Of a stretch of 39,241 nucleotides of DNA, positions 1 through 39,241 are shown piece by piece. The DNA is from Cupriavidus sp. (GTDB lineage Bacteria > Pseudomonadota > Gammaproteobacteria > Burkholderiales > Burkholderiaceae). The notes under the pieces are model-generated. The model saw only the letters and a program-made list of their open reading frames with translations. It had not been told where the DNA came from and did not search any database. Both the position numbers and the translations under genes were made by a program. Position 1 is the stretch's first letter. Each line of letters opens with the position of its first letter. The DNA is taken from contig JAFAJB010000231.1 in the NCBI GenBank assembly GCA_019236395.1, forward strand, positions 1-39,241, in the 5' to 3' direction.

Positions 1-889
1 TGCGATCAAACGCGAGTTTGAAGGCATTGACGGTAAGGCCGGGAAACACGGGGCCGGTGTCGATTTCCCCGTCACGGCCAAGATGGCGTGCGGCGACACG
101 CCGAAGCGAGTCCAATGCTGCCATCGCTCGCTTCGACAGCGGGACGCCTCGCGGCTTGCCATTTTTCGTGTCGATCAACTGGATAGCACGGTTCTGGAAG
201 TTGATCCGCCCCCATTCAAGGTTGAGAATCTCACTCCGACGCATGGCTGTTTCAAGGGCCAAGTCCAAGATGGGTAGTACGAATGGATTTCTTGCGGCTT
301 CCCCAGCAGCCCGCAAAGCCTCTTCCTCTCCGGGCTGAAGACGACGCTCCCGGCCATGCGGGTTCATGGGGCGTCGTACTGACACCAGCACGCTCTTGCA
401 GAGAGATACATCCCATTCGTAGACCGCCAGCTTGAATACTGCATTGAGGATGTTCAGTTCCCGATTGACGGTGCTTGGCGCAACGTCTTGCAATCTCTGG
501 TCCCGCCATTCATTGATGTCATGGCGGGTCAGGTTCGTCAAGTGCATGCGGGCTAGTGGGTACTTCAGGATGCTGCGGATGTGATTAGTCTCGGCGTCTG
601 CTCCCTTCTTGCTACCCGTCTCATCAGTTAGGCGGCGATGGAGGAGATCAGCCACGATGTGTGGGCGGTCTCTGAATTTTTTGAGCATCTTCGCCTGAGC
701 TTGCTCTCGCGCCGTTACTCGGGAGCGTGCCTGTAGTTCCGGCGTCGTGGCGCGTATCCATGTCTCCGCTTCCTCTCGGCTGCTGAAGACCTTTGATGCT
801 ATCGGCATGCCCGTGAGGCGAATCTTCGCCTGGAAGCGAGCCTCGTTGCGCTTGGTAAAGCGTTCAATGATGGTGCCCATGTACGTCAT
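1..889 (-). CDS. Tyrosine-type site-specific integrase, C-terminus beyond window edge
   Basis: A continuous minus-strand reading frame of about 296 codons runs from ATG at 889 to the left edge without a stop. The translation begins MTYMGTIIERFTKRNEARFQ and has an N-terminal Arm/SAM-like region (around residues 75-180, with RHDINEWRDQRL and STVNRELNILNAVFKLA), as in phage and ICE integrases. The start of the catalytic domain follows, with LALETAMRRSEILNLEW holding the first catalytic arginine. The C-terminal H-x-x-R and the nucleophilic tyrosine would lie to the left of the window, so activity cannot be judged. ATG at 880 is an alternative start three codons in. The gene is transcribed away from the tRNA-Ser at 1066-1207, and that tRNA is the likely attachment target of one of the elements here. 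Confidence 0.85.
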   Translation of the reverse strand, partial: MTYMGTIIERFTKRNEARFQAKIRLTGMPIASKVFSSREEAETWIRATTPELQARSRVTAREQAQAKMLKKFRDRPHIVADLLHRRLTDETGSKKGADAETNHIRSILKYPLARMHLTNLTRHDINEWRDQRLQDVAPSTVNRELNILNAVFKLAVYEWDVSLCKSVLVSVRRPMNPHGRERRLQPGEEEALRAAGEAARNPFVLPILDLALETAMRRSEILNLEWGRINFQNRAIQLIDTKNGKPRGVPLSKRAMAALDSLRRVAARHLGRDGEIDTGPVFPGLTVNAFKLAFDR

Positions 890-1016
890 CCTTGTGAGTG
901 GATGCACGGTACTTGGTGCTTTGCGCTCCGTTCCTCGGTGCAGTTTATAGCCCGCGCCATCGGCGGCAGATAGGAGAATTGTGCCCCCGCTATGCGACCT
1001 CTGGAATCCGGGATAC

Positions 1017-1050
1017 TGCTACACTAAAGCCTTCCACGCGGACTGCGTGG
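1017..1050 (+). promoter_or_regulatory. Possible extended -10 and leader hairpin of the tRNA-Ser gene
   Basis: TGCTACACT (1017-1025) resembles an extended -10 element. It is followed by an inverted repeat CCACGC/GCGTGG (1034-1039 and 1045-1050) about 15 nt before the tRNA 5' end. No convincing -35 box is visible at the right distance, so this is a weak call based on position and the -10 match only. Confidence 0.3.
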
Positions 1051-1065
1051 TGTAACAGTCGAACA

Positions 1066-1207
1066 AGAGACGTGGCCGAGGGAGCGGCGAGTGCAACGAG
1101 CCGCAAAGCCTTGCGCAGCAAGGCATACAGGTCGAAGGCACTCCCCTGCTAAGGGAGCATCCGGGCCAAAACCTGGATCGAGGGTTCGAATCCCTCCGTC
1201 TCCGCCA
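1066..1207 (+). tRNA. tRNA-Ser(GCU) interrupted by a 48-nt structured insert in the D-loop (functional or pseudo-tRNA unclear)
   Basis: The 3' part is a clean serine tRNA: anticodon stem CTCCC/GGGAG around loop CTGCTAA (anticodon GCT at 1148-1150), long variable arm CCGGG/CCTGG, T-arm GAGGG-TTCGAAT-CCCTC, acceptor CGTCTCC, discriminator G and encoded CCA (1205-1207). The 5' part supplies acceptor AGAGACG (1066-1072), T8, G9 and D-stem GCC (1075-1077) with GAG. The partner half-stem GGC is at 1137-1139. Between GAG (1080) and AGG (1129) lie 48 extra bases that fold into two hairpins. Without them the molecule is 94 nt, the normal size for tRNA-Ser. The first acceptor pair is A-C, a mismatch. 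Whether this gene is processed, or is a dead attachment-site remnant, cannot be told from sequence. Confidence 0.7.
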
Positions 1208-1227
1208 CTACATCAGTATTGGCGGCG

Positions 1228-1260
1228 AACCCCGGAAGATCGCGGTCTTCCGGGGTTTTG
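1228..1260 (+). terminator. Rho-independent terminator after tRNA-Ser
   Basis: A perfect 12-bp stem, AACCCCGGAAGA (1228-1239) with TCTTCCGGGGTT (1246-1257), has a 6-nt loop and is followed by TTG and a T-rich run (TTTTTT, 1261-1266). It sits 20 nt downstream of the tRNA CCA end, so it most likely terminates the tRNA transcript. Confidence 0.85.
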
Positions 1261-1336
1261 TTTTTTCTGGAGCGGGTTTCCGAGGCGTGCACTGTCCGGT
1301 GGCTGTTACACCGACCCTCTCAGACGGAGTGCGAAC

Positions 1337-1525
1337 ATGGCGAAATCCAACCACCTCATCCAACGCGAAAGCACCTACTACTTTCGTCGCAAAATTCCCG
1401 GTGATCTTCTCGGGCACTACCCCGGCAAACGGGAGATCGTTCGCAGCCTCCGCACGAAAGACCACGACGAAGCCGCACGCATAGCGCGCCGCGTAAGCAC
1501 CCATTTGCGTCCAAAAATGGGCTGA
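1337..1525 (+). pseudogene. N-terminal fragment of a second integrase (DUF6538-like start)
   Basis: ATG at 1337 opens a frame starting MAKSNHLIQRESTYYFRRKI and continuing through GDLLGHYPGKREIVRSLRT and KDHDEAARIARRVSTHL. This is the characteristic N-terminal module (DUF6538 type) of tyrosine integrases that sit next to tRNA genes. Similarity ends at about codon 57 and a stop follows at 1523-1525; no core-binding or catalytic domain is found downstream. A full-length relative would have about 400-500 residues. The reading direction, away from the tRNA and into the window, fits an integrase of a genomic island inserted at tRNA-Ser whose remainder has been deleted. Confidence 0.75.
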
Positions 1526-1603
1526 AGATCGCCCTCAGGAGCGCTTTAGCCCAGTTAGCACCCGTTTCGGCTCGTCCCACAACCGGATTAGCCGAAAATC
1601 CGA

Positions 1604-1792
1604 CTAGGCAGGCTCGCCCTGGAGGGGACTTGCATTGGCACCCTTCGAGAGACGTTTCCACACGGCCTCGACCCATCTCGGCCGTTTGCCTTGCCTCAGC
1701 ATGGCGGCAGCTACCCGATGCGTATTTGACACTCGCGAAAGTCGCTCAAGAAGGTCAGCAATTTCGCGATTTCGCTCAGGTGTGGCTGCCAA
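1604..1792 (-). CDS. Small ORF of unknown function (62 codons, TTG start)
   Basis: A minus-strand frame starting with TTG at 1792 encodes a charged 62-residue peptide with NREIADLLERLSRVSNTHR and RPRWVEAVWKRLSKGAN. The composition is protein-like (amphipathic helical pattern, balanced charge). I recognise no family, and no clear Shine-Dalgarno precedes the TTG. It lies in the 300 bp between the broken integrase and the TAXI gene. It could be a small island protein or the remnant of a larger gene; it may equally be chance. Confidence 0.3.
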   Translation of the reverse strand: MAATPERNREIADLLERLSRVSNTHRVAAAMLRQGKRPRWVEAVWKRLSKGANASPLQGEPA

Positions 1793-1821
1793 GAATCATC
1801 CTGGTTTCAAAGCCCGTCAAT

Positions 1822-3339
1822 CTAATGCTTGCCCGATGAGTCAATGACATTTGAACGATTGGACCGCTGAGAGGCGGCTGCCATGGCATCGAGTTCCTTG
1901 GCCGCCGCGAGATGCTGGGGCACCAGCACGGACTGTCTGGCATTCGCCGCCGATACTTCCGCGCCTTGTATGCTGCCAAGCGCAGCGAAGTCTTGCCCCT
2001 TTCCAAAGACAAGGCGCGTCACCGCGGCCACCTCGGAATCGGACAGCTCGCCATTTGTCAGCAACAGCGCCGCGGTGCCGATGGTGGCAACGGGCGTCAC
2101 CTGGTTCGAGTAAGCGCCTGGCGCAATGGTGTAGGGAAAGTAACCGCGCCCGGCGTCGGTCATCGTCGTGATAGCCGCAGGGGAGAGTTGCAGCAGCCGC
2201 AGTGGCGTATCGGCAAGCGCATCACGCACGCTGTCGGCCGGCGTGCCAATTACAAGAATTACTGCGTCGACTTCTTCTTCCTTTAGCGCTACCAGGGCGG
2301 CGCCGATGCCGAGCGCCTCCGGCCGAATGTCGGCAATGTGCAGCCCGTGCGCCTCAAGTACCCGCAGCGCCGTGGTCCGGGACGCTGAGCCTGGTTCGCC
2401 GACTGCAATACGCTTGCCGCGCAAGTTCGCCACCGTCATGAGTGGGCTATCCGCGCGCACCAGGATATGTACGGCCTCGGGGTAAAGGCTTCCGATCGCT
2501 CGCAGCCCAGTGTAGGGCTCCTCGGTCGAAAATGCGCCAACACCTTCGTAGGCGTCCAGTGCGGCGTCCCCCTGCGCGAGTGCGAACGAGGCTTTGCCAT
2601 TGCGCAGCAAGGCGAGGTTTTCCTCGCCGCCGTGTGTAATCAAGGGCACAACCCGTACGGTGGCATTGGCGGCGATAGCGCGGGCCAGTCGCAGGTACTG
2701 TCCATGCTCTTCACCTGCGGCGATGGCATAGCCGGACTCCATGCGCGCCAGACGGCCCTGAATGTTAGTCGACGCGTTCGCCAGTTCCTGCTGAACCACG
2801 GCCTGTTCGGCAGGTGTCATGCCAGCTGGGACCGATTCAAGTACCTTCTTGATCGCCGCAGGAATCGCCGCCAATCCCAGGGGCATCGCGGCCACATTGG
2901 CGGGCGCCTCCGGCGGCTTGTAGCCGCTTGCGGCGACCGGGGTCCACTGGTCGGCATGAAGTTGGTACAGGGCAGAGCCATGACCGCGGATGATATCGCC
3001 TGCCTTGTTACCACCGGACGTAATGCCGACGACGCCCTTGGGGCCAGCGCCGAGCGCGGAAACCAGGCCGGCTACGCCGGGCGCATTCCACGCACCGAAG
3101 TCGAAATCGCGCTTGAGCTTGAGCTCAACGTCGTAGTAGACGATGCGGCGAGTTTCCCCGGACGGAGCTTTTGTGTCGGCCTGGGAGCCGCGCCGCTCGA
3201 GCCCGGCCAGTTCCACCGTCCCGGCCGGCAGTGCCAGCGCTAGCCGTTCATTGACGATGGTCCGCAACGCCTCGGTATCAGGTTTGCCACCGCAAGCGGC
3301 GAGAACCATCGTGAGGAGGAGGGATAGGAGAACTCGCAT
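1822..3339 (-). CDS. TAXI-family solute-binding lipoprotein with extra N-terminal domain
   Basis: The 505-residue product begins MRVLLSLLLTMVLAACGGK, a lipoprotein signal with lipobox cysteine at residue 16, so it is probably anchored in the periplasm. Residues about 230-480 carry the TAXI (TRAP-associated extracytoplasmic immunogenic) fold: VVPLITHGGEENLALLRNGK, FALAQGDAALDAYEG, LYPEAVHILVRADSP, LRGKRIAVGEPGS and later GYFPYTIAPGAYSNQ. Ordinary TAXI proteins have about 320-340 residues. Here about 200 extra residues (roughly 20-220) precede the TAXI part, with VVGITSGGNKAGDIIRGHGS and HADQWTPVAASG. The gene starts two bases after the gltS stop on the same strand, so the two are almost certainly one operon. 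No TRAP membrane subunits are nearby. The inferred role is ligand delivery or gating for the GltS carrier, probably of glutamate or a related acid. The frame is open further upstream, but that stretch lies inside gltS and the ATG at 3339 gives the signal peptide. Confidence 0.88.
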   Translation of the reverse strand: MRVLLSLLLTMVLAACGGKPDTEALRTIVNERLALALPAGTVELAGLERRGSQADTKAPSGETRRIVYYDVELKLKRDFDFGAWNAPGVAGLVSALGAGPKGVVGITSGGNKAGDIIRGHGSALYQLHADQWTPVAASGYKPPEAPANVAAMPLGLAAIPAAIKKVLESVPAGMTPAEQAVVQQELANASTNIQGRLARMESGYAIAAGEEHGQYLRLARAIAANATVRVVPLITHGGEENLALLRNGKASFALAQGDAALDAYEGVGAFSTEEPYTGLRAIGSLYPEAVHILVRADSPLMTVANLRGKRIAVGEPGSASRTTALRVLEAHGLHIADIRPEALGIGAALVALKEEEVDAVILVIGTPADSVRDALADTPLRLLQLSPAAITTMTDAGRGYFPYTIAPGAYSNQVTPVATIGTAALLLTNGELSDSEVAAVTRLVFGKGQDFAALGSIQGAEVSAANARQSVLVPQHLAAAKELDAMAAASQRSNRSNVIDSSGKH

Positions 3340-3341
3340 GA

Positions 3342-4529
3342 TCAGCCTCCCATGAACGGCAATGCCAGCATCAACGTCAAGACCATTGCGTTCATCAGAT
3401 CGACAAAGAATGCGCCTGCCAGCGGTGCTATGAGGAAACTGCCCGGTGCCGGTCCATGCTTGGCGGTGATCGCCCCCATGTTTGCCATCGCCGTGGCGGT
3501 CGATCCCATGTTGAACCCAATGAACGCCGCCGAGGTGACGGCCGCCTCGTAGTCCCGTCCCATGAAGCGGAAACAGACAAGCACGACATACAGGACAATG
3601 AACACCACTTGCAACGCGATAATGACGAGGAAGGGGCCTGCCGAGCGTGCAACATCCACGATGTCCAGTGCCATCATGGTCATTACGAGGAAGAGCGACA
3701 GACACACGCCTGAGCCCAATTCGGTGGCGCGGTCGTCCAGGTGAATACCTGCAAATGGCAGGAGATTGCGCATTGCAATGCCGCTCATCATGCACCAGAG
3801 GAAGGCCGGAATCGTAATGGCTCCGCCCGAGATTCTTTCTGCCAGCCACTGACTGGCGAGCACCGCGGCAAGCATCGCGGCAAGGGCTCCGGTCATGCCA
3901 AGTTTGCTGATCGGCGAGACCGCCTCGCGCTCACCTGGCTCATCGACATCGACCGCCGCCGCGCGCAACTGATGTTTGTTGATGAGGTACTCCGCCACCG
4001 GCCCGCCAATCAGACCGCCGAGAATCAGACCAATCGTGGCAACAGTCATCGTCAGCTCCATCACCGACTGAAGATTGTTGACCTCCGCAAATCGTTCAGC
4101 ATAAGCGGCCCCCGTTCCATGCCCGCCGACCAAGGTAATGGAGCCGCCGACCAGGCCGAAGATGGGGTGCAGGTCCAGAAGACGGGCCACGGCAACGCCT
4201 ACCGTGTTTTGCACCAGGATGTAAGGAAAGAGAATGATCAGAAAGATAGCCAGCGCTTTTCCGCCGCGCTTGAGCAGTTTCAGATCGGCGCCAAGGCCCA
4301 CCCCGGCGAAGAACATCAGCAGAAGCGTCGGCTTGATGCTTTGCTCCATTGTGAGCTGAAATCCGGTGGTAGCCAGCAAGGTAGAGGCGACTGCTGCAAA
4401 TAGCAGCCCACCGGTGATGGGGTCCGGGATGTTGTACTTGGAAAGGACCCGCACGTGCCGGTTGATCAGCGCGCCAATCAAGAGCATGAGAAGGGCGGCC
4501 AGCAGGCTGCCTACTGTATCGAGTTTCAC
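3342..4529 (-). CDS. gltS: Sodium/glutamate symporter, GltS (ESS) family
   Basis: The 395-residue protein (E. coli GltS has 401) matches the family throughout. It starts MKLDTVGSLLAALLMLLIGA, has IPDPITGGLL near residue 38, the conserved re-entrant loop GSITLVGGHGTGAA near residue 130, the domain repeat with FNMGSTATAMANMGAITAKHGP near residue 350, and AGAFFVDLMNAMV close to the C-terminus. It is an inner-membrane carrier expected to import glutamate with Na+. The start is GTG at 4529, preceded by GGAGGGAAA. The TAXI lipoprotein follows after a 2-bp gap, an unusual partner because GltS of E. coli works without a binding protein. Confidence 0.93.
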   Translation of the reverse strand: MKLDTVGSLLAALLMLLIGALINRHVRVLSKYNIPDPITGGLLFAAVASTLLATTGFQLTMEQSIKPTLLLMFFAGVGLGADLKLLKRGGKALAIFLIILFPYILVQNTVGVAVARLLDLHPIFGLVGGSITLVGGHGTGAAYAERFAEVNNLQSVMELTMTVATIGLILGGLIGGPVAEYLINKHQLRAAAVDVDEPGEREAVSPISKLGMTGALAAMLAAVLASQWLAERISGGAITIPAFLWCMMSGIAMRNLLPFAGIHLDDRATELGSGVCLSLFLVMTMMALDIVDVARSAGPFLVIIALQVVFIVLYVVLVCFRFMGRDYEAAVTSAAFIGFNMGSTATAMANMGAITAKHGPAPGSFLIAPLAGAFFVDLMNAMVLTLMLALPFMGG

Positions 4530-4859
4530 TGGAGATTTCCCTCCATGTCATTGCCTGCTTGACGAACAGTGTCCCCAGTAACTGGCCAATTGGGGGCATT
4601 GGGTGGCCAAAAATGGTGACGCAACAATGATCAGGCGAAGTGAACGAGAGCTCTTGTCACTCGCTGGTGTGGCACCAATGCCAAAGACGATTCGTAGTTA
4701 AGTCGCTGCCGAATCAAGAGATTTGATCCACCACAAAATTCCGACGAACAGCGTCGCGGCCGCTCGAGAAAGTCGCCAAGGCGCCTGCTTACCAAGCGAC
4801 GGCTGCGGCTGGGACTGATGGTTGGCTGCTGTAGGCAGTAACTGGACACCTTGCAAACC
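4530..4859. other. Intergenic, possible insertion-sequence remnants
   Basis: No convincing gene is seen. The upstream region of gltS contains the motif CAGTAACTGG twice in direct orientation (4576-4585 and 4836-4845). The first copy is followed by TTGGGTGGCCAAAAATGG (4599-4616), which resembles the terminal repeats of IS21-type elements. This is similarity of style only; no transposase is present. A minus-strand frame of 72 codons at 4631-4849 has no recognisable product. Confidence 0.3.
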
Positions 4860-5945
4860 TTAACGGCGGCCCGTGACTGGAATCGTCAGCAGCGGTGCTG
4901 CGGAACCGCCCCCCGCCGGTGCGCCCGCCAGCAGTTGCAGGACGGTAAACCACTCCTTGCTCGATTCGTCATCCGCGTCAATGTAGTACCACTTGCCTCG
5001 ATACTGCGTGGCCACCCGGGCATCCGGAGGCTGAGCACTTCCCGAACGAATTCGCAATCCACTGGCTGCTGGGCCAGGCGCGGGGAGACGGCCCGCCCCT
5101 GACGTGTCGGGGCTCACGTCGATTGTGGCGCCCGCTATGCGCAGCAAATCGAACAGCGAGCGCGTTTCAATGGCAATGGTGCCCGGAGCCGGCGAGCCGA
5201 CGGAGAGATGGACGGGAACTACAATGTCGTTTCCGCCAAGCATCGGGGACTGCACGCCGAGCAAGGAAAGCAGCCTCTCAACCTCTCGAGTGTTGGGGGA
5301 ATAGCTGTGGATGACCATGCCATAGCCACTCAGATTGCCTGCAAGTTGTACCCAGTGGAGCACCCCGAGGCGCTGGAGAAAGCTGGCGGTGGCTACGACT
5401 TGCTCGAACCCTGGGTCAACGGTAAGCAGGGGCGGATCTGGAAAATCAGGGTTACGCAAGTTATTAATGCGCCTGACGATCATGTACCAAATTTGCTCCG
5501 GCTCCGATGCGCTATTCAGCATCAAGAAAGCGCGCTCCATCGTTGTTTCTGCGCCAAGGTGCTGAAGAAGTTGGTCGCCCGCAAGTGGAGCGTAGGAGAT
5601 GATCGGATTCTGCTCCGTCGTGAGCGCGCCGGCAAAGGGGACGAGATTGGCTGCGTAGCTGCTCGGTGGCCCGAAGCCAGCCTGCACTGATGCGGAAGCC
5701 GTGACTGAAACGTTCGCGGTCACGGAGGCCACCGTAAGAAAACCGACACTGTCATGGAACCGCGTTCGCACGACATTCTGCAGGAGCTGCTCATCCCCAG
5801 TTGCGACTATGGCGCTATTGTAGGCGGGGCGGCCGGAGCGGATTATGTCTGGTCCAAGCCAACTCGTGCATCCTGAGACGACTGCCGATCCGGCGCAGAC
5901 AAGCATGAGTCTTGCACTGCGACGACACTTGCCTGTGCCGAACAT
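4860..5945 (-). CDS. Uncharacterised lipoprotein
   Basis: The 361-residue product starts at ATG 5945, behind a near-perfect ribosome site (GGAGGAGAC). It begins MFGTGKCRRSARLMLVCAGS and reaches a lipobox-like VVSGC with cysteine 26, so it is predicted to be an outer-membrane or periplasmic lipoprotein. Notable stretches are GDEQLLQNVVRTRFHDSVGF, a Ser/Val-rich segment (VTANVSVTASASVQAGFG), NPIISYAPLAGDQLLQHLG and IWYMIVRRINNLRN. I recall similar proteins in many proteobacteria but know no function. The gene lies 139 bp downstream of, and collinear with, the membrane protein gene 6085-7326 and may be co-transcribed with it. An in-frame start 28 codons upstream is rejected because the lipoprotein signal begins at 5945. 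Confidence 0.75.
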   Translation of the reverse strand: MFGTGKCRRSARLMLVCAGSAVVSGCTSWLGPDIIRSGRPAYNSAIVATGDEQLLQNVVRTRFHDSVGFLTVASVTANVSVTASASVQAGFGPPSSYAANLVPFAGALTTEQNPIISYAPLAGDQLLQHLGAETTMERAFLMLNSASEPEQIWYMIVRRINNLRNPDFPDPPLLTVDPGFEQVVATASFLQRLGVLHWVQLAGNLSGYGMVIHSYSPNTREVERLLSLLGVQSPMLGGNDIVVPVHLSVGSPAPGTIAIETRSLFDLLRIAGATIDVSPDTSGAGRLPAPGPAASGLRIRSGSAQPPDARVATQYRGKWYYIDADDESSKEWFTVLQLLAGAPAGGGSAAPLLTIPVTGRR

Positions 5946-6084
5946 GTCTCCTCCGCATGGCGAAATGCGCCAAACTATTCGCTGTAAATCAGATGCCAAA
6001 ATGGGCCCGCCGACCAGCACCTGGTCCACGTCGCTCGCGTGGAGCAGGAATCTCAGGCTGGCAGCACGGGAAAACGGGGGCCAT

Positions 6085-7326
6085 CTAAAATAGGAGCCCG
6101 AACACGTATTTCAGCAATTCTTCCAAAGGCATCATGGTCAGTGCCAGCGGCACGATCGGAATGAATACGGCCGCCGCAAGTCGCACGATGGCGTCCCTGG
6201 TGATGGGCGCGAATCGCATCTCGCGCACTACTTCAAAGCTATTGGCGAGATCGGCGAGTGACTGAATGTCGGCACTCCCGACGAAAGGCTCGTCCGCCGG
6301 TGCGCCACCGCGCAGCCATTTGCCGTCGAACTCGCGCACGTATCGCTCAGCCAGCGTGCCATACTCGTTCAGGCCTTGCCGTTTGGCCTGCGCGAGCTGG
6401 GGCGCAAATACCAGCAACGGGCCGAAGACTACGGCCAGCAGGAAGACAGCCATCGCTCCAATTTCCGTCTTGAATTCTGGAAGGGCGGCCCCCAGGAAGA
6501 AGATGCGATTGGCGAGATTGGCCGCGGCCATGACGCCATGCGCTGCAAGAAGCAACGCGAAGGCATAGACCGTATTGGCCAGAAATCCGAGGCCACCGAC
6601 ACGATCCGGGTGAGTGGGAATGAGGCTCAGCTTGATGCGGGACACCTGCCAGAGAAACCGCATCCAGATGAACAGGCGGAAATACCAGCGTATCAGCAGG
6701 AATTGGAAAAGCGGCAGGCTGATGTATCCGTACCAAATGCCGGCCAGTGAGAGTCTTGAATTGCCACCTGAAGGTGTCGCATACCATGTGGCTGCCTGGA
6801 GGGCCGTGTAGTGACGCCAGACGACCACTACGCCGATGCCATAGACGAGTGCGACCAGCAGGGCTTCGGCGAGCACGGAGTTGCGCAGCCGGAATGCCGC
6901 GCCGATCGCGCCATCAAACTGCGCGATCGCTGCTTCCGGAATCAGATTCCGCTCCAGGAAAGACTGCGCGATGCCATGCAGGCGCTGGTGCACCACCGGT
7001 TCCGCGGCGACCAGCAGTGGAACCGCGACAAGAAAGCGGAGATGAACCTCGATGTCCCAGAGGAATGGCACCTTCCCACCGTTACCGAGCAAGCTTCCTT
7101 CGATCGCGGAAAGCAGCAGGAGCGGCAACCACGCGACGAGCGAGAGGAAGATGATGCGCTGGCGTACCAGCAACAATGCATCGTCGGATAGGTGCGCCCG
7201 GCGCAGCAATTGAAAGAGCGGCCCCCCAAGGACGAGCGAAAAGTCCTGTCGATTTCGCAGGAGGTCGCCGCTGAAAGCGGGTGGGCGGTGCGGTTGTTTG
7301 AATTCGGGGGGATGGGTGCTGCTCAT
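6085..7326 (-). CDS. Uncharacterised multi-pass membrane protein
   Basis: The 413-residue protein starts at ATG 7326 with a soluble, proline-rich N-terminus (MSSTHPPEFKQPHRPPAFSG). About six or seven hydrophobic segments follow, for example IIFLSLVAWLPLLLLSAIEG, LLVALVYGIGVVVVW, LPLFQFLLIRWYFRLFIW, FALLLAAHGVMAAANLA and AVFLLAVVFGPLLVFAPQL. The C-terminal third carries a soluble region (NEYGTLAERYVREFDGKWLRG) and a last membrane segment. I know no named family or function. The upstream gap contains a good Anr/FNR-type box (7461-7474) with a -10-like TAAATT at the expected spacing, so expression may rise at low oxygen. Confidence 0.75.
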   Translation of the reverse strand: MSSTHPPEFKQPHRPPAFSGDLLRNRQDFSLVLGGPLFQLLRRAHLSDDALLLVRQRIIFLSLVAWLPLLLLSAIEGSLLGNGGKVPFLWDIEVHLRFLVAVPLLVAAEPVVHQRLHGIAQSFLERNLIPEAAIAQFDGAIGAAFRLRNSVLAEALLVALVYGIGVVVVWRHYTALQAATWYATPSGGNSRLSLAGIWYGYISLPLFQFLLIRWYFRLFIWMRFLWQVSRIKLSLIPTHPDRVGGLGFLANTVYAFALLLAAHGVMAAANLANRIFFLGAALPEFKTEIGAMAVFLLAVVFGPLLVFAPQLAQAKRQGLNEYGTLAERYVREFDGKWLRGGAPADEPFVGSADIQSLADLANSFEVVREMRFAPITRDAIVRLAAAVFIPIVPLALTMMPLEELLKYVFGLLF

Positions 7327-7460
7327 GTTGATTCACCACGCGTAGCCACTTAATCTCAAAATGCTGCGCCGCGGCGCAGTACGTCGTGTGCTTGCGTCAG
7401 CGCCATCTGCGAAGCTTGAGACTCCTTTCAATTAATTTAGAGGCGCCGCTGCTGCATTCC

Positions 7461-7474
7461 TTGATCGAAAGCAA
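7461..7474 (-). promoter_or_regulatory. Candidate Anr/FNR box upstream of the 6085-7326 membrane protein gene
   Basis: TTGAT-CGAA-AGCAA matches nine of ten positions of the TTGAT-N4-ATCAA consensus. Reading toward the membrane protein gene, a TAAATT hexamer (7434-7439, minus strand) lies about 30 bp from the box centre. That is what a class II site centred near -41.5 requires. Confidence 0.5.
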
Positions 7475-7651
7475 CTTTGCTACGTTGGAACAATGTCAGC
7501 GTCGGCCATCCTCAATTAGCCTCCTGCATTGGACCGGCTCGAACGGCCGGTGATACGGCGGCGAATGTACGCCTGTTGCTGATCCCATAGCGGTCAGCGA
7601 CGCAGTGGGTCAGAGCGTGCTCCCGCCCATCCGTGCGGTGGCGAGTGCTCG

Positions 7652-7665
7652 TTGACGCAAATCAA
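7652..7665 (+). promoter_or_regulatory. Candidate Anr/FNR box upstream of the Met-rich periplasmic protein gene
   Basis: TTGAC-GCAA-ATCAA matches nine of ten consensus positions and is centred about 82 bp before the ATG at 7740. A weak -10-like TAGCTT is at 7687-7692, consistent with activation from -41.5. The rest of the 7327-7739 gap shows no gene. Confidence 0.55.
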
Positions 7666-7739
7666 CTACCACCGAGAGCAATGCCCTAGCTTTGTAAAGG
7701 GCCATTGCGCCTAATCGCAACCAATGGAGGAATACCGTC

Positions 7740-8219
7740 ATGGCGAAGAATCGGAGTGTTTCCCTTCTTATCATGCTGGCCGGTGTCGCCTGGGCTCCAT
7801 TGTCTTTTTCGGCGCCGCCTGCAAACGGCCCAGCTAAACATGCTCCGGAGCCTCGTGATGACCCCGCGGCGGCAGTACCGAACAATCCTGATCTTGATGC
7901 CCAGATTGCCCATCTACGCGCAATCCGGGAGCGGTTATCGCAGGCCAAGAAGCCAGAAGAGCGCGATATGCTGATTGCAGAACGGGCAAAGGTCATGCAG
8001 GAAGCCATGACTACCGTGCACAAGACCAGCGGAATGCTGGGCCCGGGCGTGATGCAACCACCTGGGGGAACGCGTGCCGCTCAAGCTGGTATGTGTCGCG
8101 GCATGACAAGTCAGCACGTCGCTCTGATGGACGAAATGATGCTCGCGACGATGGACAATCAGAGCGCCATGGGGACTGGCATGGGCCGGGGCATAGCCGG
8201 CGGCATGCTGGGCAAGTAA
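7740..8219 (+). CDS. Small Met-rich periplasmic protein, function unknown
   Basis: The 159-residue product has a Sec signal peptide (MAKNRSVSLLIMLAGVAWAP, predicted cleavage after SFSA). A helical charged middle follows (LDAQIAHLRAIRERLSQAKK), then a C-terminal third rich in Met and Gly (LMDEMMLATMDNQSAMGTGM). Two further methionines occur in the GMCRGM stretch, which also holds the only cysteine. GGAGG precedes the ATG. Met-rich periplasmic proteins often bind Cu(I) or Ag(I), which suggests a metal-handling role, but I do not recognise a named family. The gene has its own candidate Anr box and stands next to a YHS-like protein with a His/Cys tail, which also hints at metals. Confidence 0.7.
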   Translation: MAKNRSVSLLIMLAGVAWAPLSFSAPPANGPAKHAPEPRDDPAAAVPNNPDLDAQIAHLRAIRERLSQAKKPEERDMLIAERAKVMQEAMTTVHKTSGMLGPGVMQPPGGTRAAQAGMCRGMTSQHVALMDEMMLATMDNQSAMGTGMGRGIAGGMLGK

Positions 8220-8302
8220 CTCGTTCTTGAATACGATGATGGCTCGGATCTCTGCTGACGCAGCGGAATGAGATTGGAAGGAAATGCTACGGAAGGCTTC
8301 GT

Positions 8303-8611
8303 CTAGCAGCAGTCGTGATGACGATGGTGGCGGTGTATATATCGCTCGGGGTCTTGCTGAAATACTGCTCGTGAACTTTCGGACTCGAAGAAGTACGTCT
8401 TTCCTTCGAAATTTGCTGCGATAGCGTGCGCGATGCGGACGCTGTTGCCGGTAACCGGGTCATCTGCAGTAGGGGTGCACTCTTGCGCTCTATGGAGTTC
8501 GGTACTGTTCGAATTTTCTCGCCGGCTCATGTATCGCTGCCACGCCACTAGAGCGCTTAAGGCCACTCCGCTGAGCAGGACCCAAGCAAGATTCTGTGTA
8601 AGCAAGCTCAT
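8303..8611 (-). CDS. Membrane-anchored YHS-domain-like protein with His/Cys-rich tail
   Basis: The 102-residue product has one N-terminal membrane segment (LAWVLLSGVALSALVAW) and then a YHS-type module of about 45 residues: DPVTGNSVRIAHAIAANFEG and KTYFFESESSRAVFQQDPER. In usual YHS domains the motif is DPVCGM and the strand reads YYFCS-C. Here those cysteines are replaced by Thr, Glu and Ser. Instead the protein ends in HRHHRHHDCC, a plausible metal-binding tail. GAGGAG precedes the ATG at 8611. A candidate Anr box with a -10-like AATACT lies about 200 bp upstream. A role in copper or other heavy-metal handling is inferred from the YHS fold and tail only. Confidence 0.75.
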   Translation of the reverse strand: MSLLTQNLAWVLLSGVALSALVAWQRYMSRRENSNSTELHRAQECTPTADDPVTGNSVRIAHAIAANFEGKTYFFESESSRAVFQQDPERYIHRHHRHHDCC

Positions 8612-8794
8612 CTCTACCGCTCCTCTGCAATGTCCAGGATGTCCAAGGCTCGGCTGCTGGCGTGCGATTTCAAATTGACCGGTCGTATGTGGCGTCTGCC
8701 CATCAGCGGCGCCGAGTGCTTCCGCCGAAGGAGCCGCGGGCTTTGTCTGTTTCCCATCCTCCTATGGGCAATTGGCAGGCCCGACCTGCATCTC

Positions 8795-8835
8795 AGTATT
8801 GGATTCCAGAGAGGTGGGCTCTTGACGCCAATCAA
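8795..8835 (-). promoter_or_regulatory. Candidate Anr/FNR-dependent promoter for the YHS-like gene
   Basis: TTGAC-GCCA-ATCAA (8822-8835) matches nine of ten positions. On the minus strand AATACT (8795-8800) lies at -10 spacing, giving an expected start near 8787 and a leader of about 175 nt before the ATG at 8611. The only other neighbour, the AdoMet synthetase gene, ends here and points the same way, so the YHS-like gene is the target. Confidence 0.5.
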
Positions 8836-8894
8836 GGAATGCGAAGCTGCGTAACAAGGACCGTGCGCGGATAAGGGCGGCTGAGGATTGAGAC

Positions 8895-10070
8895 CTAGAA
8901 GACCGGCACCGTGCCGGTCGCCAGTTCCTTGACCAATGTGGGAAGGTCAGCCAGTCGCTGCTGGACGAGTTCGCGAATCAGATGCTGCTGCGTGGGAGAG
9001 AGCCCTCCATTCGCTACGATCTCGATGGCCGCCAACTGCGGCTGGTCGACCGGCCGACCAATGGCGGAAAGGAGCCGTACGACGACCTGGGTCACGCCAT
9101 CCACGCTTGTTGCGATATGGGCAGCGAGCTGATGGGCGAGCACGTTGTAGAGCTTGCCTACATGCGATGCTGGGTTCTTGCCTGCGGCGGCCTCTAGTGA
9201 CATTGGCCGGTAAGGCGTAATCAAGCCGTTGACTCGATTTCCGCGCCCCACCTGACCGTCATCCCCATGCTCCGCGCTCAGACCGGTAACGGTCAGGTAG
9301 ATGTCACTTTCGTCCTGAGCGGCTTGATCGTCCAGAGTATTGATTGCAATCTCGCACGGTGGCTGGATGCGCCCAGCGAGATGCGACGCTATCAGATCTT
9401 TCAGCGCAAAGTATTCGTCAACACGGCGTATATAGCGATCGACAAAGGCCAGCGCGATGGTGAGGCGGTAGTGCCCGTCGAGCCGACTGCCCATGATTTT
9501 GAAGTCATGCCCGGCCGCCTCGAAGGAGCCGTGAAATTCACTTGAACGCAGGACCCGGGCAGCCGCCAGCACTGCGTTTTCGAGAGGGGAAAGTGGTGCA
9601 TAGCCGACGCCAAACGAGGTGTCGTTCGATAGCGGGACAGATGGCCTGGCGGCAACTCGCTGGAGGTTCGGGGCCGAGGGGCGAAGCATGGCCTCTACTT
9701 TGATGGCGTCACTAGCTCCGCCCAAACACGACCTCAGATACTCGTGAATAGCCTCCTCGACAACGTGCCTCGTCCTGGCAGCCGGGAGTTCGGTGACCGG
9801 GCCGGACACTATCAATCGCATGAGGCGCCGAAGCTGGCCGCCGCCGAATTTCGGCGCACTGACACCGCCGACCAGTAGCGCCTTGTCGAGATTGAAGTGC
9901 TGGATTGCGCCATAGGCGTCGAGGTAGGCGCAGCACAGAGCCTGGGCTGCAGCTTCGACGGCTCCGTCGCAAAGGCTATCGGGATGGCCGATGCCCTTGT
10001 GCTCGCACATCTCTGTCTGCTCGCTCCACCACGGCGGCGTAGTTGAGACAGCAATCGCAATGTTTTCCAT
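8895..10070 (-). CDS. Archaeal-type S-adenosylmethionine synthetase
   Basis: The 391-residue protein belongs to the archaeal methionine adenosyltransferase family (PF01941 type), not to bacterial MetK. It carries the hallmark CEHKGIGHPDSLCDG at residues 22-36, SNDTSFGVGYAPLSPLEN, DFKIMGSRLDGHYRLTIALA, NTLDD, TGLSAEHGDDGQVGRGNRVN and HVGKLYNVLAHQLA. It should make S-adenosylmethionine from methionine and ATP in the cytosol. ATG at 10070 is chosen because family members start a few residues before this motif; a GTG eight codons upstream is possible. The gene follows the flavin-reductase-like gene by 42 bp on the same strand. It is probably an accessory enzyme, since beta-proteobacteria normally rely on metK elsewhere in the genome. 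Its pairing with a flavoprotein suggests a special methyl- or radical-SAM demand, but no user enzyme is seen nearby. Confidence 0.88.
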   Translation of the reverse strand: MENIAIAVSTTPPWWSEQTEMCEHKGIGHPDSLCDGAVEAAAQALCCAYLDAYGAIQHFNLDKALLVGGVSAPKFGGGQLRRLMRLIVSGPVTELPAARTRHVVEEAIHEYLRSCLGGASDAIKVEAMLRPSAPNLQRVAARPSVPLSNDTSFGVGYAPLSPLENAVLAAARVLRSSEFHGSFEAAGHDFKIMGSRLDGHYRLTIALAFVDRYIRRVDEYFALKDLIASHLAGRIQPPCEIAINTLDDQAAQDESDIYLTVTGLSAEHGDDGQVGRGNRVNGLITPYRPMSLEAAAGKNPASHVGKLYNVLAHQLAAHIATSVDGVTQVVVRLLSAIGRPVDQPQLAAIEIVANGGLSPTQQHLIRELVQQRLADLPTLVKELATGTVPVF

Positions 10071-10112
10071 GGCCGACCCCGATGCTTCCGTCACGCCGTC
10101 ACGCCGTGAAAG

Positions 10113-10655
10113 CTAAACCCCCGATGGGAGCTTGGAAGCCATCATCTTCTTCCGGTCAATCTTGCGGCCGTCGACTATGAACGTTCCGTCGCCAATCGCG
10201 TGAACCACGCGCTTCTCCTTGCGCGCGGTATCGATGTATGCGGAAATCCCCTGTAGCACAACAATGTTGTGCTTTTTGACGATGTCGATGACCTTGCACT
10301 CGATGTTGGCGAGGCACTCTTTGATCAAGGGGGCGCTGACGAGCTCGGCCTGAACAGGTGTGAGCTTGAACTTGGAGAATTTGTCTACGTCTGCCCCGGT
10401 GCACGTCCCTATGCCAATCACCTTATCCAATAGGTCGACGGTGGGAATCGCAATGACACACTCCCTATTCTTTCGCAATGCTGCAAAGGAATGGTTCCAC
10501 TTGCCTGTCGTGATGGCAAACATCGGGGAGAAGTCCGTCACCATGGTCCAGGAGATAGTCATGATGTTGTTCTTCTTTCCGTCATGGGTCGTCACGAGGA
10601 CCACAGGCCCTGACTCCATCAGCGTAAAAGCCTTGCTCAGGTTCACGCGGCGCAT
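10113..10655 (-). CDS. Flavin reductase-like (flavoredoxin-type) FMN-binding protein
   Basis: The 180-residue protein has the flavin-reductase-like split-barrel pattern: GPVVLVTTHDGKKNNIMTIS near the N-terminus (the NxMT-x-SW segment lines the FMN site), FSPMFAITTGKWNHSFAALR, and ECVIAIPTVDLLDKVIGIG followed by a cysteine (TCTGADVDKF). This is the layout of flavoredoxin and related FMN proteins. ATG 10655 is used because GGAGG stands just upstream; an in-frame start seven codons earlier is less likely. The physiological partner is unknown. The gene sits between a small helical protein and the archaeal-type AdoMet synthetase on the same strand, probably as one operon. Confidence 0.82.
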   Translation of the reverse strand: MRRVNLSKAFTLMESGPVVLVTTHDGKKNNIMTISWTMVTDFSPMFAITTGKWNHSFAALRKNRECVIAIPTVDLLDKVIGIGTCTGADVDKFSKFKLTPVQAELVSAPLIKECLANIECKVIDIVKKHNIVVLQGISAYIDTARKEKRVVHAIGDGTFIVDGRKIDRKKMMASKLPSGV

Positions 10656-10729
10656 GGGAGTACCTCCGATAGCCATGCCGGGCTTTCACGCTCGATCTTG
10701 GTCACCCCGGCTTGGTCTCGCTACTTGGG

Positions 10730-10951
10730 CTAACGATCCTCCAGCATTGCCAGAATTGACCGGCGATGCTCTCTCATTGCGTTTTGCCTTTGGCGCAACG
10801 CCGCGAGCAACGCATGTGCTTGGCCGGCGTCGTGACCGACTGCCAAGTACCATCGGATGAGTTCAGTCTGCCGCCGTATATGTAGCCGACACTGCGCGAG
10901 GTGCCTGTCTTCCAGTGCGAGGTGACGTAGCTCTAGATTGCGGTCTGGCAT
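10730..10951 (-). CDS. Small helical protein, function unknown
   Basis: From ATG 10951 the product has 73 residues, rich in His, Arg, Leu and Glu: MPDRNLELRHLALEDRHLAQ then LHIRRQTELIRWYLAVGHDA and LLAALRQRQNAMREHRRSIL. The pattern is all-helical and coiled-coil-like. I recall similar small proteins in Burkholderiales stress clusters, but they have no assigned function. No strong ribosome site precedes the ATG; a TTG at 10987 would add 12 residues. The gene is the first of a likely operon with the flavin-reductase-like and AdoMet synthetase genes (74 bp and 42 bp gaps). Confidence 0.6.
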   Translation of the reverse strand: MPDRNLELRHLALEDRHLAQCRLHIRRQTELIRWYLAVGHDAGQAHALLAALRQRQNAMREHRRSILAMLEDR

Positions 10952-11025
10952 GGTGGGCTCACTTGGCGACGGCGCATGGCGAAGCAACTTCTACGGAAAC
11001 TCTAGGCCGCGGCCGAAACTTCAAC

Positions 11026-11039
11026 TTGATTCAGCGCAA
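11026..11039 (-). promoter_or_regulatory. Weak Anr/FNR-like box upstream of the small protein / flavin reductase / AdoMet synthetase operon
   Basis: Read on the minus strand, TTGCG-CTGA-ATCAA has one perfect half-site and one with two mismatches (eight of ten). It is centred about 81 bp before the ATG at 10951, similar to the better boxes of this region. Taken alone it would not be convincing. Confidence 0.3.
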
Positions 11040-11145
11040 TCGGCTCGAATCAGTGCCAAGCCCGAAGATCTTCGGCGACACCCGATAGCAAGTCGGGGGG
11101 TGTGTCGGAGGAAAGTACGCCATTGTCTCGCGCGGCGTTGCGCCT

Positions 11146-12441
11146 CTACGGGATCGCGCCCCGCTCCGCCGGCTGCAGTGGTTCGAGCGCGGCGGTTTCG
11201 TCCAGGTGAAACAGCACATCAAACTGGTTTGCGATGGACGCACTGAAGTAGTGGCTGACGCGTTCGGTCTGGGGTAGGTAGAGCACGCCAATCGCACGCT
11301 CCAGCATGGTTTCGAACAATGGGTGGCTCGCCCCCGGTCCCAGCGGCAGGAAGAATCGGTCAAGTCCTGTGGCATGAAACAGTGCCTCCCAGCTGTCAGG
11401 CAGGGCCGGCACGATACGCTTGTATTCCGGGTCGCCATCCCACTCCGAGGCAGCGCAGACGTGACCCGTGTAGGTTGTAAAGCCGATTAGCAGTGCCAGC
11501 GTGCCGGCACGCTGGCGCACCAGTTGCCCAAGGTTCCATTCGCCGCGCAGGTGGGATTCGGTAGCCCGGGCATCCCCCAGATGGGAATTGTGCGCCCAGA
11601 CCACGGTGCGTCCGCTGCTGCCACGGCGTTGCCGATAAGCCACCAGTGAATAGAGTGTTTGCACCATGTGCGCGTCGCGCAGATTCCACGTGCTTACGCG
11701 GCGGCCGAACATCTCTCGGTAATAGGCCTCCGCATTGACCACCACCAGTGCGTTCTGCTCGGCAAAGTAATGCGAGTCCATCGCGGCCAGTCCGTTCTCG
11801 GAGATGTAGGCGGCCTCGTCGTTGCGCAACTGGAGAAGTTGCCGGACGGCGCCCTCCCGTGCAGGCGCGCGCAGTCCTGCAGCCGCCTGATAGCCGTAGG
11901 CAGCGGGGTCGCGCACATGATCGAGCGCAGCATAATGCCGGCGAGCCGATTCCGCCTGAGCAGGGTCGGTGCGATCGAGATAACCGATGACGGCTTCTGC
12001 CGAGCGATAGAGACTGTAGAGATCCAGGCCGTAGATGCCGGTTCGCTGCTCCACGGGCAGGCCCGCGTTGTGCGCACGCAGCCAGAGAATGAATGAGAGG
12101 AACTCCGGGTTCCTCCACATCCAGGACGGGAATCGCTCGAAATCAGCGAGCGCCTGCTCGCCGCTGTCATCGCCCTCGCCCTGGACGTAGCGATTGACGC
12201 GCCAAACGTCCGGCCAGTCGCCCTCGATGGCCACGGCGTCGAAACCATAGCCGCCAATCAGCGCCTGCGTGATCTGTGCGCGCATTCGGTAGAACTCGGC
12301 GGTGCCGTGTGTGGCCTCGCCGAGGAGCACGAACTGCTTGCCACGGGCAAGTTCAAGCAGCGGCGCATAGTCGGAGTCGTCGCCCTGCAAGCGGTGGGCG
12401 CTCTCTCGTACTGCCAGGAAGGGTGTAAGCGGGGACGGCAT
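11146..12441 (-). CDS. Erythromycin-esterase family hydrolase
   Basis: The 431-residue protein has the family's catalytic start FVLLGEATHGTAEFYRMRAQ (Glu and His of the EreA/EreB active site), IEGDWPDVWRVNRYVQG, FPSWMWRNPEFLSFILWLR, GIYGLDLYSLYRSAEAVIGY, and the second histidine motif TVVWAHNSHLGDARATE. ATG 12441 is preceded by GGGAG; frames upstream are not needed. The family contains true macrolide esterases but also many chromosomal members of unknown substrate. In this setting, among stress genes and not resistance genes, antibiotic esterase activity is not assured. No signal peptide is seen, so the enzyme should be cytosolic. Confidence 0.88.
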   Translation of the reverse strand: MPSPLTPFLAVRESAHRLQGDDSDYAPLLELARGKQFVLLGEATHGTAEFYRMRAQITQALIGGYGFDAVAIEGDWPDVWRVNRYVQGEGDDSGEQALADFERFPSWMWRNPEFLSFILWLRAHNAGLPVEQRTGIYGLDLYSLYRSAEAVIGYLDRTDPAQAESARRHYAALDHVRDPAAYGYQAAAGLRAPAREGAVRQLLQLRNDEAAYISENGLAAMDSHYFAEQNALVVVNAEAYYREMFGRRVSTWNLRDAHMVQTLYSLVAYRQRRGSSGRTVVWAHNSHLGDARATESHLRGEWNLGQLVRQRAGTLALLIGFTTYTGHVCAASEWDGDPEYKRIVPALPDSWEALFHATGLDRFFLPLGPGASHPLFETMLERAIGVLYLPQTERVSHYFSASIANQFDVLFHLDETAALEPLQPAERGAIP

Positions 12442-13052
12442 GGTGACTCCCGTGGACGGCCCGCCGTCGAGCAATCGCGGCTTGCGGCGGCGAGGCTGGT
12501 GTGCCGTTAGGCTGGCTGCGGCCGGAACCCAGCTTGGAAGGGTGCATGTCAACGCGCGTCGAGCGCATCCCGATCCGGTAGCGAAATCTGCTTGCCATAG
12601 CGCGGATGTTGCTTGCTTGTCGCGAACATCATTGCCTCCAGCCCAGCTCCAAATACGTGAGTTTCCTGGCCTGCGCGCAGGATTGTTCCAGTGGTTGCGC
12701 GGGAAGCCGGTTGGGTTCGGCGCATGGATTCATGGGTTCAGTATTGTGGGCGACCTGCGATCGCGAAATCAGGCAGCACTGGGAATGCCGTCAGGGGTGG
12801 GCGTGGTGCTGTCAGGGTTCCCTGACCGGGGAGCAAAAAGCCCGCGCGCCTGGTATGTGCTGTGCCAGTGGCGCGATGCTGGTGCGCATGCCGTTGCGAG
12901 CGTTAGAAGGATTCGTTTGATCCAGCCCAACTTGCAGCGCAGCCGGGCGCCTAGTTTATGAGTGTGCGCCGGGTGTAAGCGGAGAATCCGCGTGCAACGG
13001 ATCCGGCCGGCACATCCGGAATTCAGTTTGTTCAAGCAGAGGAGAAGACGCG
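12442..13052. other. 611-bp divergent intergenic region
   Basis: Open frames on both strands here (for example 12440-12961 plus and 12769-13167 minus) have low-complexity Arg/Ser/Pro-rich translations with no family resemblance, so I do not call genes. A weak Anr-like sequence TTGAT-CCAG-CCCAA (12917-12930, eight of ten) stands 123 bp before the zinc-ribbon gene. Otherwise nothing is recognised. Confidence 0.4.
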
Positions 13053-13556
13053 ATGAAAGTACGAGCGCAATCCGCCAAGGTCCGGCCCGTGCGCTGGAGG
13101 CCGTTTCCCGTCGAGCACATTCCGGACCGCTACCGCCAGCCGGCGGTCGCTCCGGCAGTGGCTTCATGTCCTGTGTGCCATGCCGTGTTCATGCGCGGCC
13201 ACTGGCAATGGCGTGCGGCGCCGCCCGGCTCGGCCTCGCTCGTGTGCTCGGCATGCCAGCGCATCGCCGATCGCGTTCCTGCCGGTCGTGTCGTACTTGA
13301 CGGTGGATTCGAGGCAGCAAATCGCAACGAACTGATTGCCCTGGTGCGGCACCACGAAGCCAAGATGCAGACCCAGCATCCCATGGAGCGTGTAATGGCG
13401 ATCGAATCGGGGGAGCAGGGTACCGTAATCACCACTACGGGCTCGCATATTGCGCGCGATATCGGCAACGCCGTGCAGCACGCGTACCGTGGCAGGCTGG
13501 ACATCGACTACCGAAACATGGAAACCGAGTTGCATGTGCACTGGCACCGGGATTGA
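13053..13556 (+). CDS. Zinc-ribbon protein, possibly related to NMD3-like (COG1499) proteins
   Basis: The 167-residue product has a two-CxxC zinc ribbon: CPVC at residues 39-42 and CSAC at 65-68, separated by a basic/aromatic loop (VFMRGHWQWRAAPPG). The C-terminal half reads RNELIALVRHHEAKMQTQHP, VITTTGSHIARDIGNAVQHA and DIDYRNMETELHVHWHRD, a compact alpha/beta segment. Such proteins are sometimes annotated as NMD-like, affecting ribosome stability; I give that only as a possible relationship. GAGGAGA precedes the ATG. Together with the ribosome-hibernation factor at 17236 it suggests a translation-silencing theme in this stress cluster. Confidence 0.7.
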   Translation: MKVRAQSAKVRPVRWRPFPVEHIPDRYRQPAVAPAVASCPVCHAVFMRGHWQWRAAPPGSASLVCSACQRIADRVPAGRVVLDGGFEAANRNELIALVRHHEAKMQTQHPMERVMAIESGEQGTVITTTGSHIARDIGNAVQHAYRGRLDIDYRNMETELHVHWHRD

Positions 13557-13578
13557 GGCTTTGGCCGGACGCGGATTC

Positions 13579-13689
13579 ATGGATCTGATTCTCATCGCCA
13601 CCCCTGCGAACGAGCGACCGTGCGCGGAGCTCGCCAGTTTGTTTCAAGCGAGGACTAGTGAGGCCGTTGCAGAGCGGGTGCTGGCATGA
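13579..13689 (+). CDS. Possible 36-residue ORF overlapping the next start
   Basis: A short frame, MDLILIATPANERPCAELAS and 16 more residues, lies between the zinc-ribbon and helix-hairpin-helix genes. Its TGA overlaps the next ATG (ATGA at 13686-13689), which would allow translational coupling. There is no clear ribosome site and no family resemblance, so it may be chance. Confidence 0.25.
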   Translation: MDLILIATPANERPCAELASLFQARTSEAVAERVLA

Positions 13690-14639
13690 ATCGCGGTGAG
13701 CGCGGACCGGGAGGTGGCGCAGTTGAGGGAGGCACAACTGCCGATGCGAATTTGCTGCACACGAACGTGCAGCAGTTTCCTGACAACCAGGTAATAGCGG
13801 AAAGCCTGCGTGAAGCCGCGCAGCACCTTGAGGCGCAGGGCGCGAATCCGTTCCGCGTGATCGCCTACCTGGCTGCAGCCGATACCATCGCGAACCTCGA
13901 TGTCGATATCCGGACGCTTTTCGACCAGGGGGGCACCAGTGCACTGGATGCGCTGCCACGGATCGGCAAGGGCATTGCAGGCGCTATTGCGGAGATGCTC
14001 ATTACGGGCCGTTGGCACCAGTTGGAACGACTCCTTGGTGGAGACGCATACACAGGGATGTTCCAGGCAGTGCCCGGTATTGGACCTGAACTCGCCGCGC
14101 GCATCCATGACACGCTGCATGTCGATACTCTCGAGGCGCTAGAACTTGCGGCGCGCGACGGTCGTCTTGAACAGGTCGAGGGCATCGGGCCGCGTAGGCT
14201 GGCGGCCATCCGTGCCGGACTGGACGATATGCTGAGCCGTCGCCGGCGCTGGCGAAACATGCGGCAACGCAATCCTCTTCCAACCGAACCGCCAGCGCCA
14301 CTTCTACTGGAGGTGGACCGCATTTATCGGCAGAAGGCCGCTGCTGGAATGCTGCCAACCATTGCGCCACGACGATTGAATCCGCAGAACAAGGCATGGC
14401 TGCCTGTCATGCATCTCACGCAGGACGGCTGGCATTTCACCGCGCTGTACTCCAACACGAGCAGGGCGCACGAACTCGGGCGGACTGAGGATTGGGTGGT
14501 TCTTTATTTTTACAACGATGCCGAGGAAGAGGGGCAGCGCACCGTCGTCACCGAGACGCGCGGTCCGCTGATTGGAAAGCGGGTGGTGCGAGGACGGGAA
14601 CTCGAGTGCCGGACCCTGTACCTGACGCAGGGAAACTAG
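13686..14639 (+). CDS. Helix-hairpin-helix DNA-binding protein related to the N-terminus of PolX / DNA polymerase beta
   Basis: The 317-residue protein has the 8-kDa-like N-terminal domain of family X polymerases (NQVIAESLREAAQHLEAQGA then NPFRVIAYLAAADTI). Three helix-hairpin-helix motifs follow: LPRIGKGIAGAIAEML (about 90-105), VPGIGPELAARI (about 128-139) and VEGIGPRRLAAIRAGL (about 163-178). The polymerase palm and PHP exonuclease domains are absent. Instead a unique C-terminal part of about 120 residues occurs (LLLEVDRIYRQKAAAGMLPT, HLTQDGWHFTALYSNTSRAH, DWVVLYFYNDAEEEGQRTVV). It probably binds structured or damaged DNA; no catalytic activity can be claimed. The first 30 or so residues are low-complexity, so the true start may lie further in. 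Confidence 0.8.
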   Translation: MNRGERGPGGGAVEGGTTADANLLHTNVQQFPDNQVIAESLREAAQHLEAQGANPFRVIAYLAAADTIANLDVDIRTLFDQGGTSALDALPRIGKGIAGAIAEMLITGRWHQLERLLGGDAYTGMFQAVPGIGPELAARIHDTLHVDTLEALELAARDGRLEQVEGIGPRRLAAIRAGLDDMLSRRRRWRNMRQRNPLPTEPPAPLLLEVDRIYRQKAAAGMLPTIAPRRLNPQNKAWLPVMHLTQDGWHFTALYSNTSRAHELGRTEDWVVLYFYNDAEEEGQRTVVTETRGPLIGKRVVRGRELECRTLYLTQGN

Positions 14640-14723
14640 ATGCCACTCTGGTTGCGAAAGTTCGACGCCAATCAGCCTTCATATGGCTCTAGCTCCAGTT
14701 GTGTGTCTTCACCCAAACGCGAT

Positions 14724-16454
14724 TCAGGTACGCGCGTCGACGCCGGCACGGGGCGAATCGGCGGCGTGTTCCCGGACAAATGACTTTCCGACAGCGGAGC
14801 GGGGCAGCGATGGCAGAAAAGCGATATAACGAGGCGCCTTGTAGCCGGTCAGCCTTGCTCGACAATAGGCCAGCAGCGCCTCGCTGGAGAGCGTAGGGTA
14901 TCGCCTGACCACGAAGAGTCCGACGACCTGGCCGGAATGCGCATCCGGGACGCCGACCGCCCTCGCGTCCTGGACAGCCGGGTGCTGCATCGCCACCTCT
15001 TCGACTTCCCTGGGGTAGACCTTGAAGCCGGAGACCACGATGACTTCCTTGCTGCGCGCGAGGAAGCGGATGGCGCCCCGATCGTCCATCATGCCCACAT
15101 CCCCGGTGCGCAGCCACCCGTCGGCGCCAAATACGTGCGCAGTTTCTTCAGGCATGTTCCAGTAGCCCCGCATGACCTGCGGGCCTTGGACGCAGATTTC
15201 GCCCGGTTGCCCCGGCGGCAGGTCACGGCCTGCATCGTCCCGGATGGCGACATGAGTGGAGGGCAGCGGCATGCCCACGTTCCCGGTGAATGCCGTACTG
15301 CTCACAGGATTGATGCAGACAACCGGCGCCGCTTCGGTAAGGCCGTAGCCCTCAGTCAGGGGAATCCCCGTGGCCCGCAGCCAACGCAGCGCCACCTCCG
15401 GCTCGACGGTCATGCCTCCGGCAACTGCCAGCTTCAGCGTTCCAGCCCTGGCACGGCATACCGCTTGAAAGCCAGGCGCATCGAGCAATGCCTTGAAGAG
15501 GGTGTTCACCCCGCTGATCGCGCTGAAGTGCGTGGTGCGCAAAGTATGTAGCAGGCGGCGGACATTGCGCGGGTCGGTGACAAGCACATTGTTGCCACCC
15601 CAACGTACGAAAGTGAGCAGGTTCGCCGTCAGCGCAAAGATGTGATGCAGGGGCAGTGGCGTCACCACAACTTCCTGTCCGGCCGTTAGCGTATTACCGA
15701 GCCAGGCCGCGATCTGTTCGACGTTGGCGACAAGGTTGCCATGCGTGAGCATTACCCCCTTTGGGACGCCGGTGGTACCCCCCGTGTACTGCAGCAAGGC
15801 GACATCATCCGACGATAGTGCGGGGTCGCGCGGCGGCAGCCGGCGGCCTCTGCTCAGTGCCGCGTGGAGGCTGACGGAGCCCGGCAGATGCCATGTCGGC
15901 ACGCGATGCCGGACCCAACTGGTGAACAGGTTGACCATGCAAGCTCGCAGCGGCGGCATGAGATCCCCGACGCGTGTAATGATCACGTCGCGCAGGGCGG
16001 TCGCGCCGAGGGCCTGTTCCAGTGTGCGGGCAAAGTTCTCCAGCAAAACAATTGCGACTGCACCGGAGTCGGCAAGCTGGTGCTGCAGTTCGCGCGCCGT
16101 GTAGAGCGGATTGATGTTCACGACCACCAGGCCAGCGCGCAGGATGCCGAACATGGCCACGGGGTATTGCAGCAGGTTTGGCAGCATCACAGCTACCCGG
16201 TCTCCCCGACGCAGCCCCATCTGTTGGAGGCAGGAGGCAAAGTCGCGCGTCAACTGGTCGATTTGGGCGTAGCTCAGGGCTACATGCATGTGGGTGAAGG
16301 CCGGGCGCGATGCGTATTGCGTGCAGCTTTGCACAAGCATGTCAGGGATCGAGGCAAAGCGATGGGCGTCGATCTCGGTCGGTACACCAGACGGATAGTT
16401 TTTCAGCCACACCGGACTTTGCCCGGATTCCATGCAATTCAAGTTTGCTGGCAT
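14724..16454 (-). CDS. fadD: Long-chain fatty acid-CoA ligase (FadD-like)
   Basis: The 576-residue AMP-binding enzyme aligns along its length with E. coli FadD: VWLKNYPSGVPTEID, GDRVAVMLPNLLQYPVAMFG, NPLYTARELQHQLADSGA, the P-loop-like YTGGTTGVPKG (223-233), GYGLTEAAPVVC, and the acyl-CoA synthetase signature with DGWLRTGDVGMMDDRG and VVSGFKVYPREVEEV. A C-terminal catalytic lysine is in SAVGKSF (about residue 557). It activates fatty acids to acyl-CoA at the inner face of the membrane. ATG 16454 is preceded by AGGAG. A strong Anr/FNR-type box stands about 100 bp upstream, unusual control for a fadD and a hint of use under low oxygen. Substrate chain length cannot be read from sequence. Confidence 0.9.
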   Translation of the reverse strand: MPANLNCMESGQSPVWLKNYPSGVPTEIDAHRFASIPDMLVQSCTQYASRPAFTHMHVALSYAQIDQLTRDFASCLQQMGLRRGDRVAVMLPNLLQYPVAMFGILRAGLVVVNINPLYTARELQHQLADSGAVAIVLLENFARTLEQALGATALRDVIITRVGDLMPPLRACMVNLFTSWVRHRVPTWHLPGSVSLHAALSRGRRLPPRDPALSSDDVALLQYTGGTTGVPKGVMLTHGNLVANVEQIAAWLGNTLTAGQEVVVTPLPLHHIFALTANLLTFVRWGGNNVLVTDPRNVRRLLHTLRTTHFSAISGVNTLFKALLDAPGFQAVCRARAGTLKLAVAGGMTVEPEVALRWLRATGIPLTEGYGLTEAAPVVCINPVSSTAFTGNVGMPLPSTHVAIRDDAGRDLPPGQPGEICVQGPQVMRGYWNMPEETAHVFGADGWLRTGDVGMMDDRGAIRFLARSKEVIVVSGFKVYPREVEEVAMQHPAVQDARAVGVPDAHSGQVVGLFVVRRYPTLSSEALLAYCRARLTGYKAPRYIAFLPSLPRSAVGKSFVREHAADSPRAGVDART

Positions 16455-16552
16455 GCGTCTCCTGGCCTGGCAAGCAGGGGCAACCCGGCACGGGCGCTCC
16501 GGATTGCACGTATAGCCTCTGTTTCATGTTTGTCCACGTGGTGCCGGCCAGG

Positions 16553-16566
16553 TTGATGCACGTCAA
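16553..16566 (-). promoter_or_regulatory. Candidate Anr/FNR box upstream of fadD
   Basis: On the minus strand it reads TTGAC-GTGC-ATCAA (plus strand TTGAT-GCAC-GTCAA), nine of ten consensus positions. It is centred about 105 bp before the fadD ATG. No strong -10 is visible at the expected distance. No gene is seen in the rest of the 16455-17235 region apart from the RNA-like remnant at 16.9 kb. Confidence 0.5.
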
Positions 16567-16885
16567 GCGCCTCTCGCGTGGACCATAAGCGCGCGAGTGG
16601 CGCTACAGTCGACCAGAGTTGACCTCGGAGGCATGCCGCCGAGGGGCACGGGAGCGTCGTTCGTTTGCATGGCCCGATTTGTTGATCGCGTCGGTCGAAA
16701 TGACAATGGGGACCGAAGTCCCCAGCGGCTGTCTTTGTTTACAAGGCTTCAGCGGCCCCGGCGTTGGCTTCAGGCGGCCAGTGCGAAACGCTCATCGTTG
16801 GCGTTTATTGACTTGCTTCATTAACGTCGATCGCCTGACGGGTTGCCTGCGCCCCTTTGTACGCCCTGTCGAAACCGATACACCC

Positions 16886-16953
16886 CCACCTGAGCGCATC
16901 ACGATACGCTCAGGTGGAGGTGAGGGGATTCGAACCCCCGTCCAGAACGCCTC
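16886..16953 (-). other. 3' end of a tRNA/tmRNA-like molecule with overlapping hairpin (possible attachment-site remnant)
   Basis: On the minus strand a T-arm GGGGG-TTCGAAT-CCCCT (16939-16923) is followed by acceptor strand CACCTCC (16922-16916) and ACC-T where ACCA would be expected. This is the 3' end of a tRNA or tmRNA, but no matching 5' acceptor GGAGGTG and no anticodon arm is found at higher coordinates, and the hpf gene occupies the space a tmRNA would need. The end overlaps an 11-bp inverted repeat (CCACCTGAGCG at 16886-16896 with CGCTCAGGTGG at 16907-16917). Orphan tRNA/tmRNA 3' ends usually mark an attachment site of an integrated element; that reading is inference. Confidence 0.5.
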
Positions 16954-17131
16954 CAAGTTGCCGGAATCACAACCATGTTGCTGATCTGGGGGGGCTTAGG
17001 GCTTCTTCAAGACCTTTCGTGATGCGCGGATGTTGGAAGAGGACTTACTGGTCAACCCATGTGCGGGCGCGACCCATCGACCGCAACTTTCCGATACTGC
17101 AATCTAGTCGGCCGCACAGCGGCTTGTATCT

Positions 17132-17145
17132 TGTTCCGGATCAAG
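17132..17145 (+). promoter_or_regulatory. Candidate Anr/FNR box upstream of hpf
   Basis: TTGTT-CCGG-ATCAA matches nine of ten positions. A TAGATT hexamer at 17166-17171 sits at the correct distance for a promoter activated from -41.5, giving a start near 17178 and a leader of about 58 nt before the ATG at 17236. Confidence 0.5.
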
Positions 17146-17235
17146 CTGAGCGGCTGCCGTCCTCCTAGATTCAATGCACTGGTGTGATCCGCTTGCATGC
17201 GCAGCCGCTCATTGCAGCGAGAGGAGAGAGAAACC

Positions 17236-17592
17236 ATGCATTTACCACTGCAGATTGACTTTCACGAGGTAGAGCACTCGGACGCAATGGAAGCCGTCAT
17301 TCGGGAAAAGGTGGAAAAGCTGGGCCGCTTCGCAAGTCACATCATGTCGTGCCGGGTGACCGTTGGCTTCGTGCAGCGGCACCAGCACCGCGGCAAGTTG
17401 TTCAATGTACGTATTGACCTGACGCTTCCCGGCACGGAAATCGTTGTCAATCGCGATCAGCCGGAAGAGATCTACGTGGCAATACGCGATGCGTTCGATC
17501 ATGCCGCCAGGAAGCTGGAAGACCATGTGCGCAAGATGCGCGGCGACGTCAAGACACACGATACCGAACGCCGGCGCCAGGCGAACACATGA
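17236..17592 (+). CDS. hpf: Ribosome hibernation-promoting factor, short HPF/RaiA family
   Basis: The 118-residue protein has the family pattern: [20 protein letters not shown], a conserved [12 protein letters not shown] helix, CRVTVGF then [20 protein letters not shown], and the second helix [19 protein letters not shown]. It would bind the 30S decoding region and help store inactive ribosomes. Its length fits the short HPF class, without the C-terminal dimerisation domain of long HPF. GAGGAGAG precedes the ATG; an in-frame upstream start at 17197 is rejected for lack of conservation. A candidate Anr box lies upstream, matching the low-oxygen hibernation theme. The stop overlaps the start of the broken pstB frame. 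Confidence 0.88.
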
Positions 17593-17970
17593 GGGGCGGC
17601 GCTTCCCTCATAACCAAACCCTGGTCTTCGCACGCATTTGCCAATGCGGAGCAGTCATGTGACAGCAACAATCAGTTGCTCCCGAGATCCAAGATCGAAG
17701 TCCGGGCGCTCAACTTTTACTACGGCAGGTCTCAAGCCCTAAGAAACATAAACCTGGACATTCCGGAGCGCCGCGTGACGGCAGTCATCGGGCCATCTGG
17801 TTGCGGGAAATCCACACTGCTGCGCACATTCAACAGGATGTACGAGCTATACCCGGAACGACGTGTCGAAGGCAGGATTCTGCTTGACGGTGTTGATCAG
17901 ACGTGGGCCCTCTCGAAGTCTTGCGCAGACGGGTCGGCATGGTGTTTCAGAGGCCGACACATCAATGTTG
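17589..17970 (+). pseudogene. pstB: Broken phosphate ABC transporter ATPase fragment (pstB)
   Basis: The frame carries an unmistakable PstB N-terminus: [20 protein letters not shown], Walker [21 protein letters not shown] and [10 protein letters not shown]. Near 17900 the reading frame shifts. The continuation [12 protein letters not shown] (the PstB Q-loop segment) is in the next frame, and similarity stops at about 17962. The ABC signature, Walker B and the rest (about 150 residues) are missing, so no functional ATPase can be made. The frame begins by ATGA overlap with hpf. No other pst gene is nearby, so this looks like a leftover from a rearrangement. Confidence 0.85.
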
Positions 17971-18327
17971 TTCACCCGCCCCAGATGCAAGGAGACTGAA
18001 GCGTACATTACCGGGCGCTTCGGCTAGACGCTTGACTTCGCATGAGGGCCAACGCTTGAAAGCAATAGCAAAAAACAATGCGCCGACGAGTCCCGTGCCA
18101 GTCATCGCCACCACTCCCCACGTCAGAAGGCGCAGCGTCCCGCGCGCCAGCGGGGCACCGCCTAGTCGCGCGGAGATCAATCCGAGTGCACAGAGGGTGA
18201 GCAAGGAAACCATAACTACACTCGGAACGATCCAGCTCGGTGGCGCCAGGAACGCGGTCATCAGAGGACCAAGTGCGTCTGCGGCGAAGCTTGGGCATGA
18301 CGTCAGCGCGGCGAGCGCCGCTCGATG
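17962..18327 (-). pseudogene. C-terminal fragment of a VIT1/CCC1-family membrane protein
   Basis: On the minus strand the frame reads RAALAALTSCPSFAADALGP, then MTAFLAPPSWIVPSVVMVSL and LARGTLRLLTWGVVAMTGTG. This matches the last two to three membrane helices of VIT-family (vacuolar iron transporter-like, Mn/Fe) proteins. The upstream part, including the conserved N-terminal helices, is absent beyond about 18327, and the C-terminus runs on into unrelated residues. It abuts the truncated pstB in inverted orientation, so both were cut by the same rearrangement or by successive ones. Confidence 0.65.
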
Positions 18328-18927
18328 TCTACATCGGCGTGGGAGTGGATCGGGATTCCGCGGAACTTGAGGTGATGACGCTGGCCTTTCCCTTCAGAGT
18401 CGGTTTGCTGGCCGCGATGGCGGCATCGAGGCTCGGTCACGCCAGCTTCTTCGAACCGGCACCTACGCGTCAGGATGTCCGTGCCTCGTGCCTTTCTCGT
18501 TGAGTGCGCCTTCCTGAACAGCATGCGCTTGGCGATCGCGACATATTCGAAGGCTGCATTTCGAAGCCAGCAAGCGGGAAAATTTCCATGATGGCTCGTT
18601 TCGATAGCGACACATCATAAGCCGAGTGTATGGGCCGAGCTGTGCCGCTCAAAATGCAACCTCATCTTTCTCAGAGGCGGGAGTCCATGTGCGCATATGT
18701 GCCTAGACGCGTGCAGTCGATTATCATATGCTTCGCGGCTATAACGAGGCTAGAGATTGGTCTATCTCTTCGTATGAGCGCACCAATCTATCTGGCTTCT
18801 TTGCGCCCTCGCGGGCCCAACGTCTGCGGCGAATTTTGTTTGAGACCAGGCCGCACAGCCACTACGACTTGCTGGACCCCATTCAAGGCGATCCCCACTT
18901 AATCCCCCTGCATTTCCCGAAGAGCAT
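18328..18927. other. 600-bp region without a recognisable gene
   Basis: Short frames on both strands (for example 18303-18524 minus and 18728-18931 plus) have no family resemblance and no ribosome sites that I trust. The stretch before the tetR gene is locally richer in A+T than its surroundings. It lies between the pstB/VIT scar and the 3-hydroxybutyrate module. Confidence 0.4.
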
Positions 18928-19629
18928 ATGAGTACACAGGTCATGGCGCGCAAGAGCGCGGGCCGTCCCAAGAAGGACCATAAGCACAATGCGGATACCT
19001 CAACCCGCATTTTGGATGCCGCAGAGGCATTGTTTGCTGAGCACGGGTTCTACGGTGTCACGATGCGTGCAGTTGCTGTTCGCGCGCAGGTGGATACTGC
19101 GATGCTTCACTACTATTTTCAGCACAAGAAGGGGCTTTTCGATGCAGTGCTGGTGCGCCGTGCCGAAATCCTGAACCAGGAGCGGCTGGAGGCCATGAAC
19201 CGCTATGCGTCGGAGCATGTGGAGAGCATGACGGTCGAAGGGATCATTGAAGCTTACTTGCGGCCATTGATGGACCCAGAGCGTCACGAAGATCCTGGCT
19301 GGCGAAACTACTTCGCGCTGATCGCCCTGGTTAACAATACCGCCTCCGGCGGAGGCGAGATGATGGCCCGTTACTTCGATCCTGTCGTCACCCGTCTCAT
19401 CGAACTCATCCACGAGGCGATGCCGGGAGTTAGGAAGGAAGACCTCTATTGGAGCTACCACATGCTCAGCGGCTCTCTGACGCTGACGCTCTCAGTAACT
19501 GGGCGCCTTGATATCTTGTCAGGCGGCCTGTGCAAGAGTTCGGACGTTGCGTCGATCGGGCCACGAATGGTTCGTTACTGTGCGGCGGGTTTTCGTGAAC
19601 TCTGCCGACCTGGCTTGCCCGCTGAATAG
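18928..19629 (+). CDS. TetR-family transcriptional regulator
   Basis: The 233-residue protein starts with a basic linker (ARKSAGRPKKDHKHN), followed by a TetR helix-turn-helix at about residues 25-72: TRILDAAEALFAEHGFYGVT, MRAVAVRAQVDTAMLHYYFQ and HKKGLFDAVLVRR. The C-terminal ligand-binding half is helical (YLRPLMDPERHEDPGWRNYF, FDPVVTRLIELIHEAMPG, LYWSYHMLSGSLTLTLSVTG). It lies upstream of, and in the same direction as, the phaB-like gene. A 26-bp palindrome stands in the gap between them, so it is the probable local repressor of 3-hydroxybutyrate metabolism. The inducer is unknown. Confidence 0.85.
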   Translation: MSTQVMARKSAGRPKKDHKHNADTSTRILDAAEALFAEHGFYGVTMRAVAVRAQVDTAMLHYYFQHKKGLFDAVLVRRAEILNQERLEAMNRYASEHVESMTVEGIIEAYLRPLMDPERHEDPGWRNYFALIALVNNTASGGGEMMARYFDPVVTRLIELIHEAMPGVRKEDLYWSYHMLSGSLTLTLSVTGRLDILSGGLCKSSDVASIGPRMVRYCAAGFRELCRPGLPAE

Positions 19630-19867
19630 TCGGATCGTGCTTGACGCAGCGGCTTACGGGGGACTCGAAAGTCCGGCGCTCCGCTCGATCAGTCTTCCGC
19701 CTCCAATCCTCCTTCGAGAGAAGTTGCACAAACGCCTTGACGGGCTCCAGGCGGAAAGCCAGGAGATTTCGCCGTCATGCGGCCTATAAGTAACATTTCC
19801 ACACCACCCTTCGTCACACGAATGGCGTAGTCGCCCATATCAGGGAAAGTCACTACCTTTCTCGCCA

Positions 19868-19895
19868 ATTAATTCATTCATCGATGAATTAATAT
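19868..19895 (+). promoter_or_regulatory. Palindromic operator overlapping a promoter in front of the 3-hydroxybutyrate genes
   Basis: Half-sites ATTAATTCAT (19868-19877) and ATGAATTAAT (19884-19893) are perfect inverted repeats separated by 6 bp. A second perfect dyad, ATTCATCGATGAAT (19876-19889), overlaps them. TAATAT (19890-19895) is a good -10 candidate, so a bound protein would block RNA polymerase. The site is about 125 bp before the phaB-like GTG and downstream of tetR, which suits a TetR operator. The remaining 19630-20015 sequence holds no gene. Confidence 0.6.
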
Positions 19896-20015
19896 TGCTC
19901 GTCCCCGAGATCCTGTACCGAACGCGTGCGAGGCAAGGGGAGGTGGGCAGTTCCTTGTCTATGCCAGGACGCACGGACCCAATATGCGGTGTCGAAATTC
20001 CACGAGGGTAGAAGA

Positions 20016-20756
20016 GTGAGCAAGAGGATTGCGCTGGTAACAGGTGCCATGGGCGGGATCGGTAGTGCGATTTGCCAAGCTCTGGCCCGTGACGGAATGG
20101 CGGTGGTGGCGAATTGTCTGCCCGGTTATGCCGAGAAACGTCGCTGGCTTAAGAAGCAAAAGGGGGAGGGATTCGCTTTCGATTCCGTCGAAGGTGATGT
20201 ATCCAGCTACGACGATTGCGTTGGGATGGCTGCGCAGATCGAATCGCACTATGGATCAATCGACGTGCTGGTGAACAACGCAGGCATTACTCGCGACCAG
20301 TTCCTGGCCAAGATGGAGCCAGCCCAGTGGAGCGCGGTCATTGAGACCAATCTGAACAGTCTCTACAACATGACGCGACCTGTCTCCCCGGGGATGGCGG
20401 AGCGCGGCTGGGGGCGAATCATCAATATTGCATCGGTCAATGGCATACGGGGACAGGCGGGACAAACCAATTACTCCGCGGCCAAGGCTGGCTGTGTGGG
20501 GTTCACCAAGGCGCTGGCGCAAGAATTGGCAAGCAAGGGGGTAACAGTAAATGCCATTGCGCCCGGCTTCATCGCGACAGAGATGACGGATGCAATGCGC
20601 CCGGACAAGCGCCAAGCCATGCTCGACACCATTCCCATGAAGCGTGCGGGACGGCCAGAGGAGATTGCCGCTGCTGTGTCCTTCTTGTGCTCGCCGTTGG
20701 CAGCGTACATCACCGGAAACACCCTCCATGTCAATGGGGGCATCCATATGGCGTGA
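20016..20756 (+). CDS. phaB: Acetoacetyl-CoA reductase (PhaB-like short-chain dehydrogenase)
   Basis: The 246-residue protein has the same length as PhaB of Cupriavidus necator and shares its signature stretches: RIALVTGAMGGIGSAICQ (NADPH-binding glycine motif), DVLVNNAGITRDQFLAKM, RGWGRIINIASVNG (catalytic Ser), QTNYSAAKAGCVGFTKALAQ (catalytic Tyr and Lys), VNAIAPGFIATEM and LHVNGGIHMA. It should interconvert acetoacetyl-CoA and (R)-3-hydroxybutyryl-CoA. GTG at 20016 aligns with the PhaB start; the longer upstream frame has no support. Followed at 90 bp by the permease gene, it is probably a paralogue recruited to 3-hydroxybutyrate use rather than the polymer-synthesis phaB, since phaA and phaC are not adjacent. 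Confidence 0.88.
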   Translation: MSKRIALVTGAMGGIGSAICQALARDGMAVVANCLPGYAEKRRWLKKQKGEGFAFDSVEGDVSSYDDCVGMAAQIESHYGSIDVLVNNAGITRDQFLAKMEPAQWSAVIETNLNSLYNMTRPVSPGMAERGWGRIINIASVNGIRGQAGQTNYSAAKAGCVGFTKALAQELASKGVTVNAIAPGFIATEMTDAMRPDKRQAMLDTIPMKRAGRPEEIAAAVSFLCSPLAAYITGNTLHVNGGIHMA

Positions 20757-20845
20757 GGGCATTTTGCGCCAATTAACCACTCCGGTGCTGATAATTATGC
20801 AATCCGGAGGGAAGAGACCAGATAAAAAATTTGGAGACAGGTAGC

Positions 20846-22246
20846 ATGAATGTACTGATCATATTGATCTCACTGGCGTTCCTGATGCTGGTGGCCTATC
20901 GAGGGATGAGTGTCATCTTGTTCGCACCGATAGCGGCCATGGGAGCGGTAATGTTGACCGATCCCCAGCTAGTCCTGCCGATGTTCACTGGCTTGTTCAT
21001 GGACAAGCTGGCCCAATTCGCCAAGCTGTATTTCCCTGTATTCTTGCTCGGCGCAGTGCTTGGCAAGCTCATTGAGTTGTCCGGATTTGCCAAGTCCATC
21101 ATTGCTTCCGTTAGTCGCTTCTGCGGGCCGAACAACGCAGTGATTGCAATCGCAGTCGTGTGTGGTCTGTTGACTTACGGAGGAGTGTCACTCTTCGTCG
21201 TAGTGTTTGCGGCCTATCCATTCGCGGCGGAAATGTTCAAAGCCGCGAATTTGCCCAAGCGGTACATTCCGGCGACCATCGTTGCCGGGGGTGCAACGTT
21301 CACCATGGATGCGCTGCCTGGAACGCCCCAGATCCAGAACATCATTCCAACGACTTTCTTCAAGACCGATGCATGGGCTGCGCCTTGGCTCGGTCTGATT
21401 GGCTCAATCGTGGTGTTCGCAGGGTCGATTGCCTATCTGATGTGGTTGACCCGCCGCGCATCTCGCGCGGGCGAGGGATACGGCACGAACCTGATCAATG
21501 AACCCGCCGCGTTTGACCAGGAGCGCTTGCCCCATCCGCTGTTGGCCTTGGCTCCGTTGGTCACGGTGGCCGTGTTGAATAAGGTGTTTGGTGCCTATGT
21601 CTTTCCAGCGATCTATGACAAGAGCGTCAGTTTTGTTCCTGCAGTTATCGGCAGTGCCGCACCAGTAGTCCAAGACATCCAGAAGGTGTCGGCACTGTGG
21701 TCGGTCGAGTTGGCGCTTGTGTGCGGCATCATGGTCTGCCTGCTGACCGCATGGAAGGCAATTGCCAAGGGATTTGCCGAAGGCACCAAGAGCGCCGTGG
21801 GCGGTGCAATGCTCGCAACTCTCAACACCGCCACTGAATATGGCTATGGCGCGGTCATCGCGGCATTGCCAGGTTTTTTGATCGTTGCGGAAGCGCTTCG
21901 GCACATTCCCAACCCGCTAGTCAATCAGGCTGTCACGGTGACGACCCTTGCCGGCATCACAGGCTCAGCTTCGGGCGGGATGGGTATCGCGCTAGCAGCC
22001 ATGGCCGACACCTTCATCGCCAACGCGAAGGCCGCAGGCATTCCATTGGAAGTATTGCACCGAGTGGCATCGATGGCCTCGGGCGGCATGGATTCATTGC
22101 CGCATAACGGCGCCGTCATCACCTTCCTGGCGGTGTGCGGCTGCACGCATCGACAGGCTTACCCCGCAATCTTCGGGATCACGCTGATCAAGACCGTGGC
22201 GGTGTTTGCGGTGATTGCGACCTTTTACCTGACAGGTATTGTCTGA
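20846..22246 (+). CDS. GntP-family permease, probably 3-hydroxybutyrate transporter
   Basis: The 466-residue, highly hydrophobic protein has about 12-14 membrane segments and the GntP fold: MNVLIILISLAFLMLVAYRG, VCGLLTYGGVSLFVVVFAAY, FTMDALPGTPQIQNIIPTTF, NTATEYGYGAVIAALPGF, GITGSASGGMGIALAAMADT and ASGGMDSLPHNGAVITFLAV. It would be an inner-membrane proton-coupled carrier for a small organic acid. GGAGACAGG precedes the ATG. The flanking acetoacetyl-CoA reductase and 3-hydroxybutyrate dehydrogenase genes point to D-3-hydroxybutyrate as substrate; gluconate-type sugars acids are the family's other common cargo. Confidence 0.86.
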   Translation: MNVLIILISLAFLMLVAYRGMSVILFAPIAAMGAVMLTDPQLVLPMFTGLFMDKLAQFAKLYFPVFLLGAVLGKLIELSGFAKSIIASVSRFCGPNNAVIAIAVVCGLLTYGGVSLFVVVFAAYPFAAEMFKAANLPKRYIPATIVAGGATFTMDALPGTPQIQNIIPTTFFKTDAWAAPWLGLIGSIVVFAGSIAYLMWLTRRASRAGEGYGTNLINEPAAFDQERLPHPLLALAPLVTVAVLNKVFGAYVFPAIYDKSVSFVPAVIGSAAPVVQDIQKVSALWSVELALVCGIMVCLLTAWKAIAKGFAEGTKSAVGGAMLATLNTATEYGYGAVIAALPGFLIVAEALRHIPNPLVNQAVTVTTLAGITGSASGGMGIALAAMADTFIANAKAAGIPLEVLHRVASMASGGMDSLPHNGAVITFLAVCGCTHRQAYPAIFGITLIKTVAVFAVIATFYLTGIV

Positions 22247-22503
22247 CAGGCGTTTGCCCGCGACCGATTCCAGAATTACCTCATGCAAAAAGGACTGAGG
22301 CGCCGCCCATTCCATGGGATAAGCCCAGCAAAGGCGTGGTCGCTAACAGGGCAGTCGCGGCTGAGTTGTTTTGATATTTGGTTGGTGATGGCAAACGGCG
22401 TTTGGCTGCGTGCACGAATGCCAATATGTTTATTGTGACGCCCCTCGACCCCCCCACGGTATAGGCCGGACTCGTCTAATCATTCGACAGGACTCAAATA
22501 CTT

Positions 22504-23295
22504 ATGACAAGCACAACTTCTGGCACGCTCGCAGGAAAGACAGCCGTCGTCACCGGGTCGACGAGCGGGATCGGCCTTGGCATCGCAACTGCGCTTGCCA
22601 AGGCCGGCGCGAATATTTTGTTGAACGGCTTCGGTGATGCGCAACGCTACATCGCACATATGGAATCGCTCGGCGTGCGTGCCGCGCATCACGGCGCCGA
22701 CATGAGCAAGCCAGCCGAAGTCGAAGCCATGATCGCTTTCGCGATCGAGCAATTCGGTGCCGTCGACGTGCTGGTCAACAACGCTGGCATTCAGTACGTC
22801 GAGACTATCGAGAAGTTTCCGGCCGAGCGCTGGGACGCAATCATCGCCATCAATCTCAGCGCTACATTCCACGCCATGCGTGCCGCGCTCCCGACGATGC
22901 GTCAGCGCGGCTGGGGGCGCGTGATCAACATTGCGTCGGTCCACGGTCTGGTGGCATCGGTTGGCAAATCGGCATATGTTGCGGCAAAGCATGGCGTGGT
23001 CGGCCTGACTAAGGTCGCTGCGCTGGAAACTGCGCGCTCCGGCGTGACAGTCAACGCGATCTGCCCAGGCTGGGTACTGACCCCGCTCGTGCAAGAACAG
23101 ATCGACGCTCTTGCGACGCGTGATTCGGTGTCGCCAGAGGCCGCGGTGGTCAAACTGCTGGGCGAGAAGCAACCCTCTGCGCAATTCGTTACGCCGCAAC
23201 AGATTGGCGACCTCGCGGTTTTCCTGTGTTCCGATGCGGCGAGCGAGATGCGTGGCGCGGAATTCAAGATCGACGGCGGCTGGATCGCGCAGTAG
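22504..23295 (+). CDS. D-3-hydroxybutyrate dehydrogenase
   Basis: The 263-residue short-chain dehydrogenase shows TAVVTGSTSGIGLGIATALA (NAD-binding), DVLVNNAGIQYVETIEKFPA with the substrate-binding Gln of NNAGIQ, GWGRVINIASVHGLVASVGK (catalytic Ser and the HbdH-specific His), KSAYVAAKHGVVGLTK (catalytic Tyr and Lys) and NAICPGWVLTPLVQEQI. These are the diagnostic positions of HbdH, which oxidises (R)-3-hydroxybutyrate to acetoacetate in the cytosol. It follows the permease by 257 bp that hold no gene, so it may have its own promoter. The ribosome site is weak (AGGA). Confidence 0.88.
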   Translation: MTSTTSGTLAGKTAVVTGSTSGIGLGIATALAKAGANILLNGFGDAQRYIAHMESLGVRAAHHGADMSKPAEVEAMIAFAIEQFGAVDVLVNNAGIQYVETIEKFPAERWDAIIAINLSATFHAMRAALPTMRQRGWGRVINIASVHGLVASVGKSAYVAAKHGVVGLTKVAALETARSGVTVNAICPGWVLTPLVQEQIDALATRDSVSPEAAVVKLLGEKQPSAQFVTPQQIGDLAVFLCSDAASEMRGAEFKIDGGWIAQ

Positions 23296-23679
23296 GCGGT
23301 AGTGCATGCGATCGCGTCTTCAAAGGTAGTGTTCCGAATGTCGGCATGGTTTTCACCGAGAGCGCCGAGCGAAGCTTCTGCCCGACAATTGGTGGAAGCG
23401 GTGCTTTGTGTCGCTGGCGGCAGCGCGCGGGAAGGCTGTGGAGGCAATCTATTTTCTTTTCCCTTGGATTGGCAAGCTATTGATCTCTGGGATGGTGCAT
23501 CCCGCTTCGCCAAGCGAATCTGCAGCAAAGCGACCCTCCACTCATTGAACGATTGAACTTCCCGCCTCTGCTCTCGTAGCGGGCAACTCCGCCATGCGAA
23601 GGAGGCACGGGTACATCGCTTGAGCAGCCTATATATACAGCCACCCAAGTGGCAGGAAACCAAGAGGAGACACAACAAA
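23296..23679. other. 384-bp intergenic region
   Basis: No gene is supported here. Frames on both strands are short and lack family resemblance. The last part contains GAGGAGA (23665-23671), the ribosome site of the chemoreceptor that starts at 23680. No clear terminator or promoter was found. Confidence 0.4.
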
Positions 23680-25194
23680 ATGGGGAGAATACGTCAACGC
23701 TCTTTCAGAAGTAGATTGAGCATCGCGGCTGCTGTGCAGGTCGCGTTTTCGGCCGGCACTACTGCCATCGGGTTAGGAGTGCTACTGAAGACCCCAGGGG
23801 CAGCGGAATCGCATTTTTTGGGTGTACTGATCGTTGCTATCCAGACAGGCCTTACCGCATGTGCTGCGTGGTGGCTGATGCGCAAGATCGTTTATCCAAT
23901 CGAGCATATCGAAGACATTGCCAGAAATCTCGCTGCTGGCGATCTGACGAACATTGATTGGGATAAACCGGCAGGCGCCCTCTGCGAGCTTCAATCCGCA
24001 ATGCACGCTATTTCAGAGATCATCTTCAAGATAGTTCTCAACGTGCGCTCGGGTACCGCGGCGCTCGCAACGACCTCCGGCTTCATCTCCGCGGACAATA
24101 AAGCATTGCTGGAAAGCACTAACACCCAAGCCAGCGCGCTTGAGGCAACCGCCTCAACAATGGAGCAACTGACCGCCACGGTCCAGACGAACGCCACCAA
24201 CTCGGACGAAGCCTACAAGTTGTCCACCCAGGCCGCGGGAGCCGCTCAGAACGGCGGCGATGCGACGGCCAAGGTTGTCTCCACGATGACTTCAATCATG
24301 GAAGCATCGAAGCGTGTGGTCGAAATCATCTCTGTCATCGATAGCATCGCCTTTCAGACCAATATACTGGCCTTGAATGCCGCGGTCGAAGCGGCGCGTG
24401 CGGGCGAGCAGGGCCGTGGCTTTGCGGTCGTCGCTGGCGAAGTTCGGAGCCTAGCGCAGCGTAGTGCAAGCGCTGCCAAGGAAATCAAGGAGCTGATCAA
24501 TACTTCTGTCAGCCGCATCAACGACGGTAACGAACAGGTCTCAGACACGGGTGTCGTGATCAGCGACGTCGTTCGTAGCATCGAGAACCTGGCAAACCTC
24601 ATGGCTGATATTTCGGCGGCCACCAACGAGCAGAGTGCCGGCATCGTGGCCGTGAATGACGCTATGGCCAAGATCGACACCATGACGCAGAAAAATAACT
24701 CTCTCGTCGAAGAATCTGCCAAGACAGCGGTGAATCTCATTGAACAAGCCAACCACTTAGCAGGGCTTGTCGCGGGGATTAAGCTGGGCGCCAAGGAGTT
24801 CGGCAGTAAGGAAGAGGCAGTCGGCATGGTGAAAGAAGCGGTCCAGTTTGCCAGTGCGCACGGCACCGGTGCTTTAGTCGAAGAGGTACGACAGTTGAAC
24901 AAGGGACGCTTCATTGATCGCGATCTCTACTGCAGTATCTATGACTTGAGGGCAAATTGTCTGGCTAATGGAGCGAACCCACGGTACATCGGCATCAACG
25001 GCAACACGTTCAAAGACTCGGATGGCAAATTCTTCGTGAAGGAAATCGTCTCATCGGCAAATCGATCCGGCAGCGGCTGGGTCGACTACAAGCACCCACA
25101 CCCGTTGACGAGGGAGTTCCAGCCAAAGACGACCTACTTTGAGCGCGTCGGCGATATCGTTGTTTCGTGCGGGTTTTATACCCGGTCGAGGTAG
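23680..25194 (+). CDS. Methyl-accepting chemotaxis protein with a C-terminal cytoplasmic Cache-type domain
   Basis: The 504-residue protein has two N-terminal membrane helices (about 13-35 and 45-67) separated by only about ten residues, so no periplasmic ligand domain. A HAMP-like region follows ([20 protein letters not shown]), then the methyl-accepting coiled coil with the conserved tip [20 protein letters not shown] and [20 protein letters not shown]. After residue about 385 comes a single-Cache (sCache_2-like) domain: [59 protein letters not shown] and [15 protein letters not shown]. Such domains are normally periplasmic sensors. Here it must lie in the cytosol and would sense an internal small molecule. 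ATG 23680 with AGAGGAGA upstream is preferred to a TTG at 23620. It is the only intact one of three MCP sequences in the region. Confidence 0.9.
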
Positions 25195-25293
25195 TACGCC
25201 AATCTCAATAGGCTCGAACCCCGACAATGCGTGCAGCGCCGCCAAGGCCACTGGCGCGGTCCTTGAATATCAGTAAGGGAAGTCACACTCTAA

Positions 25294-25728
25294 ATGGGCG
25301 ATAGTCCTGCGATTAGTTTCAAGTCCATGAAGACTAAGCAGAATCTTGAGGCCGCCGAAGTGTCGAGGGAACCACGGCGTCGTCGGCGTCGGACCCCGCA
25401 AGAGAAGGTTTTGATCGTGCGGGAAACGTTCGAGGCTGAGGCGACTGTATCGGCAGTAGCACGACGGCACCAACTCAATTCGAGCCAGTTGTTCACTTGG
25501 CGCAAGCAATACCAGGAAGGGCGCCTCAACGCTGTGCCGGCTGACCAGACAGTGGGGCCGGCTTCTCTAGTTGCTGCCCTCAAGGAAATCCAGACGCTGC
25601 GGAGGCTCTTGGGCAAGAAGACGCTGGAGAACGAGCTTCTGCGTGAAGTGGCGGAGTATGGTCGGGGAGGAAATTGGCAGGATGGCGGCGGCCGGGTGCC
25701 GCTGCCGGATGGTGTGGATCCGACTTGA
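25294..25728 (+). mobile_element. IS3-family (IS2 group) transposase OrfA without OrfB
   Basis: The frame encodes a helix-turn-helix OrfA much like InsC of IS2: [55 protein letters not shown] and [20 protein letters not shown] followed by [10 protein letters not shown]. After EYGR the sequence departs from the usual KKWIAHAPLLP ending, and the overlapping OrfB (DDE transposase) is missing. By about 25785 the sequence is already that of a binding-protein gene fragment. No terminal inverted repeats could be identified. This is an inactive IS remnant that probably caused the deletion on its right side. Confidence 0.82.
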
Positions 25729-25784
25729 AGTGCTGCAGCGCGGAGGCATGCGAGAGGGGGCATTTAGACGCTGCGCACGACGGC

Positions 25785-25947
25785 GCCGTCATCACGCTGC
25801 TCGCGTCAGAGCATTCATAAGCAGTCGAAGCGTTTGGCGCGCGGGACATCAGTGGCGTGTACGTGCATTACGAATGCAGTAACCATTGGGGACCACAATT
25901 TTGTGGCGGTTGCGATGCTTGGACCCAACGGGCGCATTGTGAGTTGA
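25785..25947 (+). pseudogene. 3' fragment of a branched-chain-amino-acid-type binding-protein gene
   Basis: Across one frameshift, the sequence encodes EAFGARDISGVYVHYE and then HNFVAVAMLGPNGRIVS-stop. This corresponds closely to the last 40 residues of the intact binding protein at 30003-31154 (EAFGTRDFGGVQVHYD ... YIGVAMIGANGHIVS-stop). The rest of the gene, more than 300 codons, is missing to the left, where the IS2-like orfA ends. It shows that a paralogue of the 30003 gene once followed the intact chemoreceptor. Confidence 0.75.
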
Positions 25948-26080
25948 TGCTGCATTTGGCTTGTCGAGGAGAAACCCCAACTCCAGAGCGGCATGTGATT
26001 GCCGTTTCCCAATGGGCTGTACGCGAGGGCGCGGCCCGTGTTGCACTGGGCAAACCTTATGGAGACGCCAACCAAAGAAA

Positions 26081-26440
26081 ATGATGGAAAAGAAACGCCT
26101 GACCTTGAATGCGAAGCTGTACGCCACGCTCGCGCTGCTGTGGATTGGTTTGATTGTGCTGCTGGCGGTTGGCCTGTTGGCCAACCGCGCCACCATGATG
26201 AATGAGAAACGCCTGGATCTGCAGCATCAGGTCGAAAGTGCCGTCGCAGTAGTCAAGTCGTATCAGGAGCGCGCCGCCAGGCAAGCCATATCGGTGGAGG
26301 ATGCCAAGCACGCCGCGCTGGAAGCACTGCGGCCAATTCGTTATGGCAAGAGTGGCTATATGGCGGTGGCGGATTCGACCCAGTGCTGCGCCTGCTGCCT
26401 GTCAAATCCTCTGCAGAGAATCAGCCGCTCCGCAGCCTGA
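26081..26440 (+). pseudogene. N-terminal fragment of a Cache-type chemoreceptor (MCP)
   Basis: The frame begins MMEKKRLTLNAKLYATLALL with a first membrane helix, then the periplasmic sCache_2 start: ANRATMMNEKRLDLQHQVES, AVAVVKSYQERAARQAISVE and LRPIRYGKSGYMAVADSTQ. Similarity stops at about 26385 in the middle of the Cache domain, and the frame ends in unrelated sequence at 26440. The HAMP and signalling domains are missing. A decayed MCP 3' piece occurs at 29602-29830 in the same orientation. The araC-esterase pair lies exactly between the two, so both may be halves of one disrupted gene. Confidence 0.75.
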
Positions 26441-26480
26441 ACGATCCCAGGACTGCAGCAACGGGGACAGAGCGCGAAGG

Positions 26481-26502
26481 CGGCGTGGCATCCACCACGC
26501 CG
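26481..26502 (-). terminator. Hairpin after the AraC-family gene
   Basis: A perfect 8-bp inverted repeat, CGGCGTGG (26481-26488) and CCACGCCG (26495-26502), has a 6-nt loop and stands 18 nt beyond the stop of the minus-strand regulator gene. No U-run follows, so it may act only as an RNA 3'-end stabiliser or a weak terminator. Confidence 0.45.
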
Positions 26503-26519
26503 TGCCGTGGCTATCCCAT

Positions 26520-27545
26520 CTATGCTCGCGCGAGTTGCAATTCCCGATACTGACTGGGAGGCATGCCAAACCAGCGTTTGCATGCCCGGAAGAAATTGCT
26601 CTCATCGACAAAGCCGAGCATGTACGAAATCTCGGCCAGTGGATAGTGCTGGTCTGCCAGGTGTTTGCGCGCGAGCTCTCGTCGGGTTTCGTCCAGCAAC
26701 TGGGCGAACGAAGTCCGTTCTGCGTGCAGGCGCCGTTGCAAAGTGCGGTCGGTAATTGCCAGCTCTGTTGCGATCTCCACGCGACGAGGCTCCCCAAGAT
26801 GCAACCGCCGCAGGATCTCCCGGCGCACGCGATGACGAATGCTAAGGGTTCCCAATTCTGCCGAACGCTCTTGCAGCAGGCGTTCATGCATCGCAAGCAG
26901 GGACGGGTTGTGCGATGGAACCGGCGCAGTAAGGTCGTTGCGCGCCAGAAGCAGCCGGGTGTATGCGCAGTCGAAATGGATCGGACAGTCGAATGCCAGT
27001 TGATGACGGGCCGCATCAGTTGGCTGCGGAAAGACAGATTCTGCACGTAGCGGTTTGACCTGGCGGCGCGTGATCCACTCGCAGGTGACGAGCAGAGAGA
27101 GCAGTCCATATTCCTGCCGTTGCCGGGGTACGCGCAGCGAGTTGCCGATATGGCCCAAAACCAACCAGCAGTCGCCGCCTTGGGGCTGCAACTCGAAGGT
27201 GGCAGTGTCGGAAATCAGGGCCAGATATTGGGAAAATTTATCAAGCCCTGTCCGAAGGTCAGGGCTTGATAGCATCGCATACCCCACGACATCGAAGTTC
27301 ACGTATGCGGCGGCCAGGCGGCGATCCAATCCGAGCGTCGGGTTCCCGGACCACGCCACGGCAAGCTCCCAGAGCCTTGTCACCTGGTCCGTGTCAAAGC
27401 GTGCGTCTGGGGCATCGAGCAAGGCCTTTTCAATGCCGACCTCGGCGAGCAGCCGGGGCACATCCAACCCCTGCGATGCGAACATGTTGGTGACGCCCTT
27501 GAGCCATGCGGACGAACTGGTTCGCGTCTGAGTAGCTGCTGGCAT
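26520..27545 (-). CDS. AraC-family transcriptional regulator
   Basis: The 341-residue protein has an N-terminal arabinose-binding-like domain of the PF12625 type (WLKGVTNMFASQGLDVPRLL, LWELAVAWSGNPTLGLDRRL, YVNFDVVGYAMLSSPDLRTG) and a C-terminal AraC double helix-turn-helix at about residues 240-340 (LAITDRTLQRRLHAERTSFA, YPLAEISYMLGFVDESNFFR, ACKRWFGMPPSQYREL). ATG 27545 is preferred over a TTG five codons upstream. It is divergent from the esterase gene with about 155 bp between start codons, the classical layout for a regulator and its target. The likely inducer is an ester or its product. Confidence 0.88.
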   Translation of the reverse strand: MPAATQTRTSSSAWLKGVTNMFASQGLDVPRLLAEVGIEKALLDAPDARFDTDQVTRLWELAVAWSGNPTLGLDRRLAAAYVNFDVVGYAMLSSPDLRTGLDKFSQYLALISDTATFELQPQGGDCWLVLGHIGNSLRVPRQRQEYGLLSLLVTCEWITRRQVKPLRAESVFPQPTDAARHQLAFDCPIHFDCAYTRLLLARNDLTAPVPSHNPSLLAMHERLLQERSAELGTLSIRHRVRREILRRLHLGEPRRVEIATELAITDRTLQRRLHAERTSFAQLLDETRRELARKHLADQHYPLAEISYMLGFVDESNFFRACKRWFGMPPSQYRELQLARA

Positions 27546-27700
27546 GGTGCGGTCAGTCAATTGGCTACGTAGGGATAGTGGCCGGTGATCGTCTGATATC
27601 TAGACTTTCCGGTGATGAGGAAACACGCAACCGCGTGAATGATTTCAAGCGAATTCACCACAAAGGGCAAGCTCAGACTTACCCGCATGAGGAGGCAAGA

Positions 27701-29446
27701 GTGACATCTACCTGCAGGTTAACTTCGGCGATGGGCGTATGCCTGGCGCTGCTACTGGGAGCGTGTGGCACATCCGGCGACGCGCCAGAGGATGCCGTTG
27801 GCAATTCCGCCAGCCCTCCGCCGCCAGTGCTGCAGACGACCCAGTATGGAAAAGTCCAAGGCATTGACGATTCCGCGAACACAGGTACCTATTCGTGGAA
27901 GGGCGTTCCCTTTGCCAAGCCACCCGTTGGTGCGTTGCGCTGGAAGGCACCTGTGGAGCCGGATCCTTGGTCCGGCACGTTGGCCACCCAGAAGTTTGGC
28001 AACGCATGCATCCAGAATGGCCGAATCTACGGGCCAGGTTCCAACAACACTTACGATGGGACCATCGCGGCGACCCTGAACACTCCGGTCGGCAGCGAAG
28101 ATTGCCTGACGCTGAACGTCTGGCGCCCGGCAGGCAACGCCACCAACCTGCCAGTCATCTTCTTCGTCTATGGCGGCAGCAACATTTCCGGCTATTCGGC
28201 TGACCCAGTGTACGACGGAGCGGCACTGGCAAAGGGAGCGAACGCCGTCGTGGTCACGACCAACTACCGTCTTGGTGTACTCGGCTTCCTCAACGTGCCG
28301 CAGCTCAAGACGGGCACGGATAGCGCCACCGATTCTGGCAATTTCGCACTACTGGACATCGTCCAGGCGCTCAAATTCGTCAAGAACAACATCGGCTCGT
28401 TCGGCGGCGATCCAGGTAACGTTACCCTGATGGGTCAATCTGCCGGCGCCATCAATACTTGGGCATTGCTCACTTCCCCCCTTGCGACGGGCCTCTTCCA
28501 CAAGGCTGTTCCGCTGAGCGGCGGCATTTCGCTGGCAACGGATCTGCCGCCAGGAATGATTCCCTTGCTCAATCCGGCATCGAAATACCTGACTCAGGGC
28601 GGTGCGTTGCTGGACTCGCTGCTGATCGCAGATGGGCTTGCGACGGATACGACCTCGGCCCAAACGTACATCGCGACCCAGACTAATGAGCAGATTGCAG
28701 CTTATCTGCGCAGCAAGAGCGCGGGTGTGATATTGACGACGGTCCTGTCAGACGGTCTAACGGGGTCGGGCCCAATTCCTGACGGTTTCGTCATTCCGGT
28801 CGATCCGATTGCAGCAATTGCGGCGGGCAACTACAACAAGGTGCCTGTGCTGGCAGGCAACACGGCTGACGAAGGCAAACTCTTTGCCCCGTACCTGACC
28901 CTGCTCGGTGGCCCGCCCGGTATCAAGATCAGCGATGCCGTGCGATTCGACCTGATGGCTGGTTTCAACCCGGACGCCGTGTCAACCCTGACGGCGGGAG
29001 ATATTCTCGATCCGGCCTATCTTCCCGTCACCGCGCCGAGCACCGGCTACAACGCAAAGACTGCGCTATTGACCAGCGTGTTTACGTCGCCGAGCCGCGA
29101 CAATGCGCTCAACACGCTGATCACGCAGCAGCCCAATGTCTGGCATTACCAGTTCAACTGGGCGCAGGAACCGGCGCCATGGCAAGATGTCTATGGTGCC
29201 GCTCACGTCTTCGACCTGCCGTTCCTGTTCGGCAATTTCGGACCGTCCCTGTTCTCCAATGTGATAAGCAGCACGGCCAACAAACCTGGTCGCCTTGCCC
29301 TATCCTCCGCAATGATGGCTAGCCTTGCCGCTTTCGTACGTACGGGCGACCCAAACAATGCTTCGCTCGGAACCGCATGGCAGCCATGGCCGCATCAGAT
29401 CATCTTTGACGCGACCCTGACCCAAGCCAACATTTCTTCCCAGTGA
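27701..29446 (+). CDS. Carboxylesterase type B lipoprotein
   Basis: The 581-residue enzyme starts at GTG 27701 behind GAGGAGG and has a lipoprotein signal (SAMGVCLALLLGACGTSG, lipobox LGAC), so it should be exported and membrane-anchored. The alpha/beta-hydrolase fold of type B carboxylesterases is clear: GKVQGIDDSANTGTYSWKGV and PFAKPPVGALRWKAP at the N-terminus, SEDCLTLNVWRP, PVIFFVYGGSNISGY (oxyanion hole) and nucleophile GQSAG with Ser247. AGNTADEG probably holds the acidic residue and GAAHVFDLPFLFGN the histidine. Substrate is unknown. The divergent AraC-type gene probably controls it. The frame is open further upstream, but the signal peptide fixes the start. Confidence 0.9.
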   Translation: MTSTCRLTSAMGVCLALLLGACGTSGDAPEDAVGNSASPPPPVLQTTQYGKVQGIDDSANTGTYSWKGVPFAKPPVGALRWKAPVEPDPWSGTLATQKFGNACIQNGRIYGPGSNNTYDGTIAATLNTPVGSEDCLTLNVWRPAGNATNLPVIFFVYGGSNISGYSADPVYDGAALAKGANAVVVTTNYRLGVLGFLNVPQLKTGTDSATDSGNFALLDIVQALKFVKNNIGSFGGDPGNVTLMGQSAGAINTWALLTSPLATGLFHKAVPLSGGISLATDLPPGMIPLLNPASKYLTQGGALLDSLLIADGLATDTTSAQTYIATQTNEQIAAYLRSKSAGVILTTVLSDGLTGSGPIPDGFVIPVDPIAAIAAGNYNKVPVLAGNTADEGKLFAPYLTLLGGPPGIKISDAVRFDLMAGFNPDAVSTLTAGDILDPAYLPVTAPSTGYNAKTALLTSVFTSPSRDNALNTLITQQPNVWHYQFNWAQEPAPWQDVYGAAHVFDLPFLFGNFGPSLFSNVISSTANKPGRLALSSAMMASLAAFVRTGDPNNASLGTAWQPWPHQIIFDATLTQANISSQ

Positions 29447-29453
29447 CATCCTC

Positions 29454-29501
29454 CCCTCCCTCGGCCCTCGATCACCCCCTTTCGGTGAGTCAGAGGGAGG
29501 G
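29454..29501 (+). terminator. Hairpin after the esterase gene
   Basis: CCCTCCCTC (29454-29462) pairs with GAGGGAGGG (29493-29501), with an inner TCACC/GGTGA stem. It begins 8 nt after the esterase stop codon. The trailing sequence CATTTCTTCC is only moderately T-rich. Confidence 0.6.
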
Positions 29502-29601
29502 CATTTCTTCCAGAATGGGGGCGGCAATACTCCGATTGCACGCGCCGTTCCGGGATCAGCGGCGCGCCATTCGGAATAAGGAGCAATCTGCAAGACCTTG
29601 C

Positions 29602-29830
29602 TCGAAGCGGATTGTCGAGGTCATTTCCGTCATTGAGGCATCGCTTCCATGGTGGGAGAACCCAACAAAACAGGCGCGCATTTGATTGAGCAGGCAAAGC
29701 ATCTATCGACTGCCGTGTCCGTCATCAAGCTCGACGCCAGTGCTCCCGAGGTGATGCCACAGAGATGGTGAAGAAGACGGCCGATTGCGCACGTGCACAC
29801 GGCACAGACGTTCTCGCGCCTCCGTCAGCT
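29602..29830 (+). pseudogene. Decayed 3' fragment of a chemoreceptor (MCP)
   Basis: Three short stretches in shifting frames match the MCP at 23680. SKRIVEVISVIEA (29602-29640) corresponds to its [12 protein letters not shown]. After a jump, MVGEPNKTGAHLIEQAKHLS then TAVSVIKLDAS corresponds to [20 protein letters not shown] and its continuation. EMVKKTADCARAHGTDVL corresponds to [18 protein letters not shown]. The highly conserved tip between the first two pieces has been deleted and at least two frameshifts are present. It ends about 170 bp before the intact binding-protein gene at 30003, repeating the MCP-then-binding-protein order seen at 23.7-25.9 kb. Confidence 0.7.
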
Positions 29831-30002
29831 ATGTGACGCAGGTTATCGGCCGTGGCCGGAGCCACTATGCTCTAAATGGCATGTGGTACGAATTATCGTG
29901 GGCAGCCATTCGCGTCATCATCAGGGTTTTTCGGCATTTCCGAAGCGCACGACTTTCCACGACACTCCCGACACAACTAATAGAGAGCAATGGGGGGCGC
30001 TT

Positions 30003-31154
30003 ATGAATCGCAGGCAGTTCATTTGCAGTTCGGTAATGCTTGCCGGTGCGACGATGCAGGCGCCAATTGCCCGTGCAGTAGAACGAGGAGTGCACGCAGA
30101 CAAAATAATCTTCGGGCAGTCGGTCGGCTTTGACAGTATCTGGGGCTCCGGATATCGGAATTACACTGATGGCCTGCTTGCCTATTTCAACTACATCAAT
30201 GCGAAAGGCGGTGTCCAGGGCCGCAAGCTGGAACTCAAGCACTTGGAGGACAACTACGTCCCAGAGAAAACCGCTGCCAACGTGAAGCAATTCCTGCGGG
30301 ACGACGTATTTGGACTGGCCTGCCTGGGCGGCACCGGCAATACGGTCGCAGCCTTGCCATTGATCGAGCAGTACCGATTGCCAAGCGTGGGCACGCTGAC
30401 AGGTGCTGCGGCAGTGCGCAAGGCGGGTGCTCCGTTGTTTCACACGCGGGCCGCCTATGACAAGGAAGTGACGAAGATGATCCAGCACGCGGTTACCGTC
30501 GGGCTCAAGCGCGTTGCGATCGTTCATCAGGACAACGCTTTCGGTGCTGCCTGTGCGCAATCCGCGCACGAGGCTGCGCAAAGAACCGGCGCACAAATTG
30601 TTGCGGTCATCCCGCATAACGTCCAGGGCGACGATATCGACATGGTTGTCGATCAGATCCATCGGGCCAATCCGCAGACCACGCTGCTTTTTACTTCGCC
30701 GCAATCGGTAGCTGACATGCTGGTTCGCTACCAAGCCAAACATGGGCCGCTGCCCCTGCCGCAGCCCTGGATTCTCTCTGTCACCACGGCAAAGACCGTA
30801 TTCGAAAAAGCCGGCCCGCTGTCGCGTGGCGTTGCCATTACACAAGTCGTCCCCGGTCCTAACGAGAGTACGCAGCCGTTGGTTCGGGAGTTTCGCGAAA
30901 TCAACGACAGATTTGGCGTCAAGACCAACCAGACCTATGAAGCGATCGAAGGCTTCCTGACGGCCAAGGTGATTGTGGAGGGACTACGCGCATGCGGGCC
31001 CACCCCGACACGCGAGCGGTTTATCAGCAGCCTCGAGGCATTTGGGACGCGCGATTTTGGTGGCGTGCAGGTGCATTACGACGGCAACGAACATGCGGGC
31101 CTTGATTACATCGGTGTCGCGATGATCGGGGCCAACGGACACATTGTGAGCTGA
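30003..31154 (+). CDS. ABC-type (branched-chain amino acid / amide family) substrate-binding protein, orphan
   Basis: The 383-residue protein starts MNRRQFICSSVMLAGATMQA, a signal peptide with a twin-arginine-like RRQF motif and likely cleavage after ARA. It then follows the Leu/Ile/Val-binding (Periplasmic_binding_6) pattern: GQSVGFDSIWGSGYRNYTDG, YFNYINAKGGVQGRKLELKH, ACLGGTGNTVAALPLIEQYR, HQDNAFGAACAQSAHEAAQR and TYEAIEGFLTAKVIVEGLRA. It carries no ABC partner of its own, and a second binding protein with a full transporter starts 118 bp downstream. Because a chemoreceptor remnant stands directly upstream, and a paralogous fragment follows the intact MCP at 23680, it may feed a chemoreceptor. 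Ligand unknown. Confidence 0.87.
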   Translation: MNRRQFICSSVMLAGATMQAPIARAVERGVHADKIIFGQSVGFDSIWGSGYRNYTDGLLAYFNYINAKGGVQGRKLELKHLEDNYVPEKTAANVKQFLRDDVFGLACLGGTGNTVAALPLIEQYRLPSVGTLTGAAAVRKAGAPLFHTRAAYDKEVTKMIQHAVTVGLKRVAIVHQDNAFGAACAQSAHEAAQRTGAQIVAVIPHNVQGDDIDMVVDQIHRANPQTTLLFTSPQSVADMLVRYQAKHGPLPLPQPWILSVTTAKTVFEKAGPLSRGVAITQVVPGPNESTQPLVREFREINDRFGVKTNQTYEAIEGFLTAKVIVEGLRACGPTPTRERFISSLEAFGTRDFGGVQVHYDGNEHAGLDYIGVAMIGANGHIVS

Positions 31155-31272
31155 AACGGCGAGGGTTTCCGGTGACATCGGTGCGCGATTGCCCGCGGAT
31201 TTTGCCCACACGTCCGCAACGCCCGTGACAGGCAGAAGGGCCAACGAGATTCAACGAGAGAGGAGACAACCC

Positions 31273-32454
31273 ATGCAAGTCAAGCAACTGAGCGTGCTGG
31301 CGCTCGCGGCCGGCCTGCTGGCGGCAGGTGCCGTCCACGCGAAGGACATCAGGATTGCCCACGTCTACGACAAGACCGGGGCGCTGGAGGCCTATGCGAA
31401 GCAGACCGAGATAGGCCTGCTGATGGGGCTGGAGTATGCGACCAACGGCACCATGGCCGTCAACGGCAACAAGCTGGTGGTCATCGAAAAGGATACCCAG
31501 GGCAAGCCCGACGTGGCCAAGGCGCAACTCGCCGCCGCCTATAGCGACGACCGCGCCGACATCGCCGTGGGCCCGACTTCGTCGGGCACGGCGCTGGCCA
31601 TGCTGCCGGTGGCCGAGGAGTACAAGAAGATCCTGCTGGTCGAGCCGGCCGTGGCCGATTCGATCACCGGCGAGAAGTGGAACCGCTACATTTTCCGCAC
31701 TGGCCGCAATTCTTCGCAGGATGCCATCGCCAATGCCGTGGCGCTAGACAAGCCTGGCACGCAGATTGCCATGCTGGCGCAGGACTATGCCTTCGGGCGC
31801 GACGGCGTAAGGGCCTTCAAGGGCGCACTGAAGAACGCCAGGATCGTGCATGAGGAGTACCTGCCGACCAACACCACGGACTTCACCGCGGGGGCGCAGC
31901 GGTTGTTCGACTCGCTCAAGGACAAGCCGGGCCGTAAGGTCATCTTCATCATCTGGGCTGGCGCCGGCAATCCGTTCAAGATCGCCGACCTAGACCCCAA
32001 GCGCTATGGCATCGAGATCGCCAGCGGCGGCAACATCCTGCCGGCCATGACCGCCTACAAGAACCTGCCAGGCATGGAGGGCGCCACCTACTACTACTTC
32101 GGTATCCCAAAGAACAAGGTCAATGAGTGGCTGGTAGCCAACCACTACGCCAAGTACAAGTCCCCGCCCGATTTCTTCACCGCGGGCGGCATGTCCGCCG
32201 GCATCGCGCTGGTCGAGGCGCTGAAGAAGTCCGGTGGCGACACCAATACCGAGAAGCTGATCGGCGCTATGGAAGGCCTGTCTTTCGACACGCCCAAGGG
32301 GAAGATGGTGTTTCGCAAGGAAGACCACCAGGCGATGCAGTCGATGTACCACTTCAAGATCAAGGTCGATCCGGCATTTGCCTGGGGCGTGCCCGAGCTG
32401 GTCCGGGAAATCAAGCCCGAGGAAATGATCGTGCCGATCCGCAACAAGCGTTGA
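31273..32454 (+). CDS. Branched-chain amino acid-type ABC transporter substrate-binding protein
   Basis: The 393-residue protein has a Sec signal (MQVKQLSVLALAAGLLAAGA, cleavage after VHA). The type I binding-protein fold follows: DIRIAHVYDKTGALEAYAKQ, GLLMGLEYATNGTMAVNGNK, VVIEKDTQGKPDVAKAQLAA, VGPTSSGTALAMLPVAEEYK and YIFRTGRNSSQDAIANAVAL. AGGAGAC precedes the ATG at 31273. It is the first gene of a complete transporter operon; the ATPase gene begins 5 bp after its stop. Family members bind branched-chain amino acids, amides, urea or aromatic acids, and I cannot pick the ligand from sequence. Confidence 0.92.
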   Translation: MQVKQLSVLALAAGLLAAGAVHAKDIRIAHVYDKTGALEAYAKQTEIGLLMGLEYATNGTMAVNGNKLVVIEKDTQGKPDVAKAQLAAAYSDDRADIAVGPTSSGTALAMLPVAEEYKKILLVEPAVADSITGEKWNRYIFRTGRNSSQDAIANAVALDKPGTQIAMLAQDYAFGRDGVRAFKGALKNARIVHEEYLPTNTTDFTAGAQRLFDSLKDKPGRKVIFIIWAGAGNPFKIADLDPKRYGIEIASGGNILPAMTAYKNLPGMEGATYYYFGIPKNKVNEWLVANHYAKYKSPPDFFTAGGMSAGIALVEALKKSGGDTNTEKLIGAMEGLSFDTPKGKMVFRKEDHQAMQSMYHFKIKVDPAFAWGVPELVREIKPEEMIVPIRNKR

Positions 32455-32459
32455 CCACC

Positions 32460-33293
32460 ATGGGCGCCACTTCTTCCGCGGCCGTCGAGTCCTTGCCGCG
32501 CAGGCCCGTGCTGGAAACGCGTGATCTGACCATCCGCTTCGGCGGCCACGTGGCCGTCAATGCGGTTTCCTGCGCCTTCCGCGAGGGCGAGCTGACCTGC
32601 ATCGTCGGCCCTAACGGCGCCGGCAAGACCACCTACTTCAACCTGATCTCGGGCCAACTGCCGGCCAGCGCGGGGCAGATCCTGCTCGGCGGCGAGGACG
32701 TTACGCGGCTGTCGGTGCCGGAAAAGACGCGGCGCGGCATCGGCCGCGCCTTTCAGCTCACGAGCCTGTTTTCCAACCTGTCGGTGTTCGAGAACGTGCG
32801 GTTGGCGGTGCAGGCGCGCCTGCATCTCGGCCTGGACCTGTTCAGCGTCTGGAGCCATCACCGCAAGGTGCGCGAACAGGCGGAAATCTGCCTGGAGCGT
32901 GTCGCGCTGGCGGACAAGCGCGACCAGCCCGTAGCGGCGCTGCCTCATGGCGATCAGCGCAAGCTGGAAGTGGGCATCCTGTTGGCTTTGCAGCCGCGCG
33001 TCTTCATGTTCGACGAGCCGACGGCGGGCATGAGCGTGGACGAAGTGCCAGTGATCCTCAACCTGATTCACGAGATCAAGCAGGACCGCAGCAAGACGGT
33101 GCTGCTGGTGGAGCACAAGATGGACGTGGTGCGCTCGCTGGCCGACCGCATCATCGTGTTGCACAACGGCACCCTGATGGCGGATGGCGACCCGTCCGAA
33201 GTGATCGCTTCGCCCATCGTGCAGCAGGCATACCTGGGTGTGGCGCAACAAGACCGACCGGGCGCCGGCAATACGGAGGCAAGCCATGACTGA
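32460..33293 (+). CDS. livG: Branched-chain amino acid-type ABC transporter ATP-binding protein (LivG)
   Basis: The 277-residue ATPase shows DLTIRFGGHVAVNAVSCAF, Walker A GPNGAGKTTYFNLISGQLP, Q-loop GIGRAFQLTSLFSNLSVFEN, a slightly variant signature ALPHGDQRKLEVGILLALQP, Walker B VFMFDEPTAGM and the switch LLVEHKMDVV. LivG proteins carry the characteristic FGG in the first strand. It powers uptake together with LivF, LivH and LivM at the inner membrane. The frame is open upstream inside the binding-protein gene, but ATG 32460 is the family start. Its end overlaps livF by 8 bp. Confidence 0.93.
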   Translation: MGATSSAAVESLPRRPVLETRDLTIRFGGHVAVNAVSCAFREGELTCIVGPNGAGKTTYFNLISGQLPASAGQILLGGEDVTRLSVPEKTRRGIGRAFQLTSLFSNLSVFENVRLAVQARLHLGLDLFSVWSHHRKVREQAEICLERVALADKRDQPVAALPHGDQRKLEVGILLALQPRVFMFDEPTAGMSVDEVPVILNLIHEIKQDRSKTVLLVEHKMDVVRSLADRIIVLHNGTLMADGDPSEVIASPIVQQAYLGVAQQDRPGAGNTEASHD

Positions 33294-34014
33294 CGATCCC
33301 ATCCTGCGCCTGCGCAGCGTACATACCTACATCGGGCCCTACCACATTCTGCACGGCGTCGACCTCGATGTGCCGCGCGGTGGCGTAGCCATGCTGCTCG
33401 GGCGCAACGGTGCCGGCAAGACCACCACCCTGCGTACCATCATGGGCCTGTGGCGGGCCGGCGCAGGCAACATCCACTTCGACGGCACTGACATCACCCG
33501 GCACGCCACGCCGGCCATCGCACAGGCCGGTATTGCCTATGTACCGGAGAACATGAGCGTGTTCTCCGACCTTACGGTGGCTGAGAACATGCGTCTGGCG
33601 GCGCGTAGCGGTGCCATCGACGAGGAGCGCCTGGACTGGGTCTTCCGCATGTTCCCGGCGCTGAAAATCTTCTGGCACCAGCGCGCGGGTGTGCTGTCCG
33701 GCGGGCAGAAGCAGATGCTGTCGATGGCGCGCGCGGTCATCGAGCCGCGCAAGCTGCTGATCGTCGACGAGCCTACAAAGGGCCTGGCGCCCGCGATCAT
33801 CCAGAACATGATCTCGGTGTTTTGTGAGCTGAAGCAGACTGCCGTCTCCATCCTGCTGGTCGAGCAGAACTTCCACATGGCCAAGTCGGTCGGCGACACC
33901 GTGTCCGTGATGGATGGCGGCAGGGTGGTGCACGCTGGCGCCATGGGCGACCTCGCCGCTGACGAGGCGCTGCAGCAGCGCCTGCTCGGCCTGTCGCTCG
34001 CGGCGCACCAGTAG
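33286..34014 (+). CDS. livF: Branched-chain amino acid-type ABC transporter ATP-binding protein (LivF)
   Basis: The 242-residue ATPase has SVHTYIGPYHILHGVDLDVP, Walker A GRNGAGKTTTLRTIMGLW, ITRHATPAIAQAGIAYVPEN, signature VLSGGQKQMLSMARAVIEPR, Walker B LLIVDEPTKGLAP and switch histidine region LLVEQNFHMAKSVGD. GGAGG precedes the ATG at 33286, within the 3' end of livG. It forms the heterodimeric motor with LivG. Confidence 0.93.
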   Translation: MTDDPILRLRSVHTYIGPYHILHGVDLDVPRGGVAMLLGRNGAGKTTTLRTIMGLWRAGAGNIHFDGTDITRHATPAIAQAGIAYVPENMSVFSDLTVAENMRLAARSGAIDEERLDWVFRMFPALKIFWHQRAGVLSGGQKQMLSMARAVIEPRKLLIVDEPTKGLAPAIIQNMISVFCELKQTAVSILLVEQNFHMAKSVGDTVSVMDGGRVVHAGAMGDLAADEALQQRLLGLSLAAHQ

Positions 34015-34070
34015 GCAGTCGGGCGCGCCGGTGGCGGCGCGCGAACAAGAACACGTCAGGACCCGCAGAC

Positions 34071-35111
34071 ATGACGACTTCAAGCTCCTTGCCCGGCGTA
34101 CCGGGTGCTCCCTCCGCGCCCGCAGATCTGCCGAAGGTCCGGCTCGACTGGACCCCGCTGGCGCTGGCTCCCTTGCTGATGCTGCTGGCCTATCCGCTGG
34201 TGGGCAGTGGATCGACCTGGCTGACGCTGACGGTGGCGGGACTCGCCATGGGCATGATTATCTTTGTGGTGTCATCAGGGCTGACGCTGGTGTTCGGGCT
34301 GATGGACGTGCTCAACTTCGGCCACGGTGCTTTCATCGCGCTGGGTGCCTACGTGGCGGCATCGGTGCTGCTGCCGCTGGCGCCTTGGGTCGAAGCCGAC
34401 AGTCTGGCCCTTAACCTGGGCGTGTTCGCCCTGGCCATCCTGGCGGCGATGGCAGCGGCCGGCGCGGTCGGCCTCTTCTTCGAGCGCGTCGTGGTGCGGC
34501 CGGTCTACGGGCAGCACCTCAAGCAGATCCTGATCACAATGGGCGGTATGCTCGTCGCCGAGCAACTGATCAAGGCGATCTGGGGGGCCGAGACGATCGC
34601 GCTGCAATTGCCAGCGACCTTCCGCGGCGCGGTGCTGCTGGGAGATGCGGCCATCGAGAAGTACCGGTTGATCGCAGTGGCGCTCGGTCTGGTCATCTTC
34701 GTGGCCATGCTGCTGGTGCTCAATCGCACCAGGCTGGGCCTGCTGATCCGCGCCGGCGTGGAGAATCGCGAGATGGTCGAAGCGCTGGGCTACCGGATCC
34801 GCCGCCTCTTCATCGGCATGTTTGTAGCTGGGGCGGCACTGGCGGGCCTGGGCGGCGTGCTGTGGGGCCTGTACCAGCAGAACATTACCGTGGCAATCGG
34901 CGCCCAGGTCAACGTGTTGATCTTCATCGTCATCATCATCGGCGGGCTGGGCTCGACCGCCGGCTGCTTTGTCGGTGCGCTGCTGGTGGGCTTGATGGCC
35001 AACTACACAGGCTTCCTGTTTCCCAAGGTGGCGCTTTTTTCCAACATCCTGCTGATGATGCTGGTCCTGCTGTGGCGTCCCCAGGGCCTGTATCCGGTGG
35101 CTAGGCGGTGA
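34071..35111 (+). CDS. livH: Branched-chain amino acid-type ABC transporter permease (LivH)
   Basis: The 346-residue permease has about eight membrane helices and the LivH pattern: GMIIFVVSSGLTLVFGLMDV then LNFGHGAFIALGAYVAASVL, FFERVVVRPVYGQHLKQILI, and the EAA-like coupling region RAGVENREMVEALGYRIRRL ahead of GMFVAGAALAGLGGVLWGLY. A non-conserved cytosolic N-terminus of about 30 residues rich in Pro and Ala precedes the first helix. AGGA stands before the ATG. It follows livF by 56 bp. Confidence 0.92.
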   Translation: MTTSSSLPGVPGAPSAPADLPKVRLDWTPLALAPLLMLLAYPLVGSGSTWLTLTVAGLAMGMIIFVVSSGLTLVFGLMDVLNFGHGAFIALGAYVAASVLLPLAPWVEADSLALNLGVFALAILAAMAAAGAVGLFFERVVVRPVYGQHLKQILITMGGMLVAEQLIKAIWGAETIALQLPATFRGAVLLGDAAIEKYRLIAVALGLVIFVAMLLVLNRTRLGLLIRAGVENREMVEALGYRIRRLFIGMFVAGAALAGLGGVLWGLYQQNITVAIGAQVNVLIFIVIIIGGLGSTAGCFVGALLVGLMANYTGFLFPKVALFSNILLMMLVLLWRPQGLYPVARR

Positions 35112-35130
35112 GCCAGGGAGACCCTCGATC

Positions 35131-36207
35131 ATGATCCGACTGCTTTCCGGCGACCTGCCGCGCAGCCGCGCGCTTTCCGCGCTGCTGATCCTGCTGCTGC
35201 TGGCACTGGCCTGTGCACCGTTTGTTTTTCCCGGCGCGCGCGCGCTGAACATGGCTGCCAAGATCTGCATCTTTGTGGTGCTAGTGGCCAGCTATGATTT
35301 GCTTCTGGGCTACACAGGCATCGTTTCCTTCGCCCATACGATGTTCTTCGGCATCGGCGGCTACGGCGTGGCCATCGCCATGACGCGCATGGAGCCGGGT
35401 TGGGGGGCGCTGGCCGCCGGTACGCTCGGTGCCCTATTCGTGACGGCGCTGCTGGCGCTGGTGATCGGGCTGTTCTCGCTGCGTGTGCGTGCCATCTTCT
35501 TCGCCATGATCACGCTGGCGGTGGCCACCGCCTTCGCCACGCTGGTGTCGCAGCTGTCCGACTGGACCGGCGGAGAGGACGGTCTCAGCTTCAAGGTGCC
35601 GGAAGTGTTCACGCCCGGCTTCTCGCTGGGTCACGCAGAATGGCTGGGCGTGCCGCTCAATGGCAAGCTGTTCACTTACTATTTCGTCTTCTGCTCCGCA
35701 CTGGTGCTGTTCCTGCTGCTGCTGCGCATCGTCAACTCGCCGTTTGGCCGCGTGCTGCAGGCGATTCGCGAGAACGATTTCCGCGCCGAGGCTATCGGCT
35801 ACCGCACGGTGGTCTTCCGCACCGTTTCCACCGTGCTGTCGGCGCTCTTCGCGGCACTGGCAGGCGTGATGATGGCGCTCTGGCTGCGCTACAACGGGCC
35901 GGACACCTCGCTGTCCTTCGAAATCATGGTCGACGTCTTACTTATCGTGGTGATCGGTGGCATGGGCACGGTGTACGGCGCGGCGATCGGCACGGCGCTG
36001 TTCCTGGTGGCTCAGACCTATCTCCAGGACGCGATGAAGTTGGCCAGCGATGCCACCGCCGCCGTGCCGCTGTTTTCCGGCTTGCTGCACCCGGACCGCT
36101 GGCTGCTCTGGCTTGGCATGCTTTTCATCCTGAGCGTGTACTATTTCCCGCAAGGTATCGTCGGGCGGCTCCGTGGTGAGGGAGCGGGAAGGGACATCTC
36201 AACCTGA
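35131..36207 (+). CDS. livM: Branched-chain amino acid-type ABC transporter permease (LivM)
   Basis: The 358-residue permease has about ten membrane helices with YDLLLGYTGIVSFAHTMFFG and GIGGYGVAIAMTRMEPGWG near the N-terminus, LRVRAIFFAMITLAVATAFA, and the coupling helix FGRVLQAIRENDFRAEAIGY, followed by DVLLIVVIGGMGTVYGAAIG. AGGGAGA precedes the ATG, 19 bp after livH. It completes the operon; a hairpin stands just after its stop codon. Confidence 0.92.
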   Translation: MIRLLSGDLPRSRALSALLILLLLALACAPFVFPGARALNMAAKICIFVVLVASYDLLLGYTGIVSFAHTMFFGIGGYGVAIAMTRMEPGWGALAAGTLGALFVTALLALVIGLFSLRVRAIFFAMITLAVATAFATLVSQLSDWTGGEDGLSFKVPEVFTPGFSLGHAEWLGVPLNGKLFTYYFVFCSALVLFLLLLRIVNSPFGRVLQAIRENDFRAEAIGYRTVVFRTVSTVLSALFAALAGVMMALWLRYNGPDTSLSFEIMVDVLLIVVIGGMGTVYGAAIGTALFLVAQTYLQDAMKLASDATAAVPLFSGLLHPDRWLLWLGMLFILSVYYFPQGIVGRLRGEGAGRDIST

Positions 36208-36237
36208 AGACCCCGGAGCCAGCCCTCTATACGTTTG

Positions 36238-36257
36238 CCCGCTCGGGAACGAGCGGG
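36238..36257 (+). terminator. Hairpin after livM
   Basis: A perfect 8-bp stem, CCCGCTCG (36238-36245) and CGAGCGGG (36250-36257), is closed by a GGAA tetraloop 30 nt after the livM stop. There is no U-run. The 36208-36430 gap between the converging operons contains no gene. Confidence 0.55.
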
Positions 36258-36430
36258 GGTTCCGAGCGAGCGACATGGCCATACTAATCGTCGGCCACTT
36301 CGGCGGTTTGTACGTTTCCTGAGGCCATCGAAGTGAAAGTCAAGGTAGGACAGCCACGCGTGGGCTTGGTTTGCTAATGGGAGAGCACCTGCCCCCAATT
36401 TGCTGGTCCTGCAGTGGCATGGTGATACGG

Positions 36431-36679
36431 TCACCGCTTCGTCGCGGCCTCGAGGTAGGAGACGACATCATCGAGCGTGACGAGCCGGGCGTAGTCGGTC
36501 TCGGGAATATCGACTTTCAGCGCCTCATGCAGTGCAACCAGGAAGTTGAGCCAATCCATGGAGTCGAGGTCGACTTGCCTGCGCAGTGGACGATCCGGGC
36601 GCAGGAGCTGCGGGTCAACCTCGGGGGCGATCTTGAGCAGGGTGGACAGGACGACGGTCCGGATATCGGCGTTGGTCAT
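36431..36679 (-). CDS. Acyl carrier protein linked to a 2-oxoacid dehydrogenase operon
   Basis: The 82-residue protein has the acyl-carrier fold with the phosphopantetheine site VDLDSMDWLNFLVALHEAL (Ser40), preceded by LSTLLKIAPEVDPQLLRPDR and followed by LKVDIPETDYARLVTLDDVV. The DSMD context is typical of discrete carrier proteins rather than the DSLD of fatty-acid-synthesis ACP. Its ATG overlaps the E2 stop (ATGA), so it is translated together with the dehydrogenase. No ketosynthase or transferase is adjacent in the window. It could accept the acyl group made by E1/E2, instead of or besides CoA; that is inference from gene order. Confidence 0.86.
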   Translation of the reverse strand: MTNADIRTVVLSTLLKIAPEVDPQLLRPDRPLRRQVDLDSMDWLNFLVALHEALKVDIPETDYARLVTLDDVVSYLEAATKR

Positions 36680-37797
36680 CGGTCAAGCTCCTCGGGATGT
36701 TGCAACAGCTCCCGCAGTTCTGCCAGGAAGAGCGCGCCTCTATGGCCGTCCGATACGCGATGGTCGGCCGACAGGCTGGCCGTCACGACCGGCATGGCCA
36801 CCAGCGTGCCGTCTTGTGCCCAAGCCTGCTCGGCGATGCGGCCGAAGCCCACTAGCGCGACTTGCGGCGGATAAATGACGCCAAATACTTCCGCTACGCC
36901 CTGGTCGCCAAGATTGGTCACGGTGATGGTGGGCTCCGAAAGTTCGGCACGCCGCAGGGAGCCCGCGCGGCAACGTTTGACCAGGTCGGCCAGTTCCAGC
37001 ATCAACTGTCGGGTCGGCTTGCCGTCGGCATGTAACAGCGCCGGCGCGACCAATCCGCCCTGCCTCAACGATATCGCGACCCCGACGTGCACGGCCGGTG
37101 CGGCTTCAAACTCCCCATTGCGGAAAAGCCCGTTCAGTTCTGGAAAGCGCTTGAGGGCGACTGCTACGGCCCTGATCAGCAAGGCGGCAGGCAGGACGCG
37201 CTCGGTCATCGGGCGATCCGCGTTGGCCTGGGTGAGCCAGTCCAAGGCAGCCCTCAACGGAATTGGCTCGGCAACGTAGTAATGGGGAATCTCGCGCTTG
37301 GCTCGCGCCATGGCAGCGCCGATCGTCTTGCGAATGTCGGTCGACCGGTCTTCGGACGCGGCGCCGGGCTTGCGTGCGGCGGCTTGCTCGATATCGGCCA
37401 GCCTTACCGTGCCATCCGGACCGGTGCCGGCAAGGCTGTCGAGATCGATTCCGCGCTCCCGGGCAAGCTTGCGCGCCGCCGGGGTGACCATGCGCCGGCG
37501 CGTGGGTAAGCCGGCGGGCTTGGGGGGGGCGGGCTTGCGAGGCAGAGCGCTTGGTGACTCGCCAGGTTCAAGGAGAATGGCCATCACGGTGCCGACCGGC
37601 ATCTTGTCACCAGGCGAGACGAGCAGTTCGCCGACGGTTCCTTCGTGCCAGGTTTCCACATCGATCGCCGCCTTGCTGGTGTCGACCACGGCCAGAATCT
37701 GCCCCTTTTTCACGGCGTCGCCGGGCTTCACGGCCCATTCGAGCAGTGTGCCCTGATCCATGTCTGCGCCCAGCGAGGGCAGGCGGAACTCGATCAC
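36676..37797 (-). CDS. 2-oxoacid dehydrogenase E2, dihydrolipoamide acyltransferase
   Basis: The 373-residue enzyme has one lipoyl domain at the N-terminus with the lipoylation lysine in VVDTSKAAIDVET (Lys42), a Pro/Ala linker, a peripheral-subunit-binding domain (MVTPAARKLARERGIDLDSL then AGTGPDGTVRLADIEQAAA), and the catalytic domain ending with the active-site motif LSADHRVSDGHRGALFL (His346, Asp350). It transfers an acyl group from E1 through lipoate, normally to CoA. The start is GTG at 37797 with GGGAGA upstream, overlapping the stop of a 23-codon ORF. It is shorter than usual E2 proteins, which have about 400-550 residues. No E3 gene is in view. Confidence 0.92.
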   Translation of the reverse strand: MIEFRLPSLGADMDQGTLLEWAVKPGDAVKKGQILAVVDTSKAAIDVETWHEGTVGELLVSPGDKMPVGTVMAILLEPGESPSALPRKPAPPKPAGLPTRRRMVTPAARKLARERGIDLDSLAGTGPDGTVRLADIEQAAARKPGAASEDRSTDIRKTIGAAMARAKREIPHYYVAEPIPLRAALDWLTQANADRPMTERVLPAALLIRAVAVALKRFPELNGLFRNGEFEAAPAVHVGVAISLRQGGLVAPALLHADGKPTRQLMLELADLVKRCRAGSLRRAELSEPTITVTNLGDQGVAEVFGVIYPPQVALVGFGRIAEQAWAQDGTLVAMPVVTASLSADHRVSDGHRGALFLAELRELLQHPEELDR

Positions 37798-37865
37798 GCT
37801 GTCGTCTCCCGCTGGCTGCGCGAGCGGCGCGCCTCGGCAATGTCGGTTGACTGCGACTTGCTCAT
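37794..37865 (-). CDS. Possible 23-residue coupled ORF between E1beta and E2
   Basis: Between E1beta and E2 the minus strand reads an ORF of 23 codons ([20 protein letters not shown] and three more). Its ATG overlaps the E1beta stop (ATGA, 37865-37862), and its TGA overlaps the E2 GTG start (GTGA, 37797-37794). All other junctions of the operon are overlapping too. It may serve as a translational relay or encode a short basic peptide; I know no homologue. Confidence 0.35.
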
Positions 37866-38836
37866 GAGATCAACTGGCAGGCCGCCGCGGCAATCTTGTC
37901 CGCCTGGGGCAGGGCGGCTTCTTCCAGGTGCCTCGCATAGGGAATCGGCACCTCAGCCGAGCACACCCGCGCGAGCGGGGCATCGAGCTCATAGAAGACC
38001 TGTTCGACGATGCGCGCCATCACCTCTGCAGCGAGGCCAACGCTGCGCCAGCCTTCATCCACGATAACCGCGCGACGGCACTTGGCCACGGATTCCATGA
38101 TGGTCGCATCATCCAGCGGGCGCAGGACTCGCAGGTCGACCACTTCGGCATCGATGCCCTGAGCGCTCAGCAGTTCGGCAGCTTGCTTCGCCTTGGGCAG
38201 CCCGCCGCCATAGGCAATCAACGATACGTCCTTGCCCGCCCGCCTGACCTGCGCAGTATGGATGTCCACGCTGGACGCTTCGGGGATTTCCTCTTCCATG
38301 TTGTACAGTCCGGCATGCTCGAAGATCAGGACCGGGTCCGGGGCGGCCAATGCGGGTGCCAGCATGCGGCGTGCGTCCTCGACGGTAGCAGGAGCCAGCA
38401 CCCTGATGCCCGGTATGCTGGCAAACCAGCCTTCGAAACTGTGCGAATGCTGGGCCGCGACCTGACGGCCGGCTCCGGTAGCCATGCGGATTACCAATGG
38501 AACGGAAAACTGGCCGCCCGACATGTGGCGATAGAGCGCTGCGGTATTGACGATCTGATCAAGCGCGAGGAGGCTGAAATTTACGGTCATCACCTCGACG
38601 ATGGGACGCATGCCGCCGAGGGCCGCGCCGATGCCAGCGCCGGTGAAGCCGAGTTCTGACAGCGGGGTGTCGCGGACGCGTTCCGGCCCGAACTCTTCCA
38701 GCAGCCCCTTGGAGACAGCGTAGCTACCGCCATAGCGGCCCACGTCCTCTCCCATCAGGAACACGCGAGGATCCCCGTGCAGCGCCTCGCGCAGGGCTTC
38801 GCGCATAGCCTCGCGGTAGCTAAGGCGCAGGGTCAT
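37862..38836 (-). CDS. 2-oxoacid dehydrogenase E1 beta subunit
   Basis: The 324-residue protein matches pyruvate/acetoin dehydrogenase E1beta: [120 protein letters not shown] and [20 protein letters not shown]. With E1alpha it forms the thiamine-diphosphate decarboxylase of the complex. The ATG overlaps the E1alpha stop (ATGA). Pyruvate, acetoin or a branched 2-oxoacid are all possible substrates; sequence alone does not settle it. Confidence 0.92.
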
Positions 38837-39241
38837 GAGTGATCTCCCGCAGGTGAATAGACGTCCTTCAGCAGATCCTCCACGGGCTCCAGGGTGCCGG
38901 CCTCAGCAAAAGCCTCTGCCCTGGCAACCTCCGCACTCGCCTCGGTGTCCAGCGCCAGGAACTCATCTTCGGTCAGCTTCCCCTCCGCCTTGAGCCGGGC
39001 GCTGAACGTGTGAATCGGGCCGCGAGTCTTCCACGCCTCGACTTCGGCCGCCTGGCGGTACAGGTCCGGATCGTACATCGAGTGAGGTCGGAAACGATAG
39101 GTGCGCAACTCAAGGAACAGGGGGCTCGCACCTTGCCTGACACGTGCCACCGCGTCCCTGGCGGCTTCGCTGACGGCAACGACATCCATGCCGTCGACCG
39201 GGACGGCCGGAATCTTGTAGGACGCTGCCTTGGCGCAGAGA
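38833..39241 (-). CDS. 2-oxoacid dehydrogenase E1 alpha subunit (C-terminal part, cut by window edge)
   Basis: The frame runs from the right edge without a start. It encodes the last 135 or so residues: [60 protein letters not shown] and [19 protein letters not shown], typical of PDH E1alpha ([14 protein letters not shown] corresponds to the conserved R-x-R-x-HS-x-x-D-P loop). The thiamine-diphosphate motif lies outside the window. An internal ATG at 39189 is not the start, since the conserved sequence continues upstream of it. Confidence 0.9.

Follow-up and report, generated by a model that had tools for sequence, protein, structure and literature searches.

Islands of the Islander type, as described in excerpts of PMC4383910, have an intact tRNA at one end and, at the other, a tRNA piece that points the same way, with an integrase gene between them, and their crossover classes include the anticodon (A) and the T-loop/T-acceptor junction (J). 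Partial tRNAs at attR sites get mistaken for tRNA genes, according to an excerpt of PMC9897764. In the tRNA-dependent lysogeny of mycobacteriophages, integration does not restore the host tRNA, and the phage's own tRNA is required (PMC10865867, excerpt). In Caldiarchaeum, where a tRNA-Thr gene is disrupted, a mobile element is reported to lie between a tRNA fragment and a tRNA with an extra intron in the D-arm (PMC3293823, excerpt), and archaeal integrase sites can reach over the D-loop (PMC8371274, excerpt).

We analysed a stretch of 39,241 nucleotides from a Cupriavidus sp. genome (the window; genome G000), in which positions 1066-1207 of the + strand consist of both parts of a tRNA-Ser(GCU) plus an insert of 48 nt in the D-loop (1081-1128). 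Our verdict is that this copy is neither an odd working tRNA nor a jumping repeat; it is most likely an unusual landing-site junction. As in the excerpted account of the Islander type (PMC4383910), one end has an intact tRNA, the other has tRNA sequence that points the same way, and integrase coding lies between them. Here, however, the far end holds not a fragment but an almost complete tRNA whose D-loop contains the 48-nt insert, and integrase genes are present at both ends (int1 and int2). Like the attR fragments of PMC9897764, as excerpted, it is tRNA-like sequence made by the integration of a mobile element; those fragments are partial, whereas the Cupriavidus copy has the 5' half too, interrupted. 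The tRNA-dependent lysogeny outlined in the excerpt of PMC10865867 was rejected as a model, since the Cupriavidus host tRNA is rebuilt and intact at the int1 end and it is the element's copy that is interrupted. The Caldiarchaeum case (PMC3293823, excerpt) likewise has a mobile element flanked by tRNA-derived pieces, of which one has additional D-arm sequence, but it is archaeal and its extra sequence is an intron, whereas Cupriavidus is a bacterium. In a search of the open-licence literature (D-loop insertion, attR/attP, tRNA-Ser islands in Cupriavidus, DUF6538 integrase), no title or abstract start described this element.

The interrupted tRNA-Ser(GCU) copy and its flanks

An intact 94-nt tRNA-Ser(GCU) with anticodon gct was called by ARAGORN at G000:C64:8681-8774, on another contig than the insert copy and adjoining int1; the preliminary description of the locus, made from the letters alone, had proposed looking for such a second gene. 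Against this intact gene, the 5' part at 1066-1080 (+) is identical at 14 of 15 positions, the sole change being G1 to A, and the part at 1129-1207 (+), from the 3' side of the D-stem to CCA, is identical at 79 of 79. The comparison confirms the preliminary description in that both tRNA halves are present in order around the D-loop insert, and in that removal of 1081-1128 leaves the 94-nt length (142 - 94 = 48). The description had also argued from the A1-C72 mismatch that the copy is dead. The copy is indeed superfluous beside the intact gene, but A1 is not private decay: it is common to all four insert copies, in which the element-borne 5' part is identical.

The 142-nt form was found in three further Cupriavidus genomes, G014 (96% identity), G017 (98%) and G072 (99%), which rules out an accident of the G000 assembly (3.2 Mb in 259 contigs, 54% complete). 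Random decay, which the earlier description had also disfavoured, is unlikely, since the arrangement is common to four elements whose cargo largely differs. The block at 1015-1134 occurs once per genome in 4 of 60 Cupriavidus genomes, G000 included. A family-wide gap pattern gave matches in 75 of 398 genomes, and by eye these were tRNA-like only in the four known copies. An exact pattern, which diverged forms would escape, gave two records among GTDB contigs; among named records, Cupriavidus pauculus CCUG 12507 and Cupriavidus sp. YR651 have this segment. The insert segment had no match in a plasmid search and, by exact patterns, none in viral contigs, and eight phage records matched solely the common tRNA part, from 1130 onward.

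In G014, G017 and G072, one contig each carries, in this order, the intact tRNA, int1, cargo, int2 and the insert copy, with distances between the tRNA starts of 12,743, 13,290 and 13,488 bp, respectively. The displaced copy at the far end has the same orientation as the intact tRNA, with native flank beyond it. In all four genomes, the intact copy is followed by one sequence type, element DNA that runs into int1. Behind the insert copies stands a terminator (1227-1267, +, in the window, by terminator scan) that is native to tRNA-Ser at other Cupriavidus loci, some of them without a visible recombinase start in the bases printed. This swap of flanks therefore places the crossover somewhere within the 79 nt common to both copies and assigns 1066-1128, together with the leader that precedes it, to the element. 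The two ends in G000 lie on different contigs, C64 and C79, so that their linkage rests on homology to G072: C79 is 96.0% identical to its right end over 1,235 bp, and C64 is 93.0% identical to its left end over 386 bp, by which the two ends are probably those of one element. The order, the orientation, the swapped flanks, the two integrase genes and their co-occurrence can be read directly from the genomes.

Because the native terminator follows the insert copy and element DNA follows the intact one, we conclude that 1066-1207 is very probably the attR junction of an integrative element of about 13 kb that inserts into tRNA-Ser(GCU). The attP of this element would contain a nearly complete tRNA-Ser copy, its D-loop interrupted by the 48 nt. 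Upon integration by a crossover within 1129-1207, the host gene would gain its 3' part from the element and remain intact, and the far end would receive the element's interrupted 5' part and leader, now followed by the host's displaced 3' part and terminator. What looks like a tRNA with a hairpin insert would thus be explained as an attachment junction, a warning against calling such genes introns or novel tRNAs.

Two integrase genes and the sister elements

The right end of the element carries int2 (1-889, -), a tyrosine recombinase gene by its translation and by Pfam and PHROG matches, of which 296 codons are present before it is cut by the edge of the window and contig; it matches Phage_integrase (PF00589) in Pfam at E 7.1e-12 and a PHROG integrase at E 2.1e-35. 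At E <= 1e-60, int2 is found in 4 of 60 Cupriavidus genomes, exactly those that have the insert block, and in a sample of 399 genomes of the order it had matches in G000 and G014 only. Twenty regions upstream of other int2-like Cupriavidus loci, scanned with a T-loop pattern, yielded three matches: G072 and G017, both known already, and G006 with a short form. The other integrase, int1, has an N-terminal DUF6538 and matches a PHROG integrase at E 7.6e-34; its match to PF00589 is weak (E 0.0065, below the cut-off), and no relatives were found among PDB sequences at E <= 1. Relatives of int1 (E <= 1e-40) occur in 10 of the 60 Cupriavidus genomes. In G000, int1 (G000:C64:7389-8570) contains one in-frame TGA; it may be a dead gene or the TGA may be an assembly error, and the G000 element itself may be dead.

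An attachment site with a nearly whole, interrupted tRNA and two integrases is unusual compared with three sister elements, in which there is a mere 3' fragment of the tRNA. The elements of G021 and G075 have int1 relatives and no int2 match at E <= 1e-25, and their terminal tRNA fragment starts at CGAATCCC in the T-loop. In G006, an int2-like gene adjoins the site, no int1 match was found and the terminal fragment starts at the anticodon arm. The T-loop start and the anticodon-arm start correspond to the J and A classes, respectively, of the Islander scheme as given in the excerpts of PMC4383910. In the four copies that bear int2, the TACACT of the leader lies 164-165 bp from TTCGAATCCC, and in the two sister elements that lack an int2 match it lies 65 bp from CGAATCCC. 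We infer a T-loop crossover for int1 and an anticodon-loop crossover for int2; the T arm (1180-1196) and the anticodon arm (1141-1157) are candidate crossover cores. The four insert elements may be a fusion of an int1-type with an int2-type element.

The site bears traces of further elements. What remains of the left end of a further int1-type element lies at 1306-1495 (+), recognised by its reading frame: it has TTACACCG at 1306-1313 and, from 1337, an N-terminal recombinase frame that by eye resembles the start of the G075 recombinase. A similar truncated int1-type left end directly follows the insert copy near position 22148 of G072:C17. We take the truncated left ends in G000 and G072 as signs of repeated use of the tRNA-Ser site.

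Insert, leader and predicted RNA

Between G014 and G017, similarity is found at the int1 end (85% over 1,423 bp), in three inner patches and in a right-end block of 192 bp (93%) that begins at CTGYTACACT and contains leader, tRNA and insert. In the window, the conserved leader (1018-1065, +) comprises TGCTACACT (1018-1026, with TACACT at 1020-1025), the pair CCACGC/GCGTGG (1034-1039/1045-1050) and GGTGTAA (1049-1055), and the start of the block is conserved despite different neighbouring DNA. At the left end of the element, TTACACCG occurs twice, and GGTGTAA is present in the right-end leader. The leader motifs are putative recombinase arm sites or an extended -10, and the arm-site role is given as putative because similar, TTACACC-like hexamers also occur inside the elements.

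The insert itself contains two inverted repeats, 1084-1088/1100-1104 and 1108-1114/1118-1124. An alignment of the four copies has 7 variable columns out of 142 (1083, 1092-1096 and 1125), all of them within the 48 columns of the insert. None of these falls in the 24 stem columns, compared with 7 in the other 24 insert columns (two-sided p = 0.009 for four related sequences). The signal of stem conservation is modest, since just four related sequences contribute to it, and sites for protein binding would be expected to give the same pattern. Our guess is that both the insert and the TACACT/GTGTAA leader bind protein as DNA, be it as recombinase arms or for a directionality factor. If the insert were necessary for recombination, this would give a reason why an integrative element retains a nearly whole but interrupted tRNA, and bacteria would offer a counterpart to the disruption of archaeal tRNA genes by mobile elements that has been proposed. 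A more specific proposal, which we regard as unlikely, is that the element-borne tRNA-Ser copy is a double attachment site, used by int2 at the anticodon arm and by int1 at the T arm, with the D-loop insert as a docking segment that sets the geometry between the leader arms and the two cores; given the similar layout beside a distant int2 relative in phage Paku, interrupted tRNA copies might be a recurring attP design.

The same attR junction could also have arisen with the 5' tRNA part and the insert as a passive scar, left by an old imprecise excision or a tandem integration and spread by descent and by recombination among elements. The recombinase remnants that adjoin the site in G000 and G072, which indicate repeated occupation of the locus, are in keeping with such a history, as are the facts that only four related copies are known and that the sister elements do without the interrupted 5' part. 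However, across four elements of largely different cargo the insert stems and the 5' part of the tRNA show no change, whereas the leader linkers and the insert loops vary. We therefore hold a scar to be possible but doubtful.

A third reading makes the junction an expressed RNA. The interrupted tRNA would be transcribed from the leader, with TGnTACACT as an extended -10, and the 142-nt RNA or its processing would act as a tRNA or regulate int1 in the circular form. The position of the leader resembles, by eye, the promoter-leader layout of the host gene, the stems are conserved, and the 142 nt are more stable than 200 shuffled sequences (z = -3.43), as is expected of a tRNA. In the predicted fold of the window copy, however, the second hairpin has a mean pair probability of 1.0 and the first of 0.00, and the D-stem and anticodon stem are lost. 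Of the two consecutive hairpins in the preliminary description, both thus exist as inverted repeats in the DNA, but the second alone forms in the predicted RNA. In G000, G017 and G072, folding gave probabilities of 0.00-0.02 for the D-stem, the anticodon stem and the first hairpin (0.00-0.01 for the D-stem and anticodon stem), and the cloverleaf is kept in G014 only (D-stem 0.83, anticodon stem 0.67), which disfavours the earlier suggestion that the insert is tolerated in the folded RNA. Furthermore, a scan of 880-1350 for a sigma-70 consensus promoter found none, while it found the terminator at 1227; ARAGORN called no tRNA at 1066-1207, its only call in the window being a tmRNA; and the A1-C72 mismatch is present in all four copies. 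An expressed RNA is accordingly very unlikely, and a functional tRNA-Ser gene was rejected on the missing ARAGORN call and on cloverleaf stems that are improbable in three of four copies; the insert copy probably yields no functional tRNA.

A self-splicing or tRNA intron was also rejected. On the + strand at E <= 1, the Rfam list, from which three lower-scoring overlapping clan matches were omitted, showed no tRNA or intron family at 1066-1207, and the 48 nt sit in the D-loop. Archaeal tRNA introns are spliced, and we know of no such tRNA intron splicing in bacteria.

The preliminary description had favoured a small palindromic mobile element. Such a repeat, inserted into a tRNA-Ser copy, would account for the two inverted repeats, and a 23-nt motif (1102-1124) does recur, at G000:C76:3804-3826 with two spacer differences and at G069:C1 with a different spacer. 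Nevertheless, the proposed check for other genomic copies gave no second full copy in G000, where the 48-nt segment is whole only once and other matches span at most 38 nt; the motif occurs at most twice per genome; and the insert block is present once per genome in four of the 60 genomes. A small mobile repeat is therefore scarcely credible. For want of many dispersed copies, a dispersed palindromic repeat of the REP/RPE kind was rejected too. The mobile unit is instead the element of about 13 kb, whose attR junction we consider 1066-1207 to be. No recombinase was recognised among the ORFs listed near the G069 motif copy, and the motif may therefore be a common palindrome; the gene adjoining that copy is presumably IscS-like. 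At G000:C76:3804-3859, the motif copy lies a few bases before the 3' fragment of another serine-like tRNA, in which ARAGORN finds no tRNA, and the ORF preceding this motif copy was not recognised as a recombinase.

Phage Paku, viral motifs and cargo

Burkholderia phage Paku (MZ326863.1) has an integrase that is 32.5% identical to int2. The stretch beside it, annotated as tRNA-Ser, received no ARAGORN call and turned out to be the 3' half of the tRNA-Arg(CCG) of the host, Burkholderia. Before this 3' half lie 37 nt, preceded by a D-arm match at 15 of 16 positions that falls to 1 of 11 further 5', a single case judged by eye. The Paku attP thus likewise has an int2-like integrase beside a tRNA 3' part, then an insert, then a D-arm piece; in Paku, by contrast, the D-arm piece alone remains, the tRNA is a different one and there is one integrase in the stretch read. 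We claim no homology between the Cupriavidus and Paku inserts, as their similarity is weak: an equally good score was reached by 389 of 20,000 shuffled sequences and by 363 of the roughly 20,000 37-mers taken from the window. Among other phages with int2-like genes (52 records matched), six upstream regions, several of them short, showed no split tRNA by eye. A general att motif, GCAGCAAGGC, placed before tRNA T-arms gave 9 + 15 loci in viral contigs, many of them whole tRNA genes or unrelated and none with the same layout by eye. The longer motif GCAAAGCCTTnnGCnGCAAGGC gave two viral contigs with the same stretch, in which no tRNA was recognised in the bases printed.

Some of the cargo resembles anti-phage defence genes: in PADLOC, PDC-S06 was matched in G014 (E 2e-227) and RmrA in G072 (E 1.5e-183). 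Of the eight cargo proteins tried, four had weaker matches and two had none. Elsewhere in the window, 16679-17024 (-) encodes a permuted, two-piece betaproteobacterial tmRNA with the tag ANDERFALAA, which is ordinary.
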